A stretch of 64,000 nucleotides of DNA from Pseudoclavibacter sp. 13-3. Its GTDB lineage: Bacteria > Actinomycetota > Actinomycetes > Actinomycetales > Microbacteriaceae. The notes under the pieces were generated by a model. The model made no database searches, was not told where the DNA came from, and was given only the letters and a program-made list of their open reading frames with translations. The stretch lies in NCBI RefSeq assembly GCF_021168475.1, contig NZ_JAJOZT010000001.1, forward strand, positions 715,238 to 779,237, given 5' to 3'. This document shows, piece by piece, positions 1 to 64,000 of the stretch (the first letter of the stretch is position 1; every line of letters begins with the position of its first letter). The position numbers and the translations under genes are program-made.

Positions 1-648
1 GGCGCCCTCCGCCCCGCCCTTGCGGGCGTTTCGCAGATCGCTCTCGTAGTCGAACACGTCGTTGATGCCGTACATGAGCAGGTTGTACGGCACCAGAAAG
101 AGCAGCGTGCCCGCCACCAGCGCCAGGGTCTGCCAGGAGCCCGCGGCCAGCACGGCGCTCTGACGGGCTCCGTCGCCGGCGCCGAGTGAGAATGCCGCGG
201 CGAACGGAAACGCCGTGTTGATCCAGCTCACCGGCCGTGATGAGAGCAGCACCGTGCGCGCGGTGCGCTCATGGTCTCGCATGAGGTGCCACAGTGCTGG
301 CAGCAGTATCAGGGCGGCGAGGGGGTAGGCGAAGTCTTCGATCGGGGCCCGGCCGATCTGCCAACCGGTGCGGCCCTGGTCGGGGTAGGAGAACAGCCCC
401 GCGGCGATCATCACGTTGTCGAAGACCGCGGTGAGCACGGCGAGGCCAGTCAGCGCGATCGCGAATGCTGCGAGCGCACGGGTGATGCGTGGTGCTGCCG
501 ACAACGGCCTGGTGTGCGGAGGAGTGTGACGCGGATGCGGCGCAGCGCGCCGACCGTCTCTGCGGCGCAGCACCCCGCACAGCACCGCCGCTGCAGCTGC
601 AGCGGCCGCGACAGCGAGCATGATGAGGTTGAGCTGAGGATAGGTCAT
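1..648 (-). CDS. CrtYf-CrtEb fusion: lycopene cyclase-type subunit joined to UbiA-type lycopene elongase (3' end outside window)
   Basis: The first part (residues 1 to about 122) matches the CrtYf subunit of heterodimeric C50 carotenoid cyclases, with membrane segments and the motif RAPIEDFAYPL (P102, E104, D105). Without any stop the same frame continues into a UbiA-superfamily prenyltransferase resembling CrtEb: LLSSRPVSWINTAFPF, then the Asp-rich site NDVFDYESD (N196, D197, D200, D204). CrtEb adds C5 units to lycopene; CrtYe/CrtYf then cyclise the C50 product, as in decaprenoxanthin synthesis. In Corynebacterium the two proteins are separate. An internal ATG at residue 123 could also give free CrtEb. 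The start ATG overlaps the crtYe stop by 4 nt (ATGA), indicating coupled translation. The protein runs off the window at codon 216. It is predicted to be membrane-embedded. Confidence 0.88.
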   Translation of the reverse strand, partial: MTYPQLNLIMLAVAAAAAAAAVLCGVLRRRDGRRAAPHPRHTPPHTRPLSAAPRITRALAAFAIALTGLAVLTAVFDNVMIAAGLFSYPDQGRTGWQIGRAPIEDFAYPLAALILLPALWHLMRDHERTARTVLLSSRPVSWINTAFPFAAAFSLGAGDGARQSAVLAAGSWQTLALVAGTLLFLVPYNLLMYGINDVFDYESDLRNARKGGAEGA

Positions 649-965
649 CGCTGCCGCCGTTCGAGCAGCCGCGCAGCTGCACACCACAGCAGCATCGCGC
701 ACCAGCAGAGCAGCAGCAGGAACACCGGCTCTTCAACCGGCAGCTCCGGCGCCAGCAGCACCCCGAGCTGCCACGGCCCGTCGGCCTGCCGAAAGTGACC
801 GTGAGCGATGCCGAGCAGATCCCAGATCAGAAAGAACGCCACGCCGCCGACGAGCACCAGCGCCGCAGTGACGGGTGCACGCCAGACGAAGAGTCGCCAT
901 CGCCGGTCGAGCAGGGCGACGCCGATGAGTGAGAGCAGCAGCAGAATCAGATACGCGGCACTCAT
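645..965 (-). CDS. crtYe: C50 carotenoid cyclase subunit CrtYe (lycopene cyclase domain)
   Basis: Small membrane protein of 106 aa with three hydrophobic segments. It carries the lycopene-cyclase-domain signature LPVEEPVFLLL (E78, E79) and its length fits the family (about 110 to 130 aa). It should act with the CrtYf part of the downstream fusion as a heterodimeric epsilon- or gamma-cyclase. Both ends use 4-nt ATGA overlaps, with crtI upstream and crtYf downstream, so the operon is tightly coupled. The ring type made cannot be told from sequence. Confidence 0.85.
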   Translation of the reverse strand: MSAAYLILLLLSLIGVALLDRRWRLFVWRAPVTAALVLVGGVAFFLIWDLLGIAHGHFRQADGPWQLGVLLAPELPVEEPVFLLLLCWCAMLLWCAAARLLERRQR

Positions 966-2623
966 CGGTCACCCCCTGCCGTGGCCTTCTGAGCGCCTTC
1001 GGTCAGCGGCCCCAGTGAGGTGTCGCCGCGCACACGCTTGAGCATGATCTCGGCGCTGATCAGACACATCGGCAGGCCGACCCCGGGGATGCTCGACGTG
1101 CCTGCGTAGTACAGCCCCGCCACCTTGCGCGAGGCGTTTCGGGCACGCAGCAGCGCGCTCTGGCGCAGGGTGTGGGCGGGCCCCAGTGCGCCTCCCTGCC
1201 AGGCGTTGAGGTCTCTCGCGAAGTCTGCAGGCGCGACGGTGCGACGCACCACGATGCGCTCGGCGAGGTCGGGGATGTCTGCCCACTCAGAGATCTGTGC
1301 GATCGCCCGGTCGACGGCAGCCTCGACGGCCGGGGCTCCTGCGCCGTCGACGCCCCCGGCACCGATCCGGGTGTCTGCCGCGACGGGAATCAGCACGAAC
1401 AGGTTCTCGCAGCCATTCGGTGCGACGGATGCGTCAGTGGCGCTCGGTCGGCACACGTAACAGGATGCGGGGTCGGGAACGCCGCAGCGATCGGCGAAGA
1501 TGGTGTCGAAATTGGTCTTCCAGTCTGCGGTGAAGAACAGCGAATGATGCTCGAGCTGCGGCAGCCCGCCGCGCACCCCGAGCATCGCCAGCACCGCGCC
1601 CGGGCCAGGGTCGCGACGCTGCCACCACGACGACGGGTAGGTGCGCAGATGCGAGGGCAGCAGCTCGGTCTCGGTGTGGTGCAGGTCTGCCGCCGACACC
1701 ACGATCTCGGCGAGGTGTCGGCGGCGACGACCGGTATGGTCCACCGTGGTCACGCCCGTCGCCTGAGCGCGCCGCCGCCGCGCGAAGCCGCTGCCCTGCC
1801 GGCGCCCACCCCGCGTGTCGATCGAGATCGCCCGCCGATCAGTGACGATGGTCACTCCCGCCTCACGGGCGACGCGCTCGATGGCCGCGATCACAGCCGT
1901 GAAGCCTCCCTGCGGATAGCGCACGCCGTCGTCGAGATCGAGATGGCTCATCAGATGGTAGAGCGCCGGGGTGCGCTCGGGCGACGTGCCGAGAAAGACC
2001 GCCGGGTAGCCGAGCACTTGGCGCAGCCTGCGGTCGGCGAACCGCGCCCCCACGAAGGCCTCCAACGTCTGCGTCATCAACCCCGGAAGACGCCGGATGT
2101 CGCGCAGCACCCCCGGCCGCAGCAGCGGTGTCAGTCGCTGCCACGACGTGTAGAGAAAGTGCTTCTTGGCACTGCGGTAGGTCATCGCCGACGAGTCCAG
2201 ATATCTGCCGAGCGCCTCTCCCGCGCCGGTTTCGACGGCTTCGAATGCGGCCTGGTTCGCGCTGCGCGAGCGAGCGATGTCGAGCCGCGAGGCGGCCTGA
2301 CCCGGCGTCGACGGCTCGAAGAACACTCGATATCCGGGATCGAGCGTCGTCAGATCGAGCTGTTCCGCAGCACTTGTGCCGAACAGCGTGAAGAAGTGGT
2401 CGAACACCTCGGGCATCAGGTACCAGCTCGGCCCGGTGTCGAAGCGAAACCCCTCGTGCTGCCAGGTTCCCGCGCGGCCGCCGATCGCATCCTGCCCCTC
2501 GAGCAGCGTGACGGTGTGCCCGTCACGCGCCAGCAGCGCAGCCGACGCCAGACCCGCGATGCCGCCGCCGATCACCACCGCACGCTGCCCGCGGTTCTGC
2601 GCTGATCGCTGATGCCGTCTCAT
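962..2623 (-). CDS. crtI: Phytoene desaturase CrtI
   Basis: Converts phytoene to lycopene in four FAD-dependent desaturations at the membrane. The N-terminus has the dinucleotide-binding motif VVIGGGIAGLASAALLA, followed by EGQDAIGGRAG and the CrtI-type RFDTGPSWYLMPEVF. The C-terminus has the second FAD/CrtI signature GLYYAGTSSIPGVGLPM. The length of 553 aa is slightly above the usual 500 to 520 because of a basic, Arg-rich insert near residues 275 to 290 and a short tail. The start overlaps the crtB stop by ATGA. It lies between crtB and crtYe, the order seen in other C50 carotenoid operons. Confidence 0.95.
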   Translation of the reverse strand: MRRHQRSAQNRGQRAVVIGGGIAGLASAALLARDGHTVTLLEGQDAIGGRAGTWQHEGFRFDTGPSWYLMPEVFDHFFTLFGTSAAEQLDLTTLDPGYRVFFEPSTPGQAASRLDIARSRSANQAAFEAVETGAGEALGRYLDSSAMTYRSAKKHFLYTSWQRLTPLLRPGVLRDIRRLPGLMTQTLEAFVGARFADRRLRQVLGYPAVFLGTSPERTPALYHLMSHLDLDDGVRYPQGGFTAVIAAIERVAREAGVTIVTDRRAISIDTRGGRRQGSGFARRRRAQATGVTTVDHTGRRRRHLAEIVVSAADLHHTETELLPSHLRTYPSSWWQRRDPGPGAVLAMLGVRGGLPQLEHHSLFFTADWKTNFDTIFADRCGVPDPASCYVCRPSATDASVAPNGCENLFVLIPVAADTRIGAGGVDGAGAPAVEAAVDRAIAQISEWADIPDLAERIVVRRTVAPADFARDLNAWQGGALGPAHTLRQSALLRARNASRKVAGLYYAGTSSIPGVGLPMCLISAEIMLKRVRGDTSLGPLTEGAQKATAGGDR

Positions 2624-3651
2624 CCTCTGCTACCGTCGAGCGACTGCGATGCCGTCGAGCGGTCCACCGCGCGGCCGTGCCGTCGGACGATGCGCTCATG
2701 CACCATGCACCGCGCCACGATCTGCGCCTTGCGCCACCCGGGCACCCGCGTGCGTCTGGTCACGAGCCCGTCGACCGACGTCTGCCGAAGGCGCCGGGAG
2801 AGCTCGGAGAACAGCGCATGCGCGCTGGCGACGGCCAGTCTGCTGCTGGCCGGCAGCTCGGCAATCGCCTCACCGGCCTGGGCGAGCTCAGCGTCGATAT
2901 CGTCGAGAATGCCATCTCGGGCGGGCTCGGTCAGCCGGATGCTGCGATGCGGGCGCGCTGCAGCATCCGTCGTCTGCAGGGTCGTCTGCACGGACGTCTG
3001 CGCAGCGGGCGGCTCATCTTCGAGCCGCCCCGGCTGCCGGTCTTCGGCGACCGCGACGACCCCGGGAAAGTAGTTTCGACCACGCACGAGCACATCGTCG
3101 CCCAGGTCACGCAGGAAGTTCACCTTCTGAAAGGCGGAGCCCAGAGCACGTGCCCCCTCGCGCAGCCGTGCGCAGGCGACCGGATCCTCGACGAAGCAGG
3201 CCAGACACATGAGCCCGACGACCTCGGCAGACCCGTGAATGTATGCCGGCATCTCTGCCGCCGTGAACGGTGCAGGGTCGAGGTCACGCCGCATCGATGC
3301 GAAGAACGGCGCGATCAGCTCGGTGTCGATGCCTCGGCGGCGTGCCACGCTGGCGAAGGCGTGCACGATGGGATTCGTGCTGTGGCCGTCACGGATCGCC
3401 TCATAGACTTCGTCTTCGAGCGCGGCGAGGGCTTTGCCCTGCTGTACTGCAGACATCCCGGCCTGCCCTGCTGCGCCGTCGACCGTTTCGTCGGCGATGC
3501 GCACCAGTGCGTAGAGAGCCCTGATCTCGGGCCGCAGCGCAGGTGCGAGCAGTCGACAGGCGAGCCCGAACGACGTCGAGTACCGCTCGACCACGAGTGC
3601 AGCGGCTTGCATGGCCGTGCGCTGGTATCGCTGTGCGTCGGTCTCTCTCAT
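2620..3651 (-). CDS. crtB: Phytoene synthase CrtB
   Basis: Head-to-head condensation of two GGPP to phytoene, a squalene/phytoene synthase family member. The first Asp-rich motif is ADETVD (D54, E55, D58); the second is FLRDLGDDVLVRGRNYFP. Length is 343 aa, with a low-complexity insert between residues of about 205 and 235 (EDRQPGRLEDEPPAAQTS). It is coupled to crtE upstream and crtI downstream by ATGA overlaps. Bacterial CrtB enzymes are membrane-associated. Confidence 0.95.
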   Translation of the reverse strand: MRETDAQRYQRTAMQAAALVVERYSTSFGLACRLLAPALRPEIRALYALVRIADETVDGAAGQAGMSAVQQGKALAALEDEVYEAIRDGHSTNPIVHAFASVARRRGIDTELIAPFFASMRRDLDPAPFTAAEMPAYIHGSAEVVGLMCLACFVEDPVACARLREGARALGSAFQKVNFLRDLGDDVLVRGRNYFPGVVAVAEDRQPGRLEDEPPAAQTSVQTTLQTTDAAARPHRSIRLTEPARDGILDDIDAELAQAGEAIAELPASSRLAVASAHALFSELSRRLRQTSVDGLVTRRTRVPGWRKAQIVARCMVHERIVRRHGRAVDRSTASQSLDGSRG

Positions 3652-4901
3652 CGCTGCCTCCCCGCTATCGCGTCGAGGTGGGTCTGCATGCAGTCTCTGA
3701 GGCGCTCCGACAGCGACTCGTCTTCGAGCAGCCTGCGGCTGACGTGCAGATGGTCCCTGGCTCGCAGCTCGACCGCCTCACGGGCACCGCAGGCGTTCAG
3801 CAGATCGCGCGCTCGGCACGCCCGTGCGTCATCGAGGGTGGGGTCACCGATCATGGTCTCGAGTTCTGCCCACACCGCCGTGTGCTGCGCGACGGCGATG
3901 AGCGCGGTGCGGGTACCGCGCTGCAGGTCGACCTTGGTGCTCTTTCCGGTGATCTCAGCGTTGCCGAAGACGCCGATGAGATCGTCGGTGAGCTGAAAGG
4001 CGATGCCTGCGTGTCGAGCCATATCGCTGAGATGCGCGATCTGCCGCGCATCGGCGCCAGCGAGCATCGCGCCGATGCGCACGGGAGCCACGAAGCTGTA
4101 TCGCGCCGTCTTGAGCTCCAGGGTCTGCTCGATCTGAGACAGCGCATCGTCGGCCAGGGGTGGCACGGATGCGACCTGAGCCGGCGCAGTCGACCTCGAC
4201 GACGGGGCTGTGTTCTGCTGCACCGTGCAGCGTGTCTTCTTGCCGTGTGAAGGGCGGACCTCGGGTGGCAGCAGACGGACCGTCGACTGCGTCTCCTCTG
4301 ACCTGAGCGACTGTGTGACGTCGGCCAGCTCACCGGCGGCAGAGAGGTGAATCGTCTCGTCGAACTCGTCGAGAAGCCGCTCTCGCAGCCGATCTTCGAC
4401 TCGCACACCTGCCAGGCGGCGAATGGCTGAGCTGAGCAGCAGATCCCCTCCGAGCGCTCCTGCCGCGAGCCCCCAGCTGCTGCCCGCTCCTGCCGCATGG
4501 GCGTTTCCCCGTGCCGAGAACTCGGCGATGGCGTTGGGACGGCCGCGTCGCAGCAGATCGCCGTCGATGAGATCGTCGTGCAGCAGAAAGGCTGCGTGCA
4601 GCATCTCAAGGGCTGCTGCTGCCTCGATGCAGGCCTCGCGGTGCTGCTCGGGGCCGCCCAAGGCCGTGAAGGTATCGATGAGCAGCGCCGGCCGAACGCG
4701 TTTGCCTCCCCCGATGCCGGTTCGCAGCGCCTGCCACAGCTGTACGAAACGATCGTCGACCTGTGCCGCCTTCCGCAGACTCTCGTCCATCAGCTGCTGC
4801 AGCCGTTCGTCGACGTCGGCCAAGGTGATCGACGTCACCTGTGCGTGCGTCGTCTCGGCGACATGACGGTTGGCTGTGGTCGATGCCGGGCGCGCGGACA
4901 T
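3648..4901 (-). CDS. crtE: Geranylgeranyl diphosphate synthase (CrtE/IdsA type)
   Basis: All-trans polyprenyl diphosphate synthase supplying GGPP to CrtB. The first Asp-rich motif is LLHDDLIDGDLLRRGRPN (D109, D110, D113); KTARYSF and QLTDDLIGVFG form the second half of the active site. The ATG start has a good ribosome site (AAGGAG, 5-nt spacer). At 417 aa it is longer than usual, with a roughly 45-residue Ser/Pro/Thr-rich insert (about residues 195 to 240) just before the KTARYSF helix. It is the first gene of the crt operon and is divergent from a MarR regulator. Confidence 0.93.
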   Translation of the reverse strand: MSARPASTTANRHVAETTHAQVTSITLADVDERLQQLMDESLRKAAQVDDRFVQLWQALRTGIGGGKRVRPALLIDTFTALGGPEQHREACIEAAAALEMLHAAFLLHDDLIDGDLLRRGRPNAIAEFSARGNAHAAGAGSSWGLAAGALGGDLLLSSAIRRLAGVRVEDRLRERLLDEFDETIHLSAAGELADVTQSLRSEETQSTVRLLPPEVRPSHGKKTRCTVQQNTAPSSRSTAPAQVASVPPLADDALSQIEQTLELKTARYSFVAPVRIGAMLAGADARQIAHLSDMARHAGIAFQLTDDLIGVFGNAEITGKSTKVDLQRGTRTALIAVAQHTAVWAELETMIGDPTLDDARACRARDLLNACGAREAVELRARDHLHVSRRLLEDESLSERLRDCMQTHLDAIAGRQR

Positions 4902-4946
4902 GTGGTCTCCTTCAACAGCCGGCGATGACGGCTGACGTACAACGCA

Positions 4947-4974
4947 ACTATATCTAACTTAGTAAGATTTCCAA
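4947..4974 (-). promoter_or_regulatory. crt operon promoter with embedded palindromic operator
   Basis: Reading the minus strand: -35 TTGGAA (4974-4969), a 16-nt spacer and -10 TATAGT (4952-4947). The segment 4952-4968 is a 17-bp palindrome (ATCTAACTTAGTAAGAT) with one mismatched pair, filling the spacer. A repressor bound there would block RNA polymerase. The adjacent divergent MarR gene is the obvious candidate; CrtR, a MarR regulator of the Corynebacterium crt operon that responds to GGPP, is the precedent. Confidence 0.72.
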
Positions 4975-5051
4975 CTCGAAGCCCGTTCGCCCAGTAGGCT
5001 CGGAGCAGGGCGGCGCGACTTGGCGCGCATCGCTGCACGGAGGAGAACACG

Positions 5052-5639
5052 ATGTCTGAGAGAACTGGGGAGACCACAGGCGCACCATCCCCACAGCCCA
5101 TCGCGGGAACCGATCGCCGCCCGAACTCGTACTGGTATGACGAGCGCACCGAGAACGGCGCCCGTCAGGTGCTCGAAGCGGTTCGTCGTCTGCGACGCGC
5201 CGACCAGGCAATGCGTCACAGATCCGAGCGGTACATGAGGCTCAATGCGACCGACATGGAAGCGCTGCGACTCATCGTGGCGCGCGAGCGCTGCGGTGTG
5301 GCGACGACTCCTGGCGACGTCACCGCTCATCTCGACGTCACCAGTGCAGCGACGACGAAGCTGCTCGGACGCCTCGAGGCCGCAGGGTTCGTGACGCGAT
5401 CGAGGAACCCCCTCGACGGACGCGGCCAGCTGCTGCAGTCGACTGAAGCCGCGCACCGGGAGGTGCGCCGCTCGCTGGGCGACATGCACGCCCGCATGAT
5501 CGGCTTGGCCGCTGCTCTCGACGACGACCAGCAGCGAGCCGTCATCGGCTTTCTCGACGCCCTCGTCGAGCTCTTCGACGGCGGCAAGCACGTTGATGGC
5601 CCCAACGAGGCAGTCGACCACGACGCGACCGCACGGTAA
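5052..5639 (+). CDS. MarR-family regulator, probable crt operon repressor (CrtR-like)
   Basis: A 195-aa winged-helix protein: a disordered N-terminal 25 residues, a helical dimerisation segment, then the HTH/wing around residues 65 to 130 (TPGDVTAHLDVTSAATTKLL, then GFVTRSRNPLDGRGQ) and a C-terminal helix. The ATG follows GGAGGA with suitable spacing. It is divergent from crtE across 150 bp holding the crt promoter and palindrome, the same arrangement as corynebacterial crtR. Repression relieved by an isoprenoid such as GGPP is inferred from that precedent only. Confidence 0.8.
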   Translation: MSERTGETTGAPSPQPIAGTDRRPNSYWYDERTENGARQVLEAVRRLRRADQAMRHRSERYMRLNATDMEALRLIVARERCGVATTPGDVTAHLDVTSAATTKLLGRLEAAGFVTRSRNPLDGRGQLLQSTEAAHREVRRSLGDMHARMIGLAAALDDDQQRAVIGFLDALVELFDGGKHVDGPNEAVDHDATAR

Positions 5640-5684
5640 CGCACGCCGGTCGCACATGACCGACGTGAATTCGAGAGGAACCCC

Positions 5685-6344
5685 ATGGCACTCCCCGCAC
5701 AGACCACTCAGACCGCACCGACCACGACATCGAGCGCGACGGCGCAGGCGGACGCACCCGTCGAGTTCTTCTTCGACCCGATCTGCCCCTGGGCATGGAT
5801 GACCTCTCGCTGGCTCACCGAGGTGCAGCGGCTGCGAGACCTCGAGGTGACCTGGCGGGTGATGAGCCTCGCGCTGCTGCCGGCGAACGCCACGCCCGCC
5901 CCGGAACATGCCGACGGCATTCGACGGTCGAAGGAGTACTGCCCGCTGGTCGCACTGGTCGGCGAGCGCGCCGGCAGCGCTGCGGTCAAGGCGCTGTATG
6001 ACGAGATGGGCCGGCGCATCCATCTGGATGCCCGCACCGACGTCGAGGCTGTGGCTCGTGAGAGCCTGGCGGCGACCGGACTCGACGCGGCACTCTTCGA
6101 CGAGCGGCACGCGGGGGATGCTCCTCTGGCTGCGAACCAGCGGGATGTCGCCGAGCGTGTGGGCACCGACGTCGGCACACCGGTGCTGACCGTCAACGGG
6201 CACTCGTTCTTCGGGCCGGTGGTGTCGCCTGCTCCGACCGGGGATGCTGCCTTGCGGCTGTACGACGGGCTCTCCCTGACGACCAGCGTCGACGGGTTCT
6301 TCGAGCTGAAGCGCTCGCGCGACGTCGGGCCGATTCTGCGGTGA
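5685..6344 (+). CDS. DsbA-family oxidoreductase, Rv2466c-like (mycothiol-linked)
   Basis: Thioredoxin-fold DsbA-like protein of 219 aa. A roughly 22-residue Ala/Thr-rich leader precedes the core FFFDPICPWAWMTSRWL; the active-site stretch is C34-P-W-A-W, with a single cysteine where classical DsbA has CxxC. The C-terminal cis-Pro region is VGTDVGTPVLTVNG. The family includes Rv2466c of Mycobacterium, a mycothiol-dependent reductase. No signal peptide, so it is probably cytoplasmic. It follows the MarR gene by 45 nt and may be co-transcribed with it. Confidence 0.78.
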   Translation: MALPAQTTQTAPTTTSSATAQADAPVEFFFDPICPWAWMTSRWLTEVQRLRDLEVTWRVMSLALLPANATPAPEHADGIRRSKEYCPLVALVGERAGSAAVKALYDEMGRRIHLDARTDVEAVARESLAATGLDAALFDERHAGDAPLAANQRDVAERVGTDVGTPVLTVNGHSFFGPVVSPAPTGDAALRLYDGLSLTTSVDGFFELKRSRDVGPILR

Positions 6345-6439
6345 TGCCGATTCTGCACAGCTGGCCCGCGGCTCTGGACTTGTGCACAGACGACATGAGG
6401 GGACTGTCAAGGCGGCTGCCGGTGCGGCAGACTCAATGC

Positions 6440-7066
6440 ATGAATCCGATGACAGAGACCCCGGCACCGACGCCTGACACCGCGAGCCACAGCGAGCATC
6501 CACGTGGTGCGCCTCGTGCCAGCACCCTGCACCGCAACGAGCTGACGTCATCAGTCGTGTCGACGCCGATCGGCCCGCTGCTGGTGGCGACGACCGAACG
6601 CGGCGTGGTGCGCGTCGCATTCGCCGCTGAGAGCATCGATTCCGTGCTCACCGACTTGGTCGACCGGCTTCGTCCGGACCGACTGATCGCCGACGAGGGA
6701 ATCGGGAATGAATCGGTGCGTCACCTGGCTGCGGCCGAAGCACAGCTGCGGGAGTATTTCACGGGGCGGCTGCAGACGTTCACCGTGCCGATCGACGATG
6801 CGCTGTCATCGGGGTTCTACCTCGAAGTGCGGCAGGCGCTGCGCCAGGTGCCGTTTGGCACCACCACGACGTACACCGCCCTGGCCGAACGACTTGGGCG
6901 GCCCAAGGCGGTGCGCGCCGTCGGCACGGGCTGCTCGGGCAACCCCGTGCCCGTGATCGTGCCGTGCCACCGCGTGACGAGGGCCGACGGCAGTCTGGGC
7001 GGTTATCGAGGCGGCGCGCCGGCCAAGGCGATTCTGCAGGCCCTCGAAGCCGACGCGCTTCGCTGA
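6440..7066 (+). CDS. ogt: Methylated-DNA--protein-cysteine methyltransferase
   Basis: Suicide repair protein that takes the alkyl group from O6-alkylguanine. The active site is VPVIVPCHRVTRADGSLGG with the acceptor Cys in PCHR, preceded by FGTTTTYTALAERLGRPKAVRAVG of the DNA-binding helix. I place the start at the ATG of MNPMTETPAP (6440); upstream in-frame ATGs would add unrelated sequence overlapping the end of the previous gene. Length is 208 aa, typical of Ogt with a short variable N-terminus. Confidence 0.92.
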   Translation: MNPMTETPAPTPDTASHSEHPRGAPRASTLHRNELTSSVVSTPIGPLLVATTERGVVRVAFAAESIDSVLTDLVDRLRPDRLIADEGIGNESVRHLAAAEAQLREYFTGRLQTFTVPIDDALSSGFYLEVRQALRQVPFGTTTTYTALAERLGRPKAVRAVGTGCSGNPVPVIVPCHRVTRADGSLGGYRGGAPAKAILQALEADALR

Positions 7067-7101
7067 ACAGCACTGAGATCGCAGCCGTCATACTAGAGAG
7101 C

Positions 7102-7914
7102 ATGAGGGGATACACCGCCGAACAGATCCGTGCTGCCGAGAAGCCGCTGCTCGAAGCCGGGCTGCCACTGATGCAGCGGGCAGCGACCGCACTCGCTCAA
7201 GAGGTTCGTGGCCTGCTTGACGATCACAGTATCGTGATCTCCGATGCGCATGTGCTGGTGCTCGTCGGGGCGGGAGACAACGGCGGCGACGCGCTCTTCG
7301 CGGCCGGTCGACTCGCTGATGCGGGTGCCGATGTGCGCATCGTGCCGACGGCTGACAGAGTGCACGATTCCGGTCTGTCCGCTGCCGAAGATGCCGGTGC
7401 GCGGCTGGCCGTTCCCGTCGGATCCCCCCAAGAGGCCTGTGTCGAAGCCGCTCGCACCGCGGCAGAGACGAGCGACGTGGTCATCGACGGGATTCTCGGC
7501 ACCGGCACGAGACCGGGCCCCGGAGCGGCTCTGCGCGGCACGGCTCGGGCCGTGGTCGAGGCGGTGAACGAGGTGGTCGGCGAACGCAGCGATTTTCCGG
7601 TGCAGAGTCTCGACACCGCATCGCTCACGACGACGGCATCGACCTCGGCCCAGGCATCACGAGACGCGTCAGGCGATCGAGCCCATGGCATCCGCCCGAT
7701 GGTCGTGGCCGTCGACATTCCCAGCGGGATCGACCCCGACACCGGCGAGGTGCCCGACCCGACTGTGCTGCACGCCGACCTGACCGTCACCTTCGGCGCG
7801 GCGAAGGCGGGGCTGCTGCAGCGCCCGGCCAAGGGGTATGCAGGTGAACTCAGCGTCATCGACATCGGCCTGCTCGGCGAATTGGTCGGCGTCGCACCTG
7901 CCTACGAAGACTGA
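7102..7914 (+). CDS. nnrE: NAD(P)H-hydrate epimerase (YjeF N-terminal domain only)
   Basis: Epimerises damaged R-NAD(P)HX to the S form for the ADP-dependent dehydratase. The YjeF_N fold is visible from MRGYTAEQIRAAEKPLL through VGAGDNGGDALFAAGRLA and VVAVDIPSGIDPDTGEVPDP to VTFGAAKAGLLQRPA. Length is 270 aa and it ends after the epimerase domain, so the NnrD dehydratase half often fused in actinobacteria must be elsewhere. It contains a Thr/Ser-rich insert (about residues 170 to 195). The start is the ATG after a weak AGAGAG site. It ends 5 bp from the convergent pip. Confidence 0.9.
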   Translation: MRGYTAEQIRAAEKPLLEAGLPLMQRAATALAQEVRGLLDDHSIVISDAHVLVLVGAGDNGGDALFAAGRLADAGADVRIVPTADRVHDSGLSAAEDAGARLAVPVGSPQEACVEAARTAAETSDVVIDGILGTGTRPGPGAALRGTARAVVEAVNEVVGERSDFPVQSLDTASLTTTASTSAQASRDASGDRAHGIRPMVVAVDIPSGIDPDTGEVPDPTVLHADLTVTFGAAKAGLLQRPAKGYAGELSVIDIGLLGELVGVAPAYED

Positions 7915-7919
7915 ATCGG

Positions 7920-8969
7920 TCACCGCAGCGCGCGAAACGCATCGGTGGCCTCGATCAGCCCGGCCGCGATTCCGGCTTCGTTCGATCCGTGGCCGGCGTT
8001 CGGCACAAAGGTGAGCTGTGACTGCGGCCAGGCACGATGCAGCTCCCAGGCACTGCGCGGCGGGCACACCACATCGTAGCGGCCCTGCACGATCACGCCG
8101 GGAATCCCGCCCAGGCGATCAGCCTCATCGATCAGCTGGTTCTCACGCATGAACCCGGCGTTCGCGAAGAAGTGGTTCTCGATGCGCGCGAACGCGAGCG
8201 CGAACCGGCGATGCTCGGCCAGCTGCTGCGAGGCTTGCACAGGCTCGTCGGGAATGAGCAGGTGACTGGTCCTCGCCTCCCACGCCGACCAGGCGAGCGC
8301 CGCGCGAAGGGCCACCTCCGGATCGGAGCCATTGAGCAGCCGGTGGAACGTCTCGATGTGGTCGCCGGCGAGTTCATCCGGCGCATGCTCGCGCAGCACT
8401 GATTCGTAGGCGTCGAAGAGGTCGGGGAACAGATTCTGCGCGCCTCCGCGGTTGTAGTACCAGTCGAGTTCCCAGCGCCGCAGCAGGAAGATGCCGCGCA
8501 GCACGAGTCCGATCACGTGCTCGGGGTGGGCTTCGGCATACGCCAGCGACAGCGTCGAGCCCCATGACCCGCCGAAGACGAGCCACCGCTCGACGCCGAG
8601 GCGTTCGCGGATGCACTCCATGTCAGCGACCAGCCGGGCGGTGTCGATGACGCTGAGGTCGGCGCCGTCAGCCGCATGCGGGGTGCTGCGCCCGCATCCA
8701 CGCTGATCGAAGAGGATGATGCGGTACACGGCTGGATCGAAGAACCGCCTCTGCCACGGGCTCGTGCCGCCGCCGGGGCCGCCGTGCACGAACACGACCG
8801 GTGTTCCGTGCGGGTTGCCCGACTGCTCGACGTACAGGCGCTGTCCCTCCCCCACATCGAGATGCTCGGTCTGGTATGGCTCCAGCGCCGGGTACAGAAT
8901 CTCGTCAAGGCTGCGCGTCTCGATCGCCGGTGAGTGGGCTGCAACGGATGCAGTGGTGGTGTCAGGCAT
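7920..8969 (-). CDS. pip: Prolyl aminopeptidase (proline iminopeptidase)
   Basis: Alpha/beta-hydrolase of the S33 peptidase family that removes N-terminal proline. It has the HGGPGGGTSPWQRRFFDP oxyanion region, FDQRGCGRSTPHA, the nucleophile elbow GGSWGSTLSLAYA (Ser), and the catalytic His in NAGHGSNE. Length is 349 aa; the first 25 residues are variable and residue 26 onward is conserved. No signal peptide, so it is cytoplasmic. It is monocistronic, convergent with nnrE. Confidence 0.93.
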   Translation of the reverse strand: MPDTTTASVAAHSPAIETRSLDEILYPALEPYQTEHLDVGEGQRLYVEQSGNPHGTPVVFVHGGPGGGTSPWQRRFFDPAVYRIILFDQRGCGRSTPHAADGADLSVIDTARLVADMECIRERLGVERWLVFGGSWGSTLSLAYAEAHPEHVIGLVLRGIFLLRRWELDWYYNRGGAQNLFPDLFDAYESVLREHAPDELAGDHIETFHRLLNGSDPEVALRAALAWSAWEARTSHLLIPDEPVQASQQLAEHRRFALAFARIENHFFANAGFMRENQLIDEADRLGGIPGVIVQGRYDVVCPPRSAWELHRAWPQSQLTFVPNAGHGSNEAGIAAGLIEATDAFRALR

Positions 8970-9223
8970 GCTGCCAGACTAGCGCTCGCTCACCTGCATC
9001 AGCTGACTCGGCGAGCCACCCTGCGCAGATCACCGCGCCTCCGCACGAATATGCGCAGAACCTGCGTGGATCTGCGGAGATTCGGCGCGCACTGCGGAAT
9101 TTCGGGAGCCCAGGGATCGGGCTCGGCATCCACCGCGGCAATCTGCGCATGCCAGCCCGGCCGGACTGGGACTGGAATGGGCGCACGTGGTCGGCATCTG
9201 ACGTGGGGTGACCGGTCAGGTTA
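8970..9223. other. Non-coding spacer between pip and the GntR operon
   Basis: No convincing gene. It contains the pip promoter side and an 8-bp inverted repeat, CGCAGATC (9024-9031) with GATCTGCG (9069-9076), arms 37 bp apart, of unknown meaning. The stretch is rich in TGCG repeats. The GntR operator and promoter follow from 9224. Confidence 0.5.
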
Positions 9224-9265
9224 TTTGGTTCATCACTTGACTAACGAACCAAAGTGCACGACACT
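9224..9265 (+). promoter_or_regulatory. Operator and promoter of the GntR/ABC operon
   Basis: A perfect 8-bp inverted repeat, TTTGGTTC (9224-9231) and GAACCAAA (9246-9253), with a 14-bp spacer. A -35-like TTGACT (9237-9242) lies inside the spacer, followed after 17 bp by a weak -10 GACACT (9260-9265). An operator over the -35 fits autorepression by the GntR protein encoded downstream; YtrA-type regulators are known to repress their own ABC operons. Confidence 0.6.
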
Positions 9266-9355
9266 GGACAGACAACGCAATCAGCCAGCACAACGCTCCA
9301 CCACCTCGAGAAACACCAGAACCATCCGAGCCGAACAGCAGAGAGCAGGTGATCC

Positions 9356-9847
9356 GTGGCATTCGACAACGACCGGCCGATCTTCATCCAGCTCGCTGAT
9401 CAGATCGCCGACGACATCGCCAACGGCGCCTACGCCGAAGGCACGGCGGTCCCGTCGACCAACGAGCTGTCGGCGTTCCACCGCATCAACCCGGCGACGG
9501 CAGGCAGGGCGCTGAACCTGCTCGTCGATCGGCAGCTGCTCGAGAAGCACCGGGGGCGCGGCATGTTCGTCGTCGCCGGAGCCCGAGCACAGCTGCTCTC
9601 CGAACGACGCAGCCGATTCGCAGAGCAGTTCGTCGCACCGATGCTGCGCGAGGCCCAGCGCCTCGGACTCACTCGCGACGAGGTGCGCGGCACCATCACC
9701 CAGATGAGCCAAGTCACACAGACCGTCGACACCAGCCACGCCACCCGCACCAACCCAACCAACCCGCCCGGCCAAACCGCCCAACCCACCCAAGCCGCTC
9801 AGTCAGCACACCCCGACCAGCTCGACCTCGACAGGAGGACCCGATGA
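9356..9847 (+). CDS. YtrA-subfamily GntR transcriptional regulator
   Basis: A 163-aa protein with a GntR winged helix at residues 5 to 75 (PIFIQLADQIADDIANGAYA, VPSTNELSAFHRINPATAGRALN) and no large effector domain, as in YtrA. The C-terminal 35 residues are Pro/Thr/Gln-rich low complexity. The start is GTG at 9356. Its end overlaps the ATPase gene by ATGA, a layout typical of YtrA regulators that control an adjacent ABC transporter, often induced by cell-envelope stress or antibiotics. The signal is unknown. Confidence 0.85.
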   Translation: MAFDNDRPIFIQLADQIADDIANGAYAEGTAVPSTNELSAFHRINPATAGRALNLLVDRQLLEKHRGRGMFVVAGARAQLLSERRSRFAEQFVAPMLREAQRLGLTRDEVRGTITQMSQVTQTVDTSHATRTNPTNPPGQTAQPTQAAQSAHPDQLDLDRRTR

Positions 9848-10779
9848 AATCCCCCATCATCTCAGTGGCCGGCGTCACCCGCCGGTACGGCGACGTCGCC
9901 GCACTCGACGACGTGTCGTTCAGCATCGATCAGCCCAGCATCATCGGGCTCCTCGGTCGCAACGGCGCCGGCAAGACCACCCTGATGGCGCTGCTCACCG
10001 GGCAGGATCGCCCGACGGCGGGCAGCATCCACATCACGGGCAGCGGCCCGTTCGAGTCGGCGCGCGTGCAGGACGATATCAGCTTCATCCGCGACAACCA
10101 GCGCTACCCCGACGACTACCAGCTGAAGCATGCGCTGCGCATCGCGCCGCTGTTCCACCCGGCGTGGGATGCCGAACTGGCGGCACGCCTCGCCGACGCG
10201 TTCCGGCTGCCTGCTAAGACCAAGGTCAAGAAGTTCAGCCGCGGCCAGCTCTCGGCCCTGGGCGTCGCCATCAGTTTGGCGTCGCGGGCGCCGATCACGT
10301 TTCTCGACGAGCCGTACCTCGGCCTCGACGCGACAGCTCGGCAGCACTTCTATGACGTGCTCATCGAGGACTACTCGGCACACCCGCGCACGATCATCGC
10401 CTCGACGCACCTGATCGACGAGATGGCGCCACTGTTCGACCATGTGCTGGTGCTCGACCGTGGGCGGCTCGTGCTCGACCGCAGCGCCGACGACCTCGCC
10501 GGGTACGCATTCACGCTCAGCGGCGTCACCTCACGCGTCACCGCATATATCAAGGGCCACGAGGTTCTGCATTCGCACGAGATCGGCGCGCTGAGCACGG
10601 TGACCGTGCGTGGGCAGGCCGGCCGCGAGCTGGTCGCCGCGGCGGCCGCAGACGGTGTGGATGTTCGACCCGCGTCGCTGCAGCAGATCGTGAGCGCGCT
10701 CGGCGCAGGTTCGCTCACAGACGCGCGCGCCGCCCGCCCGAACACAGACCTCGGTGCCTCGCGCACCACGACCGTCTAA
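9844..10779 (+). CDS. ABC transporter ATP-binding protein (YtrB-like)
   Basis: ATPase subunit of 311 aa. Walker A is GLLGRNGAGKTTLM, the signature is the degenerate FSRGQLSALGV, Walker B is ITFLDEPYLGLD and the H-loop is IASTHLID. A C-terminal domain of about 90 residues follows the nucleotide-binding domain. Pairs with the permease encoded next. The degenerate LSGGQ (SRGQL) is common in YtrB/EcsA-type ATPases. Export or signalling in response to envelope stress is inferred from the family. Confidence 0.87.
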   Translation: MKSPIISVAGVTRRYGDVAALDDVSFSIDQPSIIGLLGRNGAGKTTLMALLTGQDRPTAGSIHITGSGPFESARVQDDISFIRDNQRYPDDYQLKHALRIAPLFHPAWDAELAARLADAFRLPAKTKVKKFSRGQLSALGVAISLASRAPITFLDEPYLGLDATARQHFYDVLIEDYSAHPRTIIASTHLIDEMAPLFDHVLVLDRGRLVLDRSADDLAGYAFTLSGVTSRVTAYIKGHEVLHSHEIGALSTVTVRGQAGRELVAAAAADGVDVRPASLQQIVSALGAGSLTDARAARPNTDLGASRTTTV

Positions 10780-10788
10780 GGAGTGATC

Positions 10789-11604
10789 ATGACTTCTCCC
10801 GCCTCTTCTTCCCGCATCGACGGCTCCGCCGGGCCGGGCCCGGCCACCACAGGCCCATCCACCGACACAGGTGTCGTCCGCCCCACCCCACTGCAGCGCA
10901 TCGCTCGCGTCACCCGCCTGCAGCTGAATGTGCCGTCGAGCAGCCTACTCACTCCGGGGATCATTCTCGCACTGGTATTCGCCGTCTCGGTGATCGTCTC
11001 GCTGACGATTCAACGCGCGACCGGTGGCGCCCCCAGCGACCCGGAGTTCATCGCGGGCCTTCGCAACAACTCGGGTGCGGCCTGGTCTCTGCCCGGATTC
11101 CTCATCTACCTGGGCGTTGCCTCGGTGTCGACGACTTTCCCGTTCACGCTCGCCCTCGGCAGCACACGCCGATCGTTCACACTCGGCACCCTGGCGTTCC
11201 ACCTGCTGATGGCGGTCTACGTCGCGCTCCTGGGCGGCGCTCTGCTGCTGCTCGAGCTGGCCACGAACCACTGGTTCATCGGCGTCTACGTGTTCGACAC
11301 GCTGTTGTTCGGCTCGGGATCGCTGTGGCAGCTGCTCGTGACCGTGTTCTTGGGCACGCTCGCGTCGCTGTCGATCGGTGGGGCCTTCGGCGCGATCTGG
11401 GTGCGATTCGGCAACAAGGGCCCGACCATCGTGGCCATCGCGCTGGCACTGGTCGTCGCGCTCGCACTGCTGCTGTCGGTGCCGGCCTGGGCATGGATCG
11501 GCGCCCACTTCGCCCTCTGGTGGCTGGCCGCGCTTGCCGGCGTCATCATCGTGATCGCCTGCCTGGCGCAGTATCTCGCACTGCGCCGCGCATCGGTGCG
11601 GTAG
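10789..11604 (+). CDS. ABC transporter membrane subunit
   Basis: A 271-aa polytopic membrane protein with about six hydrophobic segments after a 55-residue cytosolic N-terminus. I chose the ATG at 10789 because AAGGAG lies 5 nt upstream; a GTG at 10783 overlaps that site. It has no recognisable solute-binding partner and no close named family from sequence alone. Third gene of the GntR-ATPase-permease operon, so it most likely forms the transporter with the preceding ATPase. Confidence 0.8.
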   Translation: MTSPASSSRIDGSAGPGPATTGPSTDTGVVRPTPLQRIARVTRLQLNVPSSSLLTPGIILALVFAVSVIVSLTIQRATGGAPSDPEFIAGLRNNSGAAWSLPGFLIYLGVASVSTTFPFTLALGSTRRSFTLGTLAFHLLMAVYVALLGGALLLLELATNHWFIGVYVFDTLLFGSGSLWQLLVTVFLGTLASLSIGGAFGAIWVRFGNKGPTIVAIALALVVALALLLSVPAWAWIGAHFALWWLAALAGVIIVIACLAQYLALRRASVR

Positions 11605-11644
11605 CGGCGCAGCGGCACCCCACTTGCGCGAGGGCGCCTCAGGC

Positions 11645-11718
11645 AGATCGCTCGGCACCCCACTGTTCGCTTCAGAACTGCGTGTCTTCGCGCGATCGGT
11701 GGTGGTGCCGAGCGATCT
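11645..11718. repeat. 15-bp perfect inverted repeat with 44-nt loop between convergent operons
   Basis: AGATCGCTCGGCACC (11645-11659) is exactly complementary to 11704-11718. A direct copy of CGGCACCCCACT occurs at 11613-11624 and 11653-11664. It lies between the ABC permease stop and the pdxT stop and could act as a bidirectional terminator. The long loop and absence of a U-tract make that uncertain. Confidence 0.6.
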
Positions 11719-11732
11719 CTGGTGTTGCGCAG

Positions 11733-12362
11733 CTACACCAGCTTCAGCAGCTGCTCGTGCACCGTGGTGTCACCGGTGAGCTCGGGGTGAAAGGCGACTC
11801 CGATCAGGTTGCCCTGAGTGACGGCGACGACCTCGCCCCGGTGACGCGCGGCGAGGGCGGCGCTCCCGAGCTGCACCACCCTCGGCGCCCGGATGAACGC
11901 GGCATGCACCGGCCCCCAGACCGTCTCGACCGTTGCCTCTTCAGACACGACCTGCGCCCCGAAGGCGTTGCGGTCGACCGTGATGCCCAGCCCGCCGATC
12001 GAGCGCTGGCCCGGCGCCGGGTTCTCGATGCGATCGGCCAGCATGATCAGCCCGGCACAGGTGCCGAGCGTCGGCAGCCCGCCCGAGATGACCTCGCTCA
12101 GCGCATCTGCGAGGCCGAGCGTGCGGGTGAGCCGATCGAGCACCGACGATTCGCCACCGGGCAGCACCAGAGCATCCACTCGCGGGCCGTCGGCGCCGAT
12201 GAGGTCGGCGGCACGCCGAATCGGCACCGGCAGCACCTGCATCGACGCCAGCAGATCGACGTGTTCGCGCACGCCACCCTGCACCGCAAGCACTCCGACG
12301 CGGCGGATGCTCGGGTCTGGCCGCGAGCGCCTCGCCGGGTGGGCGCCTGTCGGGGCCGGCAT
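11733..12362 (-). CDS. pdxT: Pyridoxal 5'-phosphate synthase glutaminase subunit PdxT
   Basis: Class I glutamine amidotransferase that feeds ammonia to PdxS. It shows VGVLAVQGGVREH, LVLPGGESSVLDRL, the nucleophile in LGTCAGLIMLAD and the His-Glu pair in GVAFHPELTGD. Length is 209 aa with an unusual basic N-terminal extension of about 20 residues. The start is ATG 12362; a GTG at 12368 overlapping the pdxS stop as GTGA is the alternative. It is the second gene of the pdxST operon. Confidence 0.94.
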   Translation of the reverse strand: MPAPTGAHPARRSRPDPSIRRVGVLAVQGGVREHVDLLASMQVLPVPIRRAADLIGADGPRVDALVLPGGESSVLDRLTRTLGLADALSEVISGGLPTLGTCAGLIMLADRIENPAPGQRSIGGLGITVDRNAFGAQVVSEEATVETVWGPVHAAFIRAPRVVQLGSAALAARHRGEVVAVTQGNLIGVAFHPELTGDTTVHEQLLKLV

Positions 12363-12364
12363 GC

Positions 12365-13312
12365 TCACCACCCGCGCTCGGCCAGCCGGTGCGGAGCAGG
12401 CAGATCGGCGACGTTGATGCCCACCATCGCCTCGCCGAGCCCGCGCGAGGCCTCGGCGATGGCCGCCGGGTCGTCGTACTGCGCGGTGGCGCGCACGATC
12501 GCCGCAGCGCGCTTCGCCGGCTCGCCCGACTTGAAGATGCCCGAGCCGACGAACACGCCGTCGGCCCCGAGCTGCATCATCATCGACGCATCGGCCGGTG
12601 TCGCGATGCCGCCCGCTGTGAACAGCACGACCGGGAGCTCCCCGTGCTCGGCCACCCACTGCACCAGGGGCAGCGGCGCCGCAAGCTCTTTCGCCGCGAC
12701 GTAGAGCTGCTCGGGCTCTGCCGCAGCGAGCGCCTGCAGGCGAGCGATCTCGCCGCGAATCGTGCGGATGTGCTTGGTCGCCTCTGAGACGTCGCCGGTG
12801 CCCGCCTCACCTTTCGAGCGAATCATCGCCGCGCCCTCGGCAATGCGACGCAGTGCCTCGCCCAGGTTCGTGGCTCCGCAGACGAACGGCACCGTGAAGC
12901 GCTGCTTGTCGATGTGATTCACGTAGTCTGCGGGGCTCAGCACCTCGGATTCGTCGATGTAGTCGACACCGAGCTCCTGCAGCACCTGCGCCTCGACGAA
13001 ATGCCCGATGCGGGCCTTCGCCATCACCGGGATCGACACCGCCGCGATGATCGAGTCGATCAGATCGGGGTCGCTCATGCGCGCCACGCCGCCCTGTGCG
13101 CGAATGTCGGCCGGCACCCGCTCGAGCGCCATCACGGCGACGGCTCCGGCGTCTTCGGCGATGCGCGCCTGTTCGGCGGTCACGACGTCCATGATGACGC
13201 CGCCCTTGAGCATGTCGGCGAGCCCGCTCTTGACGAGGGGCGTGCCGTAGGCGGATGCAGTTGTCGTGTTCGCAGCAGTGGTCTCGTCTGCGATGGTCTC
13301 GTTCTCAGTCAT
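12365..13312 (-). CDS. pdxS: Pyridoxal 5'-phosphate synthase subunit PdxS
   Basis: Makes PLP from ribose 5-phosphate, glyceraldehyde 3-phosphate and ammonia in a dodecameric synthase. Key parts: [38 protein letters not shown] with the Schiff-base Lys, and [16 protein letters not shown] with the phosphate loop and second Lys. Start at the ATG of MTENETI (13312), giving 315 aa; a TTG at 13348 would add 12 residues. The first 25 residues are Thr-rich and non-conserved. Divergent from pdxR. Confidence 0.95.
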
Positions 13313-13331
13313 GGCCTCCACTGTCGTCCGA

Positions 13332-13382
13332 GAAGTGGCATGAGACAAGATCCAGTATCTGATGTTTTCTCTGGACCACTTC
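13332..13382. promoter_or_regulatory. Candidate PdxR-binding sites between pdxS and pdxR
   Basis: The 87-bp divergent spacer holds GAAGTGG (13332-13338) and its inverted copy CCACTTC (13376-13382), centres 44 bp apart. On the minus strand the second reads AAGTGGTCCA, close to the AAGTGG-type half-sites described for PdxR of Corynebacterium. Binding of the MocR protein at these sites would control both promoters. Confidence 0.55.
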
Positions 13383-13399
13383 GTGTCTTATGGATCACA

Positions 13400-14986
13400 A
13401 TGGAGAGCATGCGTGCTGCCCAGCTGCTGGAGCTTCCGATCGAGCTGCGATCCGATCGCGGCTCGTCACTGCCGTCTCAGCTGGCCGCGGCCGTTCGAGA
13501 GCTGATCGACACCGGTGTGCTCGCCGCCGGCGACGCACTGCCCTCGACACGGGCCTGGGCGCGGCAGCTGAGCATCTCACGAGGAACGGTCGTCACCGCC
13601 TTCGAACAACTCGGCGCCGAGGGATATCTCGAGGCACGACGGGGCTCGGCCACGCGAGTGAACCCGCGTCTGGCCGCGATGCATCCGCGCCCGCCGTCAC
13701 CCGCCCACGTCAGCACACCGCAGGCAGCCCCGCTGGGGTCGGTGTCTGCCTCGGCGCCGACCCCAGCGCGCAGGCGCCCCCAGACGGCGCCTCGGGCACC
13801 ACGGGTCATCCACGATCTGACCCCCGATCGGCCGTCGACCGAGCACCTGGTCACGCCGGCCTGGCGCGCGGCCTGGCGAACGGCTGCCGAGACGGTGCCG
13901 GCCGCCCTGCCGCCAGCCGGCCTGCCGGCACTGCGCGAGCAGATCGTCGAGCACCTGCGTCGCATGCGCGGGGTCAGGCGCGACGCTGACGCCGTCATCG
14001 TGACCGCGGGCGCGCGCGAAGGGCTGGCACTGCTGATGCTCGCGCTGTTCGGCACGGCCGCTGCCCCCGCCATCGGCGTGGAGTCACCGGGGTACCCGTC
14101 GCTGCGACGCGTGGTGACACGGCTGGGCGCGCGACTGCAGCAGCTGCAGGTCGACACGTCGGGTCTGCTCACCGATCGCCTGCCACAGCCTCCTGAGACG
14201 GTGCCCGACGCGGTGATCGTGACTCCCAGCCACCAGTATCCGCTGGGCGGGTCGCTGCCCGCCGACCGCCGCCGCGAACTGCTCGAGTGGGCTCGCCGCA
14301 ACGAGGTGGTCATCATCGAAGACGACTACGACTCCGAGCTGCGCTACGTCGGCCAGCCGCTGCCCGCCCTCGCCGCCCTCGACGACCCGCACGACGGCGT
14401 GGTCGTGACCCTCGGCACATATTCCAAGACGGTGGCGCCCGAAGTGGCGACAGGTTTCGTGATCGCCGGCGATCGGCTGCGCGAGCGGATGCTGCAGGTG
14501 CGTCGCGATCTCGGCTCGCCGGTGTCTGCGGTGACGCAGATCGCCTTCGCCGAGTATCTGGCGTCGGGAGAGCTGCGCCGCCATACCGCGCGCATGCGAC
14601 GCATCTATCGCCAGCGGCGCAGCCGTGTGCTCACCCGACTGCAGGGAGTCCGGGGCATCACGGTGTTCCCGATGGACGGCGGCCTGCACGCCGTCATCGA
14701 GGTGATGCACGACAGCAAGCAGGCAGAGGCGATGCGCACGCCGGCCGCAGGTGCCGGGCGCGCCCAGGGCGACGCGAGCAGGGCATCCCGCGAACGCGAG
14801 ACCGGCCTCGTGCGCCGGTGCACCGCCGCCGGCCTCGCAGTGTCGCCGCTGTCGACCTATTGGAGCAGCGGAGACGACGGCGAGTCTCGACATGGGATCG
14901 TCATCGGCTACGGGCACCTCGACGACCAGGAGCTCGACGCGGCGATGCTCGCCCTGGCCCGGGTGCTGATCGAAGAGTCAGTGTGA
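13400..14986 (+). CDS. pdxR: MocR/PdxR-family transcriptional activator of pdxST
   Basis: A fusion of a GntR winged helix with a fold-type I aminotransferase. HTH: ALPSTRAWARQLSISRGTVV (about residues 53 to 72). Linker: Pro/Ala-rich (about residues 95 to 140). PLP domain: VIVTAGAREGLALLM, EDDYDSELRY and the Schiff-base Lys in LGTYSKTVAPEVATG. Start ATG 13400, 528 aa. A low-complexity insert lies near residues 440 to 470. Divergent from pdxST, as in C. glutamicum, where PdxR activates pdxST when PLP is low. The 3' end overlaps the convergent YciI gene by 9 bp. Confidence 0.9.
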   Translation: MESMRAAQLLELPIELRSDRGSSLPSQLAAAVRELIDTGVLAAGDALPSTRAWARQLSISRGTVVTAFEQLGAEGYLEARRGSATRVNPRLAAMHPRPPSPAHVSTPQAAPLGSVSASAPTPARRRPQTAPRAPRVIHDLTPDRPSTEHLVTPAWRAAWRTAAETVPAALPPAGLPALREQIVEHLRRMRGVRRDADAVIVTAGAREGLALLMLALFGTAAAPAIGVESPGYPSLRRVVTRLGARLQQLQVDTSGLLTDRLPQPPETVPDAVIVTPSHQYPLGGSLPADRRRELLEWARRNEVVIIEDDYDSELRYVGQPLPALAALDDPHDGVVVTLGTYSKTVAPEVATGFVIAGDRLRERMLQVRRDLGSPVSAVTQIAFAEYLASGELRRHTARMRRIYRQRRSRVLTRLQGVRGITVFPMDGGLHAVIEVMHDSKQAEAMRTPAAGAGRAQGDASRASRERETGLVRRCTAAGLAVSPLSTYWSSGDDGESRHGIVIGYGHLDDQELDAAMLALARVLIEESV

Positions 14987-15265
14987 GAAGCCGCCGATGA
15001 CGACGTTCCATTCCTGCACATGGCGCTCGGCGACCAGACCGTTGGCGACCATCGGGTCGTCGTCGCTCAGCGCGGCGGCCTGCTCGATGCTGTCGGCCTG
15101 GAAGATCAGCAGCGCGGTGTTCGGGCCGGCCGTCGTCAGCGGGCCCGAGGCGAGGATCTGCCCGGTTTCGCACAGCCCAGAGAGATAGGCGCGATGCGAG
15201 GGGCGGACCTCGCCGAGCTTCTCGGTGTCGTCGACATACTTGTAGGTGATCGCGTACAGCGCCAT
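14978..15265 (-). CDS. YciI-family protein
   Basis: A 95-aa dimeric ferredoxin-like protein: MALYAITYKYVDDTEKLGEVRPSHRAYL at the start with the conserved His of RPSHRAYL, and DDPMVANGLVAERHVQEWNVV near the end. YciI proteins are small enzymes or enzyme accessories of mostly unknown function. Convergent 9-bp overlap with pdxR. An independent gene, possibly read after the MMPL gene upstream on the same strand. Confidence 0.85.
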   Translation of the reverse strand: MALYAITYKYVDDTEKLGEVRPSHRAYLSGLCETGQILASGPLTTAGPNTALLIFQADSIEQAAALSDDDPMVANGLVAERHVQEWNVVIGGFSH

Positions 15266-15289
15266 GCAATGCTCCGTTCGATGGGGTGA

Positions 15290-15316
15290 GCAGGCCGGCT
15301 GTGACAGCCGGCCTGC
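15290..15316 (-). terminator. Hairpin downstream of the MMPL gene
   Basis: A perfect 12-bp GC-rich stem (GCAGGCCGGCTG and its complement) with a 3-nt loop, beginning 7 bp after the MMPL stop. It lacks a U-tract, as is usual for actinobacterial hairpin terminators. It could also reduce read-through into the YciI gene. Confidence 0.65.
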
Positions 15317-15322
15317 AGATCA

Positions 15323-17560
15323 TTATGCCCCGCGCTCCGAAGCTCGCGCACCATCCAGGCGCGACGGCCACCAGAGCACCCGGCGCATCGATATCGCGAG
15401 CGCCGGCACCAGCAGCGAGCGCACCAGAATCGTGTCGAGCAGCACGCCGAAGCTCACGATGATGGCGAGCTGCAGCAGGAAGAGAATCGGGATCACGCCG
15501 AGAGCGGCGAACGTCGCGGCGAGCACGACGCCGGCCGAGGTGATCACCGAACCGGTCTGCACCAGACCCTCGTCGATGCCGCGACGGGTGCTGAGGTGCG
15601 CGGCCCGCTGCTGCTCTCGCGTCAGATCTGCGTCAGGCACGCCGTGGGCGACGAAGAGCCGCGTCTCTTCACGCACCCGCGTCATCAGGAAGATGTTGTA
15701 GTCGACCCCGAGCGCGACCAGGAACACGAAGCCGTAGAGCGGCACCGACGGATCGGCGCCGGGCAGGTGCAGCACGTGATCGAAGATCAGCGATGAGACG
15801 CCGAGGGCTGCGGCGAATGAGAGGACTGTGGCCCCCAGCAGCATGATCGGCGCCACGATCGACCGCAGCAGCAGCATGAGGATGATCGTGATCACCACCA
15901 GCACGACCGGAATGATCAGGTTGCGGTCGTGCATGGCGGCGTCGTTGGTGTCGACCGCCGTCGCGGTGACCCCGCCGACCAGCGCGCTCGGAGCGGCCGT
16001 GGCCAGCTCGTCGCGCAGGTCGCGCACCGCCTGCTCTGACCTGGGGTCGTCGGCGCCGTGCTCCAGTGTCGCGCGCAGCTGCACGTGCCCGTCGACCTCG
16101 AGCGGCTGTGCGCCCGGAATCGGCGCACCGCTCGGCCCGTCGGTCACCTGGTACGCGCCGCTCATGCCGTCGGCTGCACGCAGAGCGTTCAGCGTGACCG
16201 CCGCATCCGCCGTTTCGGCGATCACTGTGACCGGGCTGCCGGTGCCGCCGGCGAAGTGCTGCTCGAGCAGCGCCTGACCGGTCGACGACTGGTTCTCGGT
16301 GAGCACCAGGTCGCGCTGCTGCACGCCGTTCGCGTTCAGCCCGAACAGTCCGGTCGCACCGGCGGCGAGCAGCACGATGCTCGCGATCCACACGGTGCGA
16401 TGACGACGGTCGACGAATCGAGCCACTGCGGGCCACAGCCGACCGGTCGGCTCACTCGCCGCGTGTGCCGCACGCAGCCGCGGCACGTTGGGCCAGAAGC
16501 CCGCGCGACCGACCAGGGCGAGCAGTGCGGGAAGCAGCGTCATCGCGGCGAGGAACGCCCAGACGATGCCGATCGCGGTCACAGGTCCGAGGCTGCGGTT
16601 CGAGTTCAGATCGCTGAGCAGCAGGCAGAGCAGCCCGGCGACGACCGTGCCGGCCGAAGCCGCCACCGGCTCGAGATTCGCGCGCAGGGCGCCCAGCACC
16701 GCCCGCCAGACGCTTGGCTCGGTGGTGAGCAGCTCACGATATCGGTGCACGATGAGCAGCGAGTAGTCTGTGCACGCGCCGATCACCAGAATGCAGAGGA
16801 TTCCCTGCGACTGCCCGTTGAGCTGCACGACGCCCGCCTTGGCGAGCCAGAAGACGGCGAGGATCGAGGCGCACAGGGCGAACACCGAGGTGGCGAGCAC
16901 CAGCAGCGGCAGCAGGAGCGACCGGTACACCAGCACGAGAATGACCAGCACGGCGCTCAGGGCCACGATCAGCAGCACGCCGTCGATGCCGGCGAAGGCG
17001 GCGCTGAGGTCGGCGGCGTAGCCGGCCGGACCGGTCACGTGCGCCTCGATGCCGGCGGATGCCAGGGCATCGTCGGCGAGCGCCTGCTGCAGCTGCTGCA
17101 CGGGTGCCTTCAGTCCGTCGCCGCGGTCGAGTTCGACGACGACCTGAGCCGCCTGCCGGTCGTCGCTGGGAATCACCGGCGAAGTGGTCGCACCGTCAGC
17201 GGCGGCCGCGACCCGGTCGGTGATCTGCTGCAGGTCGGTCGCGGTGAGCTCGCGGTTCTGCTCTGTGGTGAACACGACGACAGCGGGAATCGCATCGGGG
17301 TCGTCGGCGAAGCGCTGCTGCCACTGCTGCACCTGAGTCGACTGCGAGCTGGCCGGCAGAAACGTGGTGGCATCGGTCGAAGCCACCTGCGAGATCTTGC
17401 CGAAAGTCGGGCCGCCCAGACCGCCCAGCACCAGCCAGAGCAGGGCGAGCACGACGGGCAGGCCGATGCGCAGCCAGCGGCTCGGCTGTGGCGAGGCCGC
17501 CTGCCTGCCCTGTGGCGGGCGCGAGCCCGTTCGATGAGAGGTGTCGGGCAAGGTGTGCAT
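15323..17560 (-). CDS. MMPL/RND-family transporter
   Basis: A 745-aa export permease with two repeats of one plus five membrane segments separated by large extracytoplasmic domains (residues of about 60 to 200 and 420 to 550). Conserved cores are IGACTDYSLLIVHRYRE in the first half and ALGVDYNIFLMTRVREE in the second; the Asp-Tyr pairs are the proton-relay sites of the family. Start at the ATG of MHTLPDTS (17560), preceded 6 nt by a -10-like TACGAT, so the mRNA may be leaderless. Substrate unknown; relatives export lipids or drugs. Confidence 0.88.
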   Translation of the reverse strand: MHTLPDTSHRTGSRPPQGRQAASPQPSRWLRIGLPVVLALLWLVLGGLGGPTFGKISQVASTDATTFLPASSQSTQVQQWQQRFADDPDAIPAVVVFTTEQNRELTATDLQQITDRVAAAADGATTSPVIPSDDRQAAQVVVELDRGDGLKAPVQQLQQALADDALASAGIEAHVTGPAGYAADLSAAFAGIDGVLLIVALSAVLVILVLVYRSLLLPLLVLATSVFALCASILAVFWLAKAGVVQLNGQSQGILCILVIGACTDYSLLIVHRYRELLTTEPSVWRAVLGALRANLEPVAASAGTVVAGLLCLLLSDLNSNRSLGPVTAIGIVWAFLAAMTLLPALLALVGRAGFWPNVPRLRAAHAASEPTGRLWPAVARFVDRRHRTVWIASIVLLAAGATGLFGLNANGVQQRDLVLTENQSSTGQALLEQHFAGGTGSPVTVIAETADAAVTLNALRAADGMSGAYQVTDGPSGAPIPGAQPLEVDGHVQLRATLEHGADDPRSEQAVRDLRDELATAAPSALVGGVTATAVDTNDAAMHDRNLIIPVVLVVITIILMLLLRSIVAPIMLLGATVLSFAAALGVSSLIFDHVLHLPGADPSVPLYGFVFLVALGVDYNIFLMTRVREETRLFVAHGVPDADLTREQQRAAHLSTRRGIDEGLVQTGSVITSAGVVLAATFAALGVIPILFLLQLAIIVSFGVLLDTILVRSLLVPALAISMRRVLWWPSRLDGARASERGA

Positions 17561-17566
17561 GGGCCG

Positions 17567-17602
17567 ATCGTAGCATCGCCTGTTTACCAAGTAAGCTACT
17601 TG
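17567..17602. promoter_or_regulatory. Divergent promoter region with overlapping palindromes (MMPL/epimerase)
   Basis: Contains CAAGTA-AGC-TACTTG (17588-17602), a perfect 6-3-6 palindrome, overlapping TTAC-CAA-GTAA (17584-17594). On the minus strand TACGAT (17572-17567) sits 6 nt before the MMPL ATG. Such palindromes are typical TetR- or PadR-type operators, but no such regulator is adjacent. Confidence 0.5.
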
Positions 17603-17629
17603 CACGTCTCACCGTCGAGAGGATCGACC

Positions 17630-18535
17630 ATGAAAGTGCTCATCGCCGGAGCCAGCGGGCTCATCGGCTCAGAGATCCGTCAGCAGCTGACCGACACCGG
17701 ACACGAGGTCGGCGTGCTGACGCGGCCCGGCTCCCGCCCCCGCCCCGATTCGACGCTCTCCTGGCAGTGGCAGCCGGCGGCCGGCGAGCTCGACCCCGCT
17801 GCGATCGAGTGGGCCGATGCGATCGTCTCGCTGAACGGCACCAGCATCGCGAAGCTGCCGTGGACCAGATCGCGCCGCCATGGCATCCTCACAAGCCGCA
17901 TCGAGAGCACTCGCACGCTGGCCCGGGCGATCGCGGCGTCGGCCGCTCCTCCGAAGGCCTGGGTGTCAGCGTCGGCCGTCGGGTTCTACGGCAGCCGCCC
18001 CGGCGAGCGGCTGACTGAGCAGGCCGACGCCGGAGAGGGGTTTCTCGCAGAGGTCACACGACGGTGGGAGGCGGCGACGAACGCTGCGACGGAGAGCACG
18101 CGCGTCGCGCACGCGCGCACCGGCATCGTGCTCTCGACCCGTGCGGCGCTCGGGCCACTGGTCGCACTCGCGAAGTTCGGTCTCGCCGGCAGACTCGGAT
18201 CCGGGCGACAGCACTGGCCGTGGGTCTCTCTGCGCGATGAGGCCGCGGCCTATGTGCACCTCGCGACCGCGAGCGAGATCGCGGGACCGGCGAACATCGC
18301 GGCGCCGAGCGGCGCGACCAGCGAGCAGGTGACTCGGGCCGTCACCCGGGCACTGCGTCGGCCCCATGTGCTGCCGGCGCCGGCATGGGCCCTGCGCGCG
18401 GTGCTCGGTGCGGCGGCCGATGACCTGCTGCTCGCCGACCAGCAGGTGGTTCCCGAACGGCTGACCGGTGAGGGATTCGTCTTCGGCGACGATGATCTGA
18501 ACCGAGCTGTGCGCGAGGCCGTTTCGATGAGTTGA
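17630..18535 (+). CDS. TIGR01777-family NAD-dependent epimerase (SulA/YfcH-like)
   Basis: Extended short-chain dehydrogenase of 301 aa. Rossmann motif VLIAGASGLIGSEIRQQL at the N-terminus, then IVSLNGTSI and WVSASAVGFYGSRPGERLTE with the catalytic Tyr, and HWPWVSLRDEAAAYVHLA near residue 205. The C-terminal DUF1731-like region includes LLADQQVVPERL. The substrate of this family is unknown. It is divergent from the MMPL gene. Confidence 0.87.
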   Translation: MKVLIAGASGLIGSEIRQQLTDTGHEVGVLTRPGSRPRPDSTLSWQWQPAAGELDPAAIEWADAIVSLNGTSIAKLPWTRSRRHGILTSRIESTRTLARAIAASAAPPKAWVSASAVGFYGSRPGERLTEQADAGEGFLAEVTRRWEAATNAATESTRVAHARTGIVLSTRAALGPLVALAKFGLAGRLGSGRQHWPWVSLRDEAAAYVHLATASEIAGPANIAAPSGATSEQVTRAVTRALRRPHVLPAPAWALRAVLGAAADDLLLADQQVVPERLTGEGFVFGDDDLNRAVREAVSMS

Positions 18536-18658
18536 GGGACGTGAGGGAATAGGCGGCGCACAGACGCGTTCTCTAGACTGTAGACGCGCCGCGGCACCGC
18601 TGCCGATCAGCGACATTGACAGCGCGGCTGACCACGACACGACACTGAGGAGGCCTTC

Positions 18659-19531
18659 GTGGCTCTGGACAACCCCGTTCTCTCGAGAAACCCCTATTTC
18701 AACGGCAAGACGCCGCAGGTGGGTGAGACCGCGACGGCCGATCAGCTGCGCCAGATGTACGATCGCCCCGCCGGCGCCGAGCCGCAGGCCCAGCAGGGCG
18801 TTCCGCAGCAGACCCGACCGCAGGCCTTCCCCGCTGCCGACTCGGCTCTGCCCACCTCGGAGCGCATGACCTACGACGGCGTCATCGTCAAGACCGCAAT
18901 GCTCTTCGGCACGATTCTCATCGGTGCCGTGGTCGGCTGGATGGTTCCTCAGCTGCTGTTCGTCGGCGTCATCGGCGGCCTCGTGCTCGGCCTGGTCAAC
19001 TCGTTCAAGAAGCAGCCGTCGGTGCCGCTCATTCTCGCCTACGGAGTCTTCCAGGGCCTCTTCGTCGGTGCGATCTCGCAGGTGTTCGCCGCCACCTACT
19101 ACGGCGGCATCGTCATGCAGGCCGTGCTCGCGACGCTCAGCGTGTTCGCTGTAACCCTGGTGCTCTTCACGAGCGGCAAGGTGCGCGCCTCGGCGAAGGG
19201 CGCCAAGATTCTCATGATCGCCATGGGCGGGTACCTGTTGTTCAGCCTCGTGAACGTCGGCATGATGCTCTTCGGAGCGACCACGAACCCCTTCGGCGTG
19301 CTCGGCATGCAGATCTTCGGCATCCCGGTCGGCGTGCTCGTCGGCATTCTCGTGGTCATCATGGCCGCATACTCGCTCGTCCTCGACTTCGACATGGTCA
19401 AGACCGGGGTGCAGCAGGGCGCGCCGGCCAAGTTCGGCTGGACGGCCGCGTTCGGCATCGCCGTCACCGTGATCTGGCTCTACGTCGAGTTTCTTCGGCT
19501 GTTCGCGATCATCGCCAGCAGTCGCGACTGA
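18659..19531 (+). CDS. Bax inhibitor-1/YccA family membrane protein
   Basis: A 290-aa protein with a Gln/Pro-rich cytosolic N-terminus (about 75 residues) followed by seven membrane segments. It matches the bacterial BI-1 form that starts MALDNPVLSRNPYF. The start is GTG after GAGGAGG. A -10-like TAGACT lies at 18574-18579. BI-1 homologues form pH-sensitive calcium leak channels; the role in actinobacteria is unknown. Followed by a strong terminator. Confidence 0.9.
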   Translation: MALDNPVLSRNPYFNGKTPQVGETATADQLRQMYDRPAGAEPQAQQGVPQQTRPQAFPAADSALPTSERMTYDGVIVKTAMLFGTILIGAVVGWMVPQLLFVGVIGGLVLGLVNSFKKQPSVPLILAYGVFQGLFVGAISQVFAATYYGGIVMQAVLATLSVFAVTLVLFTSGKVRASAKGAKILMIAMGGYLLFSLVNVGMMLFGATTNPFGVLGMQIFGIPVGVLVGILVVIMAAYSLVLDFDMVKTGVQQGAPAKFGWTAAFGIAVTVIWLYVEFLRLFAIIASSRD

Positions 19532-19555
19532 GGGCTCCCTCCGCCAGCATTGTTC

Positions 19556-19600
19556 GGCCGACCACGCGCCCCGTTCACGGGCGGGTGGTCGGCCGTTCTT
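19556..19600 (+). terminator. Rho-independent terminator of the BI-1 gene
   Basis: GGCCGACCAC (19556-19565) pairs perfectly with GTGGTCGGCC (19585-19594). An inner CCCGT/ACGGG stem lies in the loop, and GTTCTT follows. It starts 24 bp after the stop codon. Confidence 0.85.
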
Positions 19601-19647
19601 GGCGTTGACCGGCTTGTGCGGTACACTACGAGATACATCTTGTATCT
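19599..19647 (+). promoter_or_regulatory. Promoter and operator of the FadR-type regulator
   Basis: -35 TTGGCG (19599-19604), 17-bp spacer, -10 TACACT (19622-19627). A perfect 7-3-7 palindrome, AGATACATCTTGTATCT, covers 19631-19647, across the expected transcription start. A second half-site, TTGTATAC, lies at 19651-19658. This fits autorepression by the GntR/FadR protein encoded just downstream. Confidence 0.75.
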
Positions 19648-19674
19648 ATGTTGTATACCCGAAGGGGGCTGGTC

Positions 19675-20313
19675 GTGGCGGCGTTGGCGTCAGAACGCGT
19701 CTACAGCGATCTCAAAGAGCGCATCATTCTGGGAGACATCGCCGGCAACACACTGCTCAGCGAAGGAGAGATCGCCGACCAGCTCGGCGTCAGCCGCACG
19801 CCGGTGCGCGAGGCGTTTCTTCGCCTGCAGGCCGAAGGCTGGATGCACCTCTACCCCAAGCGCGGCGCCCTCGTCGAAGGAGTCGACAGCAGTGAGGGCA
19901 ACGAGATTCTCGAGGCCCGCCGACTGATCGAGTCGTGGGCGGCGAGTCGCCTGGCTGCCGCCCCCGCCCTGCTCACCAAGGTCGCCGACGAGCTCGAGAC
20001 CACGCTGATCAGCCAAGAGGCCGCACTCGCCGAAGAGCCAGATCTGCAGGCGTTCATCATCGCCGACCTGCACTTTCACCAGTTGCTGGTCGAGTCGGCC
20101 GGCAACCGTATTCTCACTGCGGTCTATCGGCAGCTCAGCGACCGCCAGCGCCGGATGACAGCCTATGCGGTCAAGACGGGCAGCGACCGCCCGTATCGCG
20201 TGCTCCAGCAGCACCACGACCTGCTCGACGCGCTGCGCACCGGTGACCCACACAAGTTCGTCAAGGCGCTCGACCACCACTTCAACGACATCCACGGGGC
20301 AAGCCCCCGTTGA
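19675..20313 (+). CDS. GntR-family regulator, FadR/FCD subfamily
   Basis: A 212-aa protein: winged helix at residues 2 to 70 (LSEGEIADQLGVSRTPVREA) and an FCD effector domain with ADLHFHQLLVESAGNRIL and the metal/ligand His in QQHHDLLDAL and HHFNDIHG. Start chosen at GTG 19675 with AAGGGGG upstream; an ATG at 19648 directly follows the palindrome and is less likely. FCD regulators usually bind organic acids or sugar acids. It precedes an MFS transporter that it probably controls. Confidence 0.87.
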   Translation: MAALASERVYSDLKERIILGDIAGNTLLSEGEIADQLGVSRTPVREAFLRLQAEGWMHLYPKRGALVEGVDSSEGNEILEARRLIESWAASRLAAAPALLTKVADELETTLISQEAALAEEPDLQAFIIADLHFHQLLVESAGNRILTAVYRQLSDRQRRMTAYAVKTGSDRPYRVLQQHHDLLDALRTGDPHKFVKALDHHFNDIHGASPR

Positions 20314-20403
20314 TCACGTGCTGAACGCAGCGCATCCCGACTCGGTGCAGCCACACCACCATCCAGTTCGATTCGTCGAGTGAAAACGAGAAACACCACA
20401 CGC

Positions 20404-21720
20404 ATGTCCCAGCACAATCCCTCCAACGCATCCGCAGCGTCCGCCGCAGCAGCAGCGATGCCAGACCGACACCCCCGCTGGCAGCCGAAGCGACCTGACT
20501 GGCTCGCCGCCGCGGGTGTGCTCTTCGCCGTCGCCTGGGGCGGCAACGAGTTCACCCCGCTGCTCGCGATGTACCGCATCCACGAGCACATGAGCGCGCA
20601 GAGCGTGAATGTGCTGCTCGGGGCATATGTTCTCGGCATCATCCCCGCCCTGCTCATCGGCGGGCCGCTCTCCGACCTGCGCGGCCGCCGACCGCTGATG
20701 CATCTCGCGCCGGCGCTCTCAATCGCGGGCAGCCTGCTGCTCATGTTCGGCGGCGAGTCGCACATGCTGCTCTTCGTCGGGCGCATCTTCTCGGGCCTGG
20801 CGCTCGGCCTCGTGATGGCCGTCGGGTCGAGCTGGATCAAAGAGCTCTCGATGCGGCCGTACTCCACGACCGGGGATGCCGGAGCCGGAGCCCGCAGAGC
20901 CACCATGGCACTGACGGTCGGGTTCGCTCTCGGCGCCGTCGTCGCCGCGCTGCTCGCACAGTTCACACCGATTCCCGAGATCGCGCCCTATGCGGTCAAC
21001 ATCGTGCTGACCGGCCTGCTCTGGCTGCTGCTGCTGGGCACTCCCGAGACGAACGCGTCGATCACCGGCATCCCGCTCGGCGGCGACCGCAACGCTGCCA
21101 CGGCATCTGCCCCGGCCCCGCGTCACGAGAGCCTGCGGGATGCATTGCGTCTGAAGGAGGCGGTCTCCCCCAGATTCCTGCTGGTGGTGCTGCCGATGGC
21201 TCCGTGGGTGTTCGGTGCGGCCGCCAGCGCGTATGCGGTGCTCCCCTCTCTGGTCATGGATCAGGTGCCCGGCTTCGAAGTCGCCTTCGCCGGCATCCTC
21301 TGCTTCGTGGCACTGACCTTCGGCGTGCTGAGCCAGCAGCTGGCGCGCAAGTTCATCAAGCCGCACAGCCAACGGGCTATCGCCTCGGCGATGTGCGCCG
21401 TGATCGTGGGTGTGCTGATCGCTGCCCTTTCGGCTTTCACGCACAGTATGGTGATCACCATCATCGCCGCGGCCGCGCTCGGGTTCGCCTACGGCCTGCT
21501 GCTCATCGCGGGTCTGCAGGAGACCCAGCGCAATGCCCGCCCCGAGCATCTGGGCGGCATGGTCGGCGTCTACTACTCGCTGACCTACCTCGGGTTCTTC
21601 ATCCCGGCGATTCTCTCGGCTCTGGCTCCGATGATCAGCTACGGCGCCATGTTCCTCGGCGGTGCGGTCATCGCCGCAGTGAGTGTCGTCCTGATCGTTG
21701 TGGGCACTCGCAAGTTCTGA
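20404..21720 (+). CDS. MFS transporter
   Basis: Major facilitator of about 438 aa with 12 membrane segments. It has the loop 2-3 signature GGPLSDLRGRRPLMHLAP and RIFSGLALGLVMAVGSSW. A cytosolic N-terminus of about 30 Ala/Ser-rich residues precedes TM1. Start is ambiguous between ATG 20404 and GTG 20380, and neither has a clear ribosome site. It follows the FadR-type regulator by 90 bp. Substrate unknown; the regulator suggests an organic acid or a similar small metabolite. Confidence 0.85.
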   Translation: MSQHNPSNASAASAAAAAMPDRHPRWQPKRPDWLAAAGVLFAVAWGGNEFTPLLAMYRIHEHMSAQSVNVLLGAYVLGIIPALLIGGPLSDLRGRRPLMHLAPALSIAGSLLLMFGGESHMLLFVGRIFSGLALGLVMAVGSSWIKELSMRPYSTTGDAGAGARRATMALTVGFALGAVVAALLAQFTPIPEIAPYAVNIVLTGLLWLLLLGTPETNASITGIPLGGDRNAATASAPAPRHESLRDALRLKEAVSPRFLLVVLPMAPWVFGAAASAYAVLPSLVMDQVPGFEVAFAGILCFVALTFGVLSQQLARKFIKPHSQRAIASAMCAVIVGVLIAALSAFTHSMVITIIAAAALGFAYGLLLIAGLQETQRNARPEHLGGMVGVYYSLTYLGFFIPAILSALAPMISYGAMFLGGAVIAAVSVVLIVVGTRKF

Positions 21721-21729
21721 CCCGAGCGC

Positions 21730-24474
21730 TCATTCCTGGGAGCCGGGCAGACGGTCGCCGAGATCCCCCATCAGCCGCCCACGATGATCGATGCCCAGCC
21801 GGGCGAGAATGCGCTGCACATGCCCCTCGACCGTGCGCTGCGAGAGCACCAGGCGGTCGGCGATCTCACGATTGGTCAGTCGCTGCCCTGCCAATGGGGC
21901 GATCTGCCGCTCTCGCCGCGAGAGACGCGGGTCGTCCCAGCGGGCACGACCGAGCAGCGGAGTGTTCACCTGACCGACCTCGGCGAGCAGGCCGTGCATG
22001 CGCCACAGCGCCGCATCCGCGTCAGAGCGATCTCCGCAGGCGCGCAGCAGACCTGCTCGAGTCGCCTCGCATTCCGCCGCCTGCACCGGGCGACCGACCT
22101 GTTCGAAGAGGTCAGCGGCAGTCGCAAGCATCTCCGGCTCCTCCTGACCTCGACCGGTGATGAACCGCAGCATGGCCTCAGCGAGCTCACCATCGAGATT
22201 CTCGGCCTGTCGGTGCGCGCAGGCGACCAACTGAGCGGGAACAGGCAGTGGCAACAGCCGTGCCCGATCATGCACCAGCCGCAGGGCCGACCACGATTCG
22301 CTGCGCGATTCTGCAGCGGAGATCGCCGCGTCATATCGTCTCGACGCCTCATTCCAGTCGGTCTCGACACCTTCACGGCGATTCTTCTGCCACTGCGTCA
22401 GTGCGCTCGTCATCAGGTCGCGACGACGAATGTCGGCACGGAACATGCGCGACGCTCCGGTGATGGGATGTTCCTGCTGCGCATCGCTCAGGGACTGGGC
22501 ACCGCTCGACTGGGCACCGCTTCTCTCCAGGCCGCCTGAAACACCTGCCGGGCGCCCATCTGCACGCGGCGCATCATCGAGCAGCGCCTCGACCGCGCGC
22601 ACCGCCGAGACGGCGTACTCGCGCAGCCCGGTGGGATCATCGCTGTGCAAGAGGGCGAGCCCCTGCCGCAGCATCGTTCTGGCGATGCGCAGATCACCGG
22701 TCTCGCCGGCGATCACTCCCAGGCCGAGTGAGGCGTTTGCATCGTCGACAGAGGTCTGCGCCACACCTTCGATCATCGCCGACACCGAGAAGGCGCCCCA
22801 TGGCCGTCGGTGGCAGAGCAGCCCGTACAGATGGGCGTGCACGAGTTCATTGGCGATCCACCGGTCGACTCTGCGAGCGCTGGCCTGCATCTCGACGAGC
22901 GCTCGCTCGATGCGCTCGACGCGTGTCAGGGGCGCACCTGACGACAGGTCGCCGAGCAGGGCATAGGCGCATGCCAGCCATCGCAGCCGGGCAGGTGCAT
23001 CACCGTCGTCGGCGACAGCATCCAGCGCGGCCACCTCGACGGCTTCGCCTCTGCGAATCTCGCGCACCAGTGTGAGAACTCGGGCAGTCTGCGCGTCGAG
23101 GCCTTCAGGCAGCTCCGGCCCCTCGGCGAACCACAGGCCGGCGAATGCTCGGGTCAGCGGATCGCGCAGACCGGAAAGCTCGGCTCGCGCCTGTTCGCCC
23201 CGCCCGGTGCGCAGCAGCGAGTACAGACGCTGAAAGGTCGCTTCCTCGCTCTGTTCAGAGGTGAGATCCTCACGACGCGTGAGGGTCTCGAGCAGCGGCA
23301 GTGTGGCCGCCAGATCTCCGGCCTCCACGTAGACGGCGACGGCGTTCAGCAGCTCTGCGGCAGAGAGCGTCTCCGGTTCGAGATCGAGTCGGCGGCAGAT
23401 GATCTCGGCCTCGCTCTGCGCACCCCAGCCGGCGCGCAGGGACGCCGGCACCTGCTGCAGCCGAAGCAGAGCACGATGCAGTTCGCCCCGACCGGCATCC
23501 GCGAGCAGTGCCTGCCGGGTGATCTCGGGTTGCACACCCACACGCCTGCTGGCGGCAGGGCCGTCTGGCAGCTGCATGAACAGACCGCTGGCCGCTGCGA
23601 GATCGACGGTTTCCGACGAGCTGAGCACCTCGACACTGCGCACCGGCAGACTGCCGGCAAGTGCGGTGGCCAGAAGCAGATCGCGTTCGCCCCTACCGAG
23701 TCTCCTGAGCAGACGGCGAACGTGCTCGCGTACCCGAGGCCCGGCCTGAAGCCTTCCGCGCAGCAGCTCGATGCCGTTGATGCTCTGCCATGCGTGCTGT
23801 TCGTCGAGATCGTCCAGCAGGGCGGCGAGCAACTCGGGATTGCCGGCGGTGGCCATGTGCAGTCGTGCCGTTGAACGCCAGTGCGTCTCGGCCTGCAGAT
23901 GCGCTTCGACGACTTCACTCGTCTCGTCGGTGTCGAGTGCGGGCAGACGCCAGACCAGCGCGCCCGCCCGGCGGGTCTGCTCGTACAACGCCTCTGGAAG
24001 GGCCGTGCGATCTCGCGTGGTGATCACGGCCACGACGCGTTGCGTGACCATGGCCTCCGAGATCAGCTGCGCAGATGCCGTGTCGAGACGGTCGGCGTTC
24101 TCGATCCGCAGTGCCAGCCCGTCCGCGGCCAGTGCTGTGAGGCCGCGCAGAATGGCGCGCTCGTCATCCCCGCGCTCGACGTCTTCCTGAACGCTGCGTT
24201 CCAGACGGGCCGACTGCACTTCGCGAAGCAGGCGCCGACGCAGCACACGGGGGTCGAGATGTTGTCCGAGTCCGACGTCCAGGGTTAGCGAGCGACGCAG
24301 TCCGGGCGCGCCTGAAGCAGCGAGAAGCTCCTCCTGCACGCGCGCGGCGACCAGAGACTTCCCGACTCCCGAGGCCCCGACGACCGCGACCAGACGTCGG
24401 TCTTCCTTCTGACTGCGCTCAGCCAGCTGTCGCGCAAGCCTGAGACGACGGAGCGTGAGTGCATCGTGTGCCAC
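21730..24474 (-). CDS. Large ATP-binding LuxR-family regulator
   Basis: A 914-aa LAL/MalT-like regulator: an N-terminal AAA/STAND ATPase with Walker A VVGASGVGKSLVAA, a central helical repeat region of about 500 residues, and a C-terminal LuxR HTH (LSRRERQIAPLAGQRLTNRE, then VEGHVQRILARLGI). I place the start at GTG 24474, which has GGAGG exactly 8 nt upstream; a GTG at 24534 would start inside a hairpin arm. It lies directly downstream of, and on the same strand as, a two-gene surface-protein unit that it may control. Effector unknown. Confidence 0.88.
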   Translation of the reverse strand: MAHDALTLRRLRLARQLAERSQKEDRRLVAVVGASGVGKSLVAARVQEELLAASGAPGLRRSLTLDVGLGQHLDPRVLRRRLLREVQSARLERSVQEDVERGDDERAILRGLTALAADGLALRIENADRLDTASAQLISEAMVTQRVVAVITTRDRTALPEALYEQTRRAGALVWRLPALDTDETSEVVEAHLQAETHWRSTARLHMATAGNPELLAALLDDLDEQHAWQSINGIELLRGRLQAGPRVREHVRRLLRRLGRGERDLLLATALAGSLPVRSVEVLSSSETVDLAAASGLFMQLPDGPAASRRVGVQPEITRQALLADAGRGELHRALLRLQQVPASLRAGWGAQSEAEIICRRLDLEPETLSAAELLNAVAVYVEAGDLAATLPLLETLTRREDLTSEQSEEATFQRLYSLLRTGRGEQARAELSGLRDPLTRAFAGLWFAEGPELPEGLDAQTARVLTLVREIRRGEAVEVAALDAVADDGDAPARLRWLACAYALLGDLSSGAPLTRVERIERALVEMQASARRVDRWIANELVHAHLYGLLCHRRPWGAFSVSAMIEGVAQTSVDDANASLGLGVIAGETGDLRIARTMLRQGLALLHSDDPTGLREYAVSAVRAVEALLDDAPRADGRPAGVSGGLERSGAQSSGAQSLSDAQQEHPITGASRMFRADIRRRDLMTSALTQWQKNRREGVETDWNEASRRYDAAISAAESRSESWSALRLVHDRARLLPLPVPAQLVACAHRQAENLDGELAEAMLRFITGRGQEEPEMLATAADLFEQVGRPVQAAECEATRAGLLRACGDRSDADAALWRMHGLLAEVGQVNTPLLGRARWDDPRLSRRERQIAPLAGQRLTNREIADRLVLSQRTVEGHVQRILARLGIDHRGRLMGDLGDRLPGSQE

Positions 24475-24504
24475 AGGCGTGGCCTCCATTCCGATCCGGG
24501 CTCG

Positions 24505-24534
24505 GTGCGGCACTCCACTGCAGGAATGCCGCAC
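24505..24534 (-). repeat. Hairpin between the giant secreted-protein gene and the LuxR gene
   Basis: GTGCGGCA (24505-24512) and TGCCGCAC (24527-24534) form a perfect 8-bp stem around a 14-nt loop with a central CTGCAG. It lies 37 bp downstream of the 1096-aa gene and 31 bp upstream of the chosen LuxR start. It could end the upstream transcript or form part of the LuxR leader. Confidence 0.6.
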
Positions 24535-24570
24535 TCGGATTGTAAGCCCTGAATCAGCGCAGAGGCCGTC

Positions 24571-27500
24571 TCACGCTGTCTCTGGAACGTCGAATTCGAT
24601 CTTCCCCTTCCAGATGGAGATTGCGCCCGAGACGTCGATCAGTTTGAACTTCTTCAGGCGAAAGTTCACGACCGGAATGCGGATCTGTGCTTCACCGCCG
24701 GCCGAGGCCTTGAGGTCGACCGCTCCCTCGAAAGCGATGTGGTTGGCAGGCCTCCCGGCAATCTCTGTTGCCGTGCGGGTCATCGTCGCAGTGATCTGCG
24801 GGCCCACCGTTGCCGTGACGCCGAGCCCTGCCGCACCGTACAGAAGCACTCCCATGTCCAGAGTGGGCCCAGCCGACGTCGACACCGTGACCTTCTGAGC
24901 AAGGTCGGGCACATCCCTCAGCCCCTCGGCGACGGGCCGCGGCCCGTCACCGCTGTCGACGCTCGTCGCGATCCTCTTCAGCTTGCCGTCCGAGTACACG
25001 AAGCCGTACTCGGACGAACGGACGATGGCGAACGCCAGAGAGGCCTCTCCCTTCACCTTGAACGAAGCTCCGATGCTGATGTCCGCGTACGGTTTGAAGA
25101 TCACGGGAATCGGCCCGGCCATGATCGTGATCGGGGTGATCGGCAGTTTGACGAGCTCGTAGCCCACCTTCGCATCCGCTGAGAAAGAAATCCACGCGTT
25201 GAACTCGACCTTCGCATTCGTATCATTCGTCAACACCATTTCCATGGACTGCAGGTTCGGTCGCGGGATGAACCCCGCAAACTTCTTCCATCCGATCTTC
25301 ACGCCGATGGTGGCGCTCAGACTGAGTGACCCGGTCAATGAGAGAGAGACGCCACCGGCGGCCTTGAGCCCGGCCTTCTGCGAGCTCCGCTGATCCGCAG
25401 GAAGCTTGGAGACGTCATTGCCCGGGTCGAGCTTGTCCTCGTTGGTCGACCAGGCGAGCTGAATGTTCGTGTTGAAGGTTGCCTTCTTCTGCACGGCGCT
25501 CAGCAGCGTCGGTGTCGCAGGCGCCGTCGCCAAGTCGCACTGAGCGGCTGCGAGCGACTCTGCGCCGTTCGCCGTCTCGTCATCGGGCATGTCTTCAACG
25601 GTGGAGCAGTCCCGAGACCCCGCGTCGATACTTCCCGGGGAGAAGTCCTCCTCGTCTCCAATGGCAACGGGCTGCACATCGTCACCGGTCTCACTGTGCA
25701 CGATGGTCACGTCATCGGTGTCCGGCTGCGGCACAGCCACATCGCTTGTGTGAATCGGCTGATCGCTCGCGACCTCGGCCAGGTTCTGCTGATCAGCGAG
25801 ATCGAGCTGCTGGAAGACATCGGTGAGCACGGCCTCCGTGGTGCTCACCACCCAGCCGTTCTGCCGATGATCGATCGCCGTGACCCGCCGCAGCAGACCG
25901 GTGTCATTCGTGCCGGTCGTCCCGACCACGAACACATCGCCCGGTACGAACGCCGGCTCCGTGGCGAGTGTTACCGTCTGCGCAGTGACCGCGAGAAGCT
26001 GCTGTGCCGACGCTGCAGAGTTGGCTCGCAGGAGCGACGCCGCCGCGCTCTCCCCGGCAGACTGTGCCAAGGCGGTTTCTGCCTTCTCGAAGACGCCGTC
26101 GCGCAGCACCCAGGCGTCGTCGGAGACCATGGGCGTGCTGTCATCGTCTGTGACGTTCACCGTCACGTCGATCTGCTGCTGCGCGAGCACGGCGCCGCCC
26201 GAGTTCTTCGCCACGACGGTGTACGTGTATGTTCCGCTCTTCGGAGCTCCGATCTCAGCGGTCCAGGCGAGTTCTTCGGGGTGGTCGTCTGAGGAGGTCA
26301 GCTCCGCCGTCGTCACCAGCGATGGCATCGAGGCATTCGCTTCACGCGCGAAGATCTCGACCCGGTCAGGAAGCTCACCGTTCTTCTGCAGCAGGCCCTC
26401 GATGGTGAACGTGGCGCTGTGCTCGAGATCTTCGGTGCTCCCATTCTGCGGCGAGGTGATCACGAGGCGGTCGTTGTCCGTCTCTCCACCGCCGGCTGCG
26501 TCATCGCTCAGCACATACTGACGAATGGTCAGGGTGACGTCGGCCGCGCCCTCACGAATGGTGATCTGCCCGCCGGCACGCTGGTCTCCGGGAACGGGGA
26601 CGACCATCAGCTCGCTCTCCGTGCGCCCTGGTTCGACGGCCAGACCACGCCCCCGACCGAGATACGGCTCGCCGATCTCTGCCTGTGTGCGCTGCGTAAC
26701 ATGGGTGATGTCGGCCTGCACGAACGCATAGGCCGCACCGCTCGGCGCGTTGGTGAAGTCGATCGACTGCGGCGCATCCGCGGTGACATGGTATTCACGC
26801 GGTTTGCCCTCACCGGGCTCGCTCAGCGCCGTCGCGTTGGCACCGAGGCTGACGATGCCCTGGCCGGAGTTCAGGGTCTGGCTGCCCTGAGCGGCACCGT
26901 CAACCCACCCTCGCACGACCGCGCGCACTGCAGTCGGCTGTTCGGCCGTAACCTCGACCTCTCCCCGTGCGTCGGGGTCGGCAAAGACGTTGACGACGTC
27001 CTCTCCCGCCGACACGGGAACCTGCTGACCGGCGATGGTGAGTGTCTGCGCTTGGGCGGAGTGCACCTGCACGCTCAGTGCGGCTGACCGCACATCCGTG
27101 CTGGGCACCCCTCCTTGGCCGGTCACGCCGAAGCGGACGCTGCCTCCGTTCACCTGATCGGATGCTCCCGCGCTGACCGCACCCAACGGCTCTTCGGAGC
27201 CGATCGGCTGCAGCGACGACGCACCTCCCACCACGGCGTTGGCCCGAGCCTGCGGAGTCGCGGTGGCGTGCAGCCCGCCGGGAGTATTGACGTTCGCACT
27301 GAACGTCGCCATGGTCTCGATGCGCAGCCCCGTGGCCGTGGAGGTGCGCAGGCCGATCGACTTGTCGACGACCGGCATCAGCACCATGGTGCTACGGCTG
27401 TGCCCGCCTTCGACGGTGAGAAAGACATCGCCGCCACTGCTGACATCCGTCGTCTGCCCCGCTGGCGCAGAGAGCACGGTGACTCGGACGAGCGCATCCT

Positions 27501-27861
27501 GCGGATCGGTCTCGGCCGGCTGGCCGCTGGCGGCGAGTTCCAGCGGCACCTTCGCATCTGACGAATCGGGGGTGTCGAACGTCACGGCGGTGGCGGTGGA
27601 GCCGTCAGAGGCGCGCGGCCATTTTCCTGCCTCGGTGTCGACCAGGGGAATGTACGTCTCGCCCGCACCCATGGTCGCGACGCCGCTCGGCGCCTGCAGC
27701 ACGGCGTCGGGGATGACCAGTGAGGGGTCGGCAGCGGCCGACGCGAGCGGTGCCTGGCTCATGCCCACCGCGAGCGCCATCAGGGTGGCAATCGCGATCT
27801 GAGCCACAGAGCGGCTGCGGCGCTGTCTGCGCGCGACCTGAGCAGGGATGCGGATGTTCAT
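24571..27861 (-). CDS. Very large secreted protein of unknown function
   Basis: A 1096-aa protein I cannot assign. Signal peptide in residues 1 to about 44: basic start, hydrophobic IATLMALAVGM, cleavage near PLASAA. Then a beta-rich region to about residue 460, an Ig/PKD-like domain (ATFTIEGLLQKNGELPDRVE to GTYTYTVVAKNSG), and a short GDVFVV...GLLRRVTAID module of the kind found in large bacterial surface proteins. An acidic linker contains the only two cysteines, and a C-terminal beta-rich domain of about 300 residues follows. No sorting signal or terminal TM. Its ATG overlaps the stop of the LARTG protein gene, so the two are coupled and probably interact outside the cell. Confidence 0.8.
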   Translation of the reverse strand: MNIRIPAQVARRQRRSRSVAQIAIATLMALAVGMSQAPLASAAADPSLVIPDAVLQAPSGVATMGAGETYIPLVDTEAGKWPRASDGSTATAVTFDTPDSSDAKVPLELAASGQPAETDPQDALVRVTVLSAPAGQTTDVSSGGDVFLTVEGGHSRSTMVLMPVVDKSIGLRTSTATGLRIETMATFSANVNTPGGLHATATPQARANAVVGGASSLQPIGSEEPLGAVSAGASDQVNGGSVRFGVTGQGGVPSTDVRSAALSVQVHSAQAQTLTIAGQQVPVSAGEDVVNVFADPDARGEVEVTAEQPTAVRAVVRGWVDGAAQGSQTLNSGQGIVSLGANATALSEPGEGKPREYHVTADAPQSIDFTNAPSGAAYAFVQADITHVTQRTQAEIGEPYLGRGRGLAVEPGRTESELMVVPVPGDQRAGGQITIREGAADVTLTIRQYVLSDDAAGGGETDNDRLVITSPQNGSTEDLEHSATFTIEGLLQKNGELPDRVEIFAREANASMPSLVTTAELTSSDDHPEELAWTAEIGAPKSGTYTYTVVAKNSGGAVLAQQQIDVTVNVTDDDSTPMVSDDAWVLRDGVFEKAETALAQSAGESAAASLLRANSAASAQQLLAVTAQTVTLATEPAFVPGDVFVVGTTGTNDTGLLRRVTAIDHRQNGWVVSTTEAVLTDVFQQLDLADQQNLAEVASDQPIHTSDVAVPQPDTDDVTIVHSETGDDVQPVAIGDEEDFSPGSIDAGSRDCSTVEDMPDDETANGAESLAAAQCDLATAPATPTLLSAVQKKATFNTNIQLAWSTNEDKLDPGNDVSKLPADQRSSQKAGLKAAGGVSLSLTGSLSLSATIGVKIGWKKFAGFIPRPNLQSMEMVLTNDTNAKVEFNAWISFSADAKVGYELVKLPITPITIMAGPIPVIFKPYADISIGASFKVKGEASLAFAIVRSSEYGFVYSDGKLKRIATSVDSGDGPRPVAEGLRDVPDLAQKVTVSTSAGPTLDMGVLLYGAAGLGVTATVGPQITATMTRTATEIAGRPANHIAFEGAVDLKASAGGEAQIRIPVVNFRLKKFKLIDVSGAISIWKGKIEFDVPETA

Positions 27862-28775
27862 CGGTTGTTCTCCTGATCGGTCGAGGTGTCCGTGCTGGCT
27901 GAGTCACGCTGTTCGAGGGCTGAGTGCTTCCCCGAGGCCGTCGCCGTCTGCGGCGAGCGGCGCCGCGCGAACCACATCAGCGCCAGCCCGGCTGCTGCCA
28001 GCGCTGCCACGATGCCGAGCGTCCAGCCGACGACCATGCCGGTGCGCGCCAGCGACCCGGCCCCGGCATCCGCCTGCGTCTCTGCGTTCTCAGCGCCATC
28101 AGAGGCTGCTGAGGGTGTCGTATCGCCGGCGCCTTGGCCGTTGACGTCTTCGTCTGCGCCTGCGTGCCCGTTGTCATCGCTGCACTCGCTGGCGTCAGGC
28201 TGATCGGCGTCTCCCGGTTCGTCGAGGGCGAGCGGCATCACCCGCTGCCCGGCGTCGACCCAAGCGCCCGACGCGTCGAGCGTGGTCAACGCGACCGTGG
28301 ACTGTTCGATGTCGGTCTGTGGCGTGCTGACGCTGAGGGTGTAGTCGCCGACGCTCATCGGCACCACGACGGTCACGCCCCACGTGGTCGCGTGCACCGC
28401 CGACTGCCCGTCGGTTGCTCCGGCCGTGCCGTCGATGACGGTCACCTCGGGGTCGCCGCTCTCGGTGCCCTCCCGGTCGAGGGTGACGTGCAGCGTGGCC
28501 GGGTCGAGGTTCGACTGCTCGATGTCGATCCACGCAGACGTCACCTCGGCACGATCGACGCTCAGCTGCGCGATGCCGCGACGCAGGGCCGTCGACGCGG
28601 GCTCCGGTGACGGTGTGCACATGACCTGCTGGGTGCTCTTCGTAGTGAGCATGCCCTGCGGGTGACGGTCTTCCGTGCTGTCGCCGGATGCTGCGGCGGC
28701 GGATGCAGCGGTGGCCGGGCAGGCTATGAGCAGAGCCGCAGCAGCGCAGGCTGCGAGCGAGGGCAGGAGCTTCAT
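27858..28775 (-). CDS. Surface protein with LARTG sorting signal
   Basis: A 305-aa exported protein. The N-terminus is hydrophobic with a lipobox-like LLIAC at residue 19 and an alternative signal-peptidase I site near TAASA. An ordered beta-rich region covers residues of about 45 to 185, and an acidic Asp/Gly/Ala linker covers 185 to 235. The end has LARTG, a membrane span (MVVGWTLGIVAALAAAGL) and ARRR. LAxTG is the signal of class E sortases in high-GC Gram-positives. A 30-residue polar tail after the Arg cluster is unusually long. First gene of the coupled unit with the 1096-aa protein. GAGGAG ribosome site. Confidence 0.82.
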   Translation of the reverse strand: MKLLPSLAACAAAALLIACPATAASAAAASGDSTEDRHPQGMLTTKSTQQVMCTPSPEPASTALRRGIAQLSVDRAEVTSAWIDIEQSNLDPATLHVTLDREGTESGDPEVTVIDGTAGATDGQSAVHATTWGVTVVVPMSVGDYTLSVSTPQTDIEQSTVALTTLDASGAWVDAGQRVMPLALDEPGDADQPDASECSDDNGHAGADEDVNGQGAGDTTPSAASDGAENAETQADAGAGSLARTGMVVGWTLGIVAALAAAGLALMWFARRRSPQTATASGKHSALEQRDSASTDTSTDQENNR

Positions 28776-28845
28776 CGGAGATCTCCTCAGTGATCAGTCG
28801 GCCACACTGCCCGAGAAGGCAGAGACCGTTGGCGGTGATGTGCTC

Positions 28846-28870
28846 TCAGTGTGCAGTCAGTGTGCACACA
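28846..28870 (-). promoter_or_regulatory. Direct repeats upstream of the surface-protein unit
   Basis: TCAGTGTGCA occurs at 28846-28855 and 28857-28866, spaced 11 bp, one helical turn. The second runs into the palindromic TGTGCACA. It lies 71 to 95 bp upstream of the LARTG gene start, a typical activator position. A link to the LuxR-type regulator is a guess. Confidence 0.5.
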
Positions 28871-28962
28871 GGCGAGCCACATCACCGCCGATCACGTAGG
28901 GTGCCTGAGGAAAACGCGTACCCCTGGACGGCCGCGGGACTGGCAGCGGTCGTGGCCGGCCG

Positions 28963-30351
28963 TCAGCGCTTGCGCGTGCCCGGCAGCACCGCCAGCGAGA
29001 TCACCACGAAGCCCAGCACGAGCACGAATGCGTGCAGGATGCCGAAGTGCTCGGCCAGCACGCCCAGTGCCGGAGGCCCCGCGAGCGAAGCCGAGTAGCC
29101 GAAGATCGACACCATGCTCACGCGCTTGGTCGCATCCGTGGGGTGATCGGCGGCCAGCGACATGCCGACCGGGAATCCCAGCGACGCGCCCAGCCCCCAG
29201 AGCGCTGTTGCGGCGAAGATCAGCGGCGTGCCCGCGGCGAAGATGAAGACTCCGAGGCCGATCGATGCCACCGTCGCGCAGCACAGCAGCACGCGGGTCG
29301 TGCCGAGGCGATCGACCAGCGGCCCGCCGACGAGGCGCCCGACGGTCATCGCCGCCACGAACGTCGCGTAGACCAGAGCGGCGCCGCCGTGGTCGAGACC
29401 GTGGCCTTCGACCGCGGCGAGACTCAGCCAGTCGTTGGCCGAGCCTTCGACGAATGACATGCCGACCATCATCACGCCGATGAGCAGCAGCCGACGGTCG
29501 GCGAGCAGCCCGAGCCTGGCACGCAGGCCGGTCTTCCTCGTCGTGGTCGTCGCAGTGCCTGACTGGGGTTCGTCGACGACAGCTGCGGCCGCACGTTCGT
29601 TGGTCTCGCCGAAGTGGATGCGCTGCAGCGCGGCGACGCCGGGCACGGAGCGGACCGTTCCCAGCCCCGCTACGACGAGGAACACCGAGGCGAAGGCCAG
29701 ATACGGCAGCAGAGCCGTGCCTGACGAGGCGGCGAATGCGCCGAGGAGCGCGCCGGTGATCGTTCCGGCGCTGTAGCAGGCGTGCATCATCGGCAGCAGG
29801 GTGCGTCCGACCCGTTTCTCCACCGTCGTGCCCTCGAGGTTCATCGTGACCGATGACGAGCTCAGCGAGAATCCGAAGATCATCAGGGCGACGAAGGTCA
29901 GGCTGCTGGAAGCCAGCAGGTCTGCTGCAAGGCCGATCGCAGTCAGGCCGATTCCCACCCCGGTGATCGCCGCGGTGAGCATGCGTCGGGCCCCGAGGCG
30001 TGCGATGAGCGCCGGTGCGACCACCAGCCCGAGGATCGAGCCGCTGGAAAGGCCCACCAGCAGCAGAGCGACTCCCCCGCTGCCGATGCCCAGGCGTGCG
30101 CTGACCTCCGGGATGCGCGCCACCCACACCGCAGTCGAGATGCCCGCGAGCGCGAAGATCACGCAGATCGCGTTGCGCCATGCGGCCAGCGTGCTCTGCC
30201 CGGTGCCGATCAGGATGCGCGACAGCGGATGCCGTGCGACAGGCGTCGTCGTCTGCTGGGCTGCGGGGCTGCCGTGAGCGGAGGGAGAGACGACACTGAT
30301 TGAGCCGGTGAGCACGGGGATGGAGCTCGTCACGGCGCTGATCTCGGACAC
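28963..30351 (-). CDS. MFS transporter (YbjJ-like)
   Basis: A 462-aa major facilitator with 12 predicted membrane segments. The N-terminal 55 residues are Ser/Thr-rich and cytosolic; TM1 begins near NAICVIFALAGISTAVW. It has VAPALIARLGARRMLTAA in loop 2-3 and VGGPLVDRLGTTRVLL as the equivalent in the second half. The start is GTG with AAAGGA upstream. Substrate unknown; relatives are annotated as YbjJ or fucose-type permeases. Confidence 0.85.
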   Translation of the reverse strand: MSEISAVTSSIPVLTGSISVVSPSAHGSPAAQQTTTPVARHPLSRILIGTGQSTLAAWRNAICVIFALAGISTAVWVARIPEVSARLGIGSGGVALLLVGLSSGSILGLVVAPALIARLGARRMLTAAITGVGIGLTAIGLAADLLASSSLTFVALMIFGFSLSSSSVTMNLEGTTVEKRVGRTLLPMMHACYSAGTITGALLGAFAASSGTALLPYLAFASVFLVVAGLGTVRSVPGVAALQRIHFGETNERAAAAVVDEPQSGTATTTTRKTGLRARLGLLADRRLLLIGVMMVGMSFVEGSANDWLSLAAVEGHGLDHGGAALVYATFVAAMTVGRLVGGPLVDRLGTTRVLLCCATVASIGLGVFIFAAGTPLIFAATALWGLGASLGFPVGMSLAADHPTDATKRVSMVSIFGYSASLAGPPALGVLAEHFGILHAFVLVLGFVVISLAVLPGTRKR

Positions 30352-31103
30352 TGCGTTCCTTTCTCGGGGTTCATGCTGCTGGTTGCTTGGGTGCTGGTCG
30401 GTGGTCGGTTATCGGTGGTCGGTGTGCAGTGGTCAGTCGACAGTTCGACACGTGGCCTGTGCGCCCGGATGCTTCGTGCACTGCGGCGCAGACGGTCACG
30501 TCCGTGTGACCGGCGACGACGTCTTTTGGGGCACAGTGCAGCGCCGCAACGATGCGATTCATCGCTCACTGTGAAAGGGATGACCACTGGCATTGTGGTC
30601 TGGGATACCGAGATCCTTCTCGGCGAATTGAATACGATGCTACGGCCGATGCTCACTGCTCTGCAAGGCTGCCGCACATCTTTTTTCCCGGGCGTGTCGC
30701 GCCGTCAGCCATGGCAGATCGCCGGCAGCCGAGACCACGAAATTCATGTCCGCGCCGAATGATTTTCTCGCCCCCGCACCGGCTCTCTCTGCTCCGGCCC
30801 CACGCACCACTTCCCTACACCGGCACCCTGCACCGGCCCCATGCACCGGCACCCTGCTCCGGCACCCTGCTCCGGCACCCTGCACCGGCTCTGTGCTCCG
30901 CTTCCCTACATCGGCTCCCTACTCCGGCCGCCCACGCGCCGCGAGCCGCAAGCCACGAGCCAATAGCGCGGTGCTCCGTTGCTCGAGCAGCCCCTCCCCA
31001 CACACGCACACCGCACCCCACCAGACACCAGACACCAGACAGCAGACAGCAGACAGCAGACAGCAGACAGCAGCGCACCTCACCACAACCCGATCATCGG
31101 CCA
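30352..31103. other. 752-bp repetitive non-coding region
   Basis: I see no credible gene. From 30806 to 30930 it consists of degenerate units around CACCGGCACCCTG; 30391-30430 repeats GGTGGTCGGT. At 31022-31073 there is a 7-bp tandem repeat. AT-rich stretches near 30560-30640 (ATTGTGG, GAATTGAATACG) may hold the MFS promoter side. The DNA looks like neutral, slippage-prone accessory sequence. Confidence 0.55.
31022..31073. repeat. 7-bp tandem repeat, CAGACAS
   Basis: Seven consecutive units (two CAGACAC then five CAGACAG) plus a partial CAG. It lies 31 bp beyond the stop of the DUF559 gene, outside any coding frame, and is prone to copy-number change. Confidence 0.9.
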
Positions 31104-32099
31104 TTACACGGATCGACGCAGAAGCACCTGCCGCACACGCTGAACGAACCGTCTGGCGCGTTCCGGATTGATCAGGATCGCAAAATCCGCCTGCTCCACG
31201 TGACACCCAGCCTCGCGGAGCGCCCGCAACCGTTCCCGGTCGCGCGAATACTGTGCCCGCGAGGTCCGATGCTGGTCTCCGTCGAATTCCACGATCACCC
31301 TGCACTCCGGGTAGACCATGTCGCCTCGGGCGATGAAGGTTCCGGTCGCATCAAAGATATTCACATTGAGTTCTGGCTCTGGCAGACCAGCGTGCACGAG
31401 CAGAAGCCTCAGCAGGGTCTCCATCGGCGACTGCGCTCCGTCACGCACGCTGCGGGCGACCCGCCGCATCCGCCGACAATTGCGACCGCTCAGACCGTCT
31501 GCCCAGGCGATTGCCTCGCCAGGCGTTGCGACGGGGTGGCGCCCGTCTGAGCGCAGATTGCTGCGACAGACGAGATGGTCTCCGACGGCGACGAGGTCAT
31601 CATCGGTATACGCCAGTTCTTCAGAGAGCATGCGCCAGACGGTGAATGGGTCGACAACGGGAAGCCCATCGACGACATGCCGGTGTGCCGAGAGTGGCAG
31701 CCGACGCCCTTTCACGCCCCGTCGTCGAGGCTGCGTGACTGTCCGTGGGCAGCCGACATCGATGTGCTCCGGTGCGGCCACCCCGACAATGAGGCTGAGC
31801 GGGAGAGGAAGCTTCCAGATCAGCGCAGCTGTCAGATGGGTGAAGGCCATCCCCGGCTTCATCAAGGGCAGATACAGATGCGCACGACGCAGGAGTTCGG
31901 CCCTCAGCCTCTCACCTCTGCTCGACCCGAGTGGCAGCGGGTCGGTGTACGCGTCTGGGCAGCGGATGCCGTGGAAGGGCTTGTGCAGATCACCCGCGCT
32001 GAGCCGATGCCGGTTGACGCCAAGGCGCCCAGCCTCCTGCACGGAAAATGGTCGATATCGGAGCTGGAGCGGTAGAGGCTCAGGCCGGTGCGGTGTCAT
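31104..32099 (-). CDS. DUF559 (VSR-like) domain protein with AbiEi-like N-terminus
   Basis: A 331-aa protein of a family frequent in actinobacteria. The N-terminal 40 residues (YRPFSVQEAGRLGVNRHRL) resemble the winged-helix start of AbiEi_4-type antitoxins. The C-terminal DUF559 domain has the PD-(D/E)xK-like core RGDMVYPECRVIVEFDGDQH and FAILINPERARRFVQRV. No toxin partner is next to it, so it is not a complete toxin-antitoxin pair. Start at ATG 32099; an upstream start would add 31 unrelated residues. It is flanked on both sides by repetitive DNA, suggesting accessory origin. Function unknown. Confidence 0.75.
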   Translation of the reverse strand: MTPHRPEPLPLQLRYRPFSVQEAGRLGVNRHRLSAGDLHKPFHGIRCPDAYTDPLPLGSSRGERLRAELLRRAHLYLPLMKPGMAFTHLTAALIWKLPLPLSLIVGVAAPEHIDVGCPRTVTQPRRRGVKGRRLPLSAHRHVVDGLPVVDPFTVWRMLSEELAYTDDDLVAVGDHLVCRSNLRSDGRHPVATPGEAIAWADGLSGRNCRRMRRVARSVRDGAQSPMETLLRLLLVHAGLPEPELNVNIFDATGTFIARGDMVYPECRVIVEFDGDQHRTSRAQYSRDRERLRALREAGCHVEQADFAILINPERARRFVQRVRQVLLRRSV

Positions 32100-32477
32100 A
32101 GGCCTAGCTTGGCGTGCGACGGAGCGTCGCAGCAGCGTCGCAGGCCCAATGTGGAGAGACCTGTCAGGCCTACTCCGCTGTGCAGAGAGCATACGCGGAT
32201 CCGGGGAGGACCCTGCGAAAGAGGATCCTGCGAGACCCGAAGCGCCGGGTGACTGTGCTCAGTGCCGGCACCAACTGCCCGTACCAACTGCCGGCACCAG
32301 CTGCCCGCACCAAGTGGATACACGAGTGCCTGCATCGAATTTGCAGAATCACTGCCCATTCTTCACGCTAGGACCGCTTTTCTACCAACTCGCTGACGAG
32401 CCCGCTGCACACACGGGGTGTGCCACGGGCCGGGCGCGTCAGGGGGGGCAGGGAGGTCGGGGCAGCACCAGCACCCG
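32100..32477. other. Non-coding spacer with short repeats
   Basis: No supported gene. Near 32265-32315 there are tandem-like variants of CACCAACTGCCCGTA / CACCAGCTGCCCGCA with a period of about 13 to 16 bp. The rest shows no structure I recognise; it probably includes the DUF559 promoter. Confidence 0.45.
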
Positions 32478-32514
32478 AAACGAGCAGAGCCCCGCCGCGG
32501 GTGCGACGAGGCTC
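32478..32514 (-). terminator. Terminator of the guaB-guaA block
   Basis: On the minus strand GAGCCTCGTCGC pairs along all 12 bases (two G-U) with GCGGCGGGGCTC around an ACCC tetraloop (32514-32487), followed by TGCTCGTTT. It lies 60 bp after the guaA stop. Confidence 0.82.
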
Positions 32515-32571
32515 CTCAGTCAGCGGCTCGACCATGCCCGCAGGCTCACACCCACGCGGCCGGGGCCGCCG

Positions 32572-34186
<1,615 letters not shown>

Positions 34187-34190
<4 letters not shown>

Positions 34191-34795
34191 TTCGTCTCGC
34201 TGCTTTCGTCGGTGTCGGTTGTGGTCTGTGGTGCGTCGTGTGACGCATTGGGGATGCCATGCTCGCCCGCCTGCGTCGCCGCACCTGCTTCGTCGTCGGC
34301 GACCTGTTTGCGCAGCGCCAGAATGGCCGCGTCATGCGCCTCGGCACGTTGGTTGTGCTCGGCGAGATCTGCACGTGCGACGCGCGACATGCGATGTTCG
34401 ACGAAGAACGAGAGGAACGGCACGATACCGCCCAGCGCGATCGCGACGAAACGCCGCAGCGGCCACCGCAGCAGCGTCCACAGGCGGAAGTCGCTGATCA
34501 GATAGACGACGTACAGCCAGCCGTGCACGATCAGCACGCCGATCGACAGGTTGAGGCCGCCTGCGCTGTCGATGTACTCGGGCAGCGAGGGCACGAAGTT
34601 GAGCAGGTGGCCGCCGCCGGCGAAGACCTCGTAGCCGACGCCGAGCTCACGGTTCCACGGAATGTACTTGAGGAGCATCTCGGCGCAGAGCAGCAGCAGG
34701 AACACACCGGTGATGTAGGCGAAGATGCTGTAGAACCTGATCGCCCCGGGTATGCGCTGCCGATCGCGCTTCGGCAGAATCGGCTGACGGGTCAT
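34187..34795 (-). CDS. DUF3817 membrane protein
   Basis: A 202-aa protein with three membrane segments at residues of about 18 to 125 ([36 protein letters not shown]), matching DUF3817, which sits next to guaA in many actinobacteria. The C-terminal 70 residues are charged, partly helical and acidic, longer than the usual family. Start ATG 34795; ATG 34804 is possible. Coupled to guaA by ATGA. Function unknown. Confidence 0.85.
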
Positions 34796-34869
34796 GGGTT
34801 CCATCTTACCGCGGGCGTTCATCGTGTGCCGTCTGCTCTGGCGTCGGTGCCATGGTCTTCGCTCTCGTC

Positions 34870-36096
34870 TCATGTCTGCTCTGTGCGGGCGTCTGACGCA
34901 TCCGTCGCGCGCGAAACAGTCTGCGCCGAACCACCGACACGAGGACCGGGCACGGCGACGCGGCGCAGCAGTTCGAGCTGCTCGCGCTCCTGCGCGGCGT
35001 ATTCGAGACCATGCTCGTACTCGTCGCGCCCCAGGCGCCACCACAGGAACAGTGCGAACGCTGCGAACACCGCCCACTCGGCGGCGTAGAAGATGTTCAT
35101 CCAGTTGATCTGCGCATCGGTCGACGGCGGTGGCGAGTAGATCGTCTGCAGATCGTCGCCGACCGCGGCGGGCACGCCGTCTGAGACGACCAGGTACCCC
35201 TCGAACCACGGCCGATCATCGGTCTGCCACACGTTGATCAGCTCGGGCCCAGAGACCACCTGCGTCAGGTAGTCGGCCGCCGACGTCTGCTGCTTCTCGA
35301 CGCCTTCGAACGGCATGATGCGCCCGGTCAGGTGCAGCGACTCGCCGGCCGCCGACGACTCGGGCTCTGCAACGGAATGGCCATCGACGTCTGTGCTCGT
35401 GCCGCCGTCTGCTGCGACGGATGCTCCGCTCGCTGCCGCCTCGGCACGGTCGCGTGCCGCTTGGGCCTGGTCGAGGTCGGGAGACCAGCCGAGGGCCACG
35501 GGCAGCACGGCTCCGGCGGGCGCTTGTGCGGCATCCACCAGGAGACCGACCACGACCCAGTAGCCGAGCGCGTTGCCCGTGCGATCGCGAGCCTCTTCGC
35601 CGCTGCCCGACGCGTTCTGCTGAGTGCGGTTCGAGACGATCGTGGCCGTGCCCGCAAGCACTGTGCCTGACACGGTCGCGCGCTGCTCGATGGCCTGCAC
35701 GTTCATCGTCTGGTCAGGCGTGAGCAGATCGGTCAGCGGTCGCGCCGTCTCGGTCTGACGACTGCCGTCATCACCCGGAGTCACCGCCCGCGTGGCCTGC
35801 CACCAGCCCAGACCGAGAAACGCCGCGACGATCACGAGCACGACGAGCAGCGCGCCGAGCCACTTCGCAGTGAGCAGCACCGACAGTGTCGAGCGCGGCG
35901 GCTCTGAGAGCTCTGCTTCAAGCTCGTCGATCAGCGCGTTGGCCTCGGCCGCTCCGATGCGCGGCGACGTCTGAGTGCGCGGCGGAGCGGGCTCACCGGC
36001 AGGCGCAGAGACGCCCGAGACGACAAGCTGCTGTACCGAGTCAGAGGCTCCTGCGGAATCCGACGGTGTGTTCGCGTCGGGCTCAGGTTCGGACAC
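34870..36096 (-). CDS. SURF1 family protein (cytochrome oxidase assembly)
   Basis: A 408-aa membrane protein with the SURF1 layout: a long disordered N-terminus, TM1 (LLVVLVIVAAFLGLGWWQ), a large external domain with VVGLLV...VALGW and GRIMPFEG, and TM2 (IFYAAEWAVFAAFALFLWWRL) followed by a cytosolic tail. The external domain has an Ala/Ser/Asp-rich insert (about residues 215 to 250). The start is GTG. It lies 8 bp after guaB3, consistent with the common actinobacterial order. A role in haem a insertion is assumed from the family. Confidence 0.88.
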   Translation of the reverse strand: MSEPEPDANTPSDSAGASDSVQQLVVSGVSAPAGEPAPPRTQTSPRIGAAEANALIDELEAELSEPPRSTLSVLLTAKWLGALLVVLVIVAAFLGLGWWQATRAVTPGDDGSRQTETARPLTDLLTPDQTMNVQAIEQRATVSGTVLAGTATIVSNRTQQNASGSGEEARDRTGNALGYWVVVGLLVDAAQAPAGAVLPVALGWSPDLDQAQAARDRAEAAASGASVAADGGTSTDVDGHSVAEPESSAAGESLHLTGRIMPFEGVEKQQTSAADYLTQVVSGPELINVWQTDDRPWFEGYLVVSDGVPAAVGDDLQTIYSPPPSTDAQINWMNIFYAAEWAVFAAFALFLWWRLGRDEYEHGLEYAAQEREQLELLRRVAVPGPRVGGSAQTVSRATDASDARTEQT

Positions 36097-36103
36097 GTCT
36101 GTT

Positions 36104-37225
36104 TCAGGCCTCGTAGTGCGAGACGGTGACTGCGACCTTCTGGAATTCCTTGAGCTCGGTGTATCCGGTGGTGGCCATCGACTTGCGCAGCGAACCGATC
36201 AGGTTCGTCGTGCCGGTGGCGTCGTGCGCCGGGCCGAAGAGCACCTGCTCGAGCGGGCCGACGCTGCCGACCTGCACGCGGCGACCGCGGGGCAGCTCTG
36301 CGTGATGCGCCTCGGCACCCCAGTGGTAGCCGCCCCCGGGAGCCTCGTTCGCGCGGGCGAGAGCCGTGCCGAGCATGACCGCGTCGGCACCGCAGGCGAA
36401 GGCCTTGGGAATGTCGCCCCCGAAGCCCAGACTGCCATCGCAGATGATGTGCACGTAACGGCCGCCCGACTCGTCGAGGTAGTCACGGCGTGCGCCGGCG
36501 ACATCGGCGACTGTGGTCGCCATCGGCGTGCGCAGCCCCAGCGTCTTCAGCGAGGATGACGTGGCGCCGCCGCCGAATCCGGCCAGCACGCCTGCGGCAC
36601 CGGTGCGCATCAGGTGCAGAGCCGTCGTGTAGGTGCCCGCACCGCCCACGATGACCGGCACATCGAGCTCGTAGATGAACTTCTTGAGGTTCAGCGGCTC
36701 GGTGGTCGCCGACACGTGCTCGGCCGAGACCGTCGTGCCGCGGATGACGAAGAGGTCGACGCCTGCGTCGAGCACGGTCTGGTAGAACTGCTGCGTGCGC
36801 TGGGGCGAGAGTGCGCCCGCGACGGTCACGCCGGCGGAGCGAATCTGCTCGAGCCGCTCGGTGATCAGCTCGGCCTTGACTGGCTCTGCGTAGACCTCCT
36901 GCAGCACTCGTCCGGCCTGATCGTCATTGGCCTCGCGGATGCGGCGGTAGGCATCGGTCGGGTCTTCGTAACGCGTCCACAGGCCTTCGAGATCGAGCAC
37001 GCCGAGACCGCCGGCGCGCCCGAGCGCGATGACGGTCTCGGGCGACGCGGCCGAGTCCATCGGCGCGCCGACCACGGGCAGACCGAAGTGGTAGGCATCG
37101 ATGCTCCAGTTCACCGACACGTCGCCGGCGTCGCGAGTGCGCCGGTCGGGCACCACCGCGATGTCGCTGAAACCGTAGCCTCGCCGACCGGCTTTCGACA
37201 CGCCGATCTGCACTGTCTCACTCAT
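36104..37225 (-). CDS. guaB3: GuaB3 family IMP dehydrogenase-related protein
   Basis: A 373-aa TIM-barrel protein of the IMPDH/GMP reductase superfamily without CBS domains. It starts with GRRGYGFSDIAVVPDRRTRD and ends with GYTELKEFQKVAV, both typical of GuaB3. At the position of the IMPDH catalytic loop GPGSICTT it reads GFGGGATSSS, so the catalytic Cys is absent. ICDGSLGFGGDIPKAFACGADAVMLG is the phosphate-binding region. It is next to true guaB. A cyanobacterial GuaB3 has been reported as a GMP reductase; the activity here is not determined by sequence. Confidence 0.92.
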   Translation of the reverse strand: MSETVQIGVSKAGRRGYGFSDIAVVPDRRTRDAGDVSVNWSIDAYHFGLPVVGAPMDSAASPETVIALGRAGGLGVLDLEGLWTRYEDPTDAYRRIREANDDQAGRVLQEVYAEPVKAELITERLEQIRSAGVTVAGALSPQRTQQFYQTVLDAGVDLFVIRGTTVSAEHVSATTEPLNLKKFIYELDVPVIVGGAGTYTTALHLMRTGAAGVLAGFGGGATSSSLKTLGLRTPMATTVADVAGARRDYLDESGGRYVHIICDGSLGFGGDIPKAFACGADAVMLGTALARANEAPGGGYHWGAEAHHAELPRGRRVQVGSVGPLEQVLFGPAHDATGTTNLIGSLRKSMATTGYTELKEFQKVAVTVSHYEA

Positions 37226-37273
37226 GATTCCTCGTTCATCCCTCGTCTGGTTGCTGCGTCTGCCGGGTTCGGC

Positions 37274-38800
<1,527 letters not shown>

Positions 38801-38802
38801 TC

Positions 38803-38857
38803 AGTCTACCCCGACTCCTGTGTAACATTGGCGACACAAAAGCGAGGTAGCTTGTGT
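38803..38857. promoter_or_regulatory. Divergent guaB/liv control region with inverted repeats
   Basis: Includes the guaB -10 (TAGACT, minus, 38808-38803), and TGTGT (38819), ACACAA (38834-38839) and TTGTGT (38852-38857). The last two form a perfect 6-bp inverted repeat with a 12-bp spacer. GTAAC-N6-GACAC at 38822-38837 loosely resembles a GlnR-type box upstream of the liv operon. Confidence 0.4.
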
Positions 38858-38939
38858 GCCACCCGTCGCGACCCTCTCAGGGTGGTGACGGTGACGCGTG
38901 CGGCATCCCACGCGTCCATCGCCAAACGGGGAGGCTCAG

Positions 38940-39896
38940 TTGACAACGGCCTTGACAGCAAGTGCGCTCGCTCACGCGACGCCATCAGTCGTGCTCGCGC
39001 AGGAGGGCAGCGGATTTCTCACCGACCAGTTCGTGCCGAGTCTGATCAGCGGGGTGGTCTTCGGACTGATCCTCGCGCTCGCCTCGATTGGTGTCTCGCT
39101 GATCTACGGCACGACGAAGCTCAACAACTTCGCACACGGCGAGCTCGTGACCTTCGGCGGCTTCGTGGCCGTGACGGCGATGACCACGCTGGCGCTGCCG
39201 GCCTGGGTCGCCGTGATTCTGGCCTTCGTGGTCGGCGGCGTCTTCGGCTGGGTGCAGGATGCGGCGCTGTGGAAGCCGCTGCGCAAGAAGCGGGTGGGCA
39301 TCATCCCGCTGATGATCGTGAGCATCGGCCTCTCGCTGGCGCTGCGCTACCTCTACGCCTTTCTCTTCGGCCCCGACCGCATCGTGATGCCGGTGTCGAG
39401 TGACGCCTGGCTCGTGATGGGCTCGGTGCGGCTGCGCCAGTGGGACGTGCTCGGCTCTCTGGTGGCCATCGTGCTGCTCGTCGCCACTGCTGTGCTGCTG
39501 ACGAAATCGCGCATCGGCAAGGCCACGCGGGCCGTCGCCGACAACCCGGCTCTGGCATCCGCATCAGGCATCGACGTCAACCGGATCATTCGCGTGGTGT
39601 GGACGGGCGGCACCGCCCTCGCAGCCGTCGCCGGTGTGCTGCTCGCGTTCTACCAGACGCAGCAGTGGGACACCGGCGCGTCGATCCTGCTGCTGATCTT
39701 CGCGTCGGTCGTGCTCGGCGGCCTCGGCACCGCCTACGGCGCCCTCGTCGGCGCGCTCATCATCGGCATCGCCGTGAACCTCTCCAGCCTGTTCCTGCCG
39801 GGCAGTCTCAAGTACGTCACGGCGCTCGTGATCATGATCGTGGTGCTGCTGGTTCGCCCGCAGGGCATCCTCGGTCGCAGAGAACGCATCGGATAA
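38940..39896 (+). CDS. livH: Branched-chain amino-acid/amide ABC transporter permease LivH
   Basis: A 318-aa inner-membrane permease with about eight membrane segments. Family signature: ALASIGVSLIYGTTKLNNFAHGEL, SRIGKATRAVADNPALASASGID, and SVVLGGLGTAYGALVGALIIG. The start is placed at TTG 38940, which has GGGGAGG 5 nt upstream; GTG 38898 would add 14 residues with no ribosome site. The N-terminal 30 residues look signal-peptide-like. First gene of livHMGF. The ligand could be Leu/Ile/Val, urea or an amide. Confidence 0.9.
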   Translation: MTTALTASALAHATPSVVLAQEGSGFLTDQFVPSLISGVVFGLILALASIGVSLIYGTTKLNNFAHGELVTFGGFVAVTAMTTLALPAWVAVILAFVVGGVFGWVQDAALWKPLRKKRVGIIPLMIVSIGLSLALRYLYAFLFGPDRIVMPVSSDAWLVMGSVRLRQWDVLGSLVAIVLLVATAVLLTKSRIGKATRAVADNPALASASGIDVNRIIRVVWTGGTALAAVAGVLLAFYQTQQWDTGASILLLIFASVVLGGLGTAYGALVGALIIGIAVNLSSLFLPGSLKYVTALVIMIVVLLVRPQGILGRRERIG

Positions 39897-39905
39897 GGGG
39901 CCACC

Positions 39906-40880
39906 ATGGATCTGTCGTTCATCTCACAGGCTCTCGGCGAGATCATCTCGCCGACCACGGCCGCGTACGCGCTCGCCGCGCTCGGCCTCTCGATTCACTT
40001 CGGCTACACCGGGCTGCTCAACTTCGGTCAGGCCGGCTTTATGGCCGTCGGCGGCTACTTCTTCGCCATCACGTCGAACACCTTCGGTGTGCCGTTCTTC
40101 GTCGGCCTGCTGTTCAGCATTCTCGGCGCCGTGCTCTTCGGCCTGCTGCTCGGCATACCGACGCTGCGACTGCGCGCCGACTACCTGAGCATCGTGACCA
40201 TCGCCGCCGCCGAGATCATCAGGCTGGTGGCCAAGACGCCGGAGCTGTCGTGGCTCACCGGCGGCTCGGCCGGCATGCCGAGCGGCTCGGACTCGTTCCA
40301 AGAGCTCAATCCGATTCCGGTCGGCCTCTACGAACTCGGGCCGCTGACCTATACCGAAGAGGATCTCTGGACGATCATCTTCGCCTGGGTCGTGGTCGTG
40401 CTGGCGATGCTCCTGGTCTGGCGTCTGGTGCGCAGCCCGTGGGGCCGCGTGGTCAAAGCCATTCGAGAAGACGAGGATGCCGTGCGCTCGCTCGGCAAGA
40501 ACGTCTTCGCCTACAAGATGCAGGTGCTGATTCTCGGCGGCGTGCTCGGCGGCCTCGGCGGCATGATCTTCGTGCTGCCGCGGTCGGTGCAGCCAGACAA
40601 CTTCGGCACCCAGACGACGTTCTTCCTCTGGACGATCATGCTGCTCGGCGGCGCCGCCACCGTCTTCGGGCCCATCGTCGGCTCGATGATCTTCTGGATG
40701 GTCATCGTCGCGACCGACGGCATCGTGTCGCTGCTCGTGAGCGAGAACCTGCTGCCGATCACGGGTGTCCAGGGCGGTCAGATTCGCTTCATCCTCGTGG
40801 GCGTCGCGCTCATGCTGCTCGTGATCTTCAGACCGCAGGGTCTGTTCGGAAAGAAGTCGGAGGTGTACTTCAATGCCTGA
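39906..40880 (+). CDS. livM: Branched-chain amino-acid/amide ABC transporter permease LivM
   Basis: A 324-aa permease partner of LivH with about ten membrane segments. Conserved LSIHFGYTGLLNFGQAGFMAVG, VKAIREDEDAVRSLGKNVF and LGGVLGGLGGMIFVLPR. The insert LTGGSAGMPSGSDSF...ELGPLTYTEEDLW faces outside. Starts 10 bp after livH and overlaps livG by 8 bp. Confidence 0.92.
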   Translation: MDLSFISQALGEIISPTTAAYALAALGLSIHFGYTGLLNFGQAGFMAVGGYFFAITSNTFGVPFFVGLLFSILGAVLFGLLLGIPTLRLRADYLSIVTIAAAEIIRLVAKTPELSWLTGGSAGMPSGSDSFQELNPIPVGLYELGPLTYTEEDLWTIIFAWVVVVLAMLLVWRLVRSPWGRVVKAIREDEDAVRSLGKNVFAYKMQVLILGGVLGGLGGMIFVLPRSVQPDNFGTQTTFFLWTIMLLGGAATVFGPIVGSMIFWMVIVATDGIVSLLVSENLLPITGVQGGQIRFILVGVALMLLVIFRPQGLFGKKSEVYFNA

Positions 40881-41979
40881 CACTCCCCTCACACCAGCGT
40901 CCGAGCCCCGGCCGGCGGCTCGCACGGTGCACGCCGTCGGCGAGACGTCGCAGGGCGGTTCGACTGCGGCAGCCTCCTCAGGCGACGCACGCCCGATCGC
41001 AGCGGAGCCTGCAGCACCGGGCTGCAAGAAGACCGATCCCATCGTCGTCGCCGATGACATCACCCGCAGCTTCGGAGGCAACATCGCCGTCGACGTGGAA
41101 CACGTGGAGATTCCTCGCGGAGTGATCACCGCGCTGATCGGGCCGAACGGTGCCGGCAAGACCACGCTGTTCAACCTGCTCAGCGGCTTCGACAAGCCGA
41201 ACACCGGGCGGTGGTCGTTCGATGGCACGAGACTGTCGGGCATTCCGTCGTTCAAGGTGTCGAGACTGGGGCAGGTGCGCACCTTTCAGCTGACCAAGTC
41301 GCTCGCGATGCTGAGCGTGCTCGAGAACATGAAGCTCGGGGCCAAGGGGCAGCGCGGCGAACACTTCTGGAGCGCCCTGTGGCCACCGGCGTGGAAGCGA
41401 CAGGATGCCGAGATCGAGGCGAAGGCCATGGGCCTGCTCGAGAAGTTCCTGCTCGACAAGAAGAAGGCCGACTACGCCGCGGCGCTCAGCGGTGGGCAGC
41501 GCAAGCTGCTCGAGATGGCGCGAGCACTGATGAGCGACCCGCAGTTCGTGATGCTCGACGAGCCGATGGCCGGTGTCAACCCGGCGCTGACGCAGTCGCT
41601 GCTCGGGCACATCGTGAAGCTCAAAGACGAAGGCATGACCGTGCTCTTCGTCGAGCACGACATGCACATGGTGCAGGCGATCGCCGACTGGGTGATCGTC
41701 ATGGCCGAGGGGCGCATCGTGGCCGAGGGCGAGCCCTCAGTCGTCATGCAGGATCCGGCCGTGATCGATGCCTACCTGGGATCGAACAAAGACCGCGACC
41801 TCGGCGAGGTGGTGGCCGAGATTCGTGCTGGGCATCGTGAGACAGACGGGTCACAGGGCGAAGCGACTACGGCATCCGCCGCTCGCCCAGCCCCCCGCAC
41901 GACCGGCAGTTCGCAGGACGGCATGACTACGGCATCCGCCGCTCGCCCAGCAGGCACCACTGAGGAGGACCCACGATGA
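40873..41979 (+). CDS. livG: Branched-chain amino-acid/amide ABC transporter ATPase LivG
   Basis: ATPase subunit of 368 aa: Walker A IGPNGAGKTTLFNLL, LivG-type RTFQLTKSLAMLSVLENM, signature LSGGQRKLLEMARALM, Walker B FVMLDEPMAGVNP, and H-loop VEHDM. Both ends carry unusual low-complexity extensions: about 50 Pro/Ala/Ser-rich residues before the core, and about 50 after it made partly by a duplicated TTASAARPA segment. The ribosome site GGAGG lies inside livM. Normal LivG is about 255 to 290 aa. Confidence 0.93.
   Translation: MPDTPLTPASEPRPAARTVHAVGETSQGGSTAAASSGDARPIAAEPAAPGCKKTDPIVVADDITRSFGGNIAVDVEHVEIPRGVITALIGPNGAGKTTLFNLLSGFDKPNTGRWSFDGTRLSGIPSFKVSRLGQVRTFQLTKSLAMLSVLENMKLGAKGQRGEHFWSALWPPAWKRQDAEIEAKAMGLLEKFLLDKKKADYAAALSGGQRKLLEMARALMSDPQFVMLDEPMAGVNPALTQSLLGHIVKLKDEGMTVLFVEHDMHMVQAIADWVIVMAEGRIVAEGEPSVVMQDPAVIDAYLGSNKDRDLGEVVAEIRAGHRETDGSQGEATTASAARPAPRTTGSSQDGMTTASAARPAGTTEEDPR
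41865..41951 (+). repeat. 27-bp direct repeat inside livG
   Basis: The 27-bp segment starting GACTACGGCATCCGCCGCTC is identical at 41865-41891 and 41925-41951, 60 bp apart. It stays in frame and encodes TTASAARPA twice in the LivG tail. Confidence 0.95.
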
Positions 41980-42713
41980 CCGAGCGCGTGCTTGAGACGA
42001 AAGATCTGGTCGCGGGGTATCTGCCCGGGGTGAACATTCTGAACGGGTGCAACACCTACGTCGAGCGCGGCGAGCTCGTCGGCATCATCGGGCCGAACGG
42101 CGCCGGCAAGTCGACCCTGTTGAAGACGGTGTTCGGCATGGTGAGCGTGCGCTCGGGCAGCGTCGTTCTCGACGGACGCGACATCACGGGGCTCAAGGCC
42201 GACAAACTCGTGCGCGCCGGGGTCGGGTTCGTGCCGCAGACCGAGAACGTGTTTCCGAGTCTGACGATTCGCGAGAACCTCGAGATGGGGTGCTTTCAGA
42301 AGCCGAGGCTGTTCGGGCCGCGGCTGGAGTTCGTGACCTCGTTGTTTCCGGAGCTGGCGAAGCGTCTGGGACAGCGCGCGGGTGGGCTTTCTGGCGGTGA
42401 ACGACAGATGGTCGCGATGTCGCGGGCGCTGATGATGGACCCGAAGGTGCTGCTGCTCGACGAGCCTTCGGCAGGGCTGTCTCCGGTGCGGCAGGACGAG
42501 ACGTTTCTGAATGTGGCGCGCATCAACGCCGCCGGGGTCTCGGTGATGCTGGTCGAGCAGAATGCGCGGCGCGCACTGCAGATCTGCGACCGCGGATACG
42601 TGCTCGATCAGGGCAAAGACGCCTACGTCGGGCCGGGACATCAGCTGCTGAACGACCCGAAGGTGATCAAGCTGTACCTGGGCACGCTCGCCGAGGATCA
42701 CACCGCAGGATAG
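41976..42713 (+). CDS. livF: Branched-chain amino-acid/amide ABC transporter ATPase LivF
   Basis: Second ATPase, 245 aa: Walker A IGPNGAGKSTLLKTVFG, GVGFVPQTENVFPSLTIREN typical of LivF, signature LSGGERQMVAMSRALM, Walker B LLLDEPSAGLSP, and H-loop VEQNA. The start overlaps livG by ATGA. The matching binding protein is encoded convergently about 450 bp downstream. Confidence 0.94.
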   Translation: MTERVLETKDLVAGYLPGVNILNGCNTYVERGELVGIIGPNGAGKSTLLKTVFGMVSVRSGSVVLDGRDITGLKADKLVRAGVGFVPQTENVFPSLTIRENLEMGCFQKPRLFGPRLEFVTSLFPELAKRLGQRAGGLSGGERQMVAMSRALMMDPKVLLLDEPSAGLSPVRQDETFLNVARINAAGVSVMLVEQNARRALQICDRGYVLDQGKDAYVGPGHQLLNDPKVIKLYLGTLAEDHTAG

Positions 42714-42775
42714 GCTGCTGCTGGCCGGGTGGGCGTGGCTGGCGGCTGACTTGGCCTGTGCGCAGCTGACAGCAG

Positions 42776-42812
42776 CTTCGGTCACGCGCCTCGGCGCGTG
42801 ACCCGACCGAAG
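42776..42812 (+). terminator. Long hairpin after livF
   Basis: GGTCACGCGCC (42780-42790) pairs perfectly with GGCGCGTGACC (42793-42803); flanking CTTC and GAAG extend the stem past a small bulge. It lies 63 bp after the livF stop, with no U-tract. Confidence 0.65.
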
Positions 42813-42821
42813 ACGTTCCGA

Positions 42822-42868
42822 GCAGGAGCATATGTGCCCTGCGGGAGCATATGTGCCCTGCAGGAGCA
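42822..42868. repeat. 19-bp tandem repeat
   Basis: GCAGGAGCATATGTGCCCT (42822-42840) is followed directly by GCGGGAGCATATGTGCCCT (42841-42859) and a partial third copy GCAGGAGCA. Non-coding spacer between livF and the binding protein. Confidence 0.9.
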
Positions 42869-42950
42869 GGTCTGGCTCTCAGAAGCTCCCGCTCGACCCA
42901 TTTGCTCCCGCTCAGCAGACGCCCGGCACCCCCGCACCCCGGCACCCGGC

Positions 42951-42984
42951 ACAAAAGTGGGGCCGCCCCGAAGGACGACCCCAC
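42951..42984 (-). terminator. Terminator of the binding-protein gene
   Basis: On the minus strand GTGGGGTCGTCC pairs over 12 bases (two G-U) with GGGCGGCCCCAC around a UUCG tetraloop (42984-42957), followed by TTTTGT. The G-U pairs occur only in the minus-strand RNA, so this terminates the leftward gene. It lies 183 bp after its stop. Confidence 0.87.
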
Positions 42985-42992
42985 AATCCCAC

Positions 42993-43115
42993 GTCACACA
43001 GTCAGCACTGTGTGACCGTCACACGGTCAACGCCCTGTCACACGGCTGATGCACTTGCTGTGCCAGTACCCCAGCTGACCCTGGGCACGCCCGAGCAACT
43101 ACTGGGCGCCAGTAG
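42993..43115. repeat. Cluster of interleaved palindromes with a GTCACAC motif
   Basis: GTCACACAGT-CAGC-ACTGTGTGAC (42993-43016) is a perfect 10-bp inverted repeat. GTGTGAC-C-GTCACAC (43010-43024) and GACCGT-CAC-ACGGTC (43014-43028) overlap it. GTCACAC recurs at 43018 and 43037. CTACTGG-GCG-CCAGTAG follows at 43099-43115. The cluster lies in the 3' leader of the binding-protein transcript. Function unknown. Confidence 0.75.
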
Positions 43116-43166
43116 GGGCTGGCCACCAGCGAACACCGTGCGGCAACGACCACTCTGAACCAGCGA

Positions 43167-44429
43167 CTACTGTGCAGTGACTTCTTCCTGACGCTTGAAC
43201 GTCGTGGTGTTGTTCGCATCTGTTACCTGGTAGAACGAGATCGTGGCCTTGGTCACATCACCGTTGCCATCGAAGTCGATCGGGCCGGAGAAACCGTCGT
43301 AGTCAATGTCTTTGCCATCTTTGATCAGCGCAGCGCAGGCTTTGAACGAGGTGCACTTCTCGCCACCCTCTGAGACCGACTGCAGATTGTCTTTGATGGT
43401 GGTGCCGTCAGTCTTGCCACCCTGCAGGGCCGCAAGTGCGGCAAGCACTGTCGCGTCGTACATCTCTGGGGCGTACACCGTCGAGGTCAGAGAGCCACCG
43501 GCCTGCTGCTTCACACGGTCGATGAAGTCGTCGAGGCCTTCGTAGGGGCCAGGCTGCGAGAAGGTCGCCCCCTGGATGGAGGTGTCACCCGACTTCATGA
43601 TGCCGTTGTTGCCGTCAGTGCCGTACAGCTTCGCGAAGTCGAAGCCATTCGTCTGCAGCGTCTGCACGACGCCCTTGAACTGGTCGAACGAAATCGCGAC
43701 GAGCGCATCGGGGTTTCCGCTGATCGCCTGTGACACCTCGCTCGAGATGTCCTTCGCCGCAGGGTCGAACGACTGCTCTTTCGAGACAGTGCCGCCCTCG
43801 GCCTCGATCGACGCCTTGACCGCGTCTTTCAGGCCTGAGCCGTAGTCGTCGTTCATGAAGAGGATCGCCACGTTCTTCTTGCCGTCGGCCACGATCTGCT
43901 TGCCGAGGCTCTTGCCCTGCAGCAGATCGGAAGGTGCGGTTCTCCAGTAGTAACCGCCGTTGTCATCGATGTTCGTGAAGCTTGGCGAGGTGTTCGATGC
44001 CGAAATCTGCACGACCTGACGCTTTGACACCGTCGGTAGCACGTTCTTCGACGCCGCCGACGAGGCAGCGCCCAGAATGACCGAGTTCTTCTCGATGAGT
44101 GACTTCGCAGACGTCGTCGCAGTGTCGGTGGTCGAGTCACCCTCATCTTTGATGTCGGTGTTCACGGTCAGTCCGGCATCTGCAGCATTGATGTCTGCTG
44201 CAGCCAGGTCGATCGCCGCCGTGAGCGTCGGCCCCATGAACGACAACGAACCGGTCTGCGGCACGAGACCGCCGATGTTCAGGGTCGAGTCGTCACCGCT
44301 GCCTGTCGAGCCGCCCGACTTCGCGCATCCCGTCAGTGCCAGCGCTGCAACAGCGCCAATGGCGATGAACTGGGCTCCGCGTCGCATGAACGTCGACCCG
44401 AACTTCCGTGCGTTGGATTCTGTTGTCAT
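43167..44429 (-). CDS. livK: Branched-chain amino-acid/amide ABC transporter substrate-binding lipoprotein
   Basis: A 420-aa type I periplasmic-binding-fold protein (Peripla_BP_6/LivK family). Lipoprotein signal peptide with lipobox ALALTGCAKSGG (Cys near residue 35). The mature part begins with LNIGGLVPQTGSLSFMGPTL and contains SASNTSPSFTNIDDNGGYYW and AILFMNDDYGSGL. Ligand class fits leucine-type amino acids or small amides. It is convergent to, not inside, the livHMGF operon, so it can be expressed at a different level. A -10-like TATACT lies at 44504-44499, giving a leader of about 60 nt. Confidence 0.9.
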   Translation of the reverse strand: MTTESNARKFGSTFMRRGAQFIAIGAVAALALTGCAKSGGSTGSGDDSTLNIGGLVPQTGSLSFMGPTLTAAIDLAAADINAADAGLTVNTDIKDEGDSTTDTATTSAKSLIEKNSVILGAASSAASKNVLPTVSKRQVVQISASNTSPSFTNIDDNGGYYWRTAPSDLLQGKSLGKQIVADGKKNVAILFMNDDYGSGLKDAVKASIEAEGGTVSKEQSFDPAAKDISSEVSQAISGNPDALVAISFDQFKGVVQTLQTNGFDFAKLYGTDGNNGIMKSGDTSIQGATFSQPGPYEGLDDFIDRVKQQAGGSLTSTVYAPEMYDATVLAALAALQGGKTDGTTIKDNLQSVSEGGEKCTSFKACAALIKDGKDIDYDGFSGPIDFDGNGDVTKATISFYQVTDANNTTTFKRQEEVTAQ

Positions 44430-44760
44430 ATGTACTCCTGCTCCTTTGCATCGAGTGCTCCTCGTGCGCTCATGACGTTATGTGCGCAGAGTTACGCCAG
44501 TATAACCAACTGTTTCGTCTGGGTTTCGCCGTGCGTTCGGTCGTGTTGAAAAGTCCGCTGACGAGTCGCATACGATCAGATTCGGCGGATGCTCCCTCAG
44601 TTGAGATCTTTCGCTTCTGTTTCGAGCGCGCCGGTTCTGCGGATGCTCACTCGAAACGCCTCCCGGCCTGAGCCGCAAATGCACGGCGCCGGCGCCGTGC
44701 GAGTGTTCTGCCCAACGGAGTCCAGTCTCCGAGACCCCTGCGCCGCAGCCCCGAGACGCG
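44430..44760. other. Non-coding region upstream of the binding-protein gene
   Basis: Holds the binding-protein promoter (TATACT, minus, 44504-44499, no clear -35). A GTTA...TAAC pair flanks it at 44491-44506. Beyond about 44600 I see no gene or signal apart from the repeats described separately. Confidence 0.45.
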
Positions 44761-44863
44761 CCATGAGCGTAGCGAGGACATGTTGCCTCGTCGCACAAGC
44801 ACCGCCCCGACCCCTCCATGAGCGTAGCGAGAGCATGTTGCCACGTCGCACAAGCACCGCCCC
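44761..44863. repeat. 48-bp imperfect direct repeat
   Basis: Two copies, 44761-44808 and 44816-44863, agree at 45 of 48 positions; each begins CCATGAGCGTAGCGAG and ends ACAAGCACCGCCCC. The period is 55 bp. It is not in a credible gene. Confidence 0.9.
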
Positions 44864-44888
44864 TCGACTCCGCCCCGACTCCGAAGAC

Positions 44889-44930
44889 GCAGTGAGGGCG
44901 GAGACGCCGAAGCATCTCCGCCCTCACTGC
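44889..44930 (-). terminator. 16-bp perfect hairpin downstream of groES
   Basis: GCAGTGAGGGCGGAGA pairs exactly with TCTCCGCCCTCACTGC around a 10-nt loop. It lies 78 bp after the groES stop and has no U-tract. The length of the stem makes a terminator likely. Confidence 0.75.
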
Positions 44931-45008
44931 ATGCTGGGGCGCGTCCAGCGCGTCTCAGCCGAAGAGTCTCAACTGTTCAGACTCCCGTTCAGAATCGAAT
45001 GACCAGTC

Positions 45009-45302
45009 TCAGTCAACGATCGCGAGCAGGTCGCGAGCCGACAGCACGAGGAAGTCCTCGCCGCCGAATTTGACCTCGGTGCCGCCGTACTTGCTGAAGA
45101 GCACCTTGTCGCCGACCTTCACGTCGACCGGAATGCGGTTGCCCTTATCGTCGACGCGGCCGGGGCCCACAGCGACGACCTCAGCCGTGCTGGGCTTCTC
45201 TTTCGCGGTGTCGGGGATGACCAGACCTGAAGCAGTGGTCTGCTCCTGCTCGACCAGCTTGACAGCAACGCGATCTTCGAGTGGCTTGATGGAAACCGAC
45301 AC
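45009..45302 (-). CDS. groES: Co-chaperonin GroES
   Basis: A 97-aa Hsp10: [23 protein letters not shown], the mobile loop [16 protein letters not shown], then VVAVGPGR and [22 protein letters not shown]. The start is GTG 45302 with GAAGAGG upstream; longer frames read into the leader. It caps GroEL. No groEL follows; the gene is alone and is preceded by a CIRCE operator, so it belongs to the HrcA heat-shock regulon. Confidence 0.97.
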
Positions 45303-45379
45303 TTGTGACCTCTTCCTCTTCATCCATTTCACTGGACTGAATGAACACAACTGAGGCACCCTCCGTGGGTGCACTTAGA

Positions 45380-45420
45380 ACTGTAGCCACGTGTTAGCAC
45401 TCGTGCAACCCGAGTGCTAA
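45380..45420 (-). promoter_or_regulatory. groES promoter with CIRCE element
   Basis: A perfect CIRCE inverted repeat, TTAGCACTC (45394-45402), 9-bp spacer, GAGTGCTAA (45412-45420), the HrcA repressor site. On the minus strand -35 TTGCAC (45408-45403) lies in the CIRCE spacer and -10 TACAGT (45385-45380) follows after 17 bp. Confidence 0.95.
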
Positions 45421-45467
45421 TCGCCGTCACATGGGCCCGTGTCAGCGGCTCGTGCCACAATTGCAGC

Positions 45468-47048
45468 GTGACTCCCGAAGACGCCCGCACCCTGCTCACG
45501 CCAGAAGCTCTCGCACTGCTCGACGGCCTCCCGCCGATCGAATCGTCCGACGACGTGCTGCGTGTCTCGACCCGACTGCACAAAGAGGGCGTCGCCCCCG
45601 GGCTGATCGCCGTGGTGCTCACGCAGGCGAAGCTGCGCCGGCAGGCGCGCACCAAGTTCGGGCAGTTCAGCGAGCGCATGCTGCTCACTGAAGACGGCGT
45701 GCAGCAGGCCACGAGGCTGCCGGTCGCCGCAGCGCACGCCTCTCGGCTGACTCGTGCGGGCATTCTCCGGGTGGCCGATCTGGGGTGCGGCATCGGGGCA
45801 GACTCGCTCGCCTTCGCCGCCGCTGATGTGGATGTCCTGGCCGTCGACGCAGACCCGGTCACCGCCGCCTTCGCAGGCTTCAACCTCGCGCCGTGGCCCA
45901 ACGTGCGGGTGCTGCAGGCGCGGGCCGAAGAGGTCGATCTCTCGAGAGAGCTCGGCAGCCCCGAAGACGACGGCTCTGCTGTTGACACAGGAGCGGTGTT
46001 TCTCGACCCGGCACGACGCGTCTCAGAACCCTCTGGCAGCGCAGCACGAGCCCCCTCCGACAGCGCTGCGCGAGGTCTCGCATCGTTGCAGGAGCGCGGC
46101 GGCACACGCGGGCGCGGGTCGCACCGCACGTGGAACCCCGAGCAGTTCTCCCCCAGTCTCGACTGGGTCTTCAGGGTCGCGCACCAGTGGCCGACCGGGG
46201 TGAAGCTCGGGCCGGGGCTGCCGCACGAGCTGATTCCCGACGACGCCGAGGCCGAGTGGGTGTCTGACCACGGCGACGTGGTCGAGGTTTCGCTCTGGTT
46301 CGGAGCCCTCACCGAGCACCCCGGAGCACGCAGCGCGCTGCTGCACGATGACGCAGGCTGGCACCGCATCGTCAGCGACGACCGCGATCCGCAGGTGGGG
46401 CCGCTTCAGCGGTGGCTGTACGAACCTGACGGAGCAGTCATCCGGGCACGTGCGCTGGGTGCTCTCGCGGCCCGGCACGACCTCACGACGATCGATGAGA
46501 CGATCGCCTACCTCACAGGGGCAGAGTTCGTCGAGAGCCCGTTCATGCGCGGTTTCGAGGTGCTCGACGACCTGCCCTTCGACGACCGCAAGGTGAAGAT
46601 GCGTCTCGCCGAGCTGGGCGTTCGTCGTGTGACCGTCAAGAAACGCGGTGCCGACATCGATCCAGCAGCTCTGGCAAAACAGTGGAACAGACAGCTCTGC
46701 AAACAGCGCGGCAAACAGCGCGGCGAGCGGCGCGGCAGAGACTCGGGCAAGAGCTCCCCGGCGGCTTCAGGCACGCCTCTCGGTCTGGCTCAGCACCAGG
46801 TCACTGGCACTGGCGCGAAGACAGTGACCGATCGGCAGAGCGGTGCCGGTACAGGTGCTGGTACTGGTACTGGAGCTGGAGCTGGTATAGGTGCCCGTGC
46901 CGGTGCAAGTGCAAGTAAAGGCACAGGTACAGGCACAGGTCCCAGTGCCGGTGCAGCTGTCGAGCCAGGCCGCACGGCTGACGAGACGATCGTGTTCGTC
47001 ACCCGTGTGGCCGGCCGTCACCGCGCGATCATCGCTCGCCGCGCCTGA
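45468..47048 (+). CDS. Class I SAM-dependent methyltransferase with THUMP-like C-terminal domain
   Basis: A 526-aa protein. An N-terminal helical region (TPEALALLDGLPPIESSDDV, QAKLRRQARTKFGQFSERM) precedes a Rossmann SAM-binding domain with VADLGCGIGADSLAFAAADV and VFLDPARR, then a THUMP-like domain (FMRGFEVLDDLPFDDRKVKM, ELGVRRVTVKKRGADID). A Gly-Thr/Ala repeat tail follows. Relatives are thought to modify RNA. The start is GTG 45468, preceded 6 nt by CACAAT, suggesting a leaderless mRNA. An insert rich in Ser/Ala/Arg lies near residues 185 to 225. It is divergent from groES. The 3' end overlaps the next gene by 20 bp. Confidence 0.83.
   Translation: MTPEDARTLLTPEALALLDGLPPIESSDDVLRVSTRLHKEGVAPGLIAVVLTQAKLRRQARTKFGQFSERMLLTEDGVQQATRLPVAAAHASRLTRAGILRVADLGCGIGADSLAFAAADVDVLAVDADPVTAAFAGFNLAPWPNVRVLQARAEEVDLSRELGSPEDDGSAVDTGAVFLDPARRVSEPSGSAARAPSDSAARGLASLQERGGTRGRGSHRTWNPEQFSPSLDWVFRVAHQWPTGVKLGPGLPHELIPDDAEAEWVSDHGDVVEVSLWFGALTEHPGARSALLHDDAGWHRIVSDDRDPQVGPLQRWLYEPDGAVIRARALGALAARHDLTTIDETIAYLTGAEFVESPFMRGFEVLDDLPFDDRKVKMRLAELGVRRVTVKKRGADIDPAALAKQWNRQLCKQRGKQRGERRGRDSGKSSPAASGTPLGLAQHQVTGTGAKTVTDRQSGAGTGAGTGTGAGAGIGARAGASASKGTGTGTGPSAGAAVEPGRTADETIVFVTRVAGRHRAIIARRA
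46840..46965 (+). repeat. Gly-codon-rich hexamer repeat in the methyltransferase 3' end
   Basis: Degenerate GGTRCT/GGAGCT/GGCACA units of 6 bp encode about 40 residues alternating Gly with Thr, Ala, Ile or Ser. They sit just before the conserved C-terminal segment ETIVFVTRVAGRHRAII. Confidence 0.85.
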
Positions 47049-48855
47049 GTGCACGAGCGGCGAGAACCGCCACTGCACCGCCGAGCAGAGTGAGCGATCC
47101 GAAGAGCGCGAGCGGCTGCACCAGTGCCGTGGACGCACCGGTCTCCGCGAGCGTGATCTGGCCGCTGGACGTCTGCTGTGCAGGCTCCTGCTCGGTCAGG
47201 CCGGCGTTCTTCGTGTCGTCTGTGGACGGCGGAGTGTCCGTGCTCCCATTCTCATCGGGGCTCGGCCCCGAGACGGTGAGCTTCGCGCTGCCGACCAGCC
47301 CGCTGTCAACTGCCGTCGAGTCGAGGCCTCGCAGCCACGCCTGTAGTTCGTGCTCCCCCGCAGCAAGCCCCTGGGGCAGAATGACCTGTGCGGTGAAACG
47401 ACCCGCGTCGTCGGTGACCACCGTGCCGAGCACGGCCGGTTCGGAGTGCAGCTCGAGTGCCAGCGGAGAGTTCGTGGCGAACCCGGCGCCGGTGATCGTC
47501 ACCGCAGCGCCGGGTGCGAAGCCCGCCACAGCATCCGCCGCCGTCGCCGTACCAACACCAACACCAACACCAGCACCAGCACCAGCACCAGCCGCACCAT
47601 CGGCCGCCGCGATCGTCAGCGACCCGGTCGTCTTCGTCTGGTCGACCAGCGTCGCGGCGTGATCCGGGTCGACTCCCTGCGCGGTGAGCGCAGCACGCTG
47701 CTGCAGCATGTAGGCGATCTTGCCCGGCTTGGTGTCGGAATAGGGCACGCTCAGGTCGCCGAAGTCACCCTTCGTCGCCTTCTTGCCTGCGTTCCACTCG
47801 TCCAGTCGGCCGAGTTCTTTCGCGGTGAATCCTCCCGGCATCGCCTCGGTGTCGGCGAGCCCGACCTGCTTCTCGGTCATCGCTTTGACAGTCGCCAGCG
47901 CGGTATCGGCGTCGGCGTCCCACCCAGTGAGGCTGCCCGCCTCGCCGCGCACACCGAAATCGCCGTCACGCAGCCATTGCCCCCAGTAGAACTCCTGGAA
48001 CGGGATCGTGCCCGCCGTGTAGCCGATGTCACGGCCGAAGTAGAGCAGGCTGCGGTACTCGTCGTTCTCGAAGCTGCGCAGCCCCACCGTCGTCGGGAGC
48101 ATCTTCGGTTCGATCGGCCTGCCGTTCGAATCCTGCAGCCACGTCCATTTGTTGGCCTTCATCGTGTTCCAGAACTCGGCCGGCGTCTTGTCGCTGAGAT
48201 TGCCGAGCACCTTGAGCCGCAGATGGATGTTCATGCCGCCGTCAGCAGCGAGCTCAGAGAACGAGGTGAGCGTGTGGTGGCCGTCGGTCAGGTACAGGCT
48301 GCCGCCGGGACCGATCACGACGGTCTTCATGGCAGCCGTGCTCTCAGCTGTCTCGGCGCCCAGCGCGATCGTGCAGGTGAAGCTCGTCGGGTCGTCCAGC
48401 CTCGCACCGGCAGAGGCGGCCGCGCCCTCACCCTGACCGTTGGCCTCGCACCAGTCGTCGAACTTCTTGTTGAGCTTTCCACGGGCTTCGTCTTTGCCCT
48501 GCGTGTATCGACCCAGCTTGTAGTACACCTCGTCATAGCCCAGTGACGGCTGCGTCGGGTGCACGTCGCCGATGCGCACGTCGACCAGGTCGCCGGCCTT
48601 GGCGCTCAGGTATCCGGCGCGGTCAGGTGACGAGGCAGTGATCGAGGCGCTCTGCTCGGCGGCTGAGGCCGGTGCTCCGCCGTCGATTCCGACGACCGCC
48701 CCGCCGACGAGCAGAGATCCGGCGGCCAGCGCGGCGACCAGGTGTGAGACGGTGCGCCCCGCATGGCCGGCTGCACGGGCGCGCGTCGCCCGGGTCGGCC
48801 GATCGATGACGCCAGCATGCGGATGCGCTGGTGCGGGCAGTGGGCGGATCGCCAT
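47029..48855 (-). CDS. Secreted ParB-like (ParBc_2) protein with LAETG wall anchor
   Basis: A 608-aa exported protein. Signal peptide of about 65 residues with a long basic n-region and hydrophobic HLVAALAAGSLLVGGAVVG. Residues of about 80 to 330 match the ParBc_2 'putative ParB-like nuclease' family: VRIGDVHPTQPSLGYDEVYY near the start and GPGGSLYLTDGHHTL with the conserved Asp-Gly-His-His. A Gly-Ala/Gly-Val repeat linker leads to an Ig-like domain (ADAVAGFAPGAAVTITGAGF), a Pro/Ser/Thr stalk, and the sorting signal LAETG, membrane span, LRRGER. The ATG at 48855 has AGAAGAG upstream. Catalysis is unproven for this family. Confidence 0.85.
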   Translation of the reverse strand: MAIRPLPAPAHPHAGVIDRPTRATRARAAGHAGRTVSHLVAALAAGSLLVGGAVVGIDGGAPASAAEQSASITASSPDRAGYLSAKAGDLVDVRIGDVHPTQPSLGYDEVYYKLGRYTQGKDEARGKLNKKFDDWCEANGQGEGAAASAGARLDDPTSFTCTIALGAETAESTAAMKTVVIGPGGSLYLTDGHHTLTSFSELAADGGMNIHLRLKVLGNLSDKTPAEFWNTMKANKWTWLQDSNGRPIEPKMLPTTVGLRSFENDEYRSLLYFGRDIGYTAGTIPFQEFYWGQWLRDGDFGVRGEAGSLTGWDADADTALATVKAMTEKQVGLADTEAMPGGFTAKELGRLDEWNAGKKATKGDFGDLSVPYSDTKPGKIAYMLQQRAALTAQGVDPDHAATLVDQTKTTGSLTIAAADGAAGAGAGAGVGVGVGTATAADAVAGFAPGAAVTITGAGFATNSPLALELHSEPAVLGTVVTDDAGRFTAQVILPQGLAAGEHELQAWLRGLDSTAVDSGLVGSAKLTVSGPSPDENGSTDTPPSTDDTKNAGLTEQEPAQQTSSGQITLAETGASTALVQPLALFGSLTLLGGAVAVLAARALRRGER

Positions 48856-48898
48856 GGTGCTCTCTTCTGCCGAGCGCCACACACGCACCGGCTTCGTG

Positions 48899-48953
48899 AG
48901 AATAGGTCAGCCAGGTGAGCGCCGATCGGCCGCGCGGTGAACGTTCCGTGAAC
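48899..48953 (-). promoter_or_regulatory. PHO-box-like direct repeats and -10 of the ParBc_2 gene
   Basis: On the minus strand GTTCACG (48953-48947) and GTTCACC (48942-48936) are direct repeats 11 bp apart, matching the GTTCACC units bound by PhoP in Streptomyces. A -10-like TATTCT lies at 48904-48899. The box would sit about 43 to 60 bp upstream of the transcription start. Confidence 0.6.
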
Positions 48954-49027
48954 GGACGCCGGCCGCACACGGCGGCCTCCGTGCGGTGCAGTCACGCAGT
49001 GCAGCCACCCCGTGCGGCGTCTCGCCA

Positions 49028-49095
49028 GATCAGACGTTCAGCGCGATCAGACGCTCGGCGAGACCAGACGTTGGGCGCGATCAGACGTTCAGCCC
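49028..49095. repeat. Four tandem 17-bp repeats crossing a stop codon
   Basis: Units 49028-49044, 49045-49061, 49062-49078 and 49079-49095 share GAYCAGACG(T/C)T. The last unit contains the stop and last codons of the DUF4190 gene; the other three lie just downstream of it. Confidence 0.92.
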
Positions 49096-49758
49096 GTCGA
49101 GCTCGTCGCGCAGCTGGTCGAGCTGATCGGGCGGCACGACCCCGTTCAGCGACGAGGGGTCGTTCATCAGCATGACCACCAGGATGATGCCCACGATCAG
49201 CAGCACCAGCCCCACCGCGACGGTGATGTATCCCATGATCAGTCCGGCGAGCCCCATGCCGCGGCCCTGTTCGCCGCGACGCTTGATCTGGCTCAGACCG
49301 ATGTGCCCGGTGATGACGGCGGCGATGCCCGGCAGGCCGAGCAGCTGGAAGAACGTGACGACAGACAGCACGCCGCAGATCAGGCTGATGATCGAGAGCA
49401 CGTTGGTCTTCGCGCTCGGCAGCACTGACCCGCCCTGCGACGAGAACCGCTGGGCGGGAACCGGCGTGCCATACGGGTTCTGCTGCCCGTACTGGCCCTG
49501 CTGATTCTGCCCCGGCTGGCCGTTCTGCCCCGCCTGGCCATATTGCCCGTACTGCGGCTGACCGGCCGGGTGCTGCCGCGGCACCTCCTGCCACCCCTGC
49601 TGATCGCTGACGGCAGGCTGCGTGTTCGCGTCGTAGCCGGGCGCATACTGCCCGTACTGCGGAGCCGGACGCGGGCGCGACAGCGCCTGATCGTCAGGGG
49701 TGCTCGGTGCTGCAGCAGCCTCGTCGCGCGGTGAGCCGCTGGGGGTGTTCTCGCTCAT
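49081..49758 (-). CDS. DUF4190 domain membrane protein
   Basis: A 225-aa protein: a Gln/Gly/Pro/Tyr-rich cytosolic half with QYGQY/QPGQNQQ repeats (residues 1 to about 115), then two membrane spans (NVLSIISLICGVLSVVTF and MGYITVAVGLVLLIVGIILV) joined by the conserved GLPGIAAVITGHIGLSQIKR of DUF4190. Short acidic tail. Start ATG 49758 with GAAAGGA. Common in actinobacteria; function unknown. Confidence 0.88.
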   Translation of the reverse strand: MSENTPSGSPRDEAAAAPSTPDDQALSRPRPAPQYGQYAPGYDANTQPAVSDQQGWQEVPRQHPAGQPQYGQYGQAGQNGQPGQNQQGQYGQQNPYGTPVPAQRFSSQGGSVLPSAKTNVLSIISLICGVLSVVTFFQLLGLPGIAAVITGHIGLSQIKRRGEQGRGMGLAGLIMGYITVAVGLVLLIVGIILVVMLMNDPSSLNGVVPPDQLDQLRDELDGLNV

Positions 49759-49803
49759 GTGCATCCTTTCGAGGCCGGTGCCTCGTCGATTCTCCGGCTC
49801 AGT

Positions 49804-50982
49804 CTATGCGCGCCGTGCGGCTGTTCGCCCCGGCGAGACATAGGCATCGGTGACGGGCAGCGTCGAGTCAGCCCCGAAGTCGAGCCCGGTCGGCGGCTTG
49901 CCCGCCATCACCAGCTGCGCGCCGAGCGAGGCGATCATCGCGCCGTTGTCGGTGCAGAGCGACAGCGCCGGAATGCGCAGACTCACGCCGGCATCCGCCG
50001 CACGCTCGCTCGCGACCTGACGCAGACGGGCGTTCGCGACCACGCCGCCGCCCAGCAGCAGTCGCGGCACCCCGTGGTCGGCGCAGGCCTTCAGCGCCTT
50101 GGTGATCAGCACGTCGACGACGGCCTCTTGAAAGCTCGCCGCGATGTCGGCCACCGGCAGCCCGGTCTCGGCGGCCGCGCGTGCGGCGTCGTCGAGCTCG
50201 CCGCCCACCTGCTGCGCCTCTGCCTGCGAGACCCAGCGGGCCACGGCGGTCTTCAGCCCCGAGAATGAGAAGTCATAGGGATGCCTGCGCAGATCTTTCG
50301 CCGTGCTCAGGCCGCGAGGAAATCGAATCGCCCTCGGGTCGCCCGCCTCGGCCGCTCGCTGAATGCGCGGTCCGCCGGGGTAGCCGAGCCCGAGCAGTCG
50401 TGCGGTCTTGTCGAAGGCCTCACCGGCTGCGTCGTCGATGGTCTCGCCGAGCAGCTCGACGTCGTCGACCAGGTCGCGCACGAGCAGCAGCGAGGTGTGC
50501 CCGCCCGAGACGAGCAGGGCGATCGTCGGGGTCTCGAGATGGCCGCTGTCGAGAATCTCGGCGCCGACGTGCCCGACGAGGTGGTTCACGGCATAGAGCG
50601 GCTTGCCGCTGCCGAGCGCCAGCCCCTTCGCCGCAGAGACACCCACCATGAGGGCCCCGGCGAGCCCCGGGCCGCTCGTGACCGCGATCGCGTCGACGTC
50701 GTCCATGGTAATGCCGGCGGTCTCGAGCGCCTGTCGCAGGGTCGGCCCGAAGGCCTGCACATGGGCGCGCGCAGCGACCTCGGGCACCACCCCGCCGAAG
50801 CGAGCATGCTCTTCCATCGACGAGGCGACGGTGTTGGCCAGCAGGGTCGTGCCCCGCACGATGCCCACACCGGTCTCGTCGCACGAGCTCTCGATGCCGA
50901 GCACGACGGGTGCATCTGGCACCGACGGCGCGGGTGCGGCAGATGTTCCTGCTGCACCTGCTGAGGGCGTGGGTTCAGTCAT
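49804..50982 (-). CDS. tsaD: tRNA N6-threonylcarbamoyladenosine transferase TsaD
   Basis: Transfers threonylcarbamoyl to A37 of ANN-decoding tRNAs, with TsaB and TsaE. ASKHA fold with [16 protein letters not shown], metal-binding His pair in [43 protein letters not shown] and [13 protein letters not shown]. Start ATG 50982 (MTEPTP), 392 aa; the first 35 residues are Ala/Pro/Ser-rich. The start lies 8 bp inside rimI. Last gene of alr-tsaE-tsaB-rimI-tsaD. Confidence 0.97.
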
Positions 50983-51592
50983 TCGAGACTCCAAGTCTGC
51001 TGACGGTCTGGTTCGCCGGCTCGTCACCGTCGGCGGCGTGCGGTGCGGTCGCCTCTGCGGTGCCGGCCTCGACCCGCCGATGCAGGTCGAGTCGCATGAC
51101 GATCGCGTCTTCGCCGTCGGGCTGATAGTACCGAGGGCGCGTGCCGATCACGACGAAGCCCTCGCTCTCGTAGAGGCTGCGCGCGACGCTGTTGCCGGCG
51201 CGAACCTCGAGAAAGAGCTGGTGCGCTCCCCGATCTCTGGCTGTGGCAGCGAGGGCGGCCAGCAGACGGCGACCGATTCCCAGCCCGCGCGCCGCGGCAT
51301 CCACCGCGATGGTGAGCACGTCGGCGTCGGATGCCCCGCGGGCCGCGAGCACTGCGGCGAATCCGAGCAGCTCGACGACGTTCGACGCCGTGCCCCGTTC
51401 GACGACCCACACGGGGCTGTCCGGGCTGGCGACCGTGTCGGCGAGCATCGCGGGGCTCCACGGATCGTCGGGAAAACTCGCCTGCTCGATGCGGGTGATC
51501 GATGCGAGATCGGCGGCCGTCGCCTCGCGCAGGGTCGCCTCTGGCTGATTCCCTGCGGTCGGGGCCGTCTCAGAGCGAGCCGCTGCGGCCAC
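50975..51592 (-). CDS. rimI: Ribosomal-protein-alanine N-acetyltransferase RimI
   Basis: GNAT acetyltransferase of 205 aa. [20 protein letters not shown] starts the fold; [20 protein letters not shown] is the acetyl-CoA loop; [20 protein letters not shown] is the last helix. The start is GTG 51592, 2 nt after the tsaB stop. It has a 30-residue leader and a Glu/Ala-rich tail. Position between tsaB and tsaD is the usual actinobacterial order. Confidence 0.92.
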
Positions 51593-51594
51593 GG

Positions 51595-52206
51595 TCAGAG
51601 CACCTGCTTCGGTTTCGCGCGGCCCACGTCGGGCTGGCGCACATAGATGGGGTCGGTGCCGCGCTGGTCGAGCCCCGCCTCGTGGCGCAGCCACGCGATG
51701 CGCCCGAGGCCGGCGGCCGACACGTTCGGCGACATGACGACCTGCTCGCAGGTCTCGGGCCAGGTGTTCGGCTCGGTGCGGGCGGCACGGGTCTCGTGCG
51801 GTATGCCGTGCTCGTCGAGGCAGTCGTACTCGGTCACGAAGACCTCGTGACGACGCGCGTCGGTGGCCACCGAGATCGGGCACGGCTCGGCCGGGGCGAG
51901 TGCGTCGACGGCGACGGCGTCGTGGCTGGGCACACCGACGACCGGGCAGCGGGCTCCGGCGGCGAATCCGACGCCGGCGGCGATGCCGACGCGCAGGCCG
52001 GTGAACGGGCCTGGTCCGACTCCCACGACGACGAGGTCGATCTCGCTTGGGGCGACGTCGGCCTCGGCGAGCGCCTCGGCGACGAGCGCGCCCATCGCTT
52101 CGGCGTGTCCGCGGGTGTTCTGGTCATCGCGCACGGCGATCGGGGTGCCGTCGCGCAGCAGCGCGATGCTGGTGCCGGCAGAGGTGTCGAGGGCGAGGAT
52201 GATCAT
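51595..52206 (-). CDS. tsaB: tRNA threonylcarbamoyladenosine biosynthesis protein TsaB
   Basis: ASKHA-fold partner of TsaD. MIILALDTSAGTSIALLRDG, HAEAMGALVAEAL and VVGVGPGPFTGLRVGIAAG are the family signatures. Length is 203 aa, within family range. Coupled to tsaE by an ATGA overlap and directly followed by rimI. Confidence 0.94.
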   Translation of the reverse strand: MIILALDTSAGTSIALLRDGTPIAVRDDQNTRGHAEAMGALVAEALAEADVAPSEIDLVVVGVGPGPFTGLRVGIAAGVGFAAGARCPVVGVPSHDAVAVDALAPAEPCPISVATDARRHEVFVTEYDCLDEHGIPHETRAARTEPNTWPETCEQVVMSPNVSAAGLGRIAWLRHEAGLDQRGTDPIYVRQPDVGRAKPKQVL

Positions 52207-52802
52207 ACGACCTTCGATTCTAGCCGTGCGGCGAGGTCGCGCGCACGCCGCGGCCCGTGCGCGGTGATGATCACGGTGCGGGTCTGCGGGGCGTCGAAGA
52301 GGTCGGCAGCGTCGGCCGACGCCTCGGGGGATGCCGCCTCGCCCGCGTCAGCGGATGCGGCGGGCGTGTGGTTCGGGGCGTTCTCTTCGGGAATCAGGTC
52401 GATCGACACCCAGCTGTCGGCGAGCAGCGCGACCCAGTCGCGCCCCCACTCGATGACGGTGGCCGAGCCCTCGAGGTCGAGATCGAGATCGTCGAGTTCG
52501 ATGCCGCTGGTCAGGCGATAGGCGTCGACGTGCACGAGTGGCGCACCGCCGACCTGTGACGGATGTGTGCGCGCGAGCACGAACGTCGGGCTCGTCACCG
52601 GGCCGCGCACGCCAAGGCCTTCGCCGAGCGAGCGGGTCAGGGTGGTCTTGCCGGCGCCGAGCGGGCCGTTCAGCACGAGCAGATCGCCGCGCCGCATGAT
52701 CGAGCCGATGCGGCGGCCGAGGTCTGCGATGTGCTGTTCGTCGACGCCGTGCATCGTCGAGATGGCCGGTGCGCCGGGCGACAGCGCCTCGGTGTCACTC
52801 AC
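52203..52802 (-). CDS. tsaE: tRNA threonylcarbamoyladenosine biosynthesis ATPase TsaE
   Basis: P-loop ATPase of the t6A complex. LNGPLGAGKTTLTRSLGEGL is Walker A, GPVTSPTFVLARTH the switch region, LVHVDAYRL and VIEWGRDW the later motifs. The start is GTG 52802, overlapping alr by 8 bp, giving 199 aa. Near residue 150 it has a roughly 30-residue Ala/Ser/Asp insert absent from typical TsaE. Confidence 0.94.
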   Translation of the reverse strand: MSDTEALSPGAPAISTMHGVDEQHIADLGRRIGSIMRRGDLLVLNGPLGAGKTTLTRSLGEGLGVRGPVTSPTFVLARTHPSQVGGAPLVHVDAYRLTSGIELDDLDLDLEGSATVIEWGRDWVALLADSWVSIDLIPEENAPNHTPAASADAGEAASPEASADAADLFDAPQTRTVIITAHGPRRARDLAARLESKVV

Positions 52803-53961
52803 CGCTGGCCTGTTCCTGATGTCGGTCACCGATGTGCTCCTCGACGCGCGGCTGATCCAAACGCTGCTGATCCACATAGACCCGCTGCGGACGATCACCG
52901 ATACGCGTCACGATCTCGTAGTTGATCGTTCCGGCGGAATCGGCCCAGAGCGTCGCCGAGGGCTCGCCGCGCTGGGGGTCGCCGAGAATGACCGCCTCGT
53001 CGCCGATGTGCACGTCGTCATCGCCCACGTCGATCACGAACTGATCCATGGCGATGCGGCCGGCCACGGGATAGACCCTGCCGCCGACGAGCACGCCGCC
53101 GCCCTGTGACGCCTGACGTGGCAGGCCGTCGGCATACCCGAAGGGCACGAGGGCGAAGGTGGTCTCGCGCGGTGCCCGATAGAGGTATCCGTATGATGCC
53201 GGGGTGCCTGCGGGCACGCGCTTGATCTGCGCCACCCGCGTCGAGACCCGCATGACCGGCGTCAGCCCGAGCTCGGCGCTCGTGCGGTCGTCAGGCGAGA
53301 GCCCGTACCCGCCGATGCCGATGCGCACCATGTCGTAGCGGGCCTCGGGCCGGTCGAGTGCGACGCCGGTCGCGGCGATGTGCCGCAGACGCGGGTGGAT
53401 GCCATAGTCGGCCGCCGTCTGCAGGGCATCGTCGAAGACCTGCAGCTGATCGGTGTCGTCGTCGACGCTGGTGTTCGACAGATGCGACATCATGCCCTCG
53501 ACGTCGATCTTACCGGCGGCCTGCAGCCGGGCCGCGGTCTCGAAGAAGTGCGGCCATTGCGCCCGTGTGGCTCCGTTGCGGCCCAGGCCCGTATCGATGG
53601 CGAGGTGCACGGTGTGCGCACCCGCGGCTGCCGCCGCCTCGATCTGGTCGGCGGTCGAGAGGCCGAGCGTGATGTTCTGGCGCGCGGCTTCGGCGAAGTC
53701 GGTGCCGGGCAGGTGCAGCCAGGCGATGATCGGTTTGCGGATGCCGGCCTGGCGCAGTCGCACCGCTTCGTCGAGTGAGACCACGCCCAGATAGGACACG
53801 TCGGTCTGGTCGGCGACCTTGGCGAGTTCGACGGCGCCGTGGCCGTAGGCGTTGGCCTTGAGCACGGCGAGCACCTTGGCGGGATGCACCCGCTGCAGAA
53901 TGGTCTCGAGGTTATGCCGGTAGGCGGCGCGATCGACGCGCACCTCTTGCAGAGAAGTCAT
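52795..53961 (-). CDS. alr: Alanine racemase
   Basis: PLP enzyme making D-alanine for peptidoglycan. The PLP Lys is K35 in VLAVLKANAYGHG; the catalytic Tyr is in PASYGYLYRAP; YDMVRIGIGGYGLSP and MDQFVIDVGDDDVHIGDEAV complete the site. Start ATG 53961 (MTSLQEVRV); ATG 53970 is an alternative. A CACAAT -10-like box lies only a few bases upstream, so the leader is short. First gene of the alr-tsaEB-rimI-tsaD operon. Confidence 0.96.
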   Translation of the reverse strand: MTSLQEVRVDRAAYRHNLETILQRVHPAKVLAVLKANAYGHGAVELAKVADQTDVSYLGVVSLDEAVRLRQAGIRKPIIAWLHLPGTDFAEAARQNITLGLSTADQIEAAAAAGAHTVHLAIDTGLGRNGATRAQWPHFFETAARLQAAGKIDVEGMMSHLSNTSVDDDTDQLQVFDDALQTAADYGIHPRLRHIAATGVALDRPEARYDMVRIGIGGYGLSPDDRTSAELGLTPVMRVSTRVAQIKRVPAGTPASYGYLYRAPRETTFALVPFGYADGLPRQASQGGGVLVGGRVYPVAGRIAMDQFVIDVGDDDVHIGDEAVILGDPQRGEPSATLWADSAGTINYEIVTRIGDRPQRVYVDQQRLDQPRVEEHIGDRHQEQASGE

Positions 53962-54073
53962 GATCTCCATTGTGGCACTGCAGTCGCGTTGTGCCGACAA
54001 TTCACGGTTCCGCGGCTGTCGAATCAGCGCAGAAGTGCGTGGGTCAGGTGCTGAGAGGCGGCGAACCGACAGC

Positions 54074-54514
54074 TCAGCTCAGCGTCTCGGCCACCACGAA
54101 GGCCTGCGCGACCGGGGCGTCATGGGTGAGCGAGACATGCAGACGCAGCTGCTGCGACGAGACATAGTCGGCGATTCTCCCGGTCAGCTCGAACCGGGGC
54201 GCGCCATGTTCGTCGTTCACCACAGAGATATCGGCGAAGGCGAAGCCTGGAACGCCACCGCCCAGCGCCTTGATCAGCGCCTCTTTGGCGGCGAACCGGG
54301 CCGCCAGCTGCTCGGGGCGCGGGGCCCTCGTCGCCTGCGGCGGATGCTGCCCGGCCGCTGCGGCATCCGTCGTCTCGTGCCGGTCGTGGGGGTCGCCGTC
54401 GCTACCGCACAGCTCGACGGGCGAGAACAGGCGCTCGCGCAGGCGCGGGGTGCGATGCAGGTGCTCGGCGAACCGTTCGAGGTTGACCGTGTCGACGCCG
54501 ATGCCGGCAATCAT
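54074..54514 (-). CDS. acpS: Holo-ACP synthase
   Basis: Transfers 4'-phosphopantetheine from CoA to acyl carrier protein. IAGIGVDTVNLERF carries the metal-binding Asp and RFAAKEALIKALGGG the second acidic residue; HVSLTHDAPVAQAFVV ends the fold. Length is 146 aa, longer than usual because of an insert (about residues 40 to 65, ELCGSDGDPHDRHETTDAAA). It lies between glmS and alr, a conserved actinobacterial order. Confidence 0.93.
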   Translation of the reverse strand: MIAGIGVDTVNLERFAEHLHRTPRLRERLFSPVELCGSDGDPHDRHETTDAAAAGQHPPQATRAPRPEQLAARFAAKEALIKALGGGVPGFAFADISVVNDEHGAPRFELTGRIADYVSSQQLRLHVSLTHDAPVAQAFVVAETLS

Positions 54515-54603
54515 GATCTCAGCCGCCTGTCGGTCAGCTGCCGGCTTTCTGAGACCTGTGCTTCTGCACTCATGGCGCGGGCACCAGCCTTTTCGACCAG
54601 CCG

Positions 54604-56454
54604 CTATTCGACCGTGACCGACTTCGCGAGGTTTCGCGGCTGATCGACGTCGAGGCCCTTGGCCTCGGCGAGCTCCATCGCGAACACCTGCAGCGGCACG
54701 ACGGCGACGAAGGGCTGCATCAGCGCGGGCACCAGGGGCAGCGCGATGACCTCGTCGGCGAAGGGCAGCACCGCGGTGTCGCCTTTCTCGGCGATCGCCA
54801 GCACACGAGCGCCACGAGCGCGGATCTCCTGGATGTTCGAGATCACCTTGGCGTGCAGCACCGGTGACTCACGCGGGCTCGGCACCACGACGAACACGGG
54901 CAGGCCGGGCTCGATCAGAGCGATGGGCCCGTGCTTGAGCTCACCTGCGGCGAACCCCTCGGCGTGAATGTAGGCGAGTTCTTTGAGCTTGAGCGCACCC
55001 TCGAGCGCAACCGGGTAGTCCACATGACGGCCCAGGAACAGCACCGATCGGGTGTCGGCCATCCAATGGGCCAGGTTCGGGATCACCTTGCTGGCTTCGA
55101 CGGCCTCGGCGATCGCCGGCTGCAGCTGCGCGAGCTGCTCGGTGACCTCGGCGACCTCGGAGCCGGTCAGCGTGCCGCGCACGGCGGCCAGGTGCAGCCC
55201 GAAGACGTAGAGCGCCGCGATCTGAGCCACAAACGCCTTGGTCGATGCGACGGCGACCTCAGGGCCGGCATAGGTGTAGATGACACCGTCAGACTCGCGA
55301 GGAATCGTCGCCCCCTGCGTGTTGCAGATCGAGAGCGTCTTGGCGCCCTGCTCGCTGGCCCAGCGAATGGCCATCAGGGTGTCCATGGTCTCACCCGACT
55401 GCGAGATCGAGATCACCAGCACGCGGTCGTCGAGAATCGGGTCGCGGTAGCGGAACTCGTGCGAGAGTTCGACGCTGACGGGCACGCGAGTCCACTGTTG
55501 CAGCGCATAGGCCGCAGTCTGGCCTGCGTATGACGCCGTGCCGCACGCCACGACGATGATGCGGTCGATGTGCTTCAGCAGGTCGCCGTCGATCGCGCCC
55601 AGCTGGTCGACGACGACATGGCCGTCGGCGACGCGGCCGAGCAGCGTGTTGGCGACGGCCTCGGGCTGCTCCGAGATCTCTTTGGCCATGAAGCTCTTCC
55701 AGCCGCCCTTTTCAGCAGCCGTGGCGTCCCACTCGACCTCGAAGGGCTCGGGCTCGACCGGGTTGCCCTCGAAGTCGGTCACGTCGATCGAGTCGGCGGT
55801 GATGATCGCGATCTGATCCTGGCCGATCGCGTAGGCGTGCGTCGTGAACTCGACGAAGGCGGCGACGTCTGAAGCGAGGAAGTTCTCGCCCGTGCCACGG
55901 CCGATCACCAGCGGCGAGTTGCGGCGGGCGCCGATCACGGTGCCGGGCTGATCCTGGTGCACCGCGAGCAGGGTGAATGCGCCTTCGAGTCGGTGCACGG
56001 TGGCGAGAAACGCCTGGTACAGGTCGCCGGTGCGGCGGTACTCGCGGCCGAGCAGCACAGCTGCGACCTCGGTGTCTGTCTCTGAGATGAACTCGCAGCC
56101 CTCGTCGATGAGCTCCTGCTTGAGCTGCGAGAAGTTCTCGATGATGCCGTTGTGAATCACGGCGAGGCGGCCGTCGTCGCCCAGATGCGGGTGTGCGTTC
56201 ACGTCGGTTGGGCCGCCATGCGTCGCCCACCGGGTGTGACCGATGCCGGTGCTGCCGGCCGCCAGCGGGGCATCCTCGATCGAATCGACCAGGTTCTGCA
56301 GCTTGCCGGCGCGCTTGCGCACACCGAGCGTGCCGTCTTCGGCGACGATTGCGACGCCTGCTGAGTCGTAGCCGCGATACTCCAGCCGGCGCAGGCCGTT
56401 GAGCAGCACGTCAAGGGTGTTTCCGGGGCCGACATAACCGATGATTCCGCACAT
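54604..56454 (-). CDS. glmS: Glutamine--fructose-6-phosphate aminotransferase (isomerising)
   Basis: Makes glucosamine 6-phosphate for cell wall and mycothiol. N-terminal nucleophile Cys in MCGIIGYVG, RRLEYRGYDSAGVA, then two SIS domains (VACGTASYAGQTAAYAL, VISISQSGETMDTL) and the C-terminal PRNLAKSVTVE. Length is 616 aa, standard. A TAAGAT -10 box (56467-56462) sits 7 nt before the ATG, suggesting a leaderless mRNA and leaving no room for a glmS ribozyme. Divergent from coaA. Confidence 0.97.
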   Translation of the reverse strand: MCGIIGYVGPGNTLDVLLNGLRRLEYRGYDSAGVAIVAEDGTLGVRKRAGKLQNLVDSIEDAPLAAGSTGIGHTRWATHGGPTDVNAHPHLGDDGRLAVIHNGIIENFSQLKQELIDEGCEFISETDTEVAAVLLGREYRRTGDLYQAFLATVHRLEGAFTLLAVHQDQPGTVIGARRNSPLVIGRGTGENFLASDVAAFVEFTTHAYAIGQDQIAIITADSIDVTDFEGNPVEPEPFEVEWDATAAEKGGWKSFMAKEISEQPEAVANTLLGRVADGHVVVDQLGAIDGDLLKHIDRIIVVACGTASYAGQTAAYALQQWTRVPVSVELSHEFRYRDPILDDRVLVISISQSGETMDTLMAIRWASEQGAKTLSICNTQGATIPRESDGVIYTYAGPEVAVASTKAFVAQIAALYVFGLHLAAVRGTLTGSEVAEVTEQLAQLQPAIAEAVEASKVIPNLAHWMADTRSVLFLGRHVDYPVALEGALKLKELAYIHAEGFAAGELKHGPIALIEPGLPVFVVVPSPRESPVLHAKVISNIQEIRARGARVLAIAEKGDTAVLPFADEVIALPLVPALMQPFVAVVPLQVFAMELAEAKGLDVDQPRNLAKSVTVE

Positions 56455-56605
56455 GGAGCAAATCTTACGGCATGCCTGAACGGCCGCTGGGCACGTCTGG
56501 CATCAGCCCGTCGTGCTGCGGTGTCGGTGCGGATGCAATCGCGTCTCATCTCGGAGGTTGCGGTCTGAAGGCTGTGCAATGTGCGGAAGTGCGCGGCGGT
56601 GAGGC

Positions 56606-57610
56606 ATGATGGAGGTCATGCCCGCCAATGACGCCAGCACGGCCGCGGCCGTCGAAGAGCGTGTCTCACCTGCCGCTGCGCCTGAAGAACGGCCCTCGCC
56701 GTTCTGGCAGATTCCGCGTCACTCGTGGTCAGAGCTCGCGCCGAAGGTGCCGAACCCTCTGACGGTGAGCGAGGTTCAAGCCCTGCGCGGGCTGGGCGAT
56801 CCGCTCGATCTGCGCGAGGTCGCCGAGGTCTACCTGCCGGTGAGCCTGCTGCTGAAGAACTTCGTGGTGAACCGGCAGGGGCTCAACCACCGGCTGCAGA
56901 ATTTTCTGCGCACCCGCGGCGGCGGCACGCCCTTTGTCATCGGTGTCGCCGGGTCGGTCGCCGTCGGCAAGTCGACGGTGGCCCGGCTGCTGCGCGAGCT
57001 GCTGTCGCGCTGGAGCGAGATCGACAGCGTCGACCTGGTGACCACCGACGGGTTTCTGATGCCCAACGCCGAGCTGGAGCGCCGTGGTCTGCTCTCGCGC
57101 AAGGGTTTTCCCGAATCGTACGACCGCCGTGCGCTGCTGCGCTTTCTCAGCCAGGTGAAGAGTGGTGCGCCCGAGGTGCGCGCGCCGCAGTACTCGCATG
57201 TGAAGTACGACATCGTGCCCGGCGAGGAGGTCGTCGTGCGTCGCCCGCAGGTGCTCGTGTTCGAGGGGCTGAACGTGCTGCAGACGCCGGCCGACAGCGC
57301 GCAGGCCGCCGTGAGCGACTACCTCGACTTCGGCATCTACGTCGACGCGCGCACCAACGACATCGAGCGCTGGTACATCGACCGGTTTCTCAAGCTGCAG
57401 GCGAACGCCTTCGACAGCCCCGACGCCTACTTCAAGAAGTACGCGGAGCTCAGCCACGACGAGGCGACCGAGGTCGCCGACCGCATCTGGCGCACGGTGA
57501 ACCTGCCGAACCTCAGGCAGAACATCGCGCGCACGAGGTCTCGCGCCGACCTGATTCTCGAGAAGGCCGCTGACCACACGGTGAATCGGGTGCTGCTGCG
57601 CAAACTGTAG
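56606..57610 (+). CDS. coaA: Pantothenate kinase (type I)
   Basis: First step of CoA synthesis. Walker A GVAGSVAVGKSTVARLL, TTDGFLMPNAEL, GFPESYDRRALLRFL, YSHVKYDIVP and FEGLNVLQ are CoaA signatures; the NIARTRSRADLILEKAADH end is typical. Length is 334 aa from ATG 56606; ATG 56618 (MPAND) behind GGAGG is an alternative. The first 25 residues are variable. Divergent from glmS, convergent with glpK. Confidence 0.96.
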   Translation: MMEVMPANDASTAAAVEERVSPAAAPEERPSPFWQIPRHSWSELAPKVPNPLTVSEVQALRGLGDPLDLREVAEVYLPVSLLLKNFVVNRQGLNHRLQNFLRTRGGGTPFVIGVAGSVAVGKSTVARLLRELLSRWSEIDSVDLVTTDGFLMPNAELERRGLLSRKGFPESYDRRALLRFLSQVKSGAPEVRAPQYSHVKYDIVPGEEVVVRRPQVLVFEGLNVLQTPADSAQAAVSDYLDFGIYVDARTNDIERWYIDRFLKLQANAFDSPDAYFKKYAELSHDEATEVADRIWRTVNLPNLRQNIARTRSRADLILEKAADHTVNRVLLRKL

Positions 57611-57697
57611 TCGAGGCACGCTGCGACGAGCAGCCCAGAGCCGTCATCGCATGATGACGCAGCCCGAGGCGCATTCGCAGCTCAGTGCACCGGACGT

Positions 57698-59224
57698 TCA
57701 AGCGAGACCGTAGCTGCGTGGCAGGGCGTCAGCCCACTGCGCACGCATGCGAGCGCGAATCGCCTCGTCAGGCTGTGGCTCGAATCGACGCCCGAGCTCG
57801 GTGAGATCGCGCAGCTCGTCGAGATCGTGCCACACTCCCACGGCCAGACCGGCGGCATAGGCCGCACCGAGCGCCGTCGTCTCGAAGGTCGTCAGCCGCT
57901 GCACGGGCACGCCGAGCAGATCGGCCTGCATCTGCATGAGCAGGTCGTTCGTGCTGGCTCCCCCGTCGACGCGCAGCTCGCTGATCTCGCGCCCCGACGC
58001 TTCGACCACGTCGGCGCTCTGGTGCGCAATCGCCTCGAGAGCCGCACGAGCGATGTGCGCCTTCGTGACATAGCGCGTCAGCCCGACGATCACGCCGCGC
58101 GCGTCGGGTCGCCAGAAGGGGGCGAACAGCCCGCTGAACGCCGGCACGATCACCACCCCGCCGTTGTCGTCGACCTCGTTCGCGAGCGCCTCGATCTCGG
58201 CCGCGTCATCGAAGAAGCCGAGGTTGTCGCGCAGCCACTGCACCAGTGAGCCGGTCACCGCGATCGATCCCTCCAGCGCATAGCTGGGCGCCTGCCCGTC
58301 GAGCTGGTAGGCGATGGTGGTGAGCAGTCCGGCCGCCGAGTCGATCACCGGTTCGTCGCCGGTGTTGACCAGCAGAAAGCTGCCGGTGCCGTAGGTGTTC
58401 TTGGCGTCGCCCGGTCGGGTCGCCGTCTGGCCGAAGGCCGCCGCCTGCTGGTCGCCGAGGATGCCGGTGATCGGCACTCCGTCGAGTGCGGCGGGCAGCC
58501 CTGCCGCGGCGGCGTCGACGCGGCCGAAGGCATACGACGAGGGATGCACCTCGGGCAGCATGCGTCGGGGCACGTCGAAGCCGGCGAGCGCCTCGTCGCT
58601 CCAGCCGAGGTCGAGGGCGTCGAAGAGCAGCGTGCGCGAGGCGTTCGTCACGTCGGTGGCGTGCACGGTGTGCTCGCCGTGCGCACCGCCGGTGAGGTTC
58701 CAGAGCACCCAGGCGTCCATGGTGCCGAAGAGTGCGCCGCCGCTCTCAGCGGCTTCGCGCAGCCCCGTGACATGGTGAAAGAGCCACAGCAGTTTGGTCG
58801 CCGAGAAATACGGATGCACCGGCAGCCCGGTGATCTCGCGCAGCCCGTCGACGCCGATGCGCTCGATGATGCGGTCGACCAGCGGCTGCGAACGGGTATC
58901 CTGCCAGACGATCGCATCGTGCAGGGGCTCACCGGTCCCGGGGCTCCAGACCAGCGTCGTCTCACGCTGATTCGTGATGCCGATCGCCGCCGGGGCACGG
59001 CTGCTCATCGCTTCGACGACCTGGGCGATCACCGTACAGGTGTTGTGCCAGATCTGCATGGCATCCTGCTGCACCCAGCCGGGCTCGGGAAAGACCTGAT
59101 CGTGCTCGCGCTGAGCTGCGGCCAGAGCGTGCCCGGCCGTGTCGAAGGCGATCGCGCGGGTGCTCGTCGTGCCCTGGTCGATCGCCAGCAGATACCGGTC
59201 GTCAGCGCTGTCGAGTCTGATCAT
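57698..59224 (-). CDS. glpK: Glycerol kinase
   Basis: ATP-dependent phosphorylation of glycerol. FGGY family: LLAIDQGTTSTRAIAFD, EPGWVQQDAMQIWHNT, GITNQRETTLVWSPGTGEPL, GTGSFLLVNTG, and SELRVDGGASTNDLLMQMQAD near the C-terminus. Start ATG 59224, 508 aa, standard. Last gene of glpD-luxR-glpK; 64 bp separate it from the regulator. No glycerol facilitator gene lies in the window. Confidence 0.96.
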   Translation of the reverse strand: MIRLDSADDRYLLAIDQGTTSTRAIAFDTAGHALAAAQREHDQVFPEPGWVQQDAMQIWHNTCTVIAQVVEAMSSRAPAAIGITNQRETTLVWSPGTGEPLHDAIVWQDTRSQPLVDRIIERIGVDGLREITGLPVHPYFSATKLLWLFHHVTGLREAAESGGALFGTMDAWVLWNLTGGAHGEHTVHATDVTNASRTLLFDALDLGWSDEALAGFDVPRRMLPEVHPSSYAFGRVDAAAAGLPAALDGVPITGILGDQQAAAFGQTATRPGDAKNTYGTGSFLLVNTGDEPVIDSAAGLLTTIAYQLDGQAPSYALEGSIAVTGSLVQWLRDNLGFFDDAAEIEALANEVDDNGGVVIVPAFSGLFAPFWRPDARGVIVGLTRYVTKAHIARAALEAIAHQSADVVEASGREISELRVDGGASTNDLLMQMQADLLGVPVQRLTTFETTALGAAYAAGLAVGVWHDLDELRDLTELGRRFEPQPDEAIRARMRAQWADALPRSYGLA

Positions 59225-59288
59225 TTCCCAGCCCTTTCGACGGGTTCGGCGGTCTTCGTCACGGTCGTCGCGAGTCTTCGACGCTGCA

Positions 59289-61970
59289 TCACAGGGCCGT
59301 TCCTGACCCGGGATCGGCCGAGTCCGAGACGAACAGACCGAGTTCGTAGGCGCGATTGAGCGCATCGTCTCGATTCTTCACACCGAGCTTGCGGTAGAGC
59401 GATGTGCGCTGTGTCTTCACCGTATTGACCGTGACGTGCAGGTCAGCAGCCATCGACGAAGTCGTGCCCCCTTGTTTGAGCAGTCTCAGCACCTCGATCT
59501 CGCGCGGCGTCAGATCGACCTGCTCTCGCGGAGTCGCGCCGATCGGCCTTCCCCAGAGCTCTATCAGGGCGTGCTCGGTCTCATCGAGCGCAGCAGGATG
59601 TCGAAGTCTCCAGTCATCGAGCATTTCACAGCCGATGGTCGCCGGCAGCATGCGATGCGGCAGGCTCAGCCCATCGCGCAGCGCCGCCTCGCTGGCCGCA
59701 TCGTAGTATCGCAGCGCGACCTCCTGCTGCCCCTTCTGCCAGAGCGCGGCGGCTGCGAAGAGAGAGCCCGTCACTCGCCCACGCAGGGCGACGGTGGTGT
59801 CGGTCGCCAGTGTGATGCCATCGGCAGCAGCGGCATCGTACCGAGAGGTCTGCAGCGCGATGATGACGCGAGCGAGGCGCACCGGTGCGAGCTTCGGATC
59901 GACACCGACGAGATGCTGCTCGGCCTGCGGCATCAGCCCGCCGGTCGCACACGCCCCGGCCCAGAGACCATGAAGCTGCTGCTGGGCGGCCGGTGACGAC
60001 GGCGCCCCTGCGGCGTGCATCTCGACCTGCTGAAAGATGAAGGCGTTTGCGGCGCCGATGCCTCGGGTCACCATCAGCCCCCACCCGATCAGCGGAACCG
60101 CATCGGACCAGTACTCCGACCGAGGCAGATGCGGGTAGACGGCGTCCAGGTGTTCGTCCATCAGTCTCTGGTCGCCGCGTTCAAGAGCGATCGTGGCGGC
60201 AGCCAGTCGAAGGTGGAGGCCATTGTACGAGCTCTGCCACCCATATGGCCGCTGCTGGGCGAACCCCTTGCTGACGAGCTCCTCTGACTCGTAGAGGTGC
60301 CCCTCGAACGCCTGCTGACAGGCCATGAGGCCGAGTGCACTGCCACGAGACAGCGTCGGCCGGCTGGCATCCGACTTCTGCAGAGCGTGCATAACCTGGA
60401 CACGGGCCTGCGCGCTCTCGCCCAGTCGCAGATGCCCGAGGGCCGCCTGCAGGCGCTGGTACTCCTCGACATCGGGCGCAATCAGGCCGGGCTGCGCATC
60501 GAACTCGTCCAGCTGATTCTCAAGTCGCAGCAGGGTCTTGCCCAGGTCGTCCCACTCGCCGGTGATGCGCTGGACGACCGAGATCATGCTCAGCAGCGTC
60601 GTTCGGCGCCGTCCTCGAGCGTTCGGAACCTGCTGCATCGCGACCCGAGCTGCCTCGGTGAGTTCGACTGCTCCCTGTCGGGCCTTGGTCGCCGACACCA
60701 TGCGCATGAGCCCCCGCATGTAGAGCACCAGCGGTTCAGAGCGCATCGTGTCGAGATCGATTTCATTGAACGACTCGGCGATCTCGGCGTCGATGGCCAT
60801 CAGCGTGGCATGCAGATGATCTGAGATGAGGGCGTTGAGCCGCGCCATGTCACGTCCGCGAGCGGCATGCAGGATCGCTGTGCGCCAGTCTTCTCTGCGC
60901 TCGGCCCAAGTCGCGACCAGACGGTGGATGCAACGGCGGCGCGCTGCCGAGATCTCGGCCTGGCGCGTGGCCGCGACGTCGACGATCATGCGGTGATAGC
61001 GAAAGAGCCCCTGTGGAGAGCCGTCCCACGGCAGCCAGGTGCCCAGGCCCTGCCGGTGCAGGGTGTCGATGATGCGCTCGGCCTCGGTCGGTGAGACCTC
61101 TGCCATCTGGGCGGCCTGGTCTATCGAGAAGGTCTCTGCGAAACTCGTCAGCGTGATGAACTCCGCCGCACCGGGCATCTGCGCGTCACCGAGGACTCGT
61201 GATTCGATGAAGGCGACGGTGGTCGAGGTGATGAGCGCGTCCCACTCTGGTGCCCGAGTGTGCTCCAGCTCGGCGAGAACCAGTCTGACCGGCATCGGCC
61301 AGCCACCGGTCTGTTCGCGCAGATGCGAGGCAAGCGGCACGGCCTGAGGCCCGACCTCTCGCATCAGCAGCTGACGGCATTCGTCCACGGTCAGTGAGAA
61401 CTCATCAGCGCGAATGATCGCGGCACCTGCTGCGTGCAGATCGGCGTCCATGCCCAGGGGAATCGTGTGCGCCGTGATGACGAGCGACAGCGCAGGGCAG
61501 CGGCTGCTCAGCATCAGAAAGTCGTTCGCGATCTGAGGATCGATCAGGTCTTCGCCTCGGTCGACCATGAGCACGACCCGGGTGTTCTTCGCAGACAGAA
61601 CCCGTGCGATCTGCACCGGCAGCGGGTCTCGGGAGTCTGTCGCCAGGCCGATCGGTCGCTGTGCATCGAGGCCCGGCATGAGACCGGCGCGCGTGAGGCG
61701 CTCGGCGACCAGTCTCCAGAACTGCTCACGCGTGCGGCTGCCGTCGTCGACGGCGATCCACAGACGCATCGTGCCGTCGTCTGGCTGGCTGTGCGCCCAG
61801 TCGGCGAGCGCCGTGGTCTTGCCGCAGCCAGACGGCCCGAGCAGAACCACTCCGCCTCTCTGCTCGATGCCCCGACCGATCAGAGCGCTGAGTCTGGGCC
61901 GTGGCAGAACTCCGGCGGGAACGCGTGGGGCACAGAGAACGATGTCGACGGTTCGGTCACCGGCCGTCAT
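59289..61970 (-). CDS. MalT-like ATP-dependent LuxR regulator in the glp operon
   Basis: An 893-aa protein: ATPase with Walker A VLLGPSGCGKTTALADWA and LWIAVDDGSRTREQFW typical of MalT-like proteins, a winged region, a helical repeat domain of about 400 residues, and a C-terminal LuxR HTH (LTPREIEVLRLLKQGGTTSS, VNTVKTQRTSLYRKLGVKNR). Start ATG 61970 overlaps the glpD stop by ATGA. Placement between glpD and glpK suggests control of glycerol use, perhaps sensing glycerol or glycerol 3-phosphate through the repeats, as MalT senses maltotriose. Confidence 0.9.
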   Translation of the reverse strand: MTAGDRTVDIVLCAPRVPAGVLPRPRLSALIGRGIEQRGGVVLLGPSGCGKTTALADWAHSQPDDGTMRLWIAVDDGSRTREQFWRLVAERLTRAGLMPGLDAQRPIGLATDSRDPLPVQIARVLSAKNTRVVLMVDRGEDLIDPQIANDFLMLSSRCPALSLVITAHTIPLGMDADLHAAGAAIIRADEFSLTVDECRQLLMREVGPQAVPLASHLREQTGGWPMPVRLVLAELEHTRAPEWDALITSTTVAFIESRVLGDAQMPGAAEFITLTSFAETFSIDQAAQMAEVSPTEAERIIDTLHRQGLGTWLPWDGSPQGLFRYHRMIVDVAATRQAEISAARRRCIHRLVATWAERREDWRTAILHAARGRDMARLNALISDHLHATLMAIDAEIAESFNEIDLDTMRSEPLVLYMRGLMRMVSATKARQGAVELTEAARVAMQQVPNARGRRRTTLLSMISVVQRITGEWDDLGKTLLRLENQLDEFDAQPGLIAPDVEEYQRLQAALGHLRLGESAQARVQVMHALQKSDASRPTLSRGSALGLMACQQAFEGHLYESEELVSKGFAQQRPYGWQSSYNGLHLRLAAATIALERGDQRLMDEHLDAVYPHLPRSEYWSDAVPLIGWGLMVTRGIGAANAFIFQQVEMHAAGAPSSPAAQQQLHGLWAGACATGGLMPQAEQHLVGVDPKLAPVRLARVIIALQTSRYDAAAADGITLATDTTVALRGRVTGSLFAAAALWQKGQQEVALRYYDAASEAALRDGLSLPHRMLPATIGCEMLDDWRLRHPAALDETEHALIELWGRPIGATPREQVDLTPREIEVLRLLKQGGTTSSMAADLHVTVNTVKTQRTSLYRKLGVKNRDDALNRAYELGLFVSDSADPGSGTAL

Positions 61971-63739
61971 CGGCCTGCACTCCGCCCGTCGGCATGGTCG
62001 CCGGCGACGCTCTCTTCGACGGCCTCTGGCGCGGTCTCGTCTGACGCGGGCGCGACGTCGTCACCACTTGCGTGCACGACCGGCTCTTGGTCGTCGCCGA
62101 TGCCGGTGTGCGCAGTCTCTGCCAGGTAACCGTCGACCTCGGCCAGGCGCTGCCTCTCTCCCCAGCCGAGCTGCGCGGCCATCAGATGCGAGACCTGGTC
62201 GACCGCGGCGGCCCCCCGATCGGGGTACTCGATGCTGATGCGGGTGCGCCGTTCCATCACATCGTCGAGGTGCAGCGCCCCCTCGTTCGTCACCGCGTAG
62301 ACGACTTCGGCCTGCAGGTATCCGGGGGCCCCGTCGATCTCGTCTGAGAGCTCGGGCTCGACGCCGATGAGCTCGAGCACGTCGTAGAGCAGGGTGCCGT
62401 ATCTGTTGATCAGACGGTTGACCCGCCACATCGGCCAGCCGTGAATGCGTGAGATCTCGGCTCGCTTGGCGGTGATCGCGTCGAGCCCACGGGCGCCGAG
62501 CAGTGGCGTCTGCTTCGTGCGCGAGGGCTTCTTGCGGGCCTTGCTCGGCCCGAGGGCGAAGTTCACGGCGTCTTCGGCCATCACACGATAGGTGGTCAGC
62601 TTGCCTCCGGCGATCACGGTGAGTCCCGGTGCCGGTGAGGCAACGGTGTGCTCGCGCGAGACCTTGGTCGAGGCAGTGCCTGCCTTGGTGCCGGGCTGCA
62701 GCAACGGGCGCAGACCCGCATACGTGCCCACGACATCCTCTCGAGAGATCGGGTCGGCGAGCAGCTCGTTGACGTGATCGATCAGATAGGCGATGTCTTC
62801 TTCGGTGGCGACCGGCTTCGCGTAGTCGCCGGTGTATGGCGTATCGGTCGTGCCGATGATCCAGCGGCCTTTCCACGGGATCACGAAGAGCACACTCTTC
62901 TCGGTCTGCGAGATGATGCCGGCGTGGCCGGGGATGCGCTCGCGCGGCACGACGATGTGCACGCCCTTCGACGCGAGCACTTTGAGCCCGCCGCTGGTGC
63001 CGCTGAGCGCCTCGGTCTGTTCCGTCCAGACGCCGGTGGCGTTGATCACGTTCTTCGCGCGCACGGTGAAGGTCTTGCCGCTCTCGCGATCGAGCACCTC
63101 GGCCCCGCGCACGCGATCGAACTCGTCGGTGATGAGAGCGGTGACCTTGGCCCGGTTGACCGCACGGGCGCCGAAGTGCGCAGCGGTGCGCACCAGTGTC
63201 GAGACGAGGCGGGCGTCGTCGATGCGAGCGTCGTAATAGCGGATGCCGCCGGCCAGTCGATTCTCATCGAGCCCGGGGAACAGCTCGTGCAGCCCCCGCT
63301 TCGTGAGGTGTCGGTGCCCGGGCACGGCTGGCATGCCGCCCAGCCAGGCCATGCTGTCGTAGAGCGTGATGCCGCTGCCGACGTAGGCCCGCTCGGTGAC
63401 AGCCCGGTGCAGCGGGTAGATGAACGGCACCGGCACGGCAAGATGCGGGGCGATGACGCGCAGCAGCAGATTGCGCTCGAGAATCGCCTCGTGCACCAGC
63501 ACGAAGTCGAGCATCTCGAGATACCGAAGCCCCCCGTGCAGCAGCTTGCTCGACCAGCTCGACGTGCCTGAGGCCCAGTCGTCTGCCTCGACGATGCCGA
63601 CCTTCAGCCCGCGCGTCGCGGCGTCCAGCGCGATGCCGGCGCCGGTGACGCCTCCACCGATCACGAGCACATCCAGCGTCGAGTCGCTGACGGTCTCGAT
63701 TGCCTGCTGCCTGGTCTGCGCGTTCAGAATGCTGCTCAC
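61967..63739 (-). CDS. glpD: Glycerol-3-phosphate dehydrogenase (FAD)
   Basis: Oxidises glycerol 3-phosphate to DHAP at the membrane. FAD motif LVIGGGVTGAGIALDAATRGL, then SGTSSWSSKLLHGGLRYLE, KGRWIIGTTDTPYTGDY and GGKLTTYRVMAEDAV. C-terminal helical DAO_C domain. The start is GTG 63739 with GAGGGGAG upstream. Length is 590 aa; the last 50 residues are an acidic, low-complexity tail. First gene of the glp operon. Confidence 0.96.
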   Translation of the reverse strand: MSSILNAQTRQQAIETVSDSTLDVLVIGGGVTGAGIALDAATRGLKVGIVEADDWASGTSSWSSKLLHGGLRYLEMLDFVLVHEAILERNLLLRVIAPHLAVPVPFIYPLHRAVTERAYVGSGITLYDSMAWLGGMPAVPGHRHLTKRGLHELFPGLDENRLAGGIRYYDARIDDARLVSTLVRTAAHFGARAVNRAKVTALITDEFDRVRGAEVLDRESGKTFTVRAKNVINATGVWTEQTEALSGTSGGLKVLASKGVHIVVPRERIPGHAGIISQTEKSVLFVIPWKGRWIIGTTDTPYTGDYAKPVATEEDIAYLIDHVNELLADPISREDVVGTYAGLRPLLQPGTKAGTASTKVSREHTVASPAPGLTVIAGGKLTTYRVMAEDAVNFALGPSKARKKPSRTKQTPLLGARGLDAITAKRAEISRIHGWPMWRVNRLINRYGTLLYDVLELIGVEPELSDEIDGAPGYLQAEVVYAVTNEGALHLDDVMERRTRISIEYPDRGAAAVDQVSHLMAAQLGWGERQRLAEVDGYLAETAHTGIGDDQEPVVHASGDDVAPASDETAPEAVEESVAGDHADGRSAGR

Positions 63740-63810
63740 CGTGCTCCCCTCGTCGTACGCTCGCACCTGCGACGGTACTGGCGCTGCCGAGTGAAGTGTG
63801 CGGCCGCGCT

Positions 63811-63844
63811 CCACCAGTCTAGGCCGCAGCCTTGAGACTGGTGG
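63811..63844 (-). promoter_or_regulatory. Inverted repeat over the putative glpD promoter
   Basis: CCACCAGTCT (63811-63820) and AGACTGGTGG (63835-63844) are a perfect 10-bp pair, with an inner AGGC-CGCA-GCCT stem. On the minus strand it contains a -10-like TAGACT (63821-63816) about 75 bp before the glpD start. Either an operator for the glp operon or a terminator of the gene beyond the window. Confidence 0.5.
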
Positions 63845-63940
63845 AGACGACGGCGACGACAGCCTCGACGAGCCCGCTGTCGTCTGACTGCGCTGGCACC
63901 TGCGGCGCCATGACGAAAAGGCCCGGTCAGCGGCGACGCG

Positions 63941-64000
63941 TCACGACGGCAGCCGAACGGGTGCGGTCACCGTCGAGTAGAGCCGGTTGCCGGTCGCCCG
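63941..64000 (-). CDS. Possible 3' end of a gene outside the window
   Basis: An open minus-strand frame enters from the window edge and stops at TGA (63943-63941), giving 19 residues ending STVTAPVRLPS. Composition is plausible for a protein end, but the piece is too short to identify. The 200 bp between it and glpD show no other gene. Confidence 0.3.
   Translation of the reverse strand, partial: RATGNRLYSTVTAPVRLPS

Follow-up and report, generated by a model that had tools for sequence, protein, structure and literature searches.

Pseudoclavibacter sp. 13-3 carries a CrtYf-type lycopene cyclase subunit and a CrtEb-type lycopene elongase in one stop-free reading frame. We interpret the gene as encoding a single membrane protein that unites the elongase with the cyclase subunit and that was fused from two overlapping genes, probably apart from the large clade of fused genes to which Paenarthrobacter and Leucobacter belong, and we put the probability of this reading at roughly 0.8. 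The window referred to throughout is the whole stretch of 64,000 nucleotides that was analysed (G000:C1:715238-779237, within a genome of 2.35 Mb).

One frame spans the cyclase subunit and the elongase

Open reading frame analysis of the window found the minus-strand frame open from an ATG at 648 to window base 1, with a GTG at 702 as a further-upstream start that would extend it. The window truncates the gene, leaving 651 of its 1299 bases outside; in the genome the gene is complete on the minus strand, with 432 codons and a stop, and it occupies 5588-6886 (minus) of the flanking stretch L002. The features are collected in Table 1.

Curated models matched both parts of this frame. The full 432-residue protein scored 44.9 bits against the lycopene-cyclase domain model TIGR03462 (cut-off 39.4, residues 58-120), 394.6 bits against NF009608 (cut-off 217, residues 128-428), and 90.7 bits against Pfam UbiA (cut-off 34.2). 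NF009608 describes CrtEb-like prenyltransferases, although the model itself carries the name 'prenyltransferase' only. With the 216 residues inside the window, TIGR03462 scored 46.6 bits over the same residues, and NF009608 scored 111.6 bits from residue 128, falling below its cut-off because the window truncates the protein. The Pfam model Lycopene_cyc (PF18916) was below its cut-off for the partial protein and for the protein of a congener, and had no listing for the full protein, so it is the NCBIfam match that identifies the cyclase half.

The first Asp-rich motif of the elongase part, NDVFDYESD, spans residues 196-204 (window 37-63), and the second, D331xxxD335, lies beyond the window. 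Residues N196, D197, D200, D204, D331 and D335 are invariant across the 45 rows of alignment A1, which comprise the window protein, 21 split elongases and 23 fused relatives (all of the 25 listed fused loci except L007 and L036). A structure predicted for the complete protein has fair quality (mean pLDDT 82.2, pTM 0.75), and UbiA homologues are the solved structures that match it best (4tq4, E 9.9e-06). At E ≤0.001 it matches 14 solved chains, either UbiA homologues or related membrane prenyltransferases, the latter also belonging to the UbiA superfamily; these matches have no bearing on the cyclase part. A sequence search for a solved relative returned none at E up to 0.01. The claim of an earlier note on this DNA, that the CrtYf frame runs without a stop into a UbiA-type CrtEb with its Asp-rich site, thus held for the complete protein.

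Table 1. Features of the carotenoid gene cluster, in window coordinates
Feature	Position	Strand	Remarks
crtYf-crtEb fusion, 5' part (216 of 432 aa)	1..648	-	remainder beyond window; whole gene G000:C1:714587-715885
CrtEb-type UbiA prenyltransferase domain start, residues 131-216	1..258	-	first Asp-rich motif in window; NF009608, Pfam UbiA
junction, residues 123-130	259..282	-	internal ATG codon 123 at 280-282; GTG in congener
CrtYf-type lycopene cyclase subunit, residues 1-122	283..648	-	conserved core 57-122 with APIEDFAYP; TIGR03462 match 58-120; core dN/dS 0.23 against congener
crtYe, partner cyclase subunit, separate protein	645..965	-	TIGR03462 42.9 bits, cut-off 39.4; no Pfam match; 4-base overlap with fusion start
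crtI, phytoene desaturase	962..2623	-	TIGR02734 547.3 bits, cut-off 238.1
crtB, phytoene synthase	2620..3651	-	Pfam SQS_PSY 130.7 bits, cut-off 26
crtE, geranylgeranyl diphosphate synthase type	3648..4901	-	Pfam polyprenyl_synt 147.6 bits, cut-off 27
MarR-family regulator, divergent	5052..5639	+	Pfam MarR_2 35.5 bits, cut-off 27

The fusion belongs to a minus-strand operon, crtE, crtB, crtI, crtYe and fusion, in which each start overlaps the preceding stop by 4 bases. CrtYe stays free, as the earlier note had it, being encoded by a separate gene that adjoins the fusion.

Two upstream enzymes showed inserts relative to an Agromyces locus (L013). CrtE residues 201-243 (window 4173-4301) form an insert of about 43 residues; the congener CrtE (L005) aligns without gaps across all 417 residues, and family models matched CrtE in two stretches. 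CrtB has inserts at residues 199-212 and 217-239 (region 199-239, window 2935-3057), and in that region the congener CrtB (L005) has no gap of 6 residues or longer.

Conservation of the fused frame within the genus

The congener Pseudoclavibacter sp. CFCC 11306 (G003; L004 and L005), a separate assembly, encodes the same fusion with 83% identity over the protein; the match in G003 and that in the named locus L005 share their contig coordinates. Its junction is open and of the same form, LPALW followed by two residues, then M or V, then RDHERTARTVLLSSRP. Over the whole gene the Nei-Gojobori dN/dS of the pair was 0.26; the value for the CrtYf core is given in Table 1, and those for the junction (residues 113-140) and the CrtEb part were 0.28 and 0.20. 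The N-terminal residues 1-56 evolve fast, with a dN/dS of 0.60. Since the ratio is low in both halves and across the junction, both halves and the frame running through them have been kept: purifying selection acts on the CrtYf core, the junction and CrtEb.

The other two of the four genomes of the genus (G001 and G002) have no fusion, and their CrtI matches are weak and short, none being full-length. The pathway is therefore patchy in the genus, and has been gained or lost within Pseudoclavibacter.

Fused and split relatives

When genome contigs were scanned, the best 80 of the 583 relatives provided a set of named loci. By a frame test 25 of these 80 (the congener among them) are fused and 55 split; this proportion is no frequency in nature, because the loci were picked by likeness to a fused query. 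Fused genes among these best 80 occur in Pseudoclavibacter, Paenarthrobacter, Arthrobacter, Rarobacter, Leucobacter, Rothia, Nesterenkonia, Kocuria, Klugiella, Curtobacterium, Mycetocola tolaasinivorans and Microbacterium esteraromaticum. Proteins of the kind that the earlier note proposed to search for, joining a lycopene cyclase domain to UbiA, occur in many related bacteria. The note's statement that the two proteins are separate in Corynebacterium is right; as a comparison it was incomplete, given these 25 loci and LbtBC of Dietzia.

The split arrangement itself is usually an overlap. In 54 of the 59 split loci of the whole set, crtEb has a possible in-frame start that gives an overlap of 4-14 bases with the crtYf stop (4 bases in 32 of them, 8 bases in 17); among the others the overlap is a single base in 1 and absent in 4. 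With the pair usually overlapping, a small indel would fuse crtYf and crtEb.

Samples of genomes were covered as well. At least 10 of the 199 genomes in the family sample (162 with any match) have a single stop-free match starting at query residue ≤64, a count made by eye and to be read as a lower bound; in one more genome, G096, the match contains a stop. Two further samples were aimed at the Dietzia-type fusion: the class sample comprised 296 genomes, 54 of which matched at E ≤0.001, and the sample of the family of G286 comprised 196, with 32 matched at E ≤1e-30. Among 30 loci from the latter, one is fused (L095) and 28 are split; L112 was set aside, its 'fused' label having come from the query running into the elongase part. 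An enlarged quick CrtEb tree places L095 with the large fused clade.

A few loci stood out for other reasons. L035 (an Acidobacteria bacterium MAG) and L070 (Sporosarcina beigongshangi) carry an actinobacterial-looking split crtYf-crtEb pair and group with Paeniglutamicibacter at 100/100, which may reflect transfer or contamination. At about 5186-6377 of L078 (Pseudolysinimonas kribbensis) the crtYf frame has no stop until past the whole of crtEb, which uses another frame and has no close start; this is possibly a frameshift.

Number of fusion events

We counted changes between the fused and split states on three trees, counts that are blind to gain versus loss. The careful CrtEb tree (87 rows, 28 fused and 59 split) has 7 changes, at least 5 of them forced by well-supported branches. 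The quick CrtI tree (81 rows) and the quick CrtEb tree enlarged by 29 rows (116 rows) each have 7 changes with 3 forced. L004 was omitted from the trees, its coordinates being identical to those of L005; the CrtI tree also leaves out L008, L039, L086, L088, L089 and L090, which have no usable CrtI match, and Dietzia LbtBC is in none of the trees.

Approximately unbiased (AU) tests, with groups defined once the CrtEb tree was known, rejected a single clade of all fused rows, both with the split rows L065 and L077 left out (p-AU 7.3e-05) and with them admitted (p-AU 0.0006). One shared origin for all fusions is thus rejected, even when one reversal is allowed, and the rows examined support more than one fusion origin. 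L065 and L077, both Microbacterium, are split rows inside the large fused clade and have perhaps gone back from the fused to the split state; whether an AU test rejects uniting the window with that clade depends on them.

Alternative explanations

Two alternative explanations bear on the junction. A one-base error in sequencing or assembly at an ordinary 4-base or 8-base gene overlap would give the same appearance as a fusion. The separate congener assembly, however, has the same open junction, and of its 203 nucleotide differences from the window gene 113 fall at third codon positions. We therefore ruled out a sequencing artefact, whose residual probability is negligible. Translation might instead restart at the codon 123 ATG and yield free CrtEb besides or in place of the fusion. 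A start codon is present there in both species, and the CrtEb start of split relatives lies near it. Against this, inspection by eye found no purine-rich Shine-Dalgarno stretch upstream of codon 123 in either species (starts of overlapping genes may lack one too), and among 29 fused rows a start codon at this exact offset occurs only in the window gene and the congener, which is entered twice; L031, L037, L051 and L085 have one a codon nearer, and L063 a codon further. The internal ATG reported in the earlier note is real, whereas free CrtEb is possible but unsupported, with no evident Shine-Dalgarno and a GTG in the congener, and we consider it quite improbable.

A third alternative is that this fusion and the large fused clade descend from one shared event, in which case Cryobacterium, Agromyces and related genera would be split by ancestry or reversal. 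The two have the same architecture and the same order of parts, and the Pseudoclavibacter branch is long (0.52 in the careful CrtEb tree). Uniting the window with the large fused clade was rejected when L065 and L077 were shut out (p-AU 4.1e-05 for CrtEb, 0.001 for CrtI) and was not rejected when they were let in (p-AU 0.0501 and 0.11). We lowered our claim of a separate origin because the first AU tests had excluded these two rows, which are members of the large fused clade. On the other side, the careful CrtEb tree places the window and congener in a set of 32 rows, the other 30 all split, with support 99/95, and the enlarged quick tree places them with 29 split rows with support 98; none of 200 bootstrap trees has a branch that sets these two, the large fused clade and the two split rows within it apart from all other rows; and linkers differ in length and sequence. 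A shared origin is unlikely, and a fusion in Pseudoclavibacter separate from that of the Paenarthrobacter and Leucobacter clade is favoured without being established.

Comparison with known systems

The fusion is not new in kind, having already been described as LbtBC of Dietzia sp. CQ4, for which Tao et al. 2007 is reportedly the original paper. We compared LbtBC with the window protein by description: both join the cyclase subunit and the elongase in frame, and both have a separate partner subunit (LbtA in Dietzia) encoded with a 4-base overlap.

According to Li et al. (2019; PMC6393565), the Dietzia elongase gene lbtC forms an in-frame fusion with the cyclase subunit gene lbtB, lbtA and lbtBC overlap by 4 bases, and LbtABC produces the C50 beta-cyclic carotenoid C.p.450. 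Elongase-cyclase fusion is said to occur in certain instances, residues 1-134 of LbtBC being the cyclase and 135-432 the elongase (excerpt of PMC6669644). On its own in a C. glutamicum strain that makes lycopene, LbtBC yielded bisanhydrobacterioruberin, a linear C50 carotenoid (excerpt of PMC5678898), and therefore the elongase works while fused. The fused gene lbtBC also appears in a passage of PMC8424464, and in a passage of Klassen (2010; PMC2889829), spelled LitBC, it was trimmed for a tree; the corresponding genes of Rathayibacter toxicus are given as split in a passage of PMC5552033. Within the passages covered, each mention of a fused elongase-cyclase gene concerns Dietzia or its lbtBC.

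The decaprenoxanthin genes of C. glutamicum resemble those of the window in domains, in the order crtYe-crtYf-crtEb and in the divergent MarR regulator, CrtR (excerpt of PMC5401885); unlike in the window, CrtYf and CrtEb are separate proteins. The fusions of Paenarthrobacter, Arthrobacter, Leucobacter, Kocuria and others have the same architecture in one frame. Many of these relatives have longer, dissimilar linkers, and the group sits on a different branch of the CrtEb tree, although uniting the window with its largest clade is not rejected. A literature search, conducted on passages and with most subscription journals outside its reach, found no report of repeated independent fusion, and it found no paper on C50 carotenoids of Pseudoclavibacter.

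Proposed function and significance

From the known families and from LbtBC, the most likely function is elongation by the UbiA part and ring closure by CrtYf with CrtYe. The CrtEb-type part at the C-terminus would extend lycopene by one C5 unit at either end; the CrtYf part at the N-terminus would form with the separate CrtYe a heterodimeric cyclase responsible for end-ring closure in the C50 product. The two overlapping genes would have become one frame through a small indel or the loss of a stop, and the fusion would set elongase and CrtYf subunit at 1:1. We infer these enzyme activities, the 1:1 ratio in the cell, the origin by indel and the separate origin here, whereas the fused frame, the conservation of both parts, the operon and more than one fusion origin among the rows examined are shown.

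The tethering and fixed ratio that the earlier note proposed follow from the gene structure, which is silent on any benefit; a benefit through channelling may be supposed. In a broader and rather doubtful version, independent fusions of CrtYf and CrtEb would have recurred in Actinomycetota as tethering was favoured, for example because C45 and C50 intermediates are handed directly to the cyclase within the membrane, and the Pseudoclavibacter protein would count among the most compact examples, its linker being very short.

Natural fused and split pairs, apparently from more than one fusion event, would allow the effect of tethering on the proportions of acyclic and cyclised C50 carotenoids to be tested, and the fusion could serve as a compact part for C50 carotenoid production in laboratory hosts.
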